Source: Pelagibacteraceae bacterium AG-404-P07
GTDB taxonomy: Bacteria; Pseudomonadota; Alphaproteobacteria; Pelagibacterales; Pelagibacteraceae
DNA length: 51,249 bases
NCBI GenBank assembly: GCA_003216235.1
Contig: QCJE01000007.1
Coordinates: forward strand, 1 to 51,249
Direction of reading: 5' to 3'
A program made the position numbers and the translations under genes. The notes beneath the pieces were generated by a model. The model was not told where the DNA came from and made no database searches. It saw only the letters and a list, made by a program, of their open reading frames with translations. Of this stretch, positions 1 to 51,249 are shown piece after piece (the first letter of the stretch is position 1; each line of letters starts with the position of its first letter).

Positions 1-449
1 ATTTTTGCTACACCAAATAATTCTGGTTTTATAACTTTATGAAGTATTACCTTAGCACCATTTTTTAATTTTATATTTGATAAAAGTAATTTCGAGAGAT
101 TTTGGCCATAAAAAAAATTATCACCTAAAATCATTGCAACATTTTCTTTGTCAATAAATTTTTCTCCTATTATAAAAGCGTCAGGCAGTCCTCTCGGTTT
201 AGATTGCTCAAGATAGGTTATTTTTATTCCTAGATTATTTCCATTTGGTAAAATTTTTTTATATTGTGCTAGTTGACCTTTATTAACTATTATTAATATA
301 TCTTTAATTTTTGATAACAGTAAAATCGATAATGGATAAAAAATCAAAGGCTTGTCATATATAGGCAGTAATTGTTTATTTACAGCTTTGGTTAACGGGC
401 TCATTCTTGTTCCTTTACCTCCAGCTAATATAATTCCTTTTTTGATCAT
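1..449 (-). CDS. rfbA: Glucose-1-phosphate thymidylyltransferase, 3' part cut by window edge
   Basis: This enzyme joins glucose-1-phosphate to dTTP, the first step of dTDP-rhamnose-type sugar synthesis in the cytoplasm. Reading the minus strand from the ATG at 449 gives about 149 residues before the window ends, roughly half of the usual 290. The start MIKKGIILAGGKGTRMSPLT is the family's nucleotide-binding signature. It is followed by KQLLPIYDKPLIFYPLS, the QSKPRGLPDAF segment and LGDNFFYG, which holds the metal-binding Asp. The start overlaps the stop of rfbB by four bases (ATGA), so the two are translationally coupled. The partial state is a window artefact, not a broken gene. Whether the rest of the dTDP-rhamnose genes follow cannot be seen. 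Confidence 0.93.
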   Translation of the reverse strand, partial: MIKKGIILAGGKGTRMSPLTKAVNKQLLPIYDKPLIFYPLSILLLSKIKDILIIVNKGQLAQYKKILPNGNNLGIKITYLEQSKPRGLPDAFIIGEKFIDKENVAMILGDNFFYGQNLSKLLLSNIKLKNGAKVILHKVIKPELFGVAK

Positions 450-1459
450 TTTTTACCCAATCTATTTATAATATCTTTTTTTGAAAGTGATTTATAGTAT
501 GACTTGTTTTCAAAATACCAGTTTATTGTCAATTGTATTCCTTTAGAAAAATTTGTTTTTGGGTACCATTTAAGTTCTTTTTTAATTTTATTACTGTTAA
601 GAGCATATCTAATATCATGGCCAGGACGGTCTTTAACAAAATTAATTTTTACTCTTTTACCAATTTCAATTATTTTTTTTGAATTTTTTAAAAGTTCTTT
701 TGTGACTTGTAAATTATTTAAGTTTTTATTTGATCCAATATTATAAAATTCACCAATTTTACCTTTGATAAAAACTCTTAGTAATGCTTCGCAATGATCC
801 TTTACATAAATCCATTCTCTAGAATTAGTTCCTTTTCCATATATCGGAAGAGATCTGTTATTTATTATATTGTAAATAAGTTTTGGAATTAATTTCTCAG
901 GGTGTTGTTTTGGACCATAATTATTAGAACAATTTGTTACCATAGCAGGTAAATTATAAGTTCTTATATATGAGCTAACTAGATGATCAGATGCAGCTTT
1001 ACTCGCCGCATATGGAGAACTTGGCTGGTAAGGATAATCTTCATCAGTTCTTCCTTTCAAAACATCTCCATAAACTTCATCAGTTGAAATATGAATTAAT
1101 TTGGATTTATTTTTTTTTGAAAAATTTTTAAAACATTCCAACAAGTTATATACCCCAACAATATTACTTTGAATAAAATTACCTGGGCTATCTATAGATC
1201 TATCTACGTGAGTTTCTGCAGCTAAGTTAAAAATTCCTGATGGCTTGTATTTTTCGAACACTTTACCAATTTTCTTATTCGCAATATCAAGTTTTATAAA
1301 TTTATATTTATTAGATTTTTTAAAATCTTTTGTATTGTAGGTATTTGATGAATAGGTTCCCTTATCTACATTAATGACGTAAAAATTTTTTTTTAATAAC
1401 AGTTCTATGAGATTACTACCTATAAATCCTAACCCACCAGTGACTATGATTTTTTTCAT
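446..1459 (-). CDS. rfbB: dTDP-glucose 4,6-dehydratase
   Basis: An extended short-chain dehydrogenase/reductase that turns dTDP-glucose into dTDP-4-keto-6-deoxyglucose using tightly bound NAD. The 337 residues match the usual length of about 340-360. The NAD-binding TGGLGFIG sits at residues 7-14, NLAAETHVDRSI near 78-89, the catalytic Thr-Asp-Glu in STDEVYGD at 126-128, and YxxxK at Tyr150/Lys154. NNYGPKQHPEKLIP and GKGTNSREWIYVKDH are typical substrate-binding segments. It lies just upstream of rfbA on the minus strand with an ATGA overlap. It is divergent from a glycosyltransferase gene that may use the product, which is an inference from position. The family identification is secure. Confidence 0.96.
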   Translation of the reverse strand: MKKIIVTGGLGFIGSNLIELLLKKNFYVINVDKGTYSSNTYNTKDFKKSNKYKFIKLDIANKKIGKVFEKYKPSGIFNLAAETHVDRSIDSPGNFIQSNIVGVYNLLECFKNFSKKNKSKLIHISTDEVYGDVLKGRTDEDYPYQPSSPYAASKAASDHLVSSYIRTYNLPAMVTNCSNNYGPKQHPEKLIPKLIYNIINNRSLPIYGKGTNSREWIYVKDHCEALLRVFIKGKIGEFYNIGSNKNLNNLQVTKELLKNSKKIIEIGKRVKINFVKDRPGHDIRYALNSNKIKKELKWYPKTNFSKGIQLTINWYFENKSYYKSLSKKDIINRLGKK

Positions 1460-1513
1460 TTTTTGATTTTTACATTAAAAACAAATATTAGTATAGTTGA
1501 GTATATATATATT

Positions 1514-2419
1514 ATGTCAATAACTAGGCAAAATCTTTCAGTGATAATCGTTAGTTACAAAAGTGAAAATGTAATTGAAAATTGTATAAATTCTATTGAT
1601 CCTGAAATTGAAATAATTGTAATTGATAATTCTAATAACAATGAAATGAAAAAAAAAGTTGAGGCTAAGTATCAAAATGTTAGATGTATCTTATCAAAAG
1701 AAAATTTAGGGATGGGGGCAGGAAATAATTTAGGTATCAAGAATGTTAATAAAGATTTTGCATTTATATTAAATCCAGATGTTGTTTTAGAAAAAAATTC
1801 TATAGATGAGATATTTGCAGTATCAAAGGTAATTGATGATTTTGCAGTTATGGCTCCTATTTCAAATAAGAATGAATATCCAAATTATACATTAAAAAAA
1901 AATCATAATTTTGATCTAGTTAAACCTTTCAAAGTCAAAAGTGTTGATGGTTTTGCAATGCTTTTAAATTTAAAAAGATTAAATCATTTTGAAACTTTTG
2001 ATAATTATAAATATTTTGATGAAAATATTTTTATGTATTTAGAAAATGATGATTTATGTAAAAGATTAAATGATCTCGGAGAAACGATTTATATAGTGCC
2101 AAAATCCAAAATTATGCATTTGGGTGGAAGAGCAACGGATATTAAATATGAAAATGAAATTGAACTTTCAAGAAACTGGCATTGGCTATGGTCAAGATTT
2201 TATTATAATAAAAAGCATTATGGTTTTTTTACAGCTCTTTTAAATGGACTACCTTCTTTTATTTCAGCATCAATAAAATTTTTATTATATTCATTGATAA
2301 TGAATAAGAAGAAAAGTAAAATTTACTTTAATAGAATACTAGGTTTTTTGAATGCATTAATAGGAAAAAAGTCTCATTACAGACCAAAAATAAATAATTT
2401 TAATGACCTGGAAAATTAA
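1514..2419 (+). CDS. Family 2 glycosyltransferase (rhamnosyltransferase-like)
   Basis: A GT-A fold glycosyltransferase, probably acting at the cytoplasmic membrane in surface polysaccharide or LPS synthesis. The nucleotide-sugar binding start NLSVIIVSYKSENVIENCI, the metal-binding NPDVVLEKNSI (variant DXD region) and the base-containing YLENDDLCKRL are all visible. Hydrophobic stretches near the C-terminus suggest membrane association. An earlier in-frame ATG at 1463 exists, but it leaves only four bases to the divergent rfbB start and adds 17 AT-rich residues, so I prefer the ATG at 1514 (302 residues). Its position opposite dTDP-sugar genes suggests a dTDP-deoxysugar donor, but the acceptor and donor are not visible. 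The 3' end overlaps convergent apt by 20 bases. Confidence 0.85.
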   Translation: MSITRQNLSVIIVSYKSENVIENCINSIDPEIEIIVIDNSNNNEMKKKVEAKYQNVRCILSKENLGMGAGNNLGIKNVNKDFAFILNPDVVLEKNSIDEIFAVSKVIDDFAVMAPISNKNEYPNYTLKKNHNFDLVKPFKVKSVDGFAMLLNLKRLNHFETFDNYKYFDENIFMYLENDDLCKRLNDLGETIYIVPKSKIMHLGGRATDIKYENEIELSRNWHWLWSRFYYNKKHYGFFTALLNGLPSFISASIKFLLYSLIMNKKKSKIYFNRILGFLNALIGKKSHYRPKINNFNDLEN

Positions 2420-2927
2420 TCAAATTTTCAACTTTATAATCCTTTTTTAAAAGATTATCTGATCCACCTAAGTCAAATAAGTTAATTACAAAAATAAAAG
2501 CTGCAACTTTGCCTTTTGATAATTCAATAAGCTTTGCAGCAGCCTCAGCAGTTCCTCCTGTAGCTATTAAATCGTCAATTATTAAAACAGTTTCATTTTC
2601 ACTAATAGAGTCTTTATGAACCTCAATTGTTGCGGTTCCATATTCTAGTTCAAAATCAACTGAGTGTACATCAGCTGGAAGTTTATCTTTTTTTCTCAAC
2701 ATAATGAAAGGTTTTTTCAAAATATATGATACAGCTGACGCAAACACAAAACCTCTTGATTCTATAGCAGCAACTTTATCAAATTTATATTTTTTTGATT
2801 TTTCAACTATTAGATTAATTGTTTCAGCAAAAGCTTTTTCATCTTTAATAAGTGTTGTTATATCTCTAAATAATATACCTTTTTTTGGATAATCGGGTAT
2901 TGATCTTATAAAGTCTTTTAAATTCAT
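2400..2927 (-). CDS. apt: Adenine phosphoribosyltransferase
   Basis: Converts adenine and PRPP to AMP in the cytoplasm. The 175 residues have the usual type I PRTase layout: a hood start DFIRSIPDYPKKGILFRDIT, IESRGF at 56-60, LRKKDKLP, and the PRPP-binding loop VLIIDDLIATGGTAEAA near 114-130. It is divergent from mtnP with only 41 bases between the starts. That is meaningful because MtnP releases adenine from MTA, the substrate of Apt, so the pair forms a complete adenine-recovery route. Its C-terminus overlaps the end of the convergent glycosyltransferase gene by 20 bases. Confidence 0.96.
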   Translation of the reverse strand: MNLKDFIRSIPDYPKKGILFRDITTLIKDEKAFAETINLIVEKSKKYKFDKVAAIESRGFVFASAVSYILKKPFIMLRKKDKLPADVHSVDFELEYGTATIEVHKDSISENETVLIIDDLIATGGTAEAAAKLIELSKGKVAAFIFVINLFDLGGSDNLLKKDYKVENLINFPGH

Positions 2928-2968
2928 AATAGTTATTTATAAAAGTATAAATAAATTAATTTTTTGAC

Positions 2969-3841
2969 ATGACAATAAATAAATTAGCAATAATAGGTGG
3001 TAGTGGGCTCTATGATGTAGAAGAGTTCAAAAATAGAGAATTATTAGATCTTAATACTTCATGGGGAAAGCCTTCAGATAAAATTTTAAAAACTAATTAT
3101 AATGGTAAAGAGGTTTATTTCTTACCAAGACATGGAAAAGGTCATTTCATTTCCCCATCAAAAATAAATTTTAGGGCAAATATTGATGCTTTAAAACAAT
3201 TAGGTGTAACAGATATTGTATCAGTTTCTGCTGTTGGCTCTTTAAAAGAGGATTTGCCTCCAGGAAAATTTGTTATTGTTGATCAATTTATCGATCGTAC
3301 ATTTGCTAGAGAAAAAACTTTTTTTGACGAAGAGATTGTTGCCCATGTTTCTATGGCTCATCCAACATCTAATGGTTTGATGAATGCCTGTGAAGAGGCA
3401 ATTAAAAAAGAAAAAATTGAATATCAAAAAGGTGGTACTTATGTAGTAATGGAAGGGCCACAATTTTCTACATTAGCAGAATCAAATTTATATAGATCAT
3501 GGAAAGCGGATGTAATTGGTATGACAAATATGCCTGAAGCAAAATTGGCTAGAGAAGCAGAAATAAGATACGCATCAGTTTCAATGGTAACAGATTATGA
3601 TTGCTGGCATCCAGATCATGAAAATGTTGATGTGCAACAAGTAATTAAAGTCCTTTTAGGAAACGCCGCAAAAGCAAAAAATATGATAAAAAACTTAATA
3701 GAAAATTTTGAAAAATATATTGATCCTAAAGATCCGACAAATAATTGTTTAGATGTGGCAATAATAACAGCACCAGAAAAAAGAACAAAAAAAACAATTA
3801 ATAAACTTAAAACTGTTGCTGGAAGAGTTCTTAATAAATGA
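2969..3841 (+). CDS. mtnP: S-methyl-5'-thioadenosine phosphorylase
   Basis: Splits MTA with phosphate into adenine and 5-methylthioribose-1-phosphate. This member of the PNP/MTAP family has 290 residues, the normal size. Visible motifs are the phosphate-binding IIGGSGLYD at 8-16, FLPRHGKGH, the substrate-binding YVVMEGPQFST, GMTNMPEAKLAREAEI and the base-contacting VTDYDCW. It is the first gene of mtnP-mtnA-aldolase-speDE, and its stop overlaps the mtnA start by four bases (ATGA). MTA is the by-product of spermidine synthesis encoded at the end of the same operon, and adenine can go to the divergent apt. Some homologues also accept 5'-deoxyadenosine, which the sequence cannot settle. Confidence 0.95.
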   Translation: MTINKLAIIGGSGLYDVEEFKNRELLDLNTSWGKPSDKILKTNYNGKEVYFLPRHGKGHFISPSKINFRANIDALKQLGVTDIVSVSAVGSLKEDLPPGKFVIVDQFIDRTFAREKTFFDEEIVAHVSMAHPTSNGLMNACEEAIKKEKIEYQKGGTYVVMEGPQFSTLAESNLYRSWKADVIGMTNMPEAKLAREAEIRYASVSMVTDYDCWHPDHENVDVQQVIKVLLGNAAKAKNMIKNLIENFEKYIDPKDPTNNCLDVAIITAPEKRTKKTINKLKTVAGRVLNK

Positions 3842-4908
3842 GAATTGAAGGCAAAGAATATCGAACTATTTGGTTTGAAAATAATGTTGTAAAAATTATT
3901 GATCAAACAAAACTTCCACATAAATTTGTTCTAAAAGATCTTAAAACAGTTAATGATGCTATAAATGCAATAAAAGTGATGGAGGTAAGAGGTGCCCCTT
4001 TAATAGGAGCTACAGCAGCTTATGGATTGGTTTTGGCTATCATTGAAAATAATGACCAATCATTTTTAAAAAAATCAGCAGAAAATTTAATTAATTCCAG
4101 ACCAACAGCCATAAATCTTAAATGGTCTGTTGATAGAATGATGAATAAATTATCAGGTGTTAATAGTGATAAAATTTTTGAAATAGCCAAGAGTGAAGCA
4201 AAAGAAATTTGTGAAGAGGATATAAAGTTTTGTGAAAATATTGGATTAAATGGTCTTAAAATAATTGAAGAAATTTATAATAAAAAAAAAGACACTGTAA
4301 ATATTTTAACACATTGTAATGCAGGCTGGCTTGCAACAATTAATTGGGGAACCGCAACTTCTCCAATATATCATGCACATAAAAAAGGAATTCCAGTCCA
4401 TGTTTGGGCAGATGAAACTAGACCAAGAAACCAAGGAGCTAATCTAACATCTTATGAATTAAATGAAGAGGGTGTAAACAACACAATCATCGCAGATAAT
4501 ACAGGTGGTATTTTAATGCAAAGAGGTAAAGTTGATATGTGTATAGTTGGAACAGATAGAACTTTAGCTAATGGTGATGTTTGTAATAAAGTTGGAACTT
4601 ATTTAAAAGCATTGGCTGCTTACGATAATAATATTCCTTTTTATGTAGCATTACCTAGTTCCACAATTGATTGGAATTTAAAAGATCATAAAGACATCCC
4701 TATAGAAGAAAGAAATTCAGAGGAATTATCACATATGGAAGGTTTTGATGAAAAGGGAAATATTAAGAAAATTCAAATTTATCCAAAAAAAAGTAAGGCA
4801 ATTAATTTGGCATTTGATGTAACGCCAGCAAAATATGTTACTGGTTTAATTACCGAAAAAGGTGTTTGTGAGGCCTCACAAGAAGGATTAAAAAAATTAT
4901 TTAAATGA
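3838..4908 (+). CDS. mtnA: S-methyl-5-thioribose-1-phosphate isomerase
   Basis: Isomerises 5-methylthioribose-1-phosphate to 5-methylthioribulose-1-phosphate. The 356 residues carry EVRGAPLIGATAAYG at 49-63, LTHCNAGWLAT with the catalytic Cys160, ADETRPRNQGANLT at 191-204, and GTDRTLANGDVCNKVGTY with the catalytic Asp240. Cys160 and Asp240 are the same numbers used for the characterised Bacillus enzyme, which separates MtnA from eIF2B-alpha relatives. It overlaps mtnP upstream and the aldolase gene downstream by four bases each, so these three are produced together. The product is a natural substrate for the next gene's enzyme. Confidence 0.95.
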   Translation: MRIEGKEYRTIWFENNVVKIIDQTKLPHKFVLKDLKTVNDAINAIKVMEVRGAPLIGATAAYGLVLAIIENNDQSFLKKSAENLINSRPTAINLKWSVDRMMNKLSGVNSDKIFEIAKSEAKEICEEDIKFCENIGLNGLKIIEEIYNKKKDTVNILTHCNAGWLATINWGTATSPIYHAHKKGIPVHVWADETRPRNQGANLTSYELNEEGVNNTIIADNTGGILMQRGKVDMCIVGTDRTLANGDVCNKVGTYLKALAAYDNNIPFYVALPSSTIDWNLKDHKDIPIEERNSEELSHMEGFDEKGNIKKIQIYPKKSKAINLAFDVTPAKYVTGLITEKGVCEASQEGLKKLFK

Positions 4909-5570
4909 AAAATATAAAAGAAAGAGAGGAAGTAATTGAATATTCAATTAAACTTAATACCACTAATTTATCCCCTTTAAGATCAGGAAACATCTCAGTT
5001 AGAGGTATTGAGGATGATATTGAGGGTTTTTTTATTACTCCATCAGGAAAAAAATACGAATCACTTAAACCAGAGGATATTGTCTTTTTATCTTTAACTG
5101 AGGAAAAAGACTTTTTATCTTGGTTTAATTCAGGCAAAAATCCTTCATCAGAATGGAGATTTCATCAGGATATTTATAAAAACAAATGGGAAGCAAAAGC
5201 AATTGTTCATGCTCATTCACCTAATGCTTCAGCAGTTTCGACTCACGGTAAGTCTATACCACCATTTCATTACATGATTGCTCTAGCAGGAGGCGAAGAT
5301 ATTAAATGCGCTGAATATGCAACCTTTGGAACACATGAACTTTCAATGAATATTGTTAAAGCATTAAAAGATAGGAAGGCATGTTTAATGTCAAACCACG
5401 GTCAGGTTGCATTTGGAGAAAATTTATCTAAAGCATTTGAACTTGCACAAGAGGTAGAAAATATTTGCCAACAATATGTTATTGCTTTAAAGATGGGAGA
5501 ACCCAAGATTCTTTCATTTGCAGAAATGAAAAAAATTTTGGAGAAAGTTAAAAATTATAAAAGTGGATAA
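4905..5570 (+). CDS. Class II (FucA-like) aldolase, probable methylthioribulose-1-phosphate aldolase
   Basis: A zinc-dependent class II aldolase/adducin family protein of 221 residues. It keeps the fuculose-phosphate aldolase layout: SGN at 27-29, the phosphate-binding Ser81-Ser82 with the acid/base Glu83 in SSEWRFH, the zinc ligands His102 and His104 in VHAHSPNASAV, and a third His165 in SNHGQVAFG. Placed directly after mtnP-mtnA with an ATGA overlap, it most likely cleaves 5-methylthioribulose-1-phosphate to dihydroxyacetone phosphate and methylthioacetaldehyde, as in the described DHAP shunt. The alternative is MtnB, a dehydratase of the same superfamily, but no mtnC, mtnD or mtnE genes are nearby and the SSEWRFH loop is FucA-like. 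The family is certain; the exact reaction is inferred from context. Confidence 0.85.
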   Translation: MKNIKEREEVIEYSIKLNTTNLSPLRSGNISVRGIEDDIEGFFITPSGKKYESLKPEDIVFLSLTEEKDFLSWFNSGKNPSSEWRFHQDIYKNKWEAKAIVHAHSPNASAVSTHGKSIPPFHYMIALAGGEDIKCAEYATFGTHELSMNIVKALKDRKACLMSNHGQVAFGENLSKAFELAQEVENICQQYVIALKMGEPKILSFAEMKKILEKVKNYKSG

Positions 5571-5575
5571 TTTTT

Positions 5576-6616
5576 ATGATAAAAGTTGGGGAGCACATCA
5601 CTTTAGACATTATAGGGACAGATAAAGAATATGATCCTTCAGTCTATGAGAGAGTAATTAATGAAATTGCTGAAGCAGCAAAAGTAACAATTCTTAATAT
5701 ATCTAAGTATAAATTTGAACCTCAAGGTTTTACTATATTAGCGTTACTAGCCGAGAGCCATATTAGTTTTCATACATTTCCAGAAAAAGGAATAATAAGC
5801 TTTGATTTTTTTACATGTGGAAAGATAAGCCCATCAATTGCAATTGATATCATTAAAAAAGAATTTAAGCACAAACGAATAGTTAAAAAAGAATTTAACA
5901 GAGATACTAAAGCTTTATATCACGATATTTACAGCTCTTCTGGTCTTCAAAAAGCATACGTAGTTAACGATGTTCTAGAAGATTTTAAATCAAAAGTAGG
6001 CCAACATATAGAAATTTTAGATCTCGAACAATTTGGTAAATCTTTATTTATTGATGGTGAAATCCAAGTCGCTGCCTCAGATGAACATTTGTATAGCTCA
6101 ACTTTTGTTGGTTCAGGATTAAACCTAAATAAAAATAATGAAAGAGCAGCAATAATTGGTGGTGGAGACGGTGGTGTTGCTAGAGAATGTATTTCAAAAA
6201 AATTTAATTTTATAGATTGGTTTGAGCTTGATCCTGAAGTAGTTGAAGTTTGTAATAAACATTTAGGAGATATAGGAAAAAAAGCTACAGAAAAAAATTC
6301 TGTAAAATGTGTTTGGGGAGATGCTTTCGAAAGTATCAAAGCAATTAAAGATGATAGTTATGATCATATATTTGTCGATCTAAATGATGATCAATTTTGT
6401 ATTGATCTAGCAGCAAAAAATATGGACTCACTTGTTCGAATTTTAAAACCAAAAGGAGTTATTACAGCTCAAGTTGGTAGCCAAGATAAAAAACCCCATC
6501 AAGTTGAAAATTGGTTGAATGTATTTCATCATCATTTTGGAAATACTAAATTATCAAGGGTTTATGTACCTAGTTTTGATTGTTCGTGGAATTTCTCTTC
6601 ATCAATAAATCACTAA
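5576..6616 (+). CDS. speD-speE: Fused S-adenosylmethionine decarboxylase-spermidine synthase
   Basis: A two-domain protein of 346 residues. Residues 1-115 are a class 1b AdoMet decarboxylase proenzyme: Glu60-Ser61 is the self-cleavage site giving the pyruvoyl group, with His66 and Cys81 in SHISFHTFPEKG and FDFFTCG. Residues 130-346 are a spermidine synthase: LFIDGEIQVAASDEHLY at about 157-173, AdoMet-analogue loop IIGGGDGG at 193-200, WFELDPEVVEVC at 215-226 and YDHIFVDLNDD at 262-272. The fused enzyme would make decarboxylated AdoMet and pass it to putrescine, yielding spermidine and MTA. It is five bases after the aldolase gene, and its waste product is the substrate of MtnP. Fusions of polyamine enzymes are known elsewhere, and no frameshift is seen. 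Self-cleavage would release the first 60 residues as a separate chain. Confidence 0.92.
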   Translation: MIKVGEHITLDIIGTDKEYDPSVYERVINEIAEAAKVTILNISKYKFEPQGFTILALLAESHISFHTFPEKGIISFDFFTCGKISPSIAIDIIKKEFKHKRIVKKEFNRDTKALYHDIYSSSGLQKAYVVNDVLEDFKSKVGQHIEILDLEQFGKSLFIDGEIQVAASDEHLYSSTFVGSGLNLNKNNERAAIIGGGDGGVARECISKKFNFIDWFELDPEVVEVCNKHLGDIGKKATEKNSVKCVWGDAFESIKAIKDDSYDHIFVDLNDDQFCIDLAAKNMDSLVRILKPKGVITAQVGSQDKKPHQVENWLNVFHHHFGNTKLSRVYVPSFDCSWNFSSSINH

Positions 6617-6673
6617 TTTTTTCTTTTTAAAGTCTCCAATTTGTGAAATACTATTTTTTTATTAAAGGAGAGA

Positions 6674-7504
6674 ATGATGAATATATTTAAAAAAACTATT
6701 TTTTCAGTTTTACTTTCTTTATTGGTTATGGGGAATGTTCATGCTGACAAAATTAGAATTGGAACAGAAGGTGCTTACCCTCCATGGAATTCAAAAGATG
6801 AGTCTGGTAAATTAATCGGATTTGAAGTGGAGTTAGCATACACACTTTGTAGATATATTGGAGAACAATGTACTATAGTTGAACAAGACTGGGATGGAAT
6901 GATTCCAGCATTAATCATGAGAAAGTTTGATGCAATAATGGCAGGAATGTCAATTACAGCAGAAAGACAAAAAGCAATTAGTTTTTCTCAAGGTTATGCT
7001 GACGAAGTTGCATCTTTAGCAGTCATGAAAGGTTCAAGTCTTGAAGGTTTAGACACTCCAGCAGGAATTAATTTAACTAAACCTGACGGAGCTGCCAAAA
7101 AAGCATTAAAAACTCTTACAGCAGCATTAGCAGGTAAAACTGTTTGTGTACAAACTGCTACAATCCACCAAAACTTTTTAGATTCTGGTGATGTTGGAAA
7201 AGTAAATGTAAGAACTTACAAAACTCAAGATGAAGTTAACTTAGATTTAGCATCAGGAAGATGTGATGCTGCATTAGCTGCTGCTGTAGCATTTAGCGAT
7301 TATGCAGAAAAATCTGGTAAGCCAGTTGTATTAACTGGACCAACTTTTTCAGGTGGTGCATTTGGAAATGGTGTAGGTGTTGGTATTAGAAAAGATGACA
7401 CTGAACTTTTGAAAAAGTTTAACGCCGCAATTAATAAAGCGAGAAAAAACGGAGATATTAGTAGAATAGCTACTAAGTGGTTCGGTTTCGACGCTTCTAT
7501 GTAA
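6674..7504 (+). CDS. ABC transporter substrate-binding protein, family 3 (polar amino acid type)
   Basis: A periplasmic binding protein that should deliver a small polar or cationic nitrogen compound to the two permeases encoded next. The 276-residue product has a signal peptide, hydrophobic to about residue 24 and ending GNVHA, then the mature start DKIRIGTEGAYPPWN. That start and GFEVELAYTLC, GMIPALIMRKFDAIMAGMSIT and RQKAISFSQGY are typical of the HisJ/ArgT/nopaline-binding family. AAAGGAG at 6664-6670 is a strong ribosome binding site. The adjacent ATG at 6677 is an equally possible start. Substrate is unknown: basic amino acids, opines or ectoine-like compounds are all handled by this family. 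A hairpin follows the stop. Confidence 0.9.
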   Translation: MMNIFKKTIFSVLLSLLVMGNVHADKIRIGTEGAYPPWNSKDESGKLIGFEVELAYTLCRYIGEQCTIVEQDWDGMIPALIMRKFDAIMAGMSITAERQKAISFSQGYADEVASLAVMKGSSLEGLDTPAGINLTKPDGAAKKALKTLTAALAGKTVCVQTATIHQNFLDSGDVGKVNVRTYKTQDEVNLDLASGRCDAALAAAVAFSDYAEKSGKPVVLTGPTFSGGAFGNGVGVGIRKDDTELLKKFNAAINKARKNGDISRIATKWFGFDASM

Positions 7505-7518
7505 TTCAATTTTAGATT

Positions 7519-7543
7519 TGGCGACTATAATGTATAGTCGCCA
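7519..7543 (+). other. Intercistronic hairpin after the binding-protein gene
   Basis: Perfect 11-base-pair stem with a three-base loop: the arm TGGCGACTATA at 7519-7529, loop ATG, and the complementary arm TATAGTCGCCA at 7533-7543. It fills most of the 45 bases between the binding protein stop (7504) and the first permease start (7550). No T-run follows, so it is not a classical intrinsic terminator. Its likely roles are to protect the 3' end of the binding-protein message and to lower translation of the permease, whose ATG is only six bases beyond the stem. Confidence 0.8.
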
Positions 7544-7549
7544 GTATCT

Positions 7550-8242
7550 ATGGAACTTCTAGCATTTGGAGATACTGGATGGGGAGACGAATTATTTCGT
7601 GCTACCTTGATGACTATAGCTGTATCAATTACAGCAATGCTAATAGGTTTTAGTTTTGCTGCAATTTTTACTCCACTAAAACTATCTAAATTTAAATCTC
7701 TTAATTTAGTTGCAAATATTTACACAACAGTCATTAGAGGTGTACCTGAGTTATTGGTAATTTATCTTTTCTTTTTTGGTGGAAGTGGAGCAATTATGTT
7801 TGTGGCTTCTATGTTTGGTTATAATGAATACATAGAGATCAATGCATTTATAACTGGTTCATTTGCAATTGGTATTATATCTGGAGCTTATTCTACAGAA
7901 GTTTTTAGAGGGGCAATTCAATCTATCGATAAAGGTCAATTTGAAGCTGCAGAGGTTTTAGGTTTTAGTAAATTTAAAAAGTTTTATAAAATTATTCTTC
8001 CTCAAATGTTGAGACTCGCGATACCAAATTTAAGTAATGTTTGGCAAATCACACTAAAAGATACATCTTTAATTTCTGTTACAGGCTTAGTTGAAATAAT
8101 GAGACAATCCTATATTGCAGCAGGATCTACAAGGGATCCTTTATTTTTTTACTCATTTGCAGCAGTTTTATATTTGTTGCTGACATTTTTAAGTATGAAA
8201 CTGATTAATAAATTAGAAGTTAAGTATAGCAGGGGGTATTGA
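7550..8242 (+). CDS. ABC transporter permease, HisQ/ArtQ family
   Basis: Inner-membrane permease of the polar amino acid uptake type, 230 residues with about five hydrophobic segments. The segment TVIRGVPELLVIYLFFFGG is the family's TxxRGxPELL signature. The cytoplasmic EAA loop that contacts the ATPase is visible as GQFEAAEVLGFSKFKKFYKIILPQMLR. The start ATG at 7550 is six bases after a strong hairpin. The stop overlaps the ATG of the second permease by one base (TGATG). No ATP-binding subunit gene lies in this cluster, so the transporter must borrow one encoded elsewhere, or the gene lies outside the window. Confidence 0.92.
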   Translation: MELLAFGDTGWGDELFRATLMTIAVSITAMLIGFSFAAIFTPLKLSKFKSLNLVANIYTTVIRGVPELLVIYLFFFGGSGAIMFVASMFGYNEYIEINAFITGSFAIGIISGAYSTEVFRGAIQSIDKGQFEAAEVLGFSKFKKFYKIILPQMLRLAIPNLSNVWQITLKDTSLISVTGLVEIMRQSYIAAGSTRDPLFFYSFAAVLYLLLTFLSMKLINKLEVKYSRGY

Positions 8243-8919
8243 TGGATTTTGAATTAATGATCAATAGTTTTCCAAAGTTATTAAATGCTGCTGTTATAAC
8301 TTTAAAACTTTTATCCGTATCTTTAATCGTAGGATTATTCATTGGTCTTTTATTTGCAATTCTAAGATTAAATAAAAATGTTTTAATTAATAAATTTGCA
8401 TATGGTTATTCATACGTATTCAGAGGAACTCCACTTCTAGTACAGATATTCATTATCTATTTTGGTCTAGGTCAAATTGAATATTTGAGATCAACATTTT
8501 TGTGGGTGGTTTTAAAAGAACCTTATTGGTGTGCAATTATCGCTTTCGCATTAAATACTGGTGCTTATACATCTGAAATTTTAAGATCAGCTTTTCAAAC
8601 AATAAAACCCGGTATGATTGAAGCAGGTAAGAGCTTAGGAATACCAAATAAAATAATATTTTATAAAATTCAAATTCCTATTGCTATTAGACAATCACTT
8701 CCTGCATATGGAAATGAAATAATTTTAATGATGAAAGGAACTTCTCTTGCAAGTACGGTTACTCTCATGGATTTAACTGGCGTTGCTAAATATATAATTT
8801 CTACAACCTTTAAACCTATTGAAGTATTCATTGTAGCTGGTGGGATTTACCTATTTATGACTTTTGTTATTCATAATGTGATTAAATACTTAGAAAAAAA
8901 ATATAGTTTTTCTCAATGA
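8242..8919 (+). CDS. ABC transporter permease, HisM/ArtM family
   Basis: Second permease of the same transporter, 225 residues from the ATG at 8242. That start is preferred over a TTG one codon earlier because it forms a TGATG junction with the upstream stop and follows a GGGGG tract. SYVFRGTPLLVQIFIIYFG is the FRGTPLLVQ signature of the family, and the EAA loop reads GMIEAGKSLGIPNKIIFYKIQIP. It overlaps the dioxygenase gene downstream by four bases (ATGA), which ties that enzyme tightly to the transport function. With the first permease it would form the heterodimeric channel. Confidence 0.92.
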   Translation: MDFELMINSFPKLLNAAVITLKLLSVSLIVGLFIGLLFAILRLNKNVLINKFAYGYSYVFRGTPLLVQIFIIYFGLGQIEYLRSTFLWVVLKEPYWCAIIAFALNTGAYTSEILRSAFQTIKPGMIEAGKSLGIPNKIIFYKIQIPIAIRQSLPAYGNEIILMMKGTSLASTVTLMDLTGVAKYIISTTFKPIEVFIVAGGIYLFMTFVIHNVIKYLEKKYSFSQ

Positions 8920-9743
8920 TAGGGCTTACAGCAAAGCAATTAGAACACTATAAAAATAAAGGATACGTCTCACCTGTTAATGCTCTGACTTTTTCTGAGG
9001 CCAAAGAAATTAGAGATGAAATAGAAAAAATTGAAAAAAATTGGCCAAGTGCACTTGAGGGAATTAATCGAAATTATATTCATTTAATTTCGCCAATATT
9101 TAATAAGGTATGCTTAAATAAAAATATCCTAGATGCTGTTCAAAGTATTATTGGAAAGAATATTCTTATTTGTGGCACCACTCTTTTTATAAAAAATCCA
9201 AATGAAAAAGGTTTTGTAAGTTTTCATCAAGATGCCAAATATATTGGTTTGGAGCCTCATAATTGGGTAACTGTATGGCTAGCTGTTACGGATGCAAATG
9301 AACAAAATGGTTGTATGAGAATGTTGCCAGGTTCACATAAAGAAAATTTAAAAACTCATGAGGAAAAATTTGATGAAAATAATTTATTAACCCGAGGTCA
9401 AACAATTACAAACGTTTCACTAAATAAAACAGACCCCATAATTCTCAAAGCAGGACAAATATCCTTACATCATCCAACAATCGTCCACGGATCAGGACTA
9501 AATCATAGCAATGATAGAAGAATAGGATTTGTTATCCAAAGTTACATAGGGGATAATGTTGATCAAGTAATTGGAAAAATGTACGTTCAAAGAGCGCGAG
9601 GAGAAGATAAATATAAACATCATGAGTATTCTAAAATACCACTTGAATTAATGGGAAAAAATGAAGTTAACTCTCAAAATAAAGCCAATGAGGAGTTAGC
9701 AAAGATTTTTTATAGTGGTTCAAAAAAAATTGGAAAATTTTAA
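8916..9743 (+). CDS. Phytanoyl-CoA dioxygenase (PhyH) family 2-oxoglutarate/Fe(II) oxygenase
   Basis: A 275-residue non-haem iron oxygenase. Iron ligands are visible as the HxD pair His104 and Asp106 in FHQDAKY, with the distal His191 in IVHGSGLNHS. RR at 201-202 supplies the likely 2-oxoglutarate-binding arginine. NEQNGCMRMLPGSHKEN is the family's conserved strand region. Because the HxD Asp is present, a hydroxylase is more likely than a halogenase. The start overlaps the upstream permease stop by four bases, so the enzyme probably acts on the compound that the transporter imports. The family includes ectoine hydroxylase, but substrate cannot be read from sequence. The 3' end overlaps the convergent M24 gene by four bases. 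Confidence 0.85.
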   Translation: MIGLTAKQLEHYKNKGYVSPVNALTFSEAKEIRDEIEKIEKNWPSALEGINRNYIHLISPIFNKVCLNKNILDAVQSIIGKNILICGTTLFIKNPNEKGFVSFHQDAKYIGLEPHNWVTVWLAVTDANEQNGCMRMLPGSHKENLKTHEEKFDENNLLTRGQTITNVSLNKTDPIILKAGQISLHHPTIVHGSGLNHSNDRRIGFVIQSYIGDNVDQVIGKMYVQRARGEDKYKHHEYSKIPLELMGKNEVNSQNKANEELAKIFYSGSKKIGKF

Positions 9744-10891
9744 AGAATAACAAGATCTAGTTTTTGTTTTCCAAGTCTTTCATTGCCATCTTTAGTTACT
9801 AAATAAGTTTCACCTAAATTCATTGCTAATTGATTTTCAGAGTCCATTAATATCATATGCATAAAAAATACATTGCCTGGTTCGATTACATAGGGATTGC
9901 CAGTATAAAGCATTGGCCAGTCCATCCAATTAGGAGAAAAAGTTGATCCTAATGAATAACCACAAGCATTCATTCTTGATTTATTATAACCAAGATCATC
10001 AAAAGTTTCTGCGTGTACATCAAACACTTCACCAACATTATTGCCTGGTTTCAATTTATTTTCACAATTCGTTAAAGCTTCAACACAGGCTTCATGCATT
10101 TTAATATGTTTTGGGTCAGCTTTTCCTATTGGAATAGTTCTAAACATCGCTGAATGATAATGTTTATAAGTTCCAGCCCATTCGATACTCAATTGATCTT
10201 GTTTTGATAGATTTCTTTTTTCTGCTTGGTATCGACATAAAAGTGCATTATGTCCAGACCCAATAATATATTCATTTGCAGGGTAATCTCCTCCACCTTC
10301 AAGAACTGCTTTTTGCATTTCTGCTAAAATTTTTGCTTCACTTGCACCAGCTTTAGCATTTTTCCAAGCTTGGTCTAAAGCATTGTCTGCAAGTTCAGCT
10401 GCTTTTTTAACATAGACAATTTCTTCATGAGATTTAATAACTCTTAGCTTAGTTATCAATTCAGATTGATCTTCAATATTACAATAGTTTTCTAAAGATT
10501 TATTTAATCTTAAAGCATTTCGTCCAGTCATTCCATAAGCTTCATATTCGATCCCTAAATTTTTTCCTTTTAAAGAAAGTTCATTTAAAATTACCTTAAG
10601 ATCATCAGTTGGATTTGAACCGTCTTTATCAACCCAAATTCTAATATCTTTTATATTAGATGTGTTTTGTGCCTGTCTTAAATCAGGAGCTCTCGTTAGT
10701 AATATTGTGTTTCCATTTTTATCTAAAATTAATGTTTGAAAAAAAACATAGCCAAAGGTGTCATATCCAGTCAACCAATACATGGACTCTTGTCTAAACA
10801 TTAATAAAGCATCAAGGTTTTGCTCTTTCATTGATTTTAAAACTTTAATTTTCCTTTGTGAAAATTCTTCTTTTGAAAAATGAAGTCCCAT
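9740..10891 (-). CDS. M24 (creatinase/aminopeptidase P fold) family protein with altered metal site
   Basis: A 383-residue protein with an N-terminal creatinase-type domain (about 1-150) and a C-terminal pita-bread M24 domain. In place of the usual DxG and YHSDxTRT metal motifs it has LSIEWAG with Glu237 and YHSAMFRTI with Ala248. The GHGIG histidine region reads CGYSLGS. The late glutamates in VIEPGNVFFMH and GETYLVTKDG remain. This pattern resembles metal-independent amidinohydrolase or amide hydrolase members such as creatinase and possibly ectoine hydrolase, more than a true Xaa-Pro peptidase. It sits eight bases after a small DUF6165-like gene and converges on the dioxygenase gene. A catabolic hydrolase role for the imported compound is an inference only. 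Confidence 0.75.
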   Translation of the reverse strand: MGLHFSKEEFSQRKIKVLKSMKEQNLDALLMFRQESMYWLTGYDTFGYVFFQTLILDKNGNTILLTRAPDLRQAQNTSNIKDIRIWVDKDGSNPTDDLKVILNELSLKGKNLGIEYEAYGMTGRNALRLNKSLENYCNIEDQSELITKLRVIKSHEEIVYVKKAAELADNALDQAWKNAKAGASEAKILAEMQKAVLEGGGDYPANEYIIGSGHNALLCRYQAEKRNLSKQDQLSIEWAGTYKHYHSAMFRTIPIGKADPKHIKMHEACVEALTNCENKLKPGNNVGEVFDVHAETFDDLGYNKSRMNACGYSLGSTFSPNWMDWPMLYTGNPYVIEPGNVFFMHMILMDSENQLAMNLGETYLVTKDGNERLGKQKLDLVIL

Positions 10892-10899
10892 TAAATGAT

Positions 10900-11289
10900 T
10901 TAGTAGCTAGTGTATTCCTTGATTTCTTTGATTACAGATCCGGTATGGTTATTTATCTCTAATTTAATTTTAGCACGATCATCATTTAGAAAATGTACAT
11001 CTCTTGAAAGTTTAATAAATTTTTCTCCGAAATCTTTATTTTTCTCACACTCTCTCTTATCATCTTCTATAACCCAAAGTTTCGCATTTATTTCTTTAAG
11101 TGATTGATAGAGGTTATTGAGCTTATCATCAGTCTTAACATTTTTTCCTAATTGATCTTTTAAAATAGAATGTTCTTTGTGAATAAATTTTAACTTTTCG
11201 GGATCTTTTATTTTTTCCTGCTTAATCTCCAAAATCGAAATTTTGTCTAAAAGTTCTCCTATTGAAACTTCTACTATAATTTTATTCAT
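10900..11289 (-). CDS. Small conserved protein, DUF6165-like
   Basis: 129 residues, soluble, strongly charged and helical, with the pattern SIGELLDKISILEIKQEKI at 9-27, KLWVIEDDKRECEK, FLNDDRAKIKLEINNHTGS and an end EIKEYTSY. I recognise this as resembling the uncharacterised DUF6165 family, seen in marine bacteria, often beside glycosyltransferases. Here it is divergent from a family 9 glycosyltransferase with 32 bases between starts, and eight bases upstream of the M24 gene on the same strand. No catalytic residues are apparent. Function unknown; the neighbour suggests surface glycan work, while the operon partner suggests nothing clear. Confidence 0.7.
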   Translation of the reverse strand: MNKIIVEVSIGELLDKISILEIKQEKIKDPEKLKFIHKEHSILKDQLGKNVKTDDKLNNLYQSLKEINAKLWVIEDDKRECEKNKDFGEKFIKLSRDVHFLNDDRAKIKLEINNHTGSVIKEIKEYTSY

Positions 11290-11321
11290 AAAATTAAATA
11301 CTGTGCTATCTTGTTATAAAT

Positions 11322-12263
11322 ATGTCTAATATATTAATTATCAAACACGGATCATTAGGAGATATAGCTCAAGCAAGCGGTGCAATTCAAGATATATCTG
11401 AAAACCATAAAAATGATCAAATATTTCTACTTACAACAAAGCCTTATTTCGATTTATTTAAGAAAAATCCTTACATTCATGATGTAATTTTAGACAAAAG
11501 ATTACCAAAGTATAATTTAATCTATTTATATTTTCTAATGCGAGAGTTAAAAAAACATCACTTTTCAAAAGTTTTTGATTTACAAAACTCATCAAGAACT
11601 TCTTTTTATAAGAATATTCTTTTTCCAAAAGCGGATAAAATAGTTTGGTCAAGTTCAACCACAACACTACCGTTAGATAAAAATAAAGAAGAATTTGATA
11701 AAATTTCAGTACTTGAAAGATTTAATCATCAATTAAAAGAATCTGGATTAAATACATCAAACACTTTAAAACCAGATATTAGTTGGGCCTCCACAGATAT
11801 AAGTGGAATAAAAAGTTTTTATAAACTTAATAAATATATTTTATTATTTCCTTTTTGTTCACCACATTTAACTATTAAAAAATGGCCACATTATAATAAA
11901 CTTATTGAATTAATTTCAGGAAGATTTGGCGATCAGTATAAAATTGTAACTGCCCCTGGCCCGTCAGAAATAAATGATGCAAAAGATATAAATGCAATAG
12001 CCTTATTAGATAACGGAAAAGCGCTAGATATATCTCAATTAACCTCATTAATTAAAGGCAGTTCTTTTGTAGTTGCTAATGATACTGGTCCTGCACATAT
12101 TTCAGCTCATACAGGTACCAAAGGTCTTACATTATTTGGCAAACACACTACCGCTTATAAAGTTAGTATTGAAAGAGAAAATTTTAAAGCTATCGAAGTA
12201 ACTGATCTTAATAACTTAAGTGCTGAAAAAGTTTTTGAAAGATTATCTAACTCTTTATCTTAG
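11322..12263 (+). CDS. Family 9 glycosyltransferase (heptosyltransferase-like)
   Basis: A GT-B glycosyltransferase of 313 residues related to ADP-heptose:LPS heptosyltransferases. The start SNILIIKHGSLGDIAQASGAI is the GT9 acceptor-domain signature including the Gly-Asp catalytic region. LFPFCSPHLTIKKWP and SSFVVANDTGPAHISAHTG form the C-terminal donor-binding site. The length is short for the family (about 330-350). Likely role is adding a sugar to the LPS core or other surface glycan on the cytoplasmic side; donor and acceptor are not visible. It is divergent from the DUF6165-like gene and its end overlaps the convergent AbrB-type gene by 17 bases. Confidence 0.88.
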   Translation: MSNILIIKHGSLGDIAQASGAIQDISENHKNDQIFLLTTKPYFDLFKKNPYIHDVILDKRLPKYNLIYLYFLMRELKKHHFSKVFDLQNSSRTSFYKNILFPKADKIVWSSSTTTLPLDKNKEEFDKISVLERFNHQLKESGLNTSNTLKPDISWASTDISGIKSFYKLNKYILLFPFCSPHLTIKKWPHYNKLIELISGRFGDQYKIVTAPGPSEINDAKDINAIALLDNGKALDISQLTSLIKGSSFVVANDTGPAHISAHTGTKGLTLFGKHTTAYKVSIERENFKAIEVTDLNNLSAEKVFERLSNSLS

Positions 12264-13326
12264 TTATTTCTAGTAATCTTAGAATTACTGGCACAATGAA
12301 CAATATGAATAATAATCTTATAATGTGATGAAAAGCTACAAAGTCTGGCTCTAAATCAAAAGCAATAGCGATAACAGCTACTTCATAAATCCCCCCAGGA
12401 CAGAAAGATAAAATTAAACTTAAAAAATTAGTATCAACAAAAAATGTTGCTACATACGCTGCAATCAAACCTAATAATACCAAAAGTATAGTTGCAACCA
12501 ATCCATGAAAAGAATTATTTGCAACTTCTTTAAATGTTTTGTTAGCAAATCTACAACCAACAGAAGCTCCTAAAATTAATAAACAAAAATTAATTGAAGC
12601 ATCTGGCAATTTATAAGATGCAATATCAAATATTTGTAAAAAACCACTAGCAACTAATGTTCCAGAAAGTAATGCTGCAGGTACTTTAGCTTTATCAAAA
12701 AAAAATATAAATATTAATGAAACTATTATTAACAAAACTAAATCCCAATGGTTTTGAGACATGTAATCGAATTTTTCTAATTCTAAAGCTTCAACTGGGT
12801 AAAGAGTAACAATTATAAAAGGAAATAAAGTTATAATTATTATCAACCTGATTAAGTGCGCAGTTGCAACCTGAGATAAATCTGATTTTTCATATTCAGC
12901 TAAAATCATTAAAGGACCTAAGGCACCTGGTGCAGCTGAAAATATTGATGTTTTTTCTTTATAACCCGAAAATTTTTGTAAATATTTTGAAACAATTAAG
13001 ATACTAACAACAATATAAAAGAACATTATAACTGTTGTCCAGATCCAATTAACCATTTGACTAAAAAGGTTTTGGTCAATGTAATTTCCAATATGAAGAC
13101 CTAAGATAATCAATATTGAGCTTAAAGCTATTTTTGGCATTAAAACTTGAGAACCATTTAAAGCAATCAGAGATGTTGCAATCATTGGACCAATCATCCA
13201 AGCAAGAGGAATACTTAAAAAATCTGCAATAATTGCACTTGGAATAGAAATTAAAATTACAATTAAGAATTTTTTTGTAAATAATTGACTTAAATTTTCC
13301 CGGTCAAAGTGAATTGCTTTTAACAT
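12247..13326 (-). CDS. AbrB-family integral membrane protein
   Basis: A 359-residue membrane protein with about ten hydrophobic segments arranged as two similar halves. This matches the AbrB duplication family, formerly annotated as putative ammonia monooxygenase. The motif LAWMIGPMIATSLIALNG at about 42-59 is characteristic, and its counterpart in the second half is VPAALLSGTLVASGF. FCPGGIYEVAVIAIAFDLEPDFVAFHHIIRL near the C-terminus is the other conserved block, here quoted by position as residues about 309-338. The family is a transporter candidate of unknown substrate; no oxygenase motifs are present. The gene is alone on its strand and divergent from tctC. Confidence 0.8.
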   Translation of the reverse strand: MLKAIHFDRENLSQLFTKKFLIVILISIPSAIIADFLSIPLAWMIGPMIATSLIALNGSQVLMPKIALSSILIILGLHIGNYIDQNLFSQMVNWIWTTVIMFFYIVVSILIVSKYLQKFSGYKEKTSIFSAAPGALGPLMILAEYEKSDLSQVATAHLIRLIIIITLFPFIIVTLYPVEALELEKFDYMSQNHWDLVLLIIVSLIFIFFFDKAKVPAALLSGTLVASGFLQIFDIASYKLPDASINFCLLILGASVGCRFANKTFKEVANNSFHGLVATILLVLLGLIAAYVATFFVDTNFLSLILSFCPGGIYEVAVIAIAFDLEPDFVAFHHIIRLLFILFIVPVILRLLEITKIKS

Positions 13327-13344
13327 ATATTCTATCTTTGGTTG

Positions 13345-13373
13345 TTGACTATTTTAAGCAAAATATGTTTAAT
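13345..13373 (+). promoter_or_regulatory. Candidate sigma-70 promoter of tctCBA
   Basis: TTGACT at 13345-13350 and TTTAAT at 13368-13373, separated by 17 bases, in the 80-base gap between divergent AbrB-type and tctC genes. The predicted start site near 13380 would leave a leader of about 27 bases containing GAGAGGAA just ahead of the tctC ATG. Both boxes are close to consensus, but in such AT-rich DNA chance matches are common. Confidence 0.5.
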
Positions 13374-13406
13374 CCAATTCATTAAATATAACAATGAGAG
13401 GAAATA

Positions 13407-14387
13407 ATGAAACTATTTAAATCTTTTTTTTCAGTATTATTCTCAGCTGTTCTTTTATTATCAACAACAACAGTAAACTCAATTGCAATTGAAAAATTAC
13501 ACTTTGTAATTGGTGGTGGTGCTGGTGGTGGTTGGGACGGAACTGCTAGAGGTACTGGAGAAGCTTTAACAAAAGCTGGCTTTTTACAAAGCGCATCATT
13601 TGAAAATATGTCAGGTGGTGGTGGTGGTAAAGCACTTGCTTACATGATTAATACTAAACCAGAAAATACTATTTTAGTGCAATCAACACCGTTAGTTTTA
13701 AGATCAATTACAAGACACAAAGGTTATGTAAGTGGTAGTGGAACTTTATCTTATAAAGATGTTGTGCCAATCGCTGGAGTAATTGGTGATTACGGTGCAA
13801 TCGCAGTTGCAAAAGACTCACCTTACAAAAACTTTAAAGATGTTGTTGATGCATACAAAGCAAACCCTAGCTCAATTAAAATGGCTGGTGGTTCTGTTAG
13901 AGGAAGTATGGACCATTTAATTGGTGCTTTAGCATTTCAAGCTGCTGGAGCAAATCCAAATGATGTAGCTTACATTCCTTATGATGCAGGTGGAAAAGCA
14001 TTAGCTGGACTATTATCTGGAGAAACACAAATTATTTCTACAGGTTTAGGCGAGCTTATGGGAGCAAGAGACCAAGTAAGAATTATTGGTATCACTGCAC
14101 CTGATAGAGTTGCTGATGCACCAGATGCACCAACACTTAAAGAACAAGGATATGATGTACAATTCGTAAACTGGAGAGGATTTTTTGGACCTCCAGGCAT
14201 GAGCAATAAAGAAAAGAAAGCTATTGCTAAAATGTTAGGCGATGTACAAAAAACTCCTGAATGGGAAGCAGTAAGAGCAAGAAATGCTTGGGTTAATATT
14301 TATAACCCAGACAAAAAGTTTGTTAAGTTTTTAAAAACTCAAACTAAAGAAATGACAGCTCTTATGAAAAAACTAGGAGTTATTTAA
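13407..14387 (+). CDS. tctC: Tripartite tricarboxylate transporter binding protein
   Basis: Periplasmic solute receptor of the TTT family, 326 residues. It has a signal peptide with hydrophobic core LFSAVLLLSTTTV, cleaved near residue 27 (NSIA), then a mature start EKLHFVIGGGAGGGWDGTARG that matches the family's ligand-loop region. DVVPIAGVIGDYGAIAVAKDS, GGSVRGSMDHLIGALAF and GGKALAGLLSGETQIISTG are typical of the fold. A good ribosome site GAGAGGAA precedes the ATG. The Gly-rich ligand loop differs from citrate-type TctC loops, so substrate is open: carboxylates of many kinds are used by the family. A hairpin overlaps the stop codon, and the small and large membrane subunits follow. Confidence 0.92.
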   Translation: MKLFKSFFSVLFSAVLLLSTTTVNSIAIEKLHFVIGGGAGGGWDGTARGTGEALTKAGFLQSASFENMSGGGGGKALAYMINTKPENTILVQSTPLVLRSITRHKGYVSGSGTLSYKDVVPIAGVIGDYGAIAVAKDSPYKNFKDVVDAYKANPSSIKMAGGSVRGSMDHLIGALAFQAAGANPNDVAYIPYDAGGKALAGLLSGETQIISTGLGELMGARDQVRIIGITAPDRVADAPDAPTLKEQGYDVQFVNWRGFFGPPGMSNKEKKAIAKMLGDVQKTPEWEAVRARNAWVNIYNPDKKFVKFLKTQTKEMTALMKKLGVI

Positions 14388-14400
14388 TCCTTTGGATTAA
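14384..14400 (+). other. Hairpin overlapping the tctC stop codon
   Basis: Seven-base-pair stem with a three-base loop: TTAATCC at 14384-14390, loop TTT, GGATTAA at 14394-14400. The TAA stop of tctC lies inside the left arm. No T-run follows. It has the same placement as the hairpin after the other binding-protein gene in this window (7519-7543), so it may serve as a 3' stabiliser or weak attenuator that keeps the binding protein more abundant than the membrane subunits. The stem is AT-rich and therefore weaker. Confidence 0.5.
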
Positions 14401-14415
14401 TTAATTTAAAGAGCA

Positions 14416-14886
14416 GTGAATATAAATACTACAAAAATTATATCACTGCTCTTTTTTATTTTCTCAGCATTTTATTTATATACAGCTTATCAAATTCAAG
14501 TTTTTGCATTTGATGAAAATGCACCTTTTAATGCCAGAACATTTCCAATTTATCTAGGTTACACAGGTTTATTTTTCTCTGGTTTAAAATTAATTTTACC
14601 AGATCCTGATACTATTAAAGTGGAACATAAAACTTTAGAATATAAAAAAACAGGAATATTAATTCTTATTGCAATTATATATGGAGCAACGATTTTAAAA
14701 GTTGGATACTTTTTAACAACCTCATTGTTTTTATTTACCTCTTATTATTTTTTGGGTGAAAGAAGATGGATACTAATGTTTCTATTATCATTCCCATTTG
14801 TTGCAGCATTTATGTATTTATTACATGGAGTTCTTGATATTTATTTAAGAGATCCATTCTTAAAATCAATTGGGGTAATGGGATGA
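14416..14886 (+). CDS. tctB: Tripartite tricarboxylate transporter small membrane subunit
   Basis: 156 residues with four hydrophobic segments, the layout of TctB, which pairs with TctA in the inner membrane. FDENAPFNARTFPIYLGYTGLFF is the conserved TctB region, covering residues about 31-53. The start is a GTG at 14416, the first in-frame initiator after the tctC stop, with AAAGAG upstream as a ribosome site. The stop shares four bases (ATGA) with tctA. The family is poorly conserved, so assignment rests on topology, that segment and position between tctC and tctA. Confidence 0.87.
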   Translation: MNINTTKIISLLFFIFSAFYLYTAYQIQVFAFDENAPFNARTFPIYLGYTGLFFSGLKLILPDPDTIKVEHKTLEYKKTGILILIAIIYGATILKVGYFLTTSLFLFTSYYFLGERRWILMFLLSFPFVAAFMYLLHGVLDIYLRDPFLKSIGVMG

Positions 14887-16385
14887 TCGAAGGAATATTA
14901 ATTGGTTTAACTACAGCACTTACTTTTAAAAATATCTTCATGGTGATGATTGGTTGTTTCTTTGGAACAATTATTGGAATGTTGCCAGGACTAGGCCCGA
15001 TGACAGCAATCGCTTTAATGATACCAATTACATATGGTTTTGATCCTGCTACTGGATTAATTTTGATGGCTGGAGTTTATTATGGTGCTGTTTTTGGAGG
15101 CTCAACATCGTCAATTTTATTAAATGCACCTGGTGTTCCAGGAACAGTAGCTACATCATTTGATGGCTATCCAATGGCTCAACAAGGAAAAGCTGGAAAA
15201 GCTCTAGCGATTGCTGCATGGAGTTCATTTGCAGGAGGAACATTGTCAGCAATTTATTTATTATTCATGGCTCCAAGTTTATCTAAAGTGAGTTTATCAT
15301 TTAGATCACCAGATTATTTCGCCCTTATGATTTTAGGTTTAACAGCTATTGCAGCCTTTTCTTCAAAAGGTCAATTTTTAAAAGCAATGATGATGGTAGT
15401 ACTTGGTTTAATGTTAGCATCAGTTGGTCAAGATTCTTTGTCAGACATTACAAGATTTACTTTTAATAATATGAATTTAACAGATGGAATAAGTTTTGTT
15501 CTTGTAGTAATGGCAACTTTTGCAATGAGTGAAGCATTAACTATTATTTTAAAAAGAAATGACCCAACAGCTGCTGCTAAACAAGTTACATTAACAGAAT
15601 TAGGTTCAATAAAAATTAATAAAGAAGAACGGGGAAAAATGTACAAAACTATTCCAAGATCCTCAGTTATTGGTTTTTTAATAGGGGTCCTACCAGGTGC
15701 AGGAGCAACTATCGCATCATTCTTAGCTTATGGAATGGAAAGAAATTTGGTTAAAGATGAAGAAAAAGAAAAGTTTGGCAAAGGAAGTGTTAATGGATTA
15801 TCGGCACCTGAGACAGCAAATAATGCTGCATGCTCTGGTTCATTTGTTCCAATGTTAACTCTTGGTATACCAGGTAGTGGGACTACAGCTGTTATGTTAG
15901 GAGCTCTTTTAGGTTTTGGTATTCAGCCAGGTCCTAGACTTTATATGACTAACCCAGAAATTTTTTGGTCAGTAATTATGTCAATGTATATTGGAATGGT
16001 TATTTTATTAATATTAAATTTACCATTAATCCCTTATATCGCTAGAATTCTTGCGGTTCCTAAAAATTACTTAATCCCATTAATTTTATTTTTTTCAATA
16101 ACTGGAATTTATGTAATGTCATTTAATAATTTTGATATTTATTTGATGATTGGAATAGCAGTTGTTGCAACTTTCTTGAGACTTTACGATTTTCCAATGC
16201 CTCCATTGATATTAGCCTTTGTTCTTGGTGGTTTAATGGAAGAAAATTTAAGAAGATCATTACTTTTAAGTAATGGTTCATGGGAATTTTTATGGGGTAG
16301 AACCCTTACAGTTTGTATATTACTTACAACAATACTGATAGTTCTTTGGCATATCTATAAAACTTTAAAAAAAAAGAAATCTTAA
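14883..16385 (+). CDS. tctA: Tripartite tricarboxylate transporter large membrane subunit
   Basis: The channel subunit of the TTT transporter, 500 residues and about twelve hydrophobic segments. The signature GVYYGAVFGGSTSSILLNAP and the following PGVPGTVATSFDGYPMAQQG are textbook TctA. The second half repeats the pattern with GVLPGAGATIASFLAYGMER, and SGSFVPMLTLGIPGSGTTAV. It takes up its substrate driven by an ion gradient, supplied by TctC. It is translationally coupled to tctB, and its stop overlaps that of the convergent GT4 gene by four bases. Confidence 0.95.
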   Translation: MIEGILIGLTTALTFKNIFMVMIGCFFGTIIGMLPGLGPMTAIALMIPITYGFDPATGLILMAGVYYGAVFGGSTSSILLNAPGVPGTVATSFDGYPMAQQGKAGKALAIAAWSSFAGGTLSAIYLLFMAPSLSKVSLSFRSPDYFALMILGLTAIAAFSSKGQFLKAMMMVVLGLMLASVGQDSLSDITRFTFNNMNLTDGISFVLVVMATFAMSEALTIILKRNDPTAAAKQVTLTELGSIKINKEERGKMYKTIPRSSVIGFLIGVLPGAGATIASFLAYGMERNLVKDEEKEKFGKGSVNGLSAPETANNAACSGSFVPMLTLGIPGSGTTAVMLGALLGFGIQPGPRLYMTNPEIFWSVIMSMYIGMVILLILNLPLIPYIARILAVPKNYLIPLILFFSITGIYVMSFNNFDIYLMIGIAVVATFLRLYDFPMPPLILAFVLGGLMEENLRRSLLLSNGSWEFLWGRTLTVCILLTTILIVLWHIYKTLKKKKS

Positions 16386-17464
16386 TTAAGAATTTTTTTG
16401 TACTTTTCTAATATTTTTTCCCATTTAAATTTAGAAACATATTCTTTGGCATTTTTACCAAACACGTGATATTTTTTATTTTCAATCATTGAATTTAATG
16501 ATGAATAAATTTCATCTAAATTATTTCCATCACAAATCAAACCAGTTTTTTTGTGTTCTATAGCATCAGATGCGCCTCCATCTTTACCTCCAAGAGATGC
16601 AACACCATATTGTGCAGCTTCAACATAGGCTATTCCAAAGCCCTCAACAGAAGTTTTATGAATGATAGATGGCATCACAAAAATATTTGATCTTGCAATT
16701 AAGGCATTTTTTAAATCATCACCAATATCTTTGAAGAACATTACTTGAGCTCCTAAATCTAGTTCTTTCACAAGGCTTTTTATATTTTCTTCTTCATCAC
16801 CATAACCAATACAGATATAAACAATATCAGGATATATTTGTTTTAAATTTCTTAAAGCCATTAATACTTTTTCATGATTTTTTCTTTTATCAAACCTTGA
16901 AACAGTAATTAGACGTGGAGTTTTAATTTTAAGAAGACTTTCAACTTTTTCTAATGATTTTTTATTTAATTCTTTTACTGGATCAACCCCAGGATTGATT
17001 ACTATAACTTTATTTTGTTCAACTCCATTTTCCATAGCTAAATTTTTGGTATATTCAGAGTTAGCAATTACTTTTTCTACATTATTTAAAATTTTGACAA
17101 TTCTTTTATTTTGTGAACTGTTCTTTGGGTGATTAATTTCTTTACCGTGTATTAGACAGTATTTTTTTTTATCTGTTTGAATTAACTCTAGGCTTTTCCA
17201 ATGATCTGCAATAATTCCTTGAACTTTATTTTCTTTCAAAAATTCATTTATTAATTGAGCTTTTCTTATTTTCCGTAAAAACTTAATTCCTCCAACTCTT
17301 TCAATCGAAAAATTAACCTCTTTATCAAACTCTTTATGATTTTCATGATAATCTGCAAAAACTTTAATCATAAAATTTTTAGACATTTCTTTAGCCAAGC
17401 CCCACACCAAGCTTTGCATACCGCCTAATTCAGGTGGGAAAGATCTTGTTACGATCAAATACAT
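16382..17464 (-). CDS. Family 4 glycosyltransferase
   Basis: A GT-B glycosyltransferase of 360 residues. The N-terminal domain starts VTRSFPPELGGMQSLVWGLA, with the Gly-rich acceptor loop. The C-terminal domain has VIVINPGVDP, LITVSRFDKRKNHEKVL and the donor-binding EGFGIAYVEAAQYG (the E-x7-E motif). GGKDGGASDAI follows, a common nucleotide-diphosphate contact. Likely role is adding a hexose or similar sugar to a surface glycan or glycolipid. It is downstream of a thioredoxin-fold gene, sharing one base (TAATG). Substrates cannot be assigned. Confidence 0.88.
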   Translation of the reverse strand: MYLIVTRSFPPELGGMQSLVWGLAKEMSKNFMIKVFADYHENHKEFDKEVNFSIERVGGIKFLRKIRKAQLINEFLKENKVQGIIADHWKSLELIQTDKKKYCLIHGKEINHPKNSSQNKRIVKILNNVEKVIANSEYTKNLAMENGVEQNKVIVINPGVDPVKELNKKSLEKVESLLKIKTPRLITVSRFDKRKNHEKVLMALRNLKQIYPDIVYICIGYGDEEENIKSLVKELDLGAQVMFFKDIGDDLKNALIARSNIFVMPSIIHKTSVEGFGIAYVEAAQYGVASLGGKDGGASDAIEHKKTGLICDGNNLDEIYSSLNSMIENKKYHVFGKNAKEYVSKFKWEKILEKYKKILN

Positions 17465-18018
17465 TAATTATTTTTCCACTTAATACTACATCCAGCACTT
17501 GGCGTTTGTTGTTCTGGTCCTTTACCAGTCACTGAAATCTGTTTCATCGCTTTAAATAAATCACTTTCACCATCTCTTACCGGTACTAAATTTTTAAGCT
17601 CTCTTAATCTACCTCTGTATTGAAGCTCTAAGTCTTTGTTGTATCCAAAGAAATCTGGAGTACACACAGCATCATAAGTTCTAGCAATCTCTTGAGTTTC
17701 ATCGACTAAATAAGGAAAATCAAATTGATTTTTTTTGGCAAACAAGATCATGTTATCAAATGAGTCTTCAGGATAGTTTTCAGCATCATTTGCACATATA
17801 GCAACTGAATTAACACCTAGATCTTTTAATTTTTTACAATCTTCAACAATATCTTTTGTAACTGCTTTAACATAAGGACAATGGTTACAAATAAACATTA
17901 TTAAAGTTCCATTTTCACCTTTAACATCTTCTAATGTAATCATTTTGTTATCAGTTGATTTAAGCTTAAAGTCGTGTGCCTTTTGGCCGAAATCACATAT
18001 TGGAGTTTGTATAGGCAT
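17464..18018 (-). CDS. Thioredoxin-fold redoxin (AhpC/TSA-type) with CxxC
   Basis: A 184-residue cytoplasmic thioredoxin-fold protein with no signal peptide. The active site CNHCPYV has Cys44 and Cys47, after a peroxiredoxin-like start ICDFGQKAHDFKLKSTDNK. LGVNSVAICANDAENYPEDS, FPYLVDETQEIARTYDAVCTPDFFGYN and YRGRL are conserved in the family of thioredoxin-like proteins often annotated as AhpC/TSA or redoxin domain proteins. Its C-terminus ends SAGCSIKWK with another conserved cysteine. Role is probably thiol-disulfide exchange or peroxide reduction; the partner is unknown. It is the first gene of a two-gene unit with the GT4 gene. Confidence 0.85.
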   Translation of the reverse strand: MPIQTPICDFGQKAHDFKLKSTDNKMITLEDVKGENGTLIMFICNHCPYVKAVTKDIVEDCKKLKDLGVNSVAICANDAENYPEDSFDNMILFAKKNQFDFPYLVDETQEIARTYDAVCTPDFFGYNKDLELQYRGRLRELKNLVPVRDGESDLFKAMKQISVTGKGPEQQTPSAGCSIKWKNN

Positions 18019-18038
18019 AATGTTATAATATATAAATT

Positions 18039-18551
18039 ATGTTTTACGATTTAAAAGATAAAAAACCAAAAAACTCTGGCGAAAATTGGGTAGCTCCTAA
18101 TGCAACTATAATAGGCGATGTTACTTTAGAAAAGAACTCTAGTATTTGGTTTAATGCAACCTTAAGAGGAGATATTGAAAATATTCATATTGGTGAAGGA
18201 TCAAATGTTCAAGATGGAAGTGTTTTGCATACTGACCCAGGTTATCCATTAAAAATTGGAAAGAATGTTACTGTTGGTCATATGGTTATGCTTCATGGAT
18301 GCACGATAGGGGACAATAGTTTAATTGGAATTGGTGCAGTGATTCTAAATAATGCTAAGATTGGAAAGAATTGTATCATTGGTGCAAAAGCTTTAATTAC
18401 AGAAAATAAAGAGATACCAGATAACTCTTTAGTGATTGGTGCACCAGGAAAAGTTGTTAGAGAGGTTACTGAGGAAGAAAAGAAAGCTGTAGTAGAAAAT
18501 ACAAAACATTATCAAGATAATTGGAAAAAATATTCTAAATCAATTTTTTAA
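18039..18551 (+). CDS. Gamma-class carbonic anhydrase family protein
   Basis: A left-handed beta-helix protein of 170 residues, built of hexapeptide repeats such as [30 protein letters not shown] and [10 protein letters not shown]. The three zinc or iron ligands of the family are at His64 (SVLHTDPG), His81 (VGHMVMLHG) and His86. Asn and Gln at NVQDGS fit the active-site framework. It resembles YrdA/PaaY-type trimers. Activity as a true carbonic anhydrase is not guaranteed in this subgroup. It is divergent from the redoxin gene by 20 bases and converges on a small exported protein gene, with the GC-rich element between. Confidence 0.9.
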
Positions 18552-18583
18552 GGGGCTTTCTGTTGCCAGGTGCCCCGAACCCC
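18552..18583. other. GC-rich structured element between convergent genes
   Basis: A 32-base island with 22 G/C, against about 30 percent GC around it. It starts one base after the carbonic anhydrase stop and ends seven bases before the stop of the convergent small-protein gene. GGGGC at 18552-18556 can pair with GCCCC at 18572-18576, or its GGGG with CCCC at 18580-18583, so two mutually exclusive stems are possible. No T-run follows on either strand, which argues against a standard intrinsic terminator. It may be a 3'-end stabiliser, a small RNA piece or a protein-binding site. I cannot assign it to a known family. Confidence 0.6.
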
Positions 18584-18590
18584 AAAGAAA

Positions 18591-18797
18591 TTATCCTTTA
18601 AATAATTCTAAAGCTTTATTTAATAATTCTTCTGACTTAGCATGATCGCCACTTTTATGTGCATTCATACCCGCATCTCTTAATTCTTGAGCCTCTGCAA
18701 TTTTAGCATCAATATTTTTTGCCATCATCGGACAAGAACCTGCATATGCTGATCCAGAAAATAAAATTATAAAAGCTATGATTAAAAATTTTTTCAT
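18591..18797 (-). CDS. Small exported helical protein with a CPMM motif
   Basis: 68 residues with a clear signal peptide: MKKFLIIAFIILFSGSAYA, predicted cut after Ala19. The mature 49 residues start GSCPMMAKNIDAKIAEAQEL and form two helices with a TPR-like look (AGMNAHKSGDHAKSEELLNKA). The single Cys in a CPMM context could bind a metal or be a lipidation-independent thiol; this is inference. The ribosome site AAAGGA lies upstream of the ATG. It is 13 bases downstream of a 40-residue membrane peptide gene on the same strand, and seven bases upstream of the GC-rich element. Function unknown, though small periplasmic proteins of this style are found in other alphaproteobacteria. Confidence 0.75.
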   Translation of the reverse strand: MKKFLIIAFIILFSGSAYAGSCPMMAKNIDAKIAEAQELRDAGMNAHKSGDHAKSEELLNKALELFKG

Positions 18798-18810
18798 AAT
18801 TTTCCTTTAA

Positions 18811-18933
18811 TTAAAACCCCATATTCGACCAATTGTCTTTATCATTATACATTTCTAATTCTTTTTTTGAGATAGGCCTAAAAAGTACAAAACCAACTAC
18901 AATTGCTAAAGTTATTAGGATTATTGTTTCCAT
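18811..18933 (-). CDS. Very small single-pass membrane protein (40 residues)
   Basis: An ATG at 18933 opens a 40-codon frame ending TAA at 18811. The product begins METIILITLAIVVGFVLFRP, one transmembrane helix, followed by the charged segment ISKKELEMYNDKDNWSNMGF. This hydrophobic-then-amphipathic design is that of a genuine small membrane protein, and the 80-base gap upstream and 13-base gap downstream fit a gene. There is no obvious Shine-Dalgarno site. It lies between the PNPOx-like gene and the small exported protein gene on the same strand. Function unknown; conservation in relatives would settle whether it is translated. Confidence 0.65.
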   Translation of the reverse strand: METIILITLAIVVGFVLFRPISKKELEMYNDKDNWSNMGF

Positions 18934-19013
18934 AAAATTTATATAATTTAAAAATTTTTTTAAACACTGCGATATTTAGACTTATTACCCATAATAATAA
19001 TTAGATTCATTTG

Positions 19014-19613
19014 TTATGGAACTAGCCAAGCGTTTTTATTAGTCTCTAAATCAAATTTAGCTCTTCGATGTCCTTTGGCTGCAAGATAAAGCCATTCAAT
19101 AGATTTAATCTTGCATTTAATAACAGTAAAGTTTTTATAACCTTCTTCACTTTGTTCCATGGTGTAATCAAAATCTTCTAATTTAGATATCATTCCAGAA
19201 GTTGGATTTTCTGAAGTAGTTCCTGGAGGGCTATCAGTTAAATAACAACGTCTGCTTATATGTTGAGTTTTTTTCCATGATTCTTCAGTTGTAGAATTTT
19301 GATTATTAACTTCACATTCTACTTTTACTCTTAATTGTATCTTTTCCTCTTTATCGTAGAAAACTAGAGAGGCATTATTATTTTTTTTTAGAATATCCAC
19401 CTTTGGAGATCTTAAATCAGTATGAAATTGTAATAGATTGTTTGCTCTATCTGATTTACGTAAAACAACAATTCTACCATCTACTTCATCTTGATGAGCA
19501 CATATGAAAACAGGAATTCTAAATGGTGAACCCCTGTTAGCCACGGCATCATCTAGCATAGACCAATACTTATTTTGAATTTCTTCTAGGTTTTCATAGT
19601 ATGCTGGCTGCAT
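19014..19613 (-). CDS. Pyridoxamine 5'-phosphate oxidase-like FMN-binding protein
   Basis: 199 residues with a split-barrel flavin fold. RIVVLRKSDRANNLLQFHTDLRSPKV is the FMN-phosphate region, at about residues 48-73. SLVFYDKEEKIQLRVKVECE follows. The C-terminal EWLYLAAKGHRRAKFD matches the conserved WLxL..GHRRAxF ending of the Alr4036-like and PNPOx-related families. A true PdxH has a longer conserved C-terminal dimerisation domain, not seen here, so I call it PNPOx-like rather than pdxH. It is three bases downstream of a beta-hydroxyacid dehydrogenase gene, so the two are cotranscribed. Confidence 0.82.
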   Translation of the reverse strand: MQPAYYENLEEIQNKYWSMLDDAVANRGSPFRIPVFICAHQDEVDGRIVVLRKSDRANNLLQFHTDLRSPKVDILKKNNNASLVFYDKEEKIQLRVKVECEVNNQNSTTEESWKKTQHISRRCYLTDSPPGTTSENPTSGMISKLEDFDYTMEQSEEGYKNFTVIKCKIKSIEWLYLAAKGHRRAKFDLETNKNAWLVP

Positions 19614-19616
19614 ACA

Positions 19617-20486
19617 TTACTTTCTAAATCTTTTAATTAAACTTGATGTATCCCAACGATTTCCACCCAAACCTTGAACTTCTCCATAAAATTTATCAAC
19701 AAGTTCTGTTACAGGTAACAATGAACCATTATTCTTTGCTTCATCCATTGCAATTTTTAAATCTTTTCTCATCCAGTCAACCGCAAAACCAAAATCAAAT
19801 TTATCATCAATCATTGTTTTATATCTGTTCTCCATTTGCCAAGATTGTGCAGCACCTTTCGAAATTACCTCAATTACATCTTCCATGTTTAATCCAGCTT
19901 TCATTCCAAAGTTAATTCCTTCAGATAATCCTTGAACTAATCCCGCTATACAAATTTGGTTAACCATTTTAGCTAATTGTCCACAGCCAGCTTTTCCAAG
20001 AAGTTTCATTTTTTTACTGTAACAATCAATTTTATCTTTTGCTTTATCAAAGTCAGCCTGATCACCACCAATCATAACTGTAAGCGCACCATTTTCTGCA
20101 CCAGCTTGTCCACCAGAAACTGGAGCATCTAATGCACCAAATCCATTTTTCTTTGCGTGTTCATGAATTTCTCTAGCAATCGTTGCAGATGCTGTAGTGT
20201 TATCAATATAGATTGCACCTTTTTTAATAGTTTTAAATGCACCATTGTCACCAAATATTACTTCTCTTAAATCATTATCGTTTCCAACACATGTAAATAC
20301 ATACTCAGCATCTTTTGCAGCTTCTGCAGGAGTCTCTGCCATTTTACCTTTGTATTCTTTAATCCATTTTTCAGCTTTTGATTTTGTTCTGTTAAAAACA
20401 GTTACATTGTGACCGCCTTTTGATATATAACCAGCCATTGGATAACCCATGACACCAAGACCTATGAAAGCAACATTACAACTCAT
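19617..20486 (-). CDS. NAD(P)-dependent beta-hydroxyacid dehydrogenase (3-hydroxyisobutyrate dehydrogenase family)
   Basis: 289 residues, typical for the family that oxidises 3-hydroxyisobutyrate, tartronate semialdehyde partners or related beta-hydroxyacids. The cofactor-binding start is NVAFIGLGVMGYPMAGYISK, and FNRTKSKAEKW after the second strand suggests a preference for NADP. The substrate-binding DAPVSGGQAGAENGALTVMIGG is near 120-141. The catalytic lysine is in GCGQLAKMVNQICIAGLVQG. Exact substrate is open; it could also be a glyoxylate or succinic semialdehyde reductase. It is divergent from an MFS transporter gene by eight bases, and cotranscribed with the PNPOx-like gene. Confidence 0.88.
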   Translation of the reverse strand: MSCNVAFIGLGVMGYPMAGYISKGGHNVTVFNRTKSKAEKWIKEYKGKMAETPAEAAKDAEYVFTCVGNDNDLREVIFGDNGAFKTIKKGAIYIDNTTASATIAREIHEHAKKNGFGALDAPVSGGQAGAENGALTVMIGGDQADFDKAKDKIDCYSKKMKLLGKAGCGQLAKMVNQICIAGLVQGLSEGINFGMKAGLNMEDVIEVISKGAAQSWQMENRYKTMIDDKFDFGFAVDWMRKDLKIAMDEAKNNGSLLPVTELVDKFYGEVQGLGGNRWDTSSLIKRFRK

Positions 20487-20494
20487 AATTTTTT

Positions 20495-21703
20495 ATGTTT
20501 AATAGTTTAAGTTTAAAAGTAATTATATTTGGTTTTATTTTTACATTTTTTTCTAGCTTTGGACAGAGTTTTTTTTTGGGTTTGTTTAATTCTAGCATTA
20601 GAGAAACACTTTCAATCACTCATGGACAATTTGGCTCAATCTATGCCTCAGCAACATTACTCAGTAGTTTTCTTTTAATTTGGGTTGGAAAAAAAATTGA
20701 TGATATCAATATCTTTAAATTTGCTTTTTATGTAACTCTACTTTTATCTTTTTCTTGTTTTTTCTTTTCAAAGATTTCATCTATAGCTTTTTTATTTATT
20801 GCTGTATTTTTAATGAGATTTTCTGGACAAGGGTTAATGTCTCATACAGCAACAACAACTATTGCAAGATACTTTACAATTTCTAGGGGTAAAGCTCTCA
20901 GTGCTGGATGGTTTGGTCTTTCAACAGCAGAATTTATTTTACCTGTATTAATTATTTATTTGCTTACAATTACTGCCTGGCAAAATATTTGGATATCAAT
21001 ATCTATTTTAACTTTAATCTTTTTGCCATTAGCATCATTTTTTTTAATCAAAAAATTAGATTTTAACACAAGAGAACAAATAGACACTGGTAACACTGAA
21101 ATAAAAGAAATTAAACAATGGAAAAGAATTGAAGTTATTAGAGATTATAGATTTTATATTGTGTGTTTAAATATGTTAGCAATGCCATGGATTGCAACTG
21201 GTGTATTTGTTTATCAATCTTTTATTACTGAAGCAAAAGAATGGGGCCCTTTTATTATTGCTCAATCATTTATGGTTTATTCAATATTGTCTGTACTAAC
21301 CTTATTGGGCTCTGGTTTCTTAATTGATAAATTTACAAGTAGAAAACTTTTAATTTTTATGAATATACCCTTATTGATTTCTACTTTAGTTTTGTTTTAT
21401 TTTGATAATCCAATTACTTCTTTTATTTTTCTTGGATTAATAGGTATCTCTAATGGTCTAGCCAACGTTTTAGGCTCATCAACTTGGGCTGAAATTTATG
21501 GTGTTAAATTTATTGGATCAATTAAAGCTTTAACCACAGCTTTAATGGTTTTTTCTACTGCTTTTGGAACAGCTTTGTTTGGTTTTTTGATAGATAGGGG
21601 TTTCACTATTGAGCAAATTGCTATGGTGTCATTTTTCTACATTTCTATCTCTTTGATCTTGTTATTTTTAGTTAGAAATAAGCTTAATCCACAATATATT
21701 TAA
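20495..21703 (+). CDS. Major facilitator superfamily transporter
   Basis: 402 residues with about twelve hydrophobic segments, in two halves joined by a charged loop near 190-215 ([20 protein letters not shown]). [22 protein letters not shown] and the following KKIDD correspond to the MFS motif A region. [20 protein letters not shown] resembles the oxalate/formate antiporter-like MFS branch, though this is weak. Substrate unknown. The gene is divergent from the beta-hydroxyacid dehydrogenase gene, with eight bases between the starts, so promoters must lie inside the coding regions. Confidence 0.87.
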
Positions 21704-21746
21704 AAATCTCCTTGATTTTTTTTTACTCACTGTGTACACACTCCGC

Positions 21747-22280
21747 ATGGCTAGAGTCACAGTAGAAGATTGTATCGATAAAGTTGACAGTCCTTATGAA
21801 TTAGTTTTGGTTGCTAAAGAAAGAGCAACTCAATTGAATGCGGGAATTGAACCAACTTTAGACAGAGATAATGACAAAAACACTGTAGTTGCTTTAAGAG
21901 AAATTGCTGAAGAAAATATTAAAGTTAAAGATTTGACTGAAAGTGCGGTTTATAAGTTAAGAAAACATGTAGAACAAGTTGATGAAGGTGAGGAAACAGA
22001 CGAAGAAGTAGGTGATGATTTTGAAAGTTTATATAAGGGAGAAATTTCAAAAAGTGGTACGCCAATTTTACCTTCAAAAAGAGCAAGAAAAACACCAGAA
22101 AAATTTCAAGTTTCTAAAGAAGATTTAGCTGAGCTATCTCAAACGAGCCAACCTAATGTTGAGACTTCGACAAATGATGAAACTGAAGATCAAGCTGATA
22201 TTTCGTTAGAGGAAGTTTCAGAAAGTGAAAATCAAGAAACTGAAGTTGCTAGTGAAGATACTGAAGCTTCAAACTCTTAA
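21747..22280 (+). CDS. rpoZ: RNA polymerase omega subunit with long acidic tail
   Basis: Omega helps assemble RNA polymerase by holding the beta' subunit. The core is residues 1 to about 70: [33 protein letters not shown], then [14 protein letters not shown], all well conserved. I choose the ATG at 21747; a GTG at 21732 is in frame but adds a non-conserved YTLR. The protein is 177 residues, against about 90-130 for the family. The extra part from about 85 is low-complexity and dominated by Glu, Asp, Ser and Thr (for example [17 protein letters not shown] and the end [12 protein letters not shown]). dusA follows after 22 bases. Confidence 0.93.
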
Positions 22281-22302
22281 AAAAATAATATAAAATCAAA
22301 TT

Positions 22303-23286
22303 ATGAATAGGAAAGTATCAGTTGCACCTATGATGGATTGTACAGATCGTCATGAACGTTTTTTTCTAAGGTTAATTTCGAAGAATACTCTTTTATATAC
22401 AGAGATGATAGTTGACGAAGCCATAAATAGAGGAGATAAAAAAAAATTATTAGAGTTCAACATTAATGAAAAGCCTGTTGCATTACAAATTGGAGGCTCT
22501 TCACCAAAATTATTAGCAGAAGCATCTAAAATAGGTGAAGATTTTGGTTATGATGAAATTAATTTAAATTTAGGATGCCCAAGCAAAAAAGTTGAGAAAA
22601 ATAAGTTTGGAGCTTGTTTAATGAAAGAACCAAATTTAGTAGCAGATTGTTTAAGTAATATGCAAGCATCGACAAAACTTCCAGTGACAATTAAAACTAG
22701 AATTGGTTATGACGAAGTTGAAGATTATGAAAATTTTTATAATTTTATATCTACTCTTAAATCAACTGGAATTAAAACTTTTATCATCCATGCAAGAAAA
22801 GCAATGTTAGGTAAATTTACACCAAAACAAAATTTGAATATTCCACCACTAAAATATGATTATGTTTATAATTTAAAGAAAGATTTTCCAAATGAGGAGA
22901 TTATTATTAATGGAGGTATCACCTCATCTGAAGAAATTAAAGATCACTTAAAAGTTACAGATGGCGTAATGATTGGAAGAGCAGCCTATCACACTCCATA
23001 TTTATTAGCTGATATTGAGAAAGAAATATTTAATAATGAAAATATACCAAGTAGACAAGATATTATTGAAAAATTAATTCCATATATAAAAGACGAATTA
23101 AAAAAAGGAACAAGATTAAATCAAATAATGAGACATACTCTAGGATTATTTCATGGTCAAAGTGGTGCAAGTTATTGGAAAAGATATTTAAGTGAAAATA
23201 TGTGTGTTCGTGATGCAGATATTCAAAAAGTAGATCACATTATGGATAAGATTAAATTTAACAATGTTGAAAGAAGAGTAGGATAA
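22303..23286 (+). CDS. dusA: tRNA-dihydrouridine synthase A
   Basis: FMN enzyme reducing uridine to dihydrouridine in the tRNA D-loop, 327 residues. SVAPMMDCTDRHERFFLRLI at 5-24 is the DusA-specific start. LQIGGSSPKLLAEASKI, INLNLGCPSKKVEKNKFGACLM with the catalytic Cys, TIKTRIGYD and FIIHARKAMLGKFTPKQN follow, then IIINGGI and DGVMIGRAAYHTPYLL as phosphate-binding strands. DusA is distinguished from DusB by the LRL...ARKAxLxGLSPKxN pattern. Upstream is rpoZ with 22 bases between, probably one transcript. Confidence 0.95.
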   Translation: MNRKVSVAPMMDCTDRHERFFLRLISKNTLLYTEMIVDEAINRGDKKKLLEFNINEKPVALQIGGSSPKLLAEASKIGEDFGYDEINLNLGCPSKKVEKNKFGACLMKEPNLVADCLSNMQASTKLPVTIKTRIGYDEVEDYENFYNFISTLKSTGIKTFIIHARKAMLGKFTPKQNLNIPPLKYDYVYNLKKDFPNEEIIINGGITSSEEIKDHLKVTDGVMIGRAAYHTPYLLADIEKEIFNNENIPSRQDIIEKLIPYIKDELKKGTRLNQIMRHTLGLFHGQSGASYWKRYLSENMCVRDADIQKVDHIMDKIKFNNVERRVG

Positions 23287-23335
23287 ACTGCTTAACTCAA
23301 TCTTATCACATCAATACTCACTTTATATAATTTTA

Positions 23336-24121
23336 ATGATAGCAACGGCTTTTCCAGTAGGTTTTTTTGCTGGATTATTTGGTATTGGAGGAGGCTTGAT
23401 AACTGTTCCTTTCCTTTTTTTTATTTTTGAAGCTTTAGGTGTAGATAAAAACTATTTAATGCACTTGGCCGTAGGTACATCATTTGCAATAATAATTCCA
23501 ACATCAATGGTATCTGTCTACACTCATAACAAGCATAAATCAGTGGATCAAAATATAGTAAAAACTTATGGTTTATTTGTAATAATTGGAGTTTTGCTGG
23601 GAACAACTTTTGCAGCTATGGCAAAAACTAAATCTCTAGTTATTTTTTTTACAATTGTTGTTTTTTGTTTAGGCACATATCTATTAATAAACTCTAATCA
23701 GCAAAAAATAAGTAAAAATAAATTTACATTACCTTTTAGAATTATTTTTGGTCTTCTTTCAGGCTTTATTTCAGCTCCGATGGGAATCGGTGGAGCTGTT
23801 ATGAATGTACCTATCTTAAAATATTTTGGTTACTCAATTAAAAAAGCAATAGGTAGTGCTGCAACAATTGGTTTTATTATTGCATTATGTGGAGCAATTG
23901 GTTTTTGGTATTCAGGTTCAATATTAAATATAAAATTACCTTTGAGTGTGGGATTTATAAATGTTCCTGCGTTTTTGATTTTTATTCCAATAACAATGTT
24001 AATGGCAAGAGTTGGGGCAAACTCAGCACATAAGATTGATAAAACTCAACTACAAGTATTTTTTGGAATTTTTTTGTATGTTGTTGGAACAATATTTGTT
24101 TACAGATATTCAGGACTTTAA
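23336..24121 (+). CDS. TauE/SafE family membrane transporter
   Basis: 261 residues with about eight transmembrane segments in two repeats. The repeated glycine motif is seen as GFFAGLFGIGGGLITVPFL at 8-26 and GFISAPMGIGGAVMNVPIL in the second half, the hallmark of the TauE/SafE/DUF81 family. Members export sulfite or sulfoacetate or move other anions. No sulfur gene is adjacent, so the substrate is not assigned. The ATG at 23336 lies 49 bases after dusA. The stop is directly next to an A-tract that belongs to the terminator of the opposite strand. Confidence 0.88.
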   Translation: MIATAFPVGFFAGLFGIGGGLITVPFLFFIFEALGVDKNYLMHLAVGTSFAIIIPTSMVSVYTHNKHKSVDQNIVKTYGLFVIIGVLLGTTFAAMAKTKSLVIFFTIVVFCLGTYLLINSNQQKISKNKFTLPFRIIFGLLSGFISAPMGIGGAVMNVPILKYFGYSIKKAIGSAATIGFIIALCGAIGFWYSGSILNIKLPLSVGFINVPAFLIFIPITMLMARVGANSAHKIDKTQLQVFFGIFLYVVGTIFVYRYSGL

Positions 24122-24156
24122 AAAAAAAGGGTGGTTTCAGTCTCCCTCTACCACCC
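24119..24156 (-). terminator. Rho-independent terminator, minus strand
   Basis: Seven-base-pair stem GGGTGGT (24129-24135) with ACCACCC (24150-24156). Read on the minus strand, the stem is followed by a run of nine or more T residues, formed from the A-tract at about 24119-24128. It sits 54 bases beyond the stop of the small lipoprotein gene, which it would terminate. On the plus strand it has no T-run, though the same hairpin could still stabilise the end of the TauE/SafE transcript. Confidence 0.85.
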
Positions 24157-24210
24157 ATAAGTAAATAATAGGTGATTCTCTAAAGTTTTTAAATCACGTA
24201 TTAATTGAAA

Positions 24211-24477
24211 TTATGGTAAAGGTTCAGGTTCCTGAACGTCTGAAATTTGAACTTTAAGTACAGCAAATGACGATATAATTACAGGGTCTTTTTGATTTAT
24301 TTTATCTTTAAATTTTAAAACTTCATTAATCATTCTATTTGACGAGAAAGATAATGAAGCTTGATATACACTTCCTGTTTTAACACCAGTAATCACTGGG
24401 CTTAAAAGAGCTGTGCCTGGAGCGGAGCAATTGTTCAAAAAAAATAATAAACAAAGTAATTTAAAATATTTAATCAT
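24211..24477 (-). CDS. Small lipoprotein candidate of unknown function
   Basis: 88 residues beginning MIKYFKLLCLLFFLNNCSAP, a short signal with a lipobox-like LNNC at 14-17. The residue before Cys17 is Asn rather than Gly/Ala/Ser, so processing is a guess, although SAR11-type lipoproteins often deviate. The rest includes GTALLSPVITGVKTGSVYQA and LSFSSNRMINEVLKF, giving a short amphipathic protein ending in a proline- and glutamate-rich EPEPLP. It is followed by the only clear intrinsic terminator in the window, so it is probably a single-gene transcript. No function can be assigned. Confidence 0.65.
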   Translation of the reverse strand: MIKYFKLLCLLFFLNNCSAPGTALLSPVITGVKTGSVYQASLSFSSNRMINEVLKFKDKINQKDPVIISSFAVLKVQISDVQEPEPLP

Positions 24478-24644
24478 TTATGATTAGCTAATATATGATT
24501 CGTTTTAATAAAGATGATTTAAAGTAAAAATTTTTTACACGTTGAAATTGAATTAAAATAAAAATAACACTTTTCCTTAATTTTGAAACTCAATATAAAC
24601 ACATGAGAGATATTTAAGGTTTGTTAATATTGTTATTTTAGATA

Positions 24645-25754
24645 ATGCCTCGAAAAGAAAAAAGAAAAAAAAATAAATTTTTAGAAAAAATTAATATTAA
24701 TTTAGATAGTATAAATATAGACCCATCTAAAAAAATTCAGGAAACCAAAGATAAAATTTCTAATTTTTATGAAAACTATAAAAAAGAGAAGGAAAAAGAA
24801 AAAATAAGATCCGAAAAAAGAAGACAATTAGAGGAAAAAAAAGAATTAATTAGAGAAAAAAAAGAAGCTCAAAAAAAGAAACTTAATAAAATTAAAGAGG
24901 AAAAACGCCAAATTTTAGCTCAAAAAAAATTAGTTATTGAAAATGAAAAACAACTAAGAAGAAACGAAGAGATTAGAAGAAAAGTTGAAGCCAAAAGAAT
25001 AAAGATAGAACAACAAAAAATTAAAGATGAAGAAAAAAGAAAAATAAGAGAAGATGCGAGGAGACTCAAGGAAGAAGAATTAAGACTCAAAATGCTTGAA
25101 AGACAAAGAGCTAGAGAAGAAAAAATTAAGATTAAAGAGGAAGCTATAAAAGCTAAAGAATTAGAATCCCAGAAAAAAAGAGAGGAAAGAGAAAAAGAAA
25201 GACAAGAGCAGAATAGATTAAAAGAAATAGAGAGAAATAATAGGCTGGATGAGGAACAAAAACTTAGAGAAGCAGCTAGAAAATTGAAATATGAGGAAGA
25301 AAAATTAAGAGAAACAGAAAATAGAGCAAGAAATCTTGAAATTGAGAGACAACAGGAAATTGAGAGACAATTATTAAAAGAACAGGCTGAACAAAGAGCT
25401 AAAGAAGAAGAGCTTAGACTCAAGGAAGAGAAACTAAAAGCTGCTGAAAAAGAAAGATTATTAAAAGAAAAAGAAAGAGCCGAAAGAGAAGAAGAATTGA
25501 GAAGAGAAGAGGAAAAACAAAAAAGAATTGAAGAAGAAAAACAAATTGCATTTAAACAAAAAGCAGAAGAAGAGGAGAGGATTAAGCAAGAAAATAAAAG
25601 AGTTAAAGAATGGGAAGATAAATTTGATCAAGATCAAAAAACTAGGGAAGAAGAATTAATTAGAAAATTTTATAGTGATAATTCAACTGAAACTCTTGAA
25701 GAGGGAACAAAAGAGGACTCAGTTGATAATTCTAACGAACCAAATAAAAATTAA
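24645..25754 (+). CDS. Long charged coiled-coil protein of unknown function
   Basis: 369 residues dominated by Lys, Glu and Arg, with a nearly continuous helix from about 75 to 345. Runs such as EKEKEKIRSEKRRQLEEKKE, EEELRLKEEKLKAAEKERLL and EELRREEEKQKRIEEEKQ have TolA-like composition, without a transmembrane anchor or TolA domain. The N-terminus is lysine-rich (MPRKEKRKKNKF). The end is acidic (TLEEGTKEDSVDN). Such single alpha helices or coiled coils can be spacers or structural rods; no catalytic residues exist. It abuts convergent pgm/manB with no gap. The upstream region (24478-24644, 167 bases) is AT-rich, and I see no confident promoter in it. Confidence 0.8.
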   Translation: MPRKEKRKKNKFLEKININLDSINIDPSKKIQETKDKISNFYENYKKEKEKEKIRSEKRRQLEEKKELIREKKEAQKKKLNKIKEEKRQILAQKKLVIENEKQLRRNEEIRRKVEAKRIKIEQQKIKDEEKRKIREDARRLKEEELRLKMLERQRAREEKIKIKEEAIKAKELESQKKREEREKERQEQNRLKEIERNNRLDEEQKLREAARKLKYEEEKLRETENRARNLEIERQQEIERQLLKEQAEQRAKEEELRLKEEKLKAAEKERLLKEKERAEREEELRREEEKQKRIEEEKQIAFKQKAEEEERIKQENKRVKEWEDKFDQDQKTREEELIRKFYSDNSTETLEEGTKEDSVDNSNEPNKN

Positions 25755-27209
25755 TTAAATCTTTTGATCGTACTCACCAATTTTACCAGTTTTTTGGAGT
25801 AGTTTATCAATAAATTCAAAGATCTTTTTTTTTCTTTCATTTGAAGTTGGGCTTTCAGTTACAATAACTAATGATGGTTTATTTGAAGAAGCTCTAATGA
25901 GTCCCCATGAACCATCTTTAAAAGAAAACCTGACACCATTAATAGTCAAAATTTCTTTTATTTCCTGATCATCAATTTTTATTTTTTCATTTTTAATTTC
26001 TTTAATTTTTTTAACAATTTTTTCAACTACATCATATTTTTCTTCATCTTTACAGTGAGGAGCCATTGTTGGAGATTGAAAAGTTTTTGGAAGTTCATTT
26101 ATGATATCACTCATTCTTTTATTTTGATTTTTCAATAGATGACAAACTTGTATTGCTGAATTGATCCCATCATCGTAACCATATCCCAAAGGTTGGTTAA
26201 AGAAAAAGTGTCCACTTTTCTCAAAACCCGCTAGAGCTTTTTCATTATGAACTTTTCTTTTTATGTGAGAGTGTCCAGTTTTCCAGTATAAAGTTTCACA
26301 TTTATTTTTATTAAGAATTTTATCATAAGAATAAAGTCCTGTTGATTTTACATCTACAATAAATTTAGAATTTTTATATGTTTCAGACAAATTTCTAGCA
26401 ATTAACAAACCAATTTTATCTGAAAATATTTCATTTCCTTTATCATCAATTACACCGACACGATCGCCATCACCATCAAAGCCAAAACCAATATCTGCCT
26501 TATTTTCTTTTACTACTTTTGAAATTTCGTGTAACATTTTTAAATCTTCTGGATTTGGATTATATTTTGGAAAGGTCCAATCTAAATTACAATCTAATTC
26601 AATTACCTCACAACCTATTCCCTTTAAAATCTCTGGGGCAAAAATTCCTGCTGTACCATTACCACAAGCTACAACTGCCTTAATCTTTTTACTAAGATTA
26701 TTTTTATCTATTAGATTCTTTTTATAAATTTCTTGAAAATTTTTTATTTCTTTTTCGTTTCCTTTACCATTAATAAACTTTTCATTTAAAGTTATATCTT
26801 TTAACTCTTTCATTTCATCTGGCGCATGTGTTAACCCTTTTTTGATACCCATTTTCACTCCTGTCCAGCCGTTTTCATTATGACTTGCTGTAACCATTGC
26901 AACTGCATCTGCATCTAAATTAAACTGTGCGTAATAAACCATTGGTGATAATGACAAACCTATATCTTCAACAAAACATCCAGTTGATATCAATCCTTTT
27001 TTAAGTGCAGATTTTATTTCTTCACTGTATGACCTATAGTCATGACCTACTATTACTCTTGGATTATTTTTTTTTGTATGTTTTATAATTTGTGTTCCAA
27101 ATCCTTTACCAAGGTTTAAGATTCCCTCTGAATTGATATCTTTTTGATAAACCCATCGTGCGTCATATTCTCTAAAACCATAAGGATCTATTTTGAGCGT
27201 TTGATTCAT
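25755..27209 (-). CDS. manB: Phosphomannomutase/phosphoglucomutase
   Basis: Moves phosphate between C1 and C6 of glucose or mannose, feeding nucleotide-sugar and envelope synthesis. The 484 residues have the four-domain alpha-D-phosphohexomutase layout: start DPYGFREYDARWV, phosphoserine loop VTASHNENGWTGVK with Ser109, metal loop GFGFDGDGDRVG at 241-252, sugar-specificity segment GFEKSGHFFF and the C-terminal phosphate-binding RASSNKPSLVIVTES. The GEKSGH-type loop fits dual Glc/Man specificity, so the symbol is approximate. It is divergent from nrdA across a 159-base gap and abuts the coiled-coil gene at its 3' end. Confidence 0.92.
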   Translation of the reverse strand: MNQTLKIDPYGFREYDARWVYQKDINSEGILNLGKGFGTQIIKHTKKNNPRVIVGHDYRSYSEEIKSALKKGLISTGCFVEDIGLSLSPMVYYAQFNLDADAVAMVTASHNENGWTGVKMGIKKGLTHAPDEMKELKDITLNEKFINGKGNEKEIKNFQEIYKKNLIDKNNLSKKIKAVVACGNGTAGIFAPEILKGIGCEVIELDCNLDWTFPKYNPNPEDLKMLHEISKVVKENKADIGFGFDGDGDRVGVIDDKGNEIFSDKIGLLIARNLSETYKNSKFIVDVKSTGLYSYDKILNKNKCETLYWKTGHSHIKRKVHNEKALAGFEKSGHFFFNQPLGYGYDDGINSAIQVCHLLKNQNKRMSDIINELPKTFQSPTMAPHCKDEEKYDVVEKIVKKIKEIKNEKIKIDDQEIKEILTINGVRFSFKDGSWGLIRASSNKPSLVIVTESPTSNERKKKIFEFIDKLLQKTGKIGEYDQKI

Positions 27210-27319
27210 ACTGTTAATTACTTACCTTTTTTTTAATTTTGTAGTTGAATTTTTTTACCACTGTTCTATAAATGTTCTATTGATTTACTGTTTATATAGT
27301 ATATCAATAATAAACGCAT

Positions 27320-27334
27320 ACAACATATAGTTGT
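27320..27334. promoter_or_regulatory. Palindrome at nrdA promoter, candidate NrdR site
   Basis: ACAAC, spacer ATATA, GTTGT: a perfect dyad of 15 bases. It overlaps the -35 box of the nrdA promoter, where a repressor would act, and has an ATATA core like NrdR boxes. A weaker copy centred about 31 bases upstream (around 27289-27304) keeps the spacing of paired NrdR boxes but matches poorly. NrdR itself is not in the window. Confidence 0.5.
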
Positions 27335-27359
27335 TTTCGTTAAAATAACAAACTATAAT
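27331..27359 (+). promoter_or_regulatory. nrdAB promoter
   Basis: TTGTTT at 27331-27336, a 17-base spacer, then TATAAT at 27354-27359, a perfect -10 box. Start of transcription is expected near 27366, only about three bases before the nrdA ATG at 27369. The mRNA would therefore be leaderless or nearly so, and no Shine-Dalgarno site is present, which agrees. The -35 box overlaps the palindrome above. Confidence 0.7.
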
Positions 27360-27368
27360 ACATTAAAT

Positions 27369-29309
27369 ATGAACAATATTCTATCTCAGGCCTTAAAGAA
27401 AGCTGTCTCTGAATATAGCCCTGAAGTAAAAGAGGTCCCAAAAGGAAATAGACCTGATCTTTTTTCTTTAAGTAACGAAACTGAGCTATTCCAAAATGAT
27501 AAAGGAATTATAATTAAAATTGATAGATCTCGTGATGCTAATCTTACTGACTTTGGTAAAGCAACTTTAAAAGACAGATATCTTGGTCATAATGAATCTT
27601 TTCAAGATTTATTTGCAAGAGTAGCGAGCTCTTACGCAGATGATAATTTACACGCTCAAAGAATTTACAATTACATAAGTAATTTATGGTTCATGCCAGC
27701 AACACCCGTACTATCTAATGGTGGTACGAAAAGAGGTCTACCAATTTCGTGTTTTTTAAATGAAGCTTCTGACAGTTTAGGAGGTATTTTAGATCTTTGG
27801 AGCGAAAATGTTTGGTTAGCTGCAAAAGGTGGTGGCATAGGAAGCTATTGGGGTAACTTGAGATCTATTGGAGAAAAAATTGGTAAGGTTGGAAAAACTT
27901 CAGGTATAATTCCTTTTATAAAAGTTATGGATTCTTTAACGATGGCAATTAGTCAAGGATCTTTGAGAAGAGGTTCTGCTGCTTGTTATCTTCCAGTCGA
28001 CCACCCAGAGATAGAAGAATTTATAGAGATGAGAAGACCGACAGGTGGAGACCCAAATAGAAAAGCATTAAATTTACATCATGGTGTTTTAGTTTCAGAT
28101 GCTTTTATGCGTGCTGTTGAAACAGATGAACAGTGGGCATTAAAAAGTCCTGCTGACGGAACAGTACAGCAAACGATATCCGCTAGAAATTTGTGGATTA
28201 GATTATTGACTGCTAGAATTGAGACAGGTGAACCATATATAATTTATATTGATACTGTTAATAGGTTAATCCCACAGCACCACAAACTTGCTAATTTAAC
28301 AGTTAAAACATCTAACTTATGTAGCGAAATAACTTTACCTACAGGTATTGATAAAGATGGAAGAGATAGAACAGCAGTTTGTTGTTTGTCTTCATTAAAT
28401 CTTGAGAAGTATGATGAATGGAAAGATGATCCATATATGATTGGTGATGTGATGAGATTTTTAGATAATGTTTTATCCGATTTTATTAATAAAGCTCCAG
28501 ATCAATTTAAAGATGCAATATACTCTGCTGAAAGAGAAAGAAGTGTTGGATTGGGAGTGATGGGTTTTCATTCTTTTTTACAAAAAAATAGAATCCCACT
28601 TGAGTCAGTAATGGCAAAATCTTGGAATAAAAAAATATTCAAACAAATAGATGAACAAGTTAATAAAGCATCAAAAGACTTGGCGGAAGAAAGAGGTGCC
28701 TGCCCTGATGCTGCGGAATATGGTTTTAAAGAAAGATTTTCTAACAAAACAGCTATTGCTCCAACAGCTTCTATCTCAATTATTTGTGGTGGAGCTTCAC
28801 CAGGTGTAGAACCTATTGCCGCAAATAGTTACACCCATAAAACTTTGTCAGGATCATTTAATGTTAGAAATAGATATTTAGAAGAGATTCTAGATAGTCA
28901 TGGTAAAAATGATGATGAAACATGGTCTACTATAACTACTAACCAAGGATCTGTTTCACATTTAGATTTTTTAACAGATTTAGAGAAAGATGTTTTTAAA
29001 ACCGCTTTTGAATTAAATCAAAAATGGATTATAGAGTTAAGTGGAGATAGAACACCATTTATTTCTCAAGCACAATCAGTTAACTTATTTTTACCAGCAG
29101 ATGTTCATAAAAAAGAATTACATAGAATTCATTTTGATGCATGGAAAAAGGGCCTAAAAAGTCTTTACTACTGTAGATCAAAATCAATTCAAAGAGCAGA
29201 AAATATTAATGATGCAAAATCAACAGATATTACTGCCAATGTATATAAATCTAAAAATCAACAAACAAATGAAGAACCAGAATACGAGGAGTGTTTATCA
29301 TGTCAGTAG
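27369..29309 (+). CDS. nrdA: Ribonucleoside-diphosphate reductase class I, alpha subunit
   Basis: Catalytic subunit making deoxyribonucleotides aerobically, 646 residues against about 760 in E. coli. Active-site cysteine Cys128 (LPISCFL), NLCSE at 316-320 with the radical Cys318, and the partner cysteines in TAVCCLSSLNL at 338-339 are all present. FMPATPVLSNGGT at 108-120 and KGGGIGSYWG at 153-162 are conserved substrate-loop segments. The C-terminus ends ECLSCQ, the mobile cysteine pair re-reduced by thioredoxin or glutaredoxin. The N-terminal 100 residues show no ATP-cone pattern, so dATP feedback inhibition through that domain is probably missing. The nrdB start lies within its last codons. 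Confidence 0.95.
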   Translation: MNNILSQALKKAVSEYSPEVKEVPKGNRPDLFSLSNETELFQNDKGIIIKIDRSRDANLTDFGKATLKDRYLGHNESFQDLFARVASSYADDNLHAQRIYNYISNLWFMPATPVLSNGGTKRGLPISCFLNEASDSLGGILDLWSENVWLAAKGGGIGSYWGNLRSIGEKIGKVGKTSGIIPFIKVMDSLTMAISQGSLRRGSAACYLPVDHPEIEEFIEMRRPTGGDPNRKALNLHHGVLVSDAFMRAVETDEQWALKSPADGTVQQTISARNLWIRLLTARIETGEPYIIYIDTVNRLIPQHHKLANLTVKTSNLCSEITLPTGIDKDGRDRTAVCCLSSLNLEKYDEWKDDPYMIGDVMRFLDNVLSDFINKAPDQFKDAIYSAERERSVGLGVMGFHSFLQKNRIPLESVMAKSWNKKIFKQIDEQVNKASKDLAEERGACPDAAEYGFKERFSNKTAIAPTASISIICGGASPGVEPIAANSYTHKTLSGSFNVRNRYLEEILDSHGKNDDETWSTITTNQGSVSHLDFLTDLEKDVFKTAFELNQKWIIELSGDRTPFISQAQSVNLFLPADVHKKELHRIHFDAWKKGLKSLYYCRSKSIQRAENINDAKSTDITANVYKSKNQQTNEEPEYEECLSCQ

Positions 29310-30316
29310 CAGAAAAAGTTAAAGTACAAAAAAAAGAAATTATTCAACCAAAAAAAATGGGATTATTAGTTGAAAACCCTGTTTACAAACCATTTAGATA
29401 TCCATGGTGTTATGACGCATGGTTAACTCAACAAAGAATTCATTGGTTACCTGAAGAAGTGCCTCTAGGTGATGATGTTAGAGATTGGCAAAAAAATTTA
29501 TCTCAATCAGAAAAAAATTTGTTAACACAAATATTTAGATTTTTTACCCAAGCTGATGTTGAAGTTAGCAATTGCTATTTAAGACACTATACAACTGTAT
29601 TTAAACCCACAGAAGTTTTGATGATGATGACTGCCTTTGCATCAATGGAAACAGTTCATATTGCTGCTTATTCGCATCTACTTGACACTATTGGTATGCC
29701 TGAGTCTGAATATTCAGCTTTCATGAAATATAAAGAAATGAAAGACAAATATGATTATATGCAAGATTTTAATGTGAATTCAAAAGAAGATATTGCAAAA
29801 ACAGTTGCAGTATTCAGTGCATTCACAGAAGGTCTTCAACTATTTGCAAGTTTTGCAATTCTTTTAAATTTTCCTAGACATAATAAAATGAAAGGTATGG
29901 GCCAAATAGTTACTTGGTCTGTCAGAGATGAGACACTTCACTGTAATTCAATGATAAGAATTTTTAAGGAATTCATAAAAGAGAATCCAGAAATTTGGAC
30001 TCCTAAATTAAAAAAAGAACTCTATGAAGCTTGTAGAACTATTATCGAACATGAAGATGCTTTTATAGATCTTGCGTTTGAGATGGGTCCTATGGAAGGT
30101 TTAACAGCACAAGAAGTTAAAGATTACATTAGATTTATAGCTAATAGAAGATTAGACCAACTTGGTTTAGAACCAATTTATAAAGTTGAAAAAAATCCTT
30201 TAGGTTGGTTAGACACTATGTTGAATGCTGTTGAGCATATGAATTTTTTTGAAGGTCGTGCAACAGAATATTCTAAAGCATCTACACAAGGAACTTGGGT
30301 AGAAGCATTTAGCTAA
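29300..30316 (+). CDS. nrdB: Ribonucleoside-diphosphate reductase class I, beta subunit
   Basis: Holds the di-iron tyrosyl radical cofactor, 338 residues. I use the ATG at 29300, nested in the end of nrdA and preceded by GAGGAG, rather than the in-frame GTG at 29291. Metal ligands are seen at Asp86 (FFTQADVEVSN), Glu117 and His120 (SMETVHIAAYSHL), then the later FTEGLQLFASFA and RDETLHCNSM segments. Tyr124 is in the radical position, so a normal tyrosyl-radical protein is expected. It ends with a flush, zero-gap junction against the convergent prpC. Confidence 0.95.
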   Translation: MSVAEKVKVQKKEIIQPKKMGLLVENPVYKPFRYPWCYDAWLTQQRIHWLPEEVPLGDDVRDWQKNLSQSEKNLLTQIFRFFTQADVEVSNCYLRHYTTVFKPTEVLMMMTAFASMETVHIAAYSHLLDTIGMPESEYSAFMKYKEMKDKYDYMQDFNVNSKEDIAKTVAVFSAFTEGLQLFASFAILLNFPRHNKMKGMGQIVTWSVRDETLHCNSMIRIFKEFIKENPEIWTPKLKKELYEACRTIIEHEDAFIDLAFEMGPMEGLTAQEVKDYIRFIANRRLDQLGLEPIYKVEKNPLGWLDTMLNAVEHMNFFEGRATEYSKASTQGTWVEAFS

Positions 30317-31441
30317 TTATCTTTGATTAAGTTGAATAACTTTTCTATGTTGACTACCTTTATAGCTAGCCAAGGGTCGTATTAGTTTATTAGCAGCATG
30401 TTGCTCCATAATATGAGCTGACCAACCTGTAATTCTTGAAATTACAAAAATAGGTGTGAAAAAATCTGTATCAAAGCCCATCAAATGATATGTTGGTCCA
30501 GTAGGGTAGTCTACATTTGGATGTATGTTCTTTTTTTCAATCATTACATTTTCTACAATATCGTAAATTTTTTCAAATTTTTTGTCCTTTTTAATTTTAG
30601 CAACTTTTGCAAAATATTTTCTCATAGTTGGAACCCTAGAGTCGCCAGATTTATAGACTCTGTGACCAAATCCCATAACTACTTCTTTCTTATCTAATGC
30701 ATTATTAATCCATTTAAGAGCATTATTAGGTGACTTAATTTTATTCATCATATGCATCACTTCTTCATTAGCACCACCATGAAGAGGACCTTTCAAACTT
30801 GCTATCGCTCCTGTAATAGCACCGTGTATATCTGATAAACTGCTGGTTATAGTTCTTGCGGTAAATGTTGATACGTTAAAACTATGTTCTGCATATAAAA
30901 TTAAAGATACATCAAAAGCTTTTACTATTTCCTTTTGAGGCACTTTTCCAAAGCACATATAGAAAAAATTTTCAGCAATATTTAAATTTTTCTTAGGTTT
31001 GATAATTTTTTTACCTTTTCTTAATCTATAAAAAGCAGCTAAAGCTGTAGGTGTTTTAGCCAAAATTCTAATAGCCTTTCTCATGTTAGCTTCTGGTGAG
31101 GAGTCAATAGTTTCTTTGTCTTCAAGGCCCATTATACTTACAGCTGTTCTTGCAACATCCATTGGATGAGATTTTTTAGGCATCTTCTTTAAAATTGAAT
31201 AAAGATCTTTTGACAGTTCTCTGTTATTTCTTTCTTCTTTTTCAAATTTTCTAAGTTGAATAGTATTTGGAAGATCTTTATTCAAAATTAAATAAGCAAC
31301 CTCTTCAAATTTACAATATTCACATAAATCTTGAGCAGCATATCCTCTATAAGTAAGAGAATTAATTTCAGGCATAACTTTTGAAACTTCTGTTTCATCA
31401 ACTACTATCCCTAATAAACCTTTTTTAATTTCATCACTCAT
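30317..31441 (-). CDS. prpC: 2-methylcitrate synthase
   Basis: Condenses propionyl-CoA with oxaloacetate to 2-methylcitrate. The 374 residues are of citrate-synthase type: LLGIVVDETEVSKVMPEINS at the start, GPLHGGANEEVM and MGFGHRVYKSGDSRVP with the catalytic histidines, YPTGPTYHLMGFDTDFFTPIF with the catalytic aspartate, and a SAHIMEQ ending region. The short length and the company of prpD and prpB point to methylcitrate synthase rather than citrate synthase. It is the last gene of prpD-prpB-prpC, sharing one base (TAATG) with prpB, and abuts nrdB tail to tail. Confidence 0.92.
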   Translation of the reverse strand: MSDEIKKGLLGIVVDETEVSKVMPEINSLTYRGYAAQDLCEYCKFEEVAYLILNKDLPNTIQLRKFEKEERNNRELSKDLYSILKKMPKKSHPMDVARTAVSIMGLEDKETIDSSPEANMRKAIRILAKTPTALAAFYRLRKGKKIIKPKKNLNIAENFFYMCFGKVPQKEIVKAFDVSLILYAEHSFNVSTFTARTITSSLSDIHGAITGAIASLKGPLHGGANEEVMHMMNKIKSPNNALKWINNALDKKEVVMGFGHRVYKSGDSRVPTMRKYFAKVAKIKKDKKFEKIYDIVENVMIEKKNIHPNVDYPTGPTYHLMGFDTDFFTPIFVISRITGWSAHIMEQHAANKLIRPLASYKGSQHRKVIQLNQR

Positions 31442-32337
31442 TATTCATGACCTTCAGTACTAAAATTATATATTTTTTCGTCTAAACTATTATATTTTTC
31501 GTAATCAACAAGTTCATATAATCTTTTTCTAGTTTGCATTTTATCAATAATATTATTTTGATGTCCATTTGCATAAATGTCTCTTAATCCATCTTCAACA
31601 TTTTTCATTGCTAATCTTTGAGTTGTGACTGGATAAATAACAATATTATAGCCAAATTTTTCTAATTCTTTGTAATTAAATAATTTTGATTTTCCAAACT
31701 CTGTCATGTTCGCGAGTAAGTAGCATGACAGATTTTTTCTAACTTTCTCAAAATCTTTTTCATTTTCTAAAGCTTCTGGAAAAACTATCTCAGCACCTGC
31801 ATCAATATAAGCTTTACATCTTTCAATCATTTTATCAATTCCTTCTACACTTTTAGCATCTGATCTAGCAATGATTTTAAAATTTTCATCTTTTTTTGCA
31901 GATACACATTCTTTAATCTTTTTAACCATTGCTTCAGTTGAAATCAGTTCTTTATTATCTAAATGGCCACATCTTTTTCTTTCTATTTGATCTTCTAAAT
32001 GTACAGCAGTAATTCCAAATTCTTCTAAAGTTTCAATTGTTTCTTTACATGACTTAAACCCAGTATCTATATCAACAATTGTTGGGAGATTAGTTACTCT
32101 TGAGATTAAATATGATCGAGTACTTACATCTTGCAATGTTGTTAAACCAATGTCTGGAAAACCAAGATCATTTGCCATTACTCCACCAGAAACATAAACT
32201 GCATCATAACCAATTTCTTCGATTAATTTTGCAGTTAGAGGATTATAGGCACCTGGAACTCTTAAAATTTTTTTTGATTTTAATTTATTAACAAAATCTT
32301 TTCTTTTTTGATTTGGTTCTTTTTCAATAAAATGCAT
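31441..32337 (-). CDS. prpB: 2-methylisocitrate lyase
   Basis: Splits 2-methylisocitrate to succinate and pyruvate, 298 residues, isocitrate-lyase superfamily. The active-site loop KRCGH is at 121-125, with the catalytic Cys123. Mg contacts fit VDIDTGF around 88-94. VSGGVMANDLGFPDIGLTT and KIIARSDAKSVEGID are conserved in PrpB. It shares one base with both neighbours, prpD upstream and prpC downstream, so the three proteins are coupled in translation. Closely related carboxyphosphoenolpyruvate mutases lack this operon context. Confidence 0.94.
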   Translation of the reverse strand: MHFIEKEPNQKRKDFVNKLKSKKILRVPGAYNPLTAKLIEEIGYDAVYVSGGVMANDLGFPDIGLTTLQDVSTRSYLISRVTNLPTIVDIDTGFKSCKETIETLEEFGITAVHLEDQIERKRCGHLDNKELISTEAMVKKIKECVSAKKDENFKIIARSDAKSVEGIDKMIERCKAYIDAGAEIVFPEALENEKDFEKVRKNLSCYLLANMTEFGKSKLFNYKELEKFGYNIVIYPVTTQRLAMKNVEDGLRDIYANGHQNNIIDKMQTRKRLYELVDYEKYNSLDEKIYNFSTEGHE

Positions 32338-33839
32338 TAAAAAATTCCTTTTCTTAAATTTCTTTTAAGTTTATTCTTTTTAACTTCTATATTTAGTTTA
32401 TTAAGTTGACCTGATTTTAGTTTTCTTAAATTTTGAACTATTTTCAAAAATCTCTTACTTTCTTTTTTATTTAATATATCATTAGTAAGGGTAAGGAATT
32501 TCTTAATATAGTTTTTTCTTTTAAAAGGACGTGAACCATAAGGATGTGCATCAGCAACACCTTGTTCTTCGGTAATTTTTTTTCCATTTTTAAGAGTTAT
32601 GATAACTTTTGCGCCAAAAGCTTTTTTCTTTGGGTTTGGATCATGATATTTCTTCGTCCATTTTTTATCCTCATGAGTCTTAATTGATCTCCAAATTTTA
32701 ATTGTACTTTTCTTTTTTGCTCTAGCTTTTGTATAAGACTTTACATGATGCCAAGTGCCGTCCTCTAAAGCTACAGCAAATATATACATTATTGAATGAT
32801 CTAAAGTTTCTCTACTTGCATTTGGATCCATTTTTTGAGGGTCATTTGCACCAGTACCAATCACATAATGTGTGTGATGACTAGTGTAAATATCTATCTT
32901 TTTAATTTGATTAAGATTGTTCACTCTCTTTTTTAATTTTTTTGCTAAATCAATCAAGGCTTGAGATTGGTATTCTGCAGAATATTCTTTTGTATAAGTT
33001 TCGAGTATTGCTTTTTTTGTTTCCCCTTTTTTTGGAAGAGGAACTTTATATAATGCTTTTTTACCATCAAGAATTCTTGCTATTACACTATCTTCACCTT
33101 CATAAATTGGACTAGGTGCACCTTCACCACGCATAACTCTATCTACAGCTTCTATAGCAAGCTTTCCAGCATGTGCAGGGGCATATGCTTTCCAACTTGA
33201 GATTTCACCTTTTCTAGATTGTCTAGTAGAAATCGTAGTATGTAATGCTTGTTGCACAGCTTGATAAATGGTTTCGGTATTTAATTTTAACATTGAACCA
33301 ATTCCAGCAGCAACACTTGGACCTAAATGAGCAATATGATCAACCTTATGTTTATGTAAACAAATTCCCTTTACCAAATTCACTTGAACTTCATAAGCGG
33401 TTATAATTCCTCTCAATAAATCTAAACCACTTTTTTTATTTTGTTGAGCTACGCTTATCAAGGGAGGGATATTATCTCCTGGATGACTATAATCTGCAGC
33501 TAAAAATGTATCATGAAAATCTAGTTCTCTAACTGCTGTTCCATTTGACCATGCTGCCCATTCACAATCAAATTTTAACTTACTGTTTACTCCAAATAAT
33601 GTAGCACCATTTTTTCTTGAATGTTTTAATGCCATTTCTCTTGAAGAAATTACTGGCTTTCTATTTAGAGATGCAATTGCAACAGAAGCATTATCAATAA
33701 TTCTATTAATAACCATTTCAATCGCGTTTTTCTCTAATTTAGCATTGTCGCTAGCTATCTCTGCAATTTTCCAAGCTAATTGATTCTTTTTAGGCAAACG
33801 TGTTTTAGATGGAAAAACTTTTATATTATGAACTATCAA
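32337..33839 (-). CDS. prpD: 2-methylcitrate dehydratase (MmgE/PrpD family)
   Basis: Removes water from 2-methylcitrate as the first half of its isomerisation. The 500 residues show [55 protein letters not shown] and SFR-like [20 protein letters not shown], as in PrpD, an iron-sulfur-free fold unrelated to aconitase. Translation starts at a TTG at 33839, supported by TAGGAGTT about seven bases upstream; the resulting [20 protein letters not shown] matches the usual PrpD start. It leads the prpDBC operon. An aconitase is needed for the second half and would have to be encoded elsewhere. Confidence 0.94.
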
Positions 33840-33893
33840 AATAACTCCTAATTAACGGAATTGTTTTTAATAGTTAAAAAAAAATAATCAATA

Positions 33894-34583
33894 TTAAAGA
33901 TATTTTGATACAATTTTTTCAATACCTATAAAGTCTTTTATTAGGTGATTGTGGTAAATTTCGGCTGTATTTTTTTCAGTATATCCATCTTCAAGAAGAA
34001 TTACTGGTATACTAGCTTCTTTGGCTGCATTAGCATCTGTCTCGCTATCACCTATCATTAAAGATTTTTTTAAATCTCCATCTAATATTTCAATAACAGA
34101 TGTCAAATGTCTTGGATCAGGTTTGCAATAATCAAAAGTATTATGTCCAGCGACATACTCAAAAAAATCATAGATACCAATTTTTTTTAAAAGATCGATT
34201 GCTAAATGCTCTTGCTTGTTTGTACAAACTGCCATTGAGATATTTCTTTCTTTTGACCAAATCAAAAATTCTTTAACTCCTTTTATAAGAGTACTTTCGT
34301 TAACAATATTTTTTCCATAGAATTCCACAAAGTCTTTTACCATGTCTTTTTTAATTCTATCATCTTGGATCTTTCCAAATTCTTTTTTGGCTTGGCCCCA
34401 TATCGATCGCCCAAGCATTGCTCCCGCTCCTTGACCTACTAGATTTCTAATTTCATTAGTTGATTTTGTTGGGTAACCATATTTTTTCATCACGTAGTTA
34501 TGGGCATGCATCAAATCTGGAGCGGTATCAACTAAAGTCCCATCTAAATCAAAAAGAATTGTAAATTTTTGTTTCATAATCAA
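33894..34583 (-). CDS. gph: HAD hydrolase, phosphoglycolate phosphatase-like
   Basis: 229 residues with all HAD motifs: the nucleophile FDLDGTLVDTAPDL with Asp12 and Asp14, motif II VCTNKQE, motif III lysine in YCKPDPRHL and motif IV GDSETDANAA. A cap of the Gph type lies between motifs I and II (NLVGQGAGAMLGRS). Phosphoglycolate phosphatase is the best guess because of the VDTAPDL and NLVGQGA features; a generic sugar-phosphate phosphatase is possible. A second ATG two codons in is an equally good start. It stands alone between prpD and the acetyltransferase gene. Confidence 0.85.
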   Translation of the reverse strand: MIMKQKFTILFDLDGTLVDTAPDLMHAHNYVMKKYGYPTKSTNEIRNLVGQGAGAMLGRSIWGQAKKEFGKIQDDRIKKDMVKDFVEFYGKNIVNESTLIKGVKEFLIWSKERNISMAVCTNKQEHLAIDLLKKIGIYDFFEYVAGHNTFDYCKPDPRHLTSVIEILDGDLKKSLMIGDSETDANAAKEASIPVILLEDGYTEKNTAEIYHNHLIKDFIGIEKIVSKYL

Positions 34584-34648
34584 AAGTATTTTTAAGAAAT
34601 ATTTTGTGAATTAAGAAACATATATACTTAATATAAAGAATTTCATAG

Positions 34649-35272
34649 ATGAAACAGTTAAAATTACAAAAACTTCAAAATAATCTTAGAAATAAATTTT
34701 CTAGGTTAGGTGTCAAAATGGTTGGACCTGAAACTATTTATTTTTCAAAAGATACTAAGATTGGAAAAAATGTTACAATCGAACCATATGTAGTTTTTGG
34801 AACAAAAGTCAAAATAGGCAATAATGTTACTATAAAATCTTTTTCTCATTTAGAAAATTGCAAAGTTGAGAATAAAGTTGATATTGGTCCTTATGCTAGA
34901 ATTAGACCAGGCACAGTTTTAAAAGAGGGATCTAAAGTAGGTAACTTTGTAGAAATAAAAAAAAGTCTTATTGGAAAAAAATCTAAAGTAAGTCATTTAA
35001 CCTATATTGGTGATACTACAATTGGTAAATCTGTAAATGTGGGTGCAGGAACAATTACTTGTAATTATGATGGATTTAAAAAAAGTAAAACTAGAATTAA
35101 AGATAATGTTTTTATTGGTTCCAATTCATCTTTAGTTGCTCCTTTAACTATAGAAGAAGAAAGTGTAATAGGTGCAGGTTCTGTAATTACGAAAAATGTA
35201 AGAAAAAAATCTCTGGCTTTAACAAGAAGTTTACAGACTGAAGTAAAAAATTATAAAAGAAAGAAAAAATAA
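34649..35272 (+). CDS. GlmU-type glucosamine-1-phosphate acetyltransferase domain only
   Basis: 207 residues matching just the C-terminal half of GlmU. The start (NLRNKFSRLGVKMVGPETIY) is the GlmU linker helix, then left-handed beta-helix repeats such as DTKIGKNVTIEP. Catalytic equivalents are visible: Arg86 in YARIRPG, His116 and Tyr119 in SHLTYIGD, Asn139 in CNYDGFKKSKT, and an ending SLALTRSLQTEV as in GlmU. The whole N-terminal uridylyltransferase is absent, and the 65 bases upstream cannot hold it. It should still acetylate glucosamine-1-phosphate. glmS follows two bases later, which supports a UDP-GlcNAc role; the uridylyltransferase must be supplied by another gene. Confidence 0.88.
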   Translation: MKQLKLQKLQNNLRNKFSRLGVKMVGPETIYFSKDTKIGKNVTIEPYVVFGTKVKIGNNVTIKSFSHLENCKVENKVDIGPYARIRPGTVLKEGSKVGNFVEIKKSLIGKKSKVSHLTYIGDTTIGKSVNVGAGTITCNYDGFKKSKTRIKDNVFIGSNSSLVAPLTIEEESVIGAGSVITKNVRKKSLALTRSLQTEVKNYKRKKK

Positions 35273-35274
35273 AA

Positions 35275-37095
35275 ATGTGTGGAATAATAGGAATCAATAG
35301 CAATAAACCTGTTTCAGTCTCAATTATTAATTCTTTAAAAAAATTAGAATATAGAGGCTACGACTCAGCGGGTATTGCTACACTTTTTAGTGGCTTGATT
35401 AATGAGGTTAAATCAGAAGGAAGAGTAGACAGACTTGAAAGAAATTCTTTAGTTCAAAATATGAAAGGCACTATAGGAATTGGTCATGTGAGATGGGCTA
35501 CTCATGGATTACCTAATAGTATAAATGCACATCCTCACTCATCCCAAAATGTATCTGTGGTTCATAATGGTATAATTGAAAATTCAACTTTACTTAAAAA
35601 ATTTTTATTAGGAAAAGGACATAAATTTAAATCTCAAACCGATACTGAAGTAATTGTTCATTTAATTACAGAACATTTAAAAACTGATGATATTGTAAAC
35701 TCAATTCAGAAAACTTTAAAAGCACTTCATGGAAGTTTTGCTTTAGGAATTATATTTAAAGATCAACCAGATTTAATTGTAGGAGCAAGAAGAGGCTCAC
35801 CTTTAGCAGTTGGGTATGGTCCAAATGAAAACTATTTAGGCTCTGACTCTTACGCTTTAAAAGCGATGACCAATAAGATTACTTATCTTGATGATGGTGA
35901 ATTCTGTATGATAAAAAAAGATCATGTAGAGTTTTTTAACGAGGAAGGAACAAAAATAAATAAAAAAGTATTAGAATTATCGTCAGATGAAGAAAAATAT
36001 GACAAAGGTGATTATAAGCATTTCATGGCTAAAGAAATTGAAGAACAGCCAACCACTTTAAAAAATGGAATTAAAGAATATGTAGATAATACAAATAATG
36101 ATATCAATATTTATAACTTTCCATGGAAAGTAAATGAAATTTCTTCAATTACTCTTATTGGTTGTGGAACTGCTTATCATAGTTGTTTAATGGCTAAATA
36201 TTGGTTTGAAGAACTAACCTCTTTAGATGTAAGTGTGGATATTGCATCTGAATTCAGATACAGAAAAAATAGATTTAAAAAAGAAACTTTATATGTTTTT
36301 GTTTCTCAATCTGGTGAAACAGCAGACACTTATGCAGCATTAGATTTATGCAAAAAAAAAGGAATGAAAACTTGTGCCGTGGTAAATGTTATTGAGAGCT
36401 CTATAGCCAGGGATTCTGAGTTCGTTTTACCTATTCATTGTGGAACAGAAATTGGGGTAGCTTCTACTAAAGCTTTTTTAGGACAAATATTAATACTTTA
36501 TATTTTATCTTTAAAACTTGGGTTATTAAGAAAAGATTTAAAAGAAGAGGCATTTACTCAAAAACTAAAAGATTTAAAAGAGTTGCCAAAATTAGTGGAG
36601 CAAACTCTACTTACAGATAATAAGATACAAACTATATCCAATACTTTTAATGAAGCAAAAGGATCAATGTTTTTAGGAAGAGGATTTTCATATCCTATTG
36701 CATTGGAGGGTGCTTTAAAGTTGAAGGAATTATCATATATTCATGCAGAAGGTTATCCTGCTGGAGAAATGAAGCATGGACCATTAGCTCTTATAGAAGA
36801 AGGAATGCCAGTTGTTGTTTTGGCACCAAGAGATGATTATTATAAAAAAACTATTTCAAATATGCAGGAAGTTATTGCTAGAGGAGCAAAAGTTTTACTG
36901 ATTACAAATAAAAGCAAAGATGAAGTTGTTTCTGAGAATATTTGGGAAACTTTAGAGGTTGAGAGTACTAATGAAGATCTATTGCCTTTCCTCTTAACAA
37001 TACCTTTACAAAAATTAGCCTATTATTCGGCTTTAAAAAAAGGTTTTGACATAGATAAGCCAAGAAATTTAGCTAAATCTGTTACCGTTGAATAA
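35275..37095 (+). CDS. glmS: Glutamine-fructose-6-phosphate aminotransferase
   Basis: Makes glucosamine-6-phosphate from fructose-6-phosphate and glutamine, 606 residues. The start MCGIIGI gives the catalytic Cys1 after methionine removal; GHVRWATHGLP and VVHNGIIEN are the glutaminase site. The isomerase half has GCGTAYHSCLMAKYWFE, SQSGETADTYAAL and ASTKAFLGQ, then the C-terminal DKPRNLAKSVTVE that closes the active site. It is two bases behind the acetyltransferase gene, so two steps of UDP-GlcNAc synthesis are cotranscribed. No glmS ribozyme is present: there is no 5' leader. Confidence 0.97.
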   Translation: MCGIIGINSNKPVSVSIINSLKKLEYRGYDSAGIATLFSGLINEVKSEGRVDRLERNSLVQNMKGTIGIGHVRWATHGLPNSINAHPHSSQNVSVVHNGIIENSTLLKKFLLGKGHKFKSQTDTEVIVHLITEHLKTDDIVNSIQKTLKALHGSFALGIIFKDQPDLIVGARRGSPLAVGYGPNENYLGSDSYALKAMTNKITYLDDGEFCMIKKDHVEFFNEEGTKINKKVLELSSDEEKYDKGDYKHFMAKEIEEQPTTLKNGIKEYVDNTNNDINIYNFPWKVNEISSITLIGCGTAYHSCLMAKYWFEELTSLDVSVDIASEFRYRKNRFKKETLYVFVSQSGETADTYAALDLCKKKGMKTCAVVNVIESSIARDSEFVLPIHCGTEIGVASTKAFLGQILILYILSLKLGLLRKDLKEEAFTQKLKDLKELPKLVEQTLLTDNKIQTISNTFNEAKGSMFLGRGFSYPIALEGALKLKELSYIHAEGYPAGEMKHGPLALIEEGMPVVVLAPRDDYYKKTISNMQEVIARGAKVLLITNKSKDEVVSENIWETLEVESTNEDLLPFLLTIPLQKLAYYSALKKGFDIDKPRNLAKSVTVE

Positions 37096-37130
37096 ATAAA
37101 AAACTCTGATACAACAATCTTAGGTTGAGC

Positions 37131-38510
37131 ATGAAAAATTGGAAAGTAAATAGTTGGAGAAAGTACCCGGTTAAACATATTCCGGAATATCCGGATAAAA
37201 AAGAATTGGATCAAGTTTTAGATAAAATGAAAACTTTTCCTCCTCTTGTTTTTGCTGGAGAAACTAGACATCTTAAACAACAACTTGCTGAAGTTGTGGA
37301 TGGAAAAGCTTTTCTTTTACAAGGTGGAGATTGTGCAGAGAGTTTTGCTGAATTCCATCCAGATAATATAAGAGATACTTTTAAATTAATGTTGCAAATG
37401 TCTTTAGTTCTTACTTACTCAGCGTCTTTACCTGTGGTTAAATTAGGAAGAATTGCTGGGCAATTTTCCAAACCTAGAAGTGCACCTACTGAAAAAAAAG
37501 ATGGAGTAGAGTTACCAAGTTATTTAGGAGATAATATTAACGGAATAGAATTTAATGAAAAAGCAAGAGTACCTGACCCAAAAAGATTATTCAAAGCTTA
37601 TTCTCAATCTGCAGCAACTCTAAATTTAGTCAGAGCATTTTGTCATGGTGGTTTTGCGGATCTTAAAAAAGTTCACACATGGAATTTAGGATTTATCAAA
37701 AAAAGTCCGGAAGCTAAAAGATTTAAAGAATTAGAAGATCAAATTGCTAATGCTTTAGCTTTTATGGATGCTTGTGGAATTAATTCAGATTTTAATAGAA
37801 GATTAAAAACAGTTAATTTTTGGACATCTCATGAAGCTTTGTTATTACCATTCGAAGAGTCAATGACCAGAACGGACTCAACTACTGGAGAAAATCATGA
37901 CACTTCAGCTCATTTTGTTTGGATCGGTGACAGAACAAGACAGATTGATGGTGGTCATGTTGAATTTTGTAGAGGAATAGAAAATCCGATTGGTATTAAA
38001 TGTGGGCCTACATTAAAAGCAGATGATTTAATTAATCTTTGTAACAAAATTAATCCAACTAATGAAAAAGGTAAAATTACTTTAATTTCAAGATTTGGTC
38101 ATGAAAATGTTTCTAGTCATTTACCAAAATTAATCAGAGCAATTAAAAAAGAAGGTCTTAATGTAATTTGGTCTTGTGATCCATGTCATGGAAATACAAT
38201 TAAAGCTTCAACAGGATTTAAAACTAGACCATTTAATAGTGTTTTGAGTGAAGTTAAGAATGTTTTTGCCTGCCATCAAAGTGAAGGAAGTTATGCTGGT
38301 GGATTGCATATTGAGCTAACAGGTCAAGATGTAACAGAATGTACAGGTGGTGCACAAAAAATTTCTGATAAAGATTTGTCTTCAAGATATCACACTCATT
38401 GTGACCCAAGATTAAATGCTAATCAAGCTTTAGAACTAGCTTTTTTGATTTCAGATGAGATTAAAAAGAATAGCAGCTATTCTAAAAATGCTATTCAGGC
38501 GGCATCTTAG
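37131..38510 (+). CDS. Class II 3-deoxy-7-phosphoheptulonate synthase
   Basis: First step of aromatic amino acid synthesis, joining PEP with erythrose-4-phosphate. The 459 residues are of the plant-like type II family, unrelated in length to E. coli AroG/F/H. Characteristic blocks are QGGDCAESFAEFHP, RFGHENVSSHLP, DPCHGNTIKASTGFKTRPF and HIELTGQDVTECTGG, including metal-binding Cys, His and Glu. I choose ATG 37131 over an upstream in-frame TTG at 37125, since MKNWKVNSWRKYPVKHIPEY aligns with known starts. No ACT domain is present. It follows glmS by 35 bases. Confidence 0.95.
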   Translation: MKNWKVNSWRKYPVKHIPEYPDKKELDQVLDKMKTFPPLVFAGETRHLKQQLAEVVDGKAFLLQGGDCAESFAEFHPDNIRDTFKLMLQMSLVLTYSASLPVVKLGRIAGQFSKPRSAPTEKKDGVELPSYLGDNINGIEFNEKARVPDPKRLFKAYSQSAATLNLVRAFCHGGFADLKKVHTWNLGFIKKSPEAKRFKELEDQIANALAFMDACGINSDFNRRLKTVNFWTSHEALLLPFEESMTRTDSTTGENHDTSAHFVWIGDRTRQIDGGHVEFCRGIENPIGIKCGPTLKADDLINLCNKINPTNEKGKITLISRFGHENVSSHLPKLIRAIKKEGLNVIWSCDPCHGNTIKASTGFKTRPFNSVLSEVKNVFACHQSEGSYAGGLHIELTGQDVTECTGGAQKISDKDLSSRYHTHCDPRLNANQALELAFLISDEIKKNSSYSKNAIQAAS

Positions 38511-38548
38511 TCTATTGCTTTAATACATAAGATTATTAAATATAAATT

Positions 38549-39286
38549 ATGAGTCCCACAAAAAAAATTAAATATATCTCAGACTGGATTAAGACGTATG
38601 TTGATCATATGCCAAGTAAAGCACAGTCTCTAGTTATCGGAATATCTGGTGGAATAGATTCTTCTGTATCAAGTACATTAAGTGCAATGACAGGGCTTAA
38701 GACTATAGTACTTACTATGCCAATTAAACAAAAAGAAAATCAACATGATTTAAGTTTAAAACATCAAGAATGGTTAATTAAAAAATTCAAAAATGTTGAG
38801 GCGCATACAATTAATTTAGATAGTTTATTCCAAACTTTTTCATCTACACTTAATAAATTTGATAACGAACATGGTTTTGCAAATTCAAGAGCAAGGTTGA
38901 GAATGACAACTTTATATCAAGTTGCCGCTGCCAACAAAGGAATAGTAGTAGGCACTGGTAATAAAGTAGAAGATTTTGGTGTTGGTTTTTATACTAAATA
39001 TGGTGATGGAGGAGTTGATATATCACCAATTGCAGATTGCAATAAAACTGAAGTTTGGCAGCTAGGTAAAGAGTTGGGTATATTAAAAGAAATTATAGAT
39101 GCACCTCCAACTGATGGTTTGTGGGATGACGGCAGAACAGACGAAGGACAGTTAGGTTTTAAATATGAAGATTTGGAAGATGCTATGAAAAATCCAGATT
39201 CTCCACATAGAAAAGAATACGAGAAAATTAGAAAACAAAATTTGCATAAAATGGACCCTATTCCTGTATGCAAAATTCCTAGTTAA
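38549..39286 (+). CDS. nadE: NAD synthetase, ammonia-dependent
   Basis: Amidates nicotinic acid adenine dinucleotide to NAD, 245 residues. The PP-loop SGGIDSSVSS follows VIGI near 28-41. NSRARLRMTTLYQVA, GTGNKVEDFGVGFYTKYGDGGVDISPI (residues about 133-158) and the C-terminal KMDPIPVCKIP are conserved. There is no N-terminal nitrilase-type glutaminase domain, so it uses free ammonia. It is the first of a group running nadE, cysS, cimA, trmJ on the plus strand, 38 bases after the DAHP synthase gene. Confidence 0.95.
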   Translation: MSPTKKIKYISDWIKTYVDHMPSKAQSLVIGISGGIDSSVSSTLSAMTGLKTIVLTMPIKQKENQHDLSLKHQEWLIKKFKNVEAHTINLDSLFQTFSSTLNKFDNEHGFANSRARLRMTTLYQVAAANKGIVVGTGNKVEDFGVGFYTKYGDGGVDISPIADCNKTEVWQLGKELGILKEIIDAPPTDGLWDDGRTDEGQLGFKYEDLEDAMKNPDSPHRKEYEKIRKQNLHKMDPIPVCKIPS

Positions 39287-39337
39287 TCAATTAGATTAAC
39301 AAATCTATAAATAAGGTATATTTCTTAATCAACTAAA

Positions 39338-40681
39338 ATGGATATTTTTTTAACAAATAATTTAACAAATAAAAAAGAACAATTTGTTCCAAAAGATAAA
39401 AAACATATTGGAATGTATGTTTGTGGACCAACCGTATATGATGATCCGCATATTGGAAATGCGCGACCACTAGTTATTTTTGATATTCTTTTCAAATTAC
39501 TAAAAAATTCTTTTTCAAAAGTAACATATGTGAGAAATATTACAGATATTGATGATAAAATAATTAAATCATCACAGGAACAAAAAATTTCTACAAAAGA
39601 ATTAACTGAAAAAGTAACATCAAGCTTTTTTGAAGATTGTATTTTTTTAAATTGTGAAAACCCTACATATCAACCTAAAGCTACAGAACACATTAATTTG
39701 ATGATCGAAATGATAAATCAATTAATCAAAAAAGGTTTTGCTTATGAAAATAATAGTCATGTTTATTTTGAGGTAAAAAAATTTTCTGATTATGGAAAAT
39801 TATCAAATAAGAAATTAGAGGATTTAATAGCTGGATCAAGAGTAGAAGTAAGTGACAACAAGAAAAATTTAGAAGATTTTGTTTTATGGAAACCATCTGT
39901 TAAAGATGAACCCTCTTGGGACTCTCCATGGGGTAAAGGACGACCAGGTTGGCACTTAGAATGTTCAGCAATGTCAAAAAAATTTTTAGGAAATGAATTT
40001 GATATTCATGGAGGTGGAATCGACTTGATTTTTCCCCATCATGAAAATGAGATAGCTCAATCTAGATGTGCAAATGACTCAAAAATTTTTGCTAGGTATT
40101 GGGTTCATAATGCTTTTATTACAATGTCTAATGAAAAAATGGCTAAGTCCCAAGGAAATATTCTTAAGATAAAAGATTTTAGAAATAAGATAAGTGGACA
40201 GGTTTTGAGGTTAGCTCTTATGAGCGCTCATTATAAGCAGCCATTAGATTGGAATGACAAATTAATAAACGATTGTCAAAATACTTTAGATAAATGGTAT
40301 CGTGTTTATTCAGCAGATGTTAAAACTGTTCAAGTAACGGAACAAACTTTAAAACCTTTATACGAAGATCTAAATACTCCAGGATATATTGCAAATCTTC
40401 ATAAACTTTATGAAAGTGCTAATAAAGGCAAAGACAAAGAATTATTTATTTCAGCATGTAAATTTATAGGTTTATTTAATGAAGATAATAAACAATGGGA
40501 AAATTATAAAAAAAATAAAGCTTCAATAAGCGAAGAGGAGATAAATAGTAAAATAGATTTAAGAAATAAAGCTAGGGCAGATAAAGACTATAAGGAAGCT
40601 GATAGAATTAGAGATGAACTTTTTGATAAAGGTGTTTTAATAGAAGATAAAGATGGTAAAACACTTTGGAAATTTAAATGA
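39338..40681 (+). CDS. cysS: Cysteinyl-tRNA synthetase
   Basis: Class I tRNA synthetase, 447 residues, normal length about 460. The HIGH motif is HIGNARP in YVCGPTVYDDPHIGNARP, with the zinc-ligand Cys in the same block. WHLECSAMS and HGGGIDLIFPHHENEIAQS hold the other zinc ligands. The KMSKS motif reads KMAKSQGN, a common variant. The C-terminal anticodon-binding helical region is short. The stop overlaps the cimA start by four bases (ATGA). Confidence 0.97.
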   Translation: MDIFLTNNLTNKKEQFVPKDKKHIGMYVCGPTVYDDPHIGNARPLVIFDILFKLLKNSFSKVTYVRNITDIDDKIIKSSQEQKISTKELTEKVTSSFFEDCIFLNCENPTYQPKATEHINLMIEMINQLIKKGFAYENNSHVYFEVKKFSDYGKLSNKKLEDLIAGSRVEVSDNKKNLEDFVLWKPSVKDEPSWDSPWGKGRPGWHLECSAMSKKFLGNEFDIHGGGIDLIFPHHENEIAQSRCANDSKIFARYWVHNAFITMSNEKMAKSQGNILKIKDFRNKISGQVLRLALMSAHYKQPLDWNDKLINDCQNTLDKWYRVYSADVKTVQVTEQTLKPLYEDLNTPGYIANLHKLYESANKGKDKELFISACKFIGLFNEDNKQWENYKKNKASISEEEINSKIDLRNKARADKDYKEADRIRDELFDKGVLIEDKDGKTLWKFK

Positions 40682-42279
40682 GCAAAGAACGATTATATAT
40701 TTTTGATACAACATTAAGAGATGGTGCTCAAACACAAGGAGTGGATTTTTCTATTGAAGATAAAGAAAAAATTGCATCTGCTTTAGATAACCTTGGTGTT
40801 GATTACATTGAAGGTGGATGGCCAGGAGCTAATCCAACTGATACAGAATTTTTCCAGAAAAAACATAAATTTAGAAATTCAAAACTCACATGTTTTGGGA
40901 TGACAAAAAAATCGGGAAGAAGTGCAGAAAATGATACTGGATTATCAGCACTGATGAACTCAAATACTCCAGCTGTTTGTTTGGTAGGAAAGTCCTGGGA
41001 TTTTCATGTCGATGTAGCTTTAGGAATAACAAATGAAGAAAATTTAGAAAATATAAGTGAAAGTACAAAACATTTTGTTAAGTCAAAAAAAGAATTTATG
41101 TTTGATGCTGAGCATTTTTTTGATGGTTATAAAGCTAATCCAAAATACGCCCTTTCATGTATTAAAGCAGCTTATGATCAAGGGGCAAGATGGGTTGTGT
41201 TATGTGATACTAATGGAGGAACACTTCCTCATGAAGTTTCTAAAATTGTGTCTGAAGTTTCAAAAATTGTACCTGGAAAAAACTTGGGTATTCATGCTCA
41301 CAATGATACAGGTAATGCAGCTGCTAATTCTTTAGCAGCGGTTTTATCTGGTGTTCGTCAAGTTCAAGGAACAATTAATGGATTAGGTGAAAGATGTGGT
41401 AATGCAAATTTAATGTCATTAATACCTACATTTTTTTTAAAGAAGGATTTTTCATCTCAATTTGAAATTGGCATAAAAAGAAAAAGTATCAAAAATTTAA
41501 CAGATTGTTCAAGACTATTAGATGAAATTTTAAATAGAAAACCTAATCAACATTTACCTTATGTAGGTGCTGCTGCTTTTTCTCATAAAGGAGGATTACA
41601 TGTTTCAGCAGTGCAAAAAGATCCAAAAACATATGAACATATAGATCCTGAAGAGGTTGGTAACACAAGAAATATTGTTGTCTCTGATCAATCAGGTAAA
41701 TCAAATATAATATCAAGATTGAAAAGTATCAAAATTGATATTGAGGAAAATGATCCTAAAATTAAGAAATTATTAGATGAGGTTAAAGATAGAGAATTTA
41801 TTGGCTATAGTTATGATGGAGCTGATGCATCCTTTGAATTATTAGCTCGCAGAATTATTGGTGAAATACCAAGATATATATCAATTAATGAATATGATGT
41901 TTCAGTCAAAAAAAATAAATCTGGAGAAATAGTTTCTTCAGCAAAAGCTAAATTAGAAGTTGATGGAGAGAAAATCATCTGTGAGGGCGAGGGTAATGGA
42001 CCAGTAAATGCTTTAGATAATGCAATAAGACAAAATGTTGATCGGCTAGCTAAATACTCCAAGTATTTGAAAGATTTAAAGTTAGTTGATTATAAAGTTC
42101 GAATTTTAAATACAGGAACCGAGGCTGTTACAAGAGTATCAATTGAAAGTACAGATTCAGAAGGAAAAAATTGGTTTACTATTGGTGTATCTACAAACAT
42201 AATTGATGCTTCTTTTAAAGCATTGATTGATAGTTTAGATTATAAACTATTTAAAGATAATGCCCCCGCAAGTAAGTAA
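40678..42279 (+). CDS. cimA: Citramalate synthase
   Basis: Condenses pyruvate with acetyl-CoA to (R)-citramalate, giving a threonine-independent route to 2-oxobutyrate and isoleucine. 533 residues, in the DRE-TIM family: IFDTTLRDGAQTQGVDFS at 8-25, GIHAHNDTGNAAANSLAAV, then GTINGLGERCGNANL, and the LeuA-type regulatory domain at the C-terminus (GTEAVTRVSIESTD). QTQGV in place of the LeuA pattern, with DNLGVDYIEGGWPGANPTD, marks the CimA branch rather than LeuA. Allosteric isoleucine control is expected by homology. It is coupled to cysS, with trmJ starting right at its end. Confidence 0.93.
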   Translation: MSKERLYIFDTTLRDGAQTQGVDFSIEDKEKIASALDNLGVDYIEGGWPGANPTDTEFFQKKHKFRNSKLTCFGMTKKSGRSAENDTGLSALMNSNTPAVCLVGKSWDFHVDVALGITNEENLENISESTKHFVKSKKEFMFDAEHFFDGYKANPKYALSCIKAAYDQGARWVVLCDTNGGTLPHEVSKIVSEVSKIVPGKNLGIHAHNDTGNAAANSLAAVLSGVRQVQGTINGLGERCGNANLMSLIPTFFLKKDFSSQFEIGIKRKSIKNLTDCSRLLDEILNRKPNQHLPYVGAAAFSHKGGLHVSAVQKDPKTYEHIDPEEVGNTRNIVVSDQSGKSNIISRLKSIKIDIEENDPKIKKLLDEVKDREFIGYSYDGADASFELLARRIIGEIPRYISINEYDVSVKKNKSGEIVSSAKAKLEVDGEKIICEGEGNGPVNALDNAIRQNVDRLAKYSKYLKDLKLVDYKVRILNTGTEAVTRVSIESTDSEGKNWFTIGVSTNIIDASFKALIDSLDYKLFKDNAPASK

Positions 42280-42993
42280 ATGAGTAAAAATAATATCTAT
42301 TTTATTCTTAACAAACCTCAATTATCAGAAAATATTGGCGCTTGCGCTAGAGCTATAAAAAATTTTAATTTCAAGAAATTGATATTGATTAATCCAAAAC
42401 CAATTTTTCCAAATGATAAAATTTTAGCTACTTCTGTTGGAGCAAAAGACATAATCACTTCAAGTAAAAATTATGACAATTTAGAGCAAGCTCTTAGTAA
42501 AATTGACATTATTGTTGCTACATCAGCAAGATTTAGAAATAAAAATATAAAACATATAAATTTAGAAGATTTAAAAAAAATAAATTTTAAAAAGAAAATT
42601 GGTTTTTTATTTGGCTCAGAAGCATCTGGTTTGTCAAATGACGAGATCAGCTATGCTAATTACACTCTACAAATACCTACGAATCCTAATTTTAAATCTC
42701 TCAATTTGTCACATAGTTTAATAATTATTGCCCAATATGTTGCTAGTATTATTAAACTAAAAAATATTCCATATAAAAAATCTAGAAAAGTTAAATCAGC
42801 AAGCAAAAAAGAAATACAAACAATGTTAAGTTTATGTATTAAGAATTTGGATGAAATAAATTTTTTCAGACCTAATGAAAAGAGGCCAAAAATGCTCGAG
42901 AATTTAAGAAATATTTTTTATAAAATGGACCTGTCCGATAAAGAAACACGTATATTATCAGGTGTATTTGCAAGTTTAGGTAAAAAACGTTGA
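42280..42993 (+). CDS. trmJ: tRNA 2'-O-methyltransferase, TrmJ/LasT (SPOUT family)
   Basis: 237 residues. The start YFILNKPQLSENIGACARAI is the SPOUT family opening; IGFLFGSEASGLSNDEI and NPNFKSLNLSHSLIIIAQY form the knotted AdoMet site. In bacteria TrmJ methylates the ribose of position 32 in several tRNAs. The ATG follows the cimA TAA with no gap, so it belongs to the cysS-cimA transcript. Directly after its stop is the -35 box of the rpsD promoter. Other group 1 SPOUT members, such as LasT, cannot be excluded. Confidence 0.88.
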   Translation: MSKNNIYFILNKPQLSENIGACARAIKNFNFKKLILINPKPIFPNDKILATSVGAKDIITSSKNYDNLEQALSKIDIIVATSARFRNKNIKHINLEDLKKINFKKKIGFLFGSEASGLSNDEISYANYTLQIPTNPNFKSLNLSHSLIIIAQYVASIIKLKNIPYKKSRKVKSASKKEIQTMLSLCIKNLDEINFFRPNEKRPKMLENLRNIFYKMDLSDKETRILSGVFASLGKKR

Positions 42994-43021
42994 TTGACAA
43001 AATTAAGAGTAAGTCTATAAA
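42994..43021 (+). promoter_or_regulatory. rpsD promoter
   Basis: Consensus TTGACA at 42994-42999, spacer 16 bases, TATAAA at 43016-43021. The -35 box begins at the base after the trmJ stop. The predicted start near 43028 leaves only about six bases before the rpsD ATG at 43034, so the S4 message would be nearly leaderless. The match to the sigma-70 consensus is the best in the window. Confidence 0.75.
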
Positions 43022-43033
43022 ACCCTCTATTAA

Positions 43034-43651
43034 ATGACAAAAAGATTAAACTCTAAACACAAAGTAGATAGAAGATTAAAAGTTAATTTGTGGGGAAGAC
43101 CTAAAAGTCCTTTTAACAAAAGAGCTTACGGACCAGGACAACATGGTCAAACTAAATCATCTAAGCCATCGGATTATGGTATTCAATTACAAGCTAAGCA
43201 AAAACTTAAAGCATATTATGGCAATATAAATGAAAGACAGTTTAGAAATATTTATAGAAAAGCAAGTATGTTAAAAGGTGATACAAGCGAAAATTTGATC
43301 GGCTTGTTAGAAAGAAGACTAGACGCAGTAATTTATAGAGCAAAATTTTCAACAACAATTTTTTCTGCTAGACAATTGATTAATCATGGCCATGTAAAAG
43401 TAAATGGTAAAAAGGTAAATATTTCTAGTTATATGGTTAAAGAAGAAGATACGGTAGAAATTAGAGATAAATCAAAACAACTTGCAATTATTGATATAGC
43501 TTTGGCAAATAAAGAGAGAGCAGCCCCTGAATATATTCAACTAGATGAAAAGAATAAGAAATTTAAATTTATTAGAATTCCAAAATTTGAGGAAGTTCCA
43601 TATCCCATTGTTATGGAGCCCAATTTAGTAATTGAATATTACTCGAGATAA
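43034..43651 (+). CDS. rpsD: 30S ribosomal protein S4
   Basis: Primary 16S rRNA-binding protein that starts small-subunit assembly, 205 residues. It shows the alphaproteobacterial start [20 protein letters not shown], then [13 protein letters not shown], the S4 domain block [20 protein letters not shown] and [20 protein letters not shown]. The N-terminal zinc cysteines found in some S4 proteins are absent. With its own promoter and a leader of about six bases, no room exists for the structured S4 autoregulatory element known in other bacteria. A methyltransferase gene follows five bases later. Confidence 0.97.
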
Positions 43652-43656
43652 TTAGT

Positions 43657-44268
43657 TTGATTAAAAGAACATCTTTAAAGTTCATAAATAATTTACTATC
43701 AAAAAATAATAACTGGAAAATTTTAGATATTGGCTGTGGTATTGAGGCAAACAAATATGCAACTACTTTATGTGATATTGTAGATTATACTAATTACCAC
43801 AAAGATAGAAATTTTATTAAACTAGATAAAGATAAAGACAAATTACCTTTTAAAGATAATGAATTTGATTTTGTATTTGCTAGTCATGTACTTGAACATA
43901 TAAAGGATGTTGAATTATTTATTGCTGAATTAGAAAGAGTAGCAAAAAAAGGTTATTTAGAATTACCAACTAAATTAGAAGATAATTTTTGTTTTGAAAA
44001 TAGAACAGATCATGAGTGGCAAATTGATTATGATGATATAAATTCAAAAATATTATTATCTGAGCGTTTTGAATTTTTTCATCCAATTTTTTCAGTTAAT
44101 ACCGCCCAAAAATTTCGTGACACCTTTAGATCAAGTATGGTTTTTGAGTTATATTGGGAGGATAAGATAGATTTTGAAATTATCAAAAATGAGAATTTGC
44201 AAAAGTTTAGTCTATTTAATCTTTTTCGAAAATTTTTTTCAAAAAAAATTAGAACTATTATAAATTAA
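43657..44268 (+). CDS. Class I SAM-dependent methyltransferase
   Basis: 203 residues beginning at a TTG (43657), five bases after rpsD; there is no in-frame ATG before the AdoMet motif, so a non-ATG start is needed. ILDIGCGIEANKYATT at 23-38 is motif I; LPFKDNEFDFVFASHVLEHI is the Methyltransf_11-type motif II. The C-terminal half includes the charged KFSLFNLFRKFFSKKIRTI. Substrate unknown. It could act on a small molecule or a surface sugar, given a similar methyltransferase gene right after it. Shared transcription with rpsD is likely. Confidence 0.8.
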   Translation: MIKRTSLKFINNLLSKNNNWKILDIGCGIEANKYATTLCDIVDYTNYHKDRNFIKLDKDKDKLPFKDNEFDFVFASHVLEHIKDVELFIAELERVAKKGYLELPTKLEDNFCFENRTDHEWQIDYDDINSKILLSERFEFFHPIFSVNTAQKFRDTFRSSMVFELYWEDKIDFEIIKNENLQKFSLFNLFRKFFSKKIRTIIN

Positions 44269-44287
44269 ATATTATTTAAGTTAAAAA

Positions 44288-44974
44288 ATGAAACAAATAC
44301 AATATGATGGATTTGAATTAGAACATTTTGATGCTGCATCTAATTTTAGAAAATATCAAATTTCACTTATTAAAAATTATTTAAATGGTTCTCTATTAGA
44401 AGTTGGAGCTGGAAAAGGTGGGTTAGCTTCAAATTATATTAATTTATTAAATGATATAACATTAATTGAACCTGATAAAAAATTATATAATTTTTTAAAA
44501 AAAAAATTTAAAAAAAAAAGAATATTTATTCAAAATAAATCAATTAAAAAGCTAAAAAAAAAATATGACGTAATCATTTATTTTGACGTTTTAGAACATA
44601 TAAAAAAAGATTTTCAGGAAATTGAAATTGCATCAAAAAAAATGAAAAAAGATGGTTACTTAATATTTAGTGTTCCGGCATTTCAAACTTTTTATAGTGA
44701 CTTTGATAAATCAGTAGGACATTATAAAAGATACAATAAGAATGATTTTCTTAAATTTTCTAAAAAAAATAATCTTCAAATTAAAAAACTTGTTTATTAT
44801 GATAGTATTGGTTTTCTATTTTTGTTATTGAATAAAATATTTTCTTTAAAACATTCTAACTTAAAAAGTAAAGTTTTTTTATGGAATCTTTTAATTCCAA
44901 TATCAAGAATATTAGATATTTTATTATTCAATTCTATTGGTAAATCTTTATTGTGTGTTTTTGAAAAAAAATAA
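44288..44974 (+). CDS. Class I SAM-dependent methyltransferase
   Basis: 228 residues with motif I LLEVGAGKGGLASNYI, acidic DVIIYFDVLEHIKKD and GYLIFSVPAFQTFYSDFDKS, resembling glycan-linked methyltransferases that occur near glycosyltransferase genes. The C-terminus has a hydrophobic stretch (IGFLFLLLNKIF), suggesting membrane contact. The gene is more A-rich than its neighbours, with runs such as KKKFKKKRIF encoded by long A-tracts. It starts 20 bases after the previous methyltransferase gene; substrate unknown. It converges on grxD with a ten-base gap. Confidence 0.8.
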   Translation: MKQIQYDGFELEHFDAASNFRKYQISLIKNYLNGSLLEVGAGKGGLASNYINLLNDITLIEPDKKLYNFLKKKFKKKRIFIQNKSIKKLKKKYDVIIYFDVLEHIKKDFQEIEIASKKMKKDGYLIFSVPAFQTFYSDFDKSVGHYKRYNKNDFLKFSKKNNLQIKKLVYYDSIGFLFLLLNKIFSLKHSNLKSKVFLWNLLIPISRILDILLFNSIGKSLLCVFEKK

Positions 44975-44984
44975 ATTAGAATAA

Positions 44985-45317
44985 TTATTTTTTATACTTA
45001 ATACCTTTGCTTTCAAATATTTTTTTTAATTCTCCATTTTCATACATTTCTTTTACAATATCGCAACCACCTATGAATTCATTTTTAATATAAAGTTGAG
45101 GGATAGTTGGCCAATCGCTGAAAATTTTGACACCTTCTCTTAATGATTGGTTTTCTAGAACATTGATACCTTTAAAATTTACTTCTAAAATTTTTAACAT
45201 ATTTGATACTGCCATAGAAAATCCACATTGAGGAGCATCTGGTGTACCTTTCATAAATAAACAAACATCGTTAGTGTTAATATGATTTTGAATTAAATTT
45301 TTTGTTTGATCGTTCAT
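44985..45317 (-). CDS. grxD: Monothiol glutaredoxin, Grx4/GrxD type
   Basis: 110 residues with the CGFS active site at Cys31 in MKGTPDAPQCGFS, followed by WPTIPQLYIKNEFIGGCDIV, the glutathione-binding and cis-proline region. These proteins carry a [2Fe-2S] cluster and hand it on. The gene sits immediately after bolA, sharing one base (TAATG). GrxD and BolA form a heterodimer in many organisms, and the pairing here fits that. It is the last gene of the long minus-strand pur operon. Confidence 0.95.
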   Translation of the reverse strand: MNDQTKNLIQNHINTNDVCLFMKGTPDAPQCGFSMAVSNMLKILEVNFKGINVLENQSLREGVKIFSDWPTIPQLYIKNEFIGGCDIVKEMYENGELKKIFESKGIKYKK

Positions 45318-45547
45318 TATTGTTCCTTTGTTTTTATTGCTAGCGCGTGTAATTCGTTTCCCATTTTACCTTTTAGAGAATTATATACCATTTTATGTTG
45401 TTCTATCTTACTTTTACCTGAAAATTGAGATGATGTAACTGTAGCTGAATAATGATTGCCATCACCTGCCAAATCTTGAATATCTACTAAAGCATCAGGA
45501 AATGCTTCTTTAATGTGTTTTTCAATTTCTTTTAAATCCATCGCCAT
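45317..45547 (-). CDS. bolA: BolA-family protein
   Basis: 76 residues from the ATG at 45547, chosen because it shares a base with the purL stop (TAATG), the usual junction in this operon; an upstream in-frame ATG at 45574 would lie inside purL. The class II KH-like fold is seen in DLKEIEKHIKEAFPDALVDI, then YSATVTSSQFSGKSKIEQHK and the conserved C-terminal region GNELHALAIKTKE, with the His that binds iron-sulfur clusters. It partners the adjacent grxD in iron-sulfur delivery. Calling it bolA rather than ibaG is approximate. Confidence 0.88.
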   Translation of the reverse strand: MAMDLKEIEKHIKEAFPDALVDIQDLAGDGNHYSATVTSSQFSGKSKIEQHKMVYNSLKGKMGNELHALAIKTKEQ

Positions 45548-47739
45548 TATGAACTCATATAGTTGTCTAACCAAGTTGTATTATAAGATTTTAATTCGTC
45601 AATTGTAAGTTTTGTCATTGGGTTAATAATCATATATTTATCTATAATTTTACCTAATTCTTCAAAATGAACTGAATTTTTTTCTAAAATCTCAATAACT
45701 TTTTTTAAATCTTTTGGATTAATTTCTATTATATATCTTCCTTGATCCTCAGAAAATAGATATTCGATTTCACTCATCAAATAATTCGATTTATTAAACT
45801 CGAATCCTTTATTACCTTTTATACACATTTTACTAACTGCAGTAGCTGTTCCACCTAGGGAAATATCATGTGCGCTTTTGATTAAATTATTATTAATTAA
45901 TTGGAGAAGAGTTTCACCATTATTTTTTTCGTTAAAAAGATTTATTTCTGGAGGTGGTCCATTTTTTTCATCTAATATCGATCTAGCAAATAAACTTTGA
46001 TCTATATGTCCTTCTGTTTTTCCAATTATCAAAACTAAATTATTTATTTCTTTGAAATCCATTGTAATCATCTGGTTATAATTTTTTATTAAACCAACTC
46101 CACCAATTGATGGGGTTGGTTTAATTCCCACTTCTTTTGTTTGATTGTAAAAAGATACATTTCCAGAGACGACAGGAAATTTTAAATATTCACAAGCTTC
46201 CCCAATTCCTTGAACACATTCAACAAACTCTCCCATATTATCTTCATTTTCTGGACTTCCGAAATTTAAACAATTAGTGATAGCTATAGGAGTAGCTCCA
46301 ACTGAAATTAGATTTCTCCAGCTTTCACAAACAACTTGCTTTCCTCCTGTAAGTGGATGGGCCCAACAATAAACAGCAGATGAATCAACTGTTGCTGCAA
46401 CTGCTTTATTTGTTCCATGAACTCTTACAACACCTGAGTCTCCACCAGGTTTTTGGATTGTATCGCCCATTACAGTATGATCATATTGTTGCCAAATCCA
46501 TTCTTTGCTAGAAATATTTGGATGAGATAAAATTTTTTTTAACACATCTTTAATATTTAATTTAGTTAAAGTCTCTTTTTTGATTTTATTCTTTTTTGGG
46601 AGTTTTGCTTTTTTCCATTTCCTGTCATACATAGGTGAATTCTCAACCAAAGTATTTATTGGAATTTGTGCTACTTGTTTATTATCAAAATATAACTCTA
46701 TATTTTTTGTGTTTGTTGTTTTTCCGATAACGGCAAAATCTAAATTCCATTTATCAAATATTTTTTTAGCCAAATCTTCTTTTCCATTTTCTAAAACTAT
46801 CAACATTCTTTCTTGACTTTCTGACAACATAATTTCGTAAGGTGTCATCTTACTTTCTCTACAAGGAACTTTGTTGAGATTTATTTCAATTCCTAAATTT
46901 CCTTTTGATGCCATTTCAATACTTGATGATGTCAGGCCAGCTGCACCCATATCTTGAATTGCAATAATTGAGTCTCCAGACATTAATTCTAGACAAGCTT
47001 CAAGAAGAAGTTTTTCTGTAAAAGGATCTCCAACTTGAACCGTAGGTTTTTTTTCTTCAATTTTTTCATCAAAACTCGCTGAAGCCATACTTGCCCCGTG
47101 AATTCCATCTCTTCCTGTCTTAGATCCAACATAAATTACTGGTTTATTCAATCCAGCTGCTTTTGAATAAAAAATTTTATCTTTTTTAACTAAACCTAAA
47201 GTCATAGCATTTACCAATATATTTCCATTATACGAACTGTCGAATGAAGTTTGACCTGCTACAGTAGGTATACCCATACAGTTACCATAACCTCCAATAC
47301 CATGAACAACACCTCTTAATAAATTCTTAGTTTTTTTATTTTGAGGAGAACCAAAATGAATAGAATTTAAATTAGCGATTGGTCTTGCACCCATTGTAAA
47401 GACATCTCTCATTATACCTCCAACACCAGTTGCGGCTCCTTGATACGGCTCAATAAATGAAGGGTGGTTGTGACTTTCGATTTTAAATACTATTGCATCT
47501 CCATCATAAATATCAATTACTCCAGCATTTTCTCCTGGTCCTTGAATTACCTTTTTCCCTTTTGTTGGTAATTTTTTAAGATGAAGTCTTGAGGATTTAT
47601 AAGAACAATGTTCATTCCACATAGCAGAAAATATCCCTAACTCAGTAATATTAGGTGTTCTTTTTAACAATTCACAAATTTTTTTAAATTCATCTTTTTT
47701 TAATCCATGATCTAATGCTATTTGTTCATTTATTTCCAT
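45547..47739 (-). CDS. purL: Phosphoribosylformylglycinamidine synthase, large subunit (small-type PurL)
   Basis: 730 residues, the small PurL that works with separate PurS and PurQ, rather than the 1300-residue fused enzyme of E. coli. It converts FGAR to FGAM with [20 protein letters not shown] near 37-53 is the characteristic start; [25 protein letters not shown] (residues about 84-108), [17 protein letters not shown] and MMSESQ-like [10 protein letters not shown] are all present. It follows purQ with a one-base overlap and precedes bolA in the same way. Confidence 0.97.
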
Positions 47740-48422
47740 TATTTAATATTCTTAATTAAATTTTTAAAAAATAAAGATCCATCATCTCCAGATAAATATT
47801 TATCAATCATTCTTTCTGGATGAGGCATCATCCCTAAAACATTTTTGCGTTTATTAAAAATACCAGCAATATTTTTGGTTGAACCATTTGGGTTATCTAT
47901 CTCATCCGTTTGTCCGTTTTCATTTGAATAATAAATTGCTATCTGACTATTATCTTCAATTTCTTTTAACTGGTCATCTGTACAAAAGTAATTACCTTCA
48001 TTATGAGCTACATGCAGTTCCAAAATTTCCTTATCAAGATGTTTAAAATAAGGATTATCTTTATTATCAACTTTAACAAAAACATTCTTGCAAATAAATT
48101 CTAGATATTTATTTCTTAATAAAACACCTGGTACTAAACCAGTTTCAACTAATATTTGAAAACCATTACATATTCCCATCACAAGACCACCAGAATTTGC
48201 GAAATTGATTACAGAATTCATTATTTTTGATTTCGAAGCAACACTTCCACATCTAAGATAATCTCCATAGGAAAAACCACCAGGTAAAACAACTAAATCA
48301 CTTTTTGGAAGTTCATTATCATTGTGCCAAACCATTTTATTATTAAAACCAAACTTTTTTAAAGCTACGTCCATATCTCTATCACAATTTGAACCAGGAA
48401 AGGTAATTACAGATGATTTCAT
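47739..48422 (-). CDS. purQ: Phosphoribosylformylglycinamidine synthase, glutaminase subunit
   Basis: 227 residues, class I glutamine amidotransferase that supplies ammonia to PurL. It opens with [12 protein letters not shown], the family signature; the nucleophile Cys85 is in [10 protein letters not shown], and the catalytic His-Glu pair lies in MMPHPERM near the C-terminus. It shares one base (TAATG) with purL downstream and is separated from purS by three bases. Together with PurS it forms the three-part FGAM synthase. Confidence 0.97.
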
Positions 48423-48425
48423 TAA

Positions 48426-48668
48426 TTATTGTGTTTCAATAATTTTGTAGTTCTCAATAACAAGATTAGCTAAAAGTTTTTTACACATATCTTCTACAAT
48501 TACTTTAGCTTTTGATGGATCATTTTCTTTTACATCTATTTCAAAATATTTTCCTTGTCTAACTTCATCAATATTTTTAAAACCCATGCCATCTAAAGTT
48601 TGATGAATAACTTTTCCTTGTGGATCTAGAACATCTTTTTTAAGAGTTATAATTGCTGAAACTTTCAT
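48426..48668 (-). CDS. purS: Phosphoribosylformylglycinamidine synthase, PurS subunit
   Basis: 80 residues, dimeric bridge between PurL and PurQ. KVSAIITLKKDVLDPQGKVI and GFKNIDEVRQGKYFEIDV are the two conserved beta-alpha units of the family. The ATG is one base upstream of the end of purC (adjacent ends), with purQ three bases downstream. The presence of PurS matches the short PurL and separate PurQ here. Confidence 0.96.
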   Translation of the reverse strand: MKVSAIITLKKDVLDPQGKVIHQTLDGMGFKNIDEVRQGKYFEIDVKENDPSKAKVIVEDMCKKLLANLVIENYKIIETQ

Positions 48669-49451
48669 TTATTTTCTTTTTTTTACTGAAGATAATTTTG
48701 TAACATTTACTGCAGAAACATTCGATTGTTCGTGTAAAATTCCTAATCTTTTTGCTACCTCAGTATATGCTGGAATTAAATCTCCTAAATCTTTTCTAAA
48801 TCTATCTTTGTCTAATTTTTTTTCAGTAATAGAATCCCATAATCTACAAGTGTCAGGACTTATTTCATCTGCTAAAATGATTTCATTTTTATTGCTTTCA
48901 TTAGTAAAACCAAATTCAACTTTAAAATCGACAAGCTTGATACCCACACCTCTGAACATACCTAAAAGGAAATCATTTAAACGTTTTAAATTGTCATCAA
49001 CAAAATCTAATTGAGATTTAGTTAACCAATTAAAAGTTAATATGTGTTCTTTACTTATTATTGGATCACCAAGTTTATCATCCTTAAGACAATACTCGAT
49101 TAGAGGACGTTCTAATACAGTTCCATCTTCGATACCTAATCTTTTTGTCAATGAGCCTGTTGCAATGTTTCTTATAATAAATTCTATTGGGATAATATCT
49201 ACAAGTTTTACTAATTGTTCTCTCATATTAAGTCTTTTAACTAAATGATTTTTAATTCCAACTTGAGATAAATTAGAGAGTATATGTTCAGAAATTCTAT
49301 TATTTATAACGCCTTTGCCTTCTATGTTGCTTTTTTTTTGATTATTAAAAGCTGTCGCGTCATCCTTAAAATATTGAATAACCAAATTCTTATCTGAAGT
49401 AGCATAAATTATTTTTGCTTTACCTTCGTAAAGTTTTTTACCTTTTTTCAT
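48669..49451 (-). CDS. purC: SAICAR synthetase
   Basis: Adds aspartate to CAIR in purine synthesis, 260 residues, slightly longer than the E. coli 237. KGKKLYEGKAKIIYATSDKN at 3-22 is the ATP-binding start. GVGIKLVDFKVEFG, ADEISPDTCRLWD and KDRFRKDLGD are the active-site blocks. A C-terminal basic extension (VSAVNVTKLSSVKKRK) is short. It shares one base with purB upstream and abuts purS downstream. Confidence 0.97.
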   Translation of the reverse strand: MKKGKKLYEGKAKIIYATSDKNLVIQYFKDDATAFNNQKKSNIEGKGVINNRISEHILSNLSQVGIKNHLVKRLNMREQLVKLVDIIPIEFIIRNIATGSLTKRLGIEDGTVLERPLIEYCLKDDKLGDPIISKEHILTFNWLTKSQLDFVDDNLKRLNDFLLGMFRGVGIKLVDFKVEFGFTNESNKNEIILADEISPDTCRLWDSITEKKLDKDRFRKDLGDLIPAYTEVAKRLGILHEQSNVSAVNVTKLSSVKKRK

Positions 49452-50743
49452 TATTTAAATACTCTTCTAAAAATTAAATTTACATTTTTAAAATGCTTAG
49501 AATAACTGAAAATAGATCTTAATTTTTTTGGTGAAATTTTACTCATTATATATTTATCAAATTGGATAACTTCAAATAAATTTAAGTTTTCAGCAAAACA
49601 TTTTTTTGCATAAGTTTGAACCATTTTATAAGATTTTTCCCTACTTAAACCTGTTTTAGTTAACTCCAACATAAGTTCTTGAGAAAAAATTATTCCTTTA
49701 GTTAAATTTAAATTTTCTAACATTTTTTTGGGATAAACAATCATATTATCTAAAATATTACTCAATCTAACTAATGCAAAATCTAGAGTTATATTAGCAT
49801 CTGGCCCTATATTTCTCTCTACACTTGAATGCGAAATGTCTCTCTCATGCCATAATGCAATGTTTTCTAAGGCAGGGGTAACTGCACTTCTTACCATTCT
49901 GGCAAGACCAGTGAGATTTTCGCTAAGAATAGGATTTTTTTTGTGAGGCATTGCTGACGAACCTTTTTGATTTTTTGAAAAGTACTCTTGTAATTCATAT
50001 ACTTCTGTTCTTTGAAGATGTCTTATTTCGACAGCAACTCTCTCTATTGATCCAGCAATTATACCTAATACCGAAAAATAAAATGCATGTCGATCTCTAG
50101 GAATTACTTGTGTTGATATAGGTTCAATTTTTAAGTTAAGTTTTTTAGCCACATGCTTTTCAACATTGGGATTTATATTTGCAAACGTACCAACCGCCCC
50201 AGAAATTGCACATGTTGATATTTCATTAATTGCGTCAGATAATCTTTTCTTGTTTCTTTTAAATTCTTCATAAAATGAAGCTAATTTTAATCCAAAGGTT
50301 ATAGGTTCAGCATGAATACCATGACTTCTACCCATGCATGGAGTAAATTTATATTTTTTTGCTTGTCTTTTAAGAACTTTTAAAATTTGGTCTAAATCTT
50401 TAAGAATTATTTTACCAGACTGGACTAGTTGTAAGTTAAAGCTGGTGTCTAAAACATCCGAAGAAGTCATGCCTTGATGTAGATACCTTGCTTTAATACC
50501 GGCTTTTTCAGTAACAGAGGTAAGAAATGCAATTACATCATGTTTAACTTGGTTTTCAATTTGATGAATTCTTTTGACATCAATTTTTGCTTTTTTTTTT
50601 ACTGTAGATGATACACCTTTAGGAATTTGACCAAGCTTTTCCATAGCTTGGGCTGCTGCTATTTCAACTTCTAACCAAATTTTATATTTGTTTTCATCTG
50701 ACCAAATATCGGTAAGTTCTTTTCGAGAGTATCTTTTTATCAT
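49451..50743 (-). CDS. purB: Adenylosuccinate lyase
   Basis: Releases fumarate from SAICAR and adenylosuccinate, 430 residues. Fumarase/aspartase superfamily motifs are clear: HQGMTSSDVLDTSF near 89-102, RSHGIHAEPITFGLK, and the flexible signature loop KGSSAMPHKKNP with the catalytic Ser. EIRHLQRTEVYELQEYFS comes just before it. It is between map and purC on the minus strand, sharing a base with each. It acts twice in the pathway encoded by this operon and elsewhere. Confidence 0.97.
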   Translation of the reverse strand: MIKRYSRKELTDIWSDENKYKIWLEVEIAAAQAMEKLGQIPKGVSSTVKKKAKIDVKRIHQIENQVKHDVIAFLTSVTEKAGIKARYLHQGMTSSDVLDTSFNLQLVQSGKIILKDLDQILKVLKRQAKKYKFTPCMGRSHGIHAEPITFGLKLASFYEEFKRNKKRLSDAINEISTCAISGAVGTFANINPNVEKHVAKKLNLKIEPISTQVIPRDRHAFYFSVLGIIAGSIERVAVEIRHLQRTEVYELQEYFSKNQKGSSAMPHKKNPILSENLTGLARMVRSAVTPALENIALWHERDISHSSVERNIGPDANITLDFALVRLSNILDNMIVYPKKMLENLNLTKGIIFSQELMLELTKTGLSREKSYKMVQTYAKKCFAENLNLFEVIQFDKYIMSKISPKKLRSIFSYSKHFKNVNLIFRRVFK

Positions 50744-51249
50744 TAATTGTAAGGTGGTTTAGAGTACCCTTTAGCAGATTCTGTAAAGATTTCATAACCA
50801 TTTTCTGTAATTCCTAACGTATGTTCGAATTGTGCTGATAAAGATTTATCTTTAGTTACAGCAGTCCAACCATCATTTAGCATTTTTACATCAAATTTTC
50901 CTGCATTGATCATTGGTTCGATTGTAAAAGTCATTCCTGGTTTTAGCTCCATTCCGGTATTTTTAATACCATAGTGTAGTATATTTGGTGACTCATGAAA
51001 AGTTGTACTAATTCCATGACCACAAAAATCTCTTACAACTGAAAAACCCTTATCCTCAACATATGTTTGAATTTCATTACCAATATCACCGAGTTTAACA
51101 CCTGGTTTTAATATTTTAATTGCTCTCATCATAGACTCAAAAGTTGTTTCTATTAAGTTATTTAATTTTACAGAAGTTTTGCCAATACAAAACATTCTAC
51201 TTGTGTCACCATAATGATTATTAATTATAGCAGTAACATCTATATTAAG
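50743..51249 (-). CDS. map: Methionine aminopeptidase, N-terminal part outside the window
   Basis: Removes initiator methionine from new proteins. The frame stays open to the window end, giving 168 residues out of about 260; an internal ATG at 51195 is not the real start. Metal ligands are seen as the two Asp residues in NIDVTAIINNHYGDTSRMF, then His in GHGISTTFHESPN, Glu in FTIEPMI and Glu in QFEHTLGIT. All five expected ligands are therefore present. Its stop shares one base with the purB start (TAATG), so map leads, or is within, the purine operon. Confidence 0.95.
   Translation of the reverse strand, partial: LNIDVTAIINNHYGDTSRMFCIGKTSVKLNNLIETTFESMMRAIKILKPGVKLGDIGNEIQTYVEDKGFSVVRDFCGHGISTTFHESPNILHYGIKNTGMELKPGMTFTIEPMINAGKFDVKMLNDGWTAVTKDKSLSAQFEHTLGITENGYEIFTESAKGYSKPPYN

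Follow-up and report, generated by a model that had tools for sequence, protein, structure and literature searches.

SAR11 bacteria (Pelagibacteraceae) are among the most abundant bacteria of the sea and have small, streamlined genomes. Systems with which a mobile gene unit of this group can be compared include integrons, whose attC sites contain the core boxes RYYYAAC and GTTRRRY, and dif modules with their Xer/dif sites. Among the described elements, genomic islands are known to integrate at tmRNA genes, as stated in passages of one paper (PMC11915505), while the tycheposons of Prochlorococcus are described, in parts of another, as elements of 4–200 kb with tRNA genes at their borders and a tyrosine recombinase (PMC10872708). 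For SAR11, a 2007 comparison of two isolates reports 62 'gene indels' in core regions, and the passages of that paper dealing with hypervariable regions place an integrase gene in HVR2, give attC sites as absent from these regions and leave unsettled the mechanism of the many gene insertions by which strains differ (PMC2217521). P. ubique is also reported, in a portion of a further paper, to be without a dif/Xer system (PMC2731167). No SAR11 cassettes of the kind presented here are described in the literature covered, which comprised titles and abstract openings, with preprints and most subscription papers outside its scope.

The window (the whole stretch of 51,249 bases that was analysed, with a GC content of 29.5%) contains a GC-rich island of 32 bases (GGGGTTCGGGGCACCTGGCAACAGAAAGCCCC; minus strand, positions 18552–18583). 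As judged from sequence comparison, this island is very probably both a site of site-specific recombination, originating in the 3'-terminal hairpin of SAR11 tmRNA, and one edge of a mobile cassette; this cassette, comprising the gene of a 68-aa protein and an ORF of 40 aa, would have entered exactly at the junction of two convergent genes. In agreement with the original prediction, 22 of its 32 bases are G or C, no other 32-mer start in the window reaches this number, and the island lies between the stop codons of a plus-strand gene (18039–18551) and a minus-strand gene (18591–18797). It is single in the window at ≤3 mismatches and has no counterpart in 100 dinucleotide shuffles. RNA folding also returns the GGGGC/GCCCC stem that had been proposed, lengthened by CTG/CAG, on both strands (−13.2 kcal/mol on the minus strand, −13.6 kcal/mol on the plus strand), and a T-run is absent from 18552–18583 on either strand, so that the pattern of an intrinsic terminator, a GC hairpin followed by a T-run, is not present. 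The arrangement GGGGCnnCTG...CAGnnnGCCCC may correspond to inverted recombinase arms around a short centre. The shared 21-bp core placed on the locus map (CACCTGGCAACAGAAAGCCCC; minus strand, 18552–18572) is one base away from the genus consensus (CACCTGGCAACAGAACGCCCC, 121 copies).

The genome of the window encodes a complete permuted tmRNA on contig C29 (Rfam alpha_tmRNA, RF01849, 217.4 bits), whose 3' end is identical to the minus-strand island at 29 of 32 bases. The island itself scores 29.6 bits against RF01849, below the gathering score of 50, with only the 3' end well aligned; the small RNA suggested earlier is therefore not borne out, and a complete tmRNA gene is likewise ruled out, as the 3'-terminal part alone is present. 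Two further copies of the island in the rest of the assembly (78.9% complete) are both located on C29, one being the tmRNA's own 3' end and the other lying 1.64 kb beyond it. Copies of the tmRNA class are the same at all 21 core positions (41 of 41), the exception being genome G036, whose unusual tmRNA end has the core CACCGGGTAACAG and the left flank AGAAGCACGGTC. Preserved GC had been taken as a sign of selection, possibly for a protein-binding site, and both ideas fit a recombination site, which inherited its stem from a real RNA, the tmRNA 3' end, and is presumably bound by a recombinase.

In comparison with relatives G073, G226 and G244, the window contains an insertion of 466 bp (18552–19017), as read from the junction sequences and BLAST. 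On one side, the 170-aa hexapeptide-repeat gene of the ORF list (18039–18551, plus strand), which we take to be gamma-carbonic-anhydrase-like ('CA'), has its stop codon abutting the site, and on the other side, the stop codon of a 199-aa gene (19014–19613, minus strand; ORF and junction comparison) adjoins the far end of the insertion. The stop codons of these two genes overlap in the three relatives (..TTTTTTAAGGAAC.. in G073 and G226, GGCAC in G244), and both are retained in the window. The insertion begins with the site at one edge, followed by the gene of a 68-aa small secreted-type protein (MKKFLIIAF...SCPMMAK...; 18591–18797, minus strand), assigned as cargo from its ORF and its homologues with the site, and by a 40-aa ORF (METIILITLAIVVGFVLFRP...; 18811–18933, minus strand), read from the sequence as a second cargo. 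The 40-aa ORF has a membrane-type N-terminus. A second copy of the site was not found at the far edge of the 466-bp insertion, and a single copy would be expected if the target was siteless and the crossover took place at the CCCC edge. As it is single and one base off the consensus, the window copy may be inert.

Homologues of the 68-aa gene connect this locus with others. Among the best 12 loci obtained from 300 genus genomes, one of them the window itself, the site lies beside the 68-aa gene in every case; two (G140 and G156) are at the window locus, and in the other nine neither of the flanking genes was seen within reach. The CA gene and the site are separated by a 270-aa methyltransferase-like gene in G140 and by a 433-aa oxidase-like gene in G156 (both named by eye), and as no second copy lies by the CA gene in either genome, neither is an ordinary two-site cassette. 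A relative of the 40-aa ORF occurs at the window locus of G206, where the site is absent, so the 466 bp may have arrived in two steps. DNA like the 40-aa ORF region maps within 2 kb of the tmRNA in G037 and G064. In the first relatives compared (L002, L003, L005 and L006), no site was found at the CA-gene junction, and other genes sit there. The original prediction was to be doubted if the element matched a known terminator or repeat family, or if close relatives lacked it; the first applies by half, since the island matches a tmRNA end, and the outcome of the second is mixed, the junction being without the site in three relatives and carrying it together with the 68-aa gene in two. Upstream of the 68-aa gene, the motif GTGTGACACTCTG or a near form is found in 8 of 17 loci (L093, L094, L096, L098, L099, L100, L107 and L108) and is absent in the window; it is possibly a regulator site.

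Elsewhere in SAR11, the site (21–25 bp) recurs behind tmRNA and some other genes. Of 61 genus genomes, 49 contain CACCTGGCAACAGAA at ≤1 mismatch and none contains the reversed control pattern, and a longer site pattern is present in 162 of 300 genomes (controls, 0), both counts taking in the tmRNA's own copy, which is expected once per genome. A distal form (ACAAAGTTYGGGGCACCTGGCAACAGAACGCC) is found in 75 stretches among 84,980 species genomes, all of them titled Pelagibacteraceae or Pelagibacterales. Copies outside tmRNA often form series of the same orientation with genes in between, and the genes preceding proximal copies include tmRNA, the 68-aa gene, and RNase HI and PNPase as named by eye. 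Sites are found repeatedly at the 3' ends of these RNase HI and PNPase genes (L225, L239, L240, L088, L150, L156, L158; L232, L233), with bounded cargo in L225, L232, L233, L239 and L240.

Between neighbouring copies of the same orientation at most 9 kb apart, 47 segments of 139–6270 bp (median 1154 bp) were delimited in 33 of 80 fetched loci, a non-random sample picked where searches placed copies or tmRNA genes, and a few of the segment ends may be false under the permissive matching used (≤5 mismatches). A simple ORF caller assigns 109 ORFs to these segments, some of them surely spurious, which fall into 97 clusters with 89 singletons and at most four members, and 87 of the 109 are antisense to the site. 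The 14 cargo proteins scanned include type I restriction-modification, a candidate defence protein (PADLOC PDC-S11), a GIY-YIG protein, an HATPase with a sigma-70-region-4/MzaA-like partner, a trypsin-like protein and a weak exostosin-like match below the cut-off, while four of ten cargo proteins are without any Pfam match. Otherwise unlike cassette proteins in L081, L083, L227, L228, L233, L238 and L240 open with similar signal peptides (for example MKKLLGIIILGLLLSGNAYA and MKKLSLYIFLVLMWCNVGFA), as though a common leader module were in use.

The same cassette can be followed into different surroundings. Genomes G022 and G027 have in common a 342-bp unit with a 68-aa gene, which is 97% identical and ends at sites, being located behind tmRNA in G022 and behind another copy of the site in G027; with its sites, 353 of 364 alignment columns are identical, and between the 200-bp flanks no match falls below E 0.17. 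An empty junction is seen in G059, where the tmRNA end runs into the nadA region. In G037, the corresponding position is occupied by a 1.6-kb segment with a 481-aa gene between the tmRNA copy and a distal copy, behind which the G059 flank resumes (405 bp including the site, 92.3% identity; proximal repeat, 27 bp). A separate array of five copies in G036 has the unusual core of that genome (CACCGGGTAACAG) exactly in three copies and one base off in two, and the left flank of its tmRNA in four of the five. Seven groups of copies have a common 12-base right flank, and in four of these seven the left flanks are of different kinds. At the level of sequence comparison, these genomes demonstrate repeated same-orientation copies bounding diverse cargo, a near-identical cassette in two contexts, and empty as well as occupied sites; neither a circular cassette nor active excision was seen in them. 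Cassettes would move via recombination between the short sites, probably as circles, and their targets may be the tmRNA end, earlier cassettes, giving rise to arrays, or the final codons of a small number of other genes. An insertion would leave the tmRNA end intact, since it is restored by the site.

Some copies stand alone, with no visible partner, behind genes such as RNase HI, as would suit a dispersed short repeat (REP/MITE-like) moving alone. Such a repeat is hardly credible as the explanation, since copies enclose genes as cargo, the 342-bp cassette is mobile and the window locus contains a unit of 466 bp.

The flanks of the copies bear on another reading, in which the site is a classical attachment-site scar left by phages or integrative islands with a tmRNA-specific integrase of their own. 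Of the 47 segments, 28 have the motif CAAAGTT (≤1 mismatch) on the left of the distal copy and 9 have it on the left of the proximal copy, one copy acting in arrays as both distal and proximal, and three recurrent arms are found further left in copies chosen by that motif. These recurrent left arms on many distal copies, together with the known use of tmRNA genes by genomic islands (part of PMC11915505), favour an attachment scar, which is nevertheless very improbable, as the bounded segments have a median of only 1.15 kb and no listed integrase shares a contig with a fetched array among 61 genomes. The virus collections point the same way. Exact core matches in IMG/VR are confined to eight contigs (L112–L119), all with an ARAGORN tmRNA call, and one 60-base query gave no match in 50,697 phage records. 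One of the eight tmRNA-bearing contigs is 242 kb long. The sequence AAGTTYGGGGCACCTGG occurs in three IMG/VR contigs, each time within a large ORF and without the remaining site, which looks like chance, and the distal-arm pattern has no match in IMG/VR. In these collections, therefore, nothing speaks for a viral origin of the site, which was rejected: the core matches are all in tmRNA-bearing contigs and the others are chance-like.

The hairpin may also act at the RNA level. Among 17 homologues of the 68-aa gene, taken from 20 loci, the site directly follows the stop codon in eight (the window included, and one copy decayed), and an ordinary terminator-like hairpin, recognized by eye, takes its place in four; with the site or an ordinary hairpin right behind its homologues, the 68-aa gene possibly has the site as its terminator as well. 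In 30 tmRNA loci with 31 sites, five T within 10 nt are present at 7 of the sites, and in loci lacking a downstream cassette the hairpin may thus serve as the ssrA terminator. The stem of the tmRNA is real, as it shows a paired change between GGGAG..CTCCC in four tmRNA ends of a sister family and GGGGC..GCCCC in those of the window's family. All these features, and the position directly behind stop codons, would suit a terminator or 3'-end RNA element, that is, a tmRNA hairpin reused behind other genes to end transcripts and spread by gene conversion. This alternative is unlikely: the window site is without a T-run, the letters of loop and stem are conserved in the tmRNA-class copies beyond the need of a terminator, the site is where neighbours are exchanged, and copies enclose cargo. 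The transcript end envisaged in the original prediction thus agrees with the hairpins and T-runs and leaves the swapped neighbours unexplained; a secondary terminator role besides recombination is possible. A tmRNA-derived cassette boundary is well supported, and it forms the firm part of the interpretation, while the enzyme and an integron-like way of working are the interesting part and have the status of candidates.

No recombinase or integrase gene was seen within the cassettes, either in the profile scan of 14 cargo proteins or in the integrase listing of 61 genomes, and movement would therefore need an enzyme in trans. In 117 genomes of the order, 64 from the window's family (f1) and 53 from the sister family (f2), the latter being less complete overall, 59 of 64 f1 and 0 of 53 f2 genomes contain a 317-aa Cre/Xer-like tyrosine recombinase, and 36 of 64 versus 0 of 53 contain more than one copy of a 15-mer of the site, the two distributions being in essence one phylogenetic split. 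Among the f2 genomes, 40 have the 15-mer exactly once (CACCGGGCAACAGAA) and 13 show none, and decayed f2 copies would be missed because the f2 copies already spend the single mismatch allowed. The recombinase is absent from four f1 genomes that are at least 95% complete, which have two copies (G047), two copies (G327), one copy (G389) and no copy (G345) of the site; G395 has the recombinase and no site copy. No recombinase was found in the window's own genome (G000, 78.9% complete). Within 1.5 kb on each side of the recombinase gene in 30 loci, no site-like sequence was found (best, 10–12 mismatches in 25), and an ogt-like motif lies near the gene in 32 of 33 loci.

Six aligned f1 recombinases have the invariant residues R158, K184, H265, R268, H291 and Y300, which we take to be the catalytic residues. 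Pfam Phage_integrase matches exactly one protein in 52 of the 64 f1 genomes, more than one in 8 and none in 4, whereas the 53 f2 genomes have two matches (36), one (13), three (2) or none (2), and their matches are mostly far stronger. Two f2 genomes that were checked contain proteins with XerD- and XerC-like scores just below the equivalog cut-offs; three f1 recombinases reach 59–80 bits on the XerC/XerD models, and one f1 recombinase shows a weak match to XerC-like, XerD and Cre structures. The f1 genomes thus seem to be without canonical XerC/XerD, and canonical dif at ≤3 mismatches was not found in 6 genomes. From its co-occurrence with the site by family, the conserved Cre/Xer-like tyrosine recombinase of the window's family is the leading candidate for the enzyme acting on the site.

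It is a serious, though tentative, possibility that Pelagibacteraceae run an analogue of the integron, in which a single chromosomal Cre/Xer-like recombinase takes up small cassettes, lines them up in arrays and spreads them at copies of the host tmRNA 3' end. If so, this analogue would be a main source of variation in SAR11 gene content, and the same enzyme may replace Xer in the resolution of chromosome dimers, which bears on how Pelagibacter copes without a dif/Xer system. A tmRNA-derived cassette system would also provide a testable mechanism for the gene insertions of SAR11.

Among the known systems, Cre/loxP and Xer/dif resemble the SAR11 system in their short sites with inverted arms and in the weak similarity of the f1 recombinase to XerC-like, XerD and Cre proteins, but differ in that the SAR11 site is GC-rich and derived from tmRNA, with no canonical dif in the six genomes. 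Like the SAR11 cassettes, the tycheposons of Prochlorococcus carry cargo in a marine bacterium with a streamlined genome and have a link to a structural RNA gene; they differ, according to parts of PMC10872708, in their size of 4–200 kb, their tRNA borders and their tyrosine recombinase. Islands inserted at tmRNA genes have in common with the SAR11 cassettes the end of the tmRNA gene as a target that is restored; a direct repeat on both sides with an empty relative is found at the tmRNA locus of G037 compared with G059, and the window locus has one copy. However, the SAR11 segments are of 0.1–6.3 kb, stand in arrays without an integrase seen in them, and are associated with sites that also occur at the ends of RNase HI, PNPase and other genes (names by eye). 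Identity with integron attC sites is ruled out, as the attC motif is found in 1 of 122 sites and in 2 of 122 random segments, and three f1 recombinases score 25–31 bits against the integron integrase model TIGR02249 (cut-off 265), which counts only if this recombinase is the enzyme. Integrons (IntI/attC) further differ in that the SAR11 site is a tmRNA 3' end, with cargo mostly antisense to it and several dispersed loci. The likeness to integrons lies in arrays of short, highly diverse cassettes with one kind of site in one orientation, where no recombinase is seen inside the cassettes and a chromosomal tyrosine recombinase is available; arrays and mobility are represented by the 47 bounded segments, the 89 singleton clusters and one cassette in two contexts, together with a candidate enzyme.
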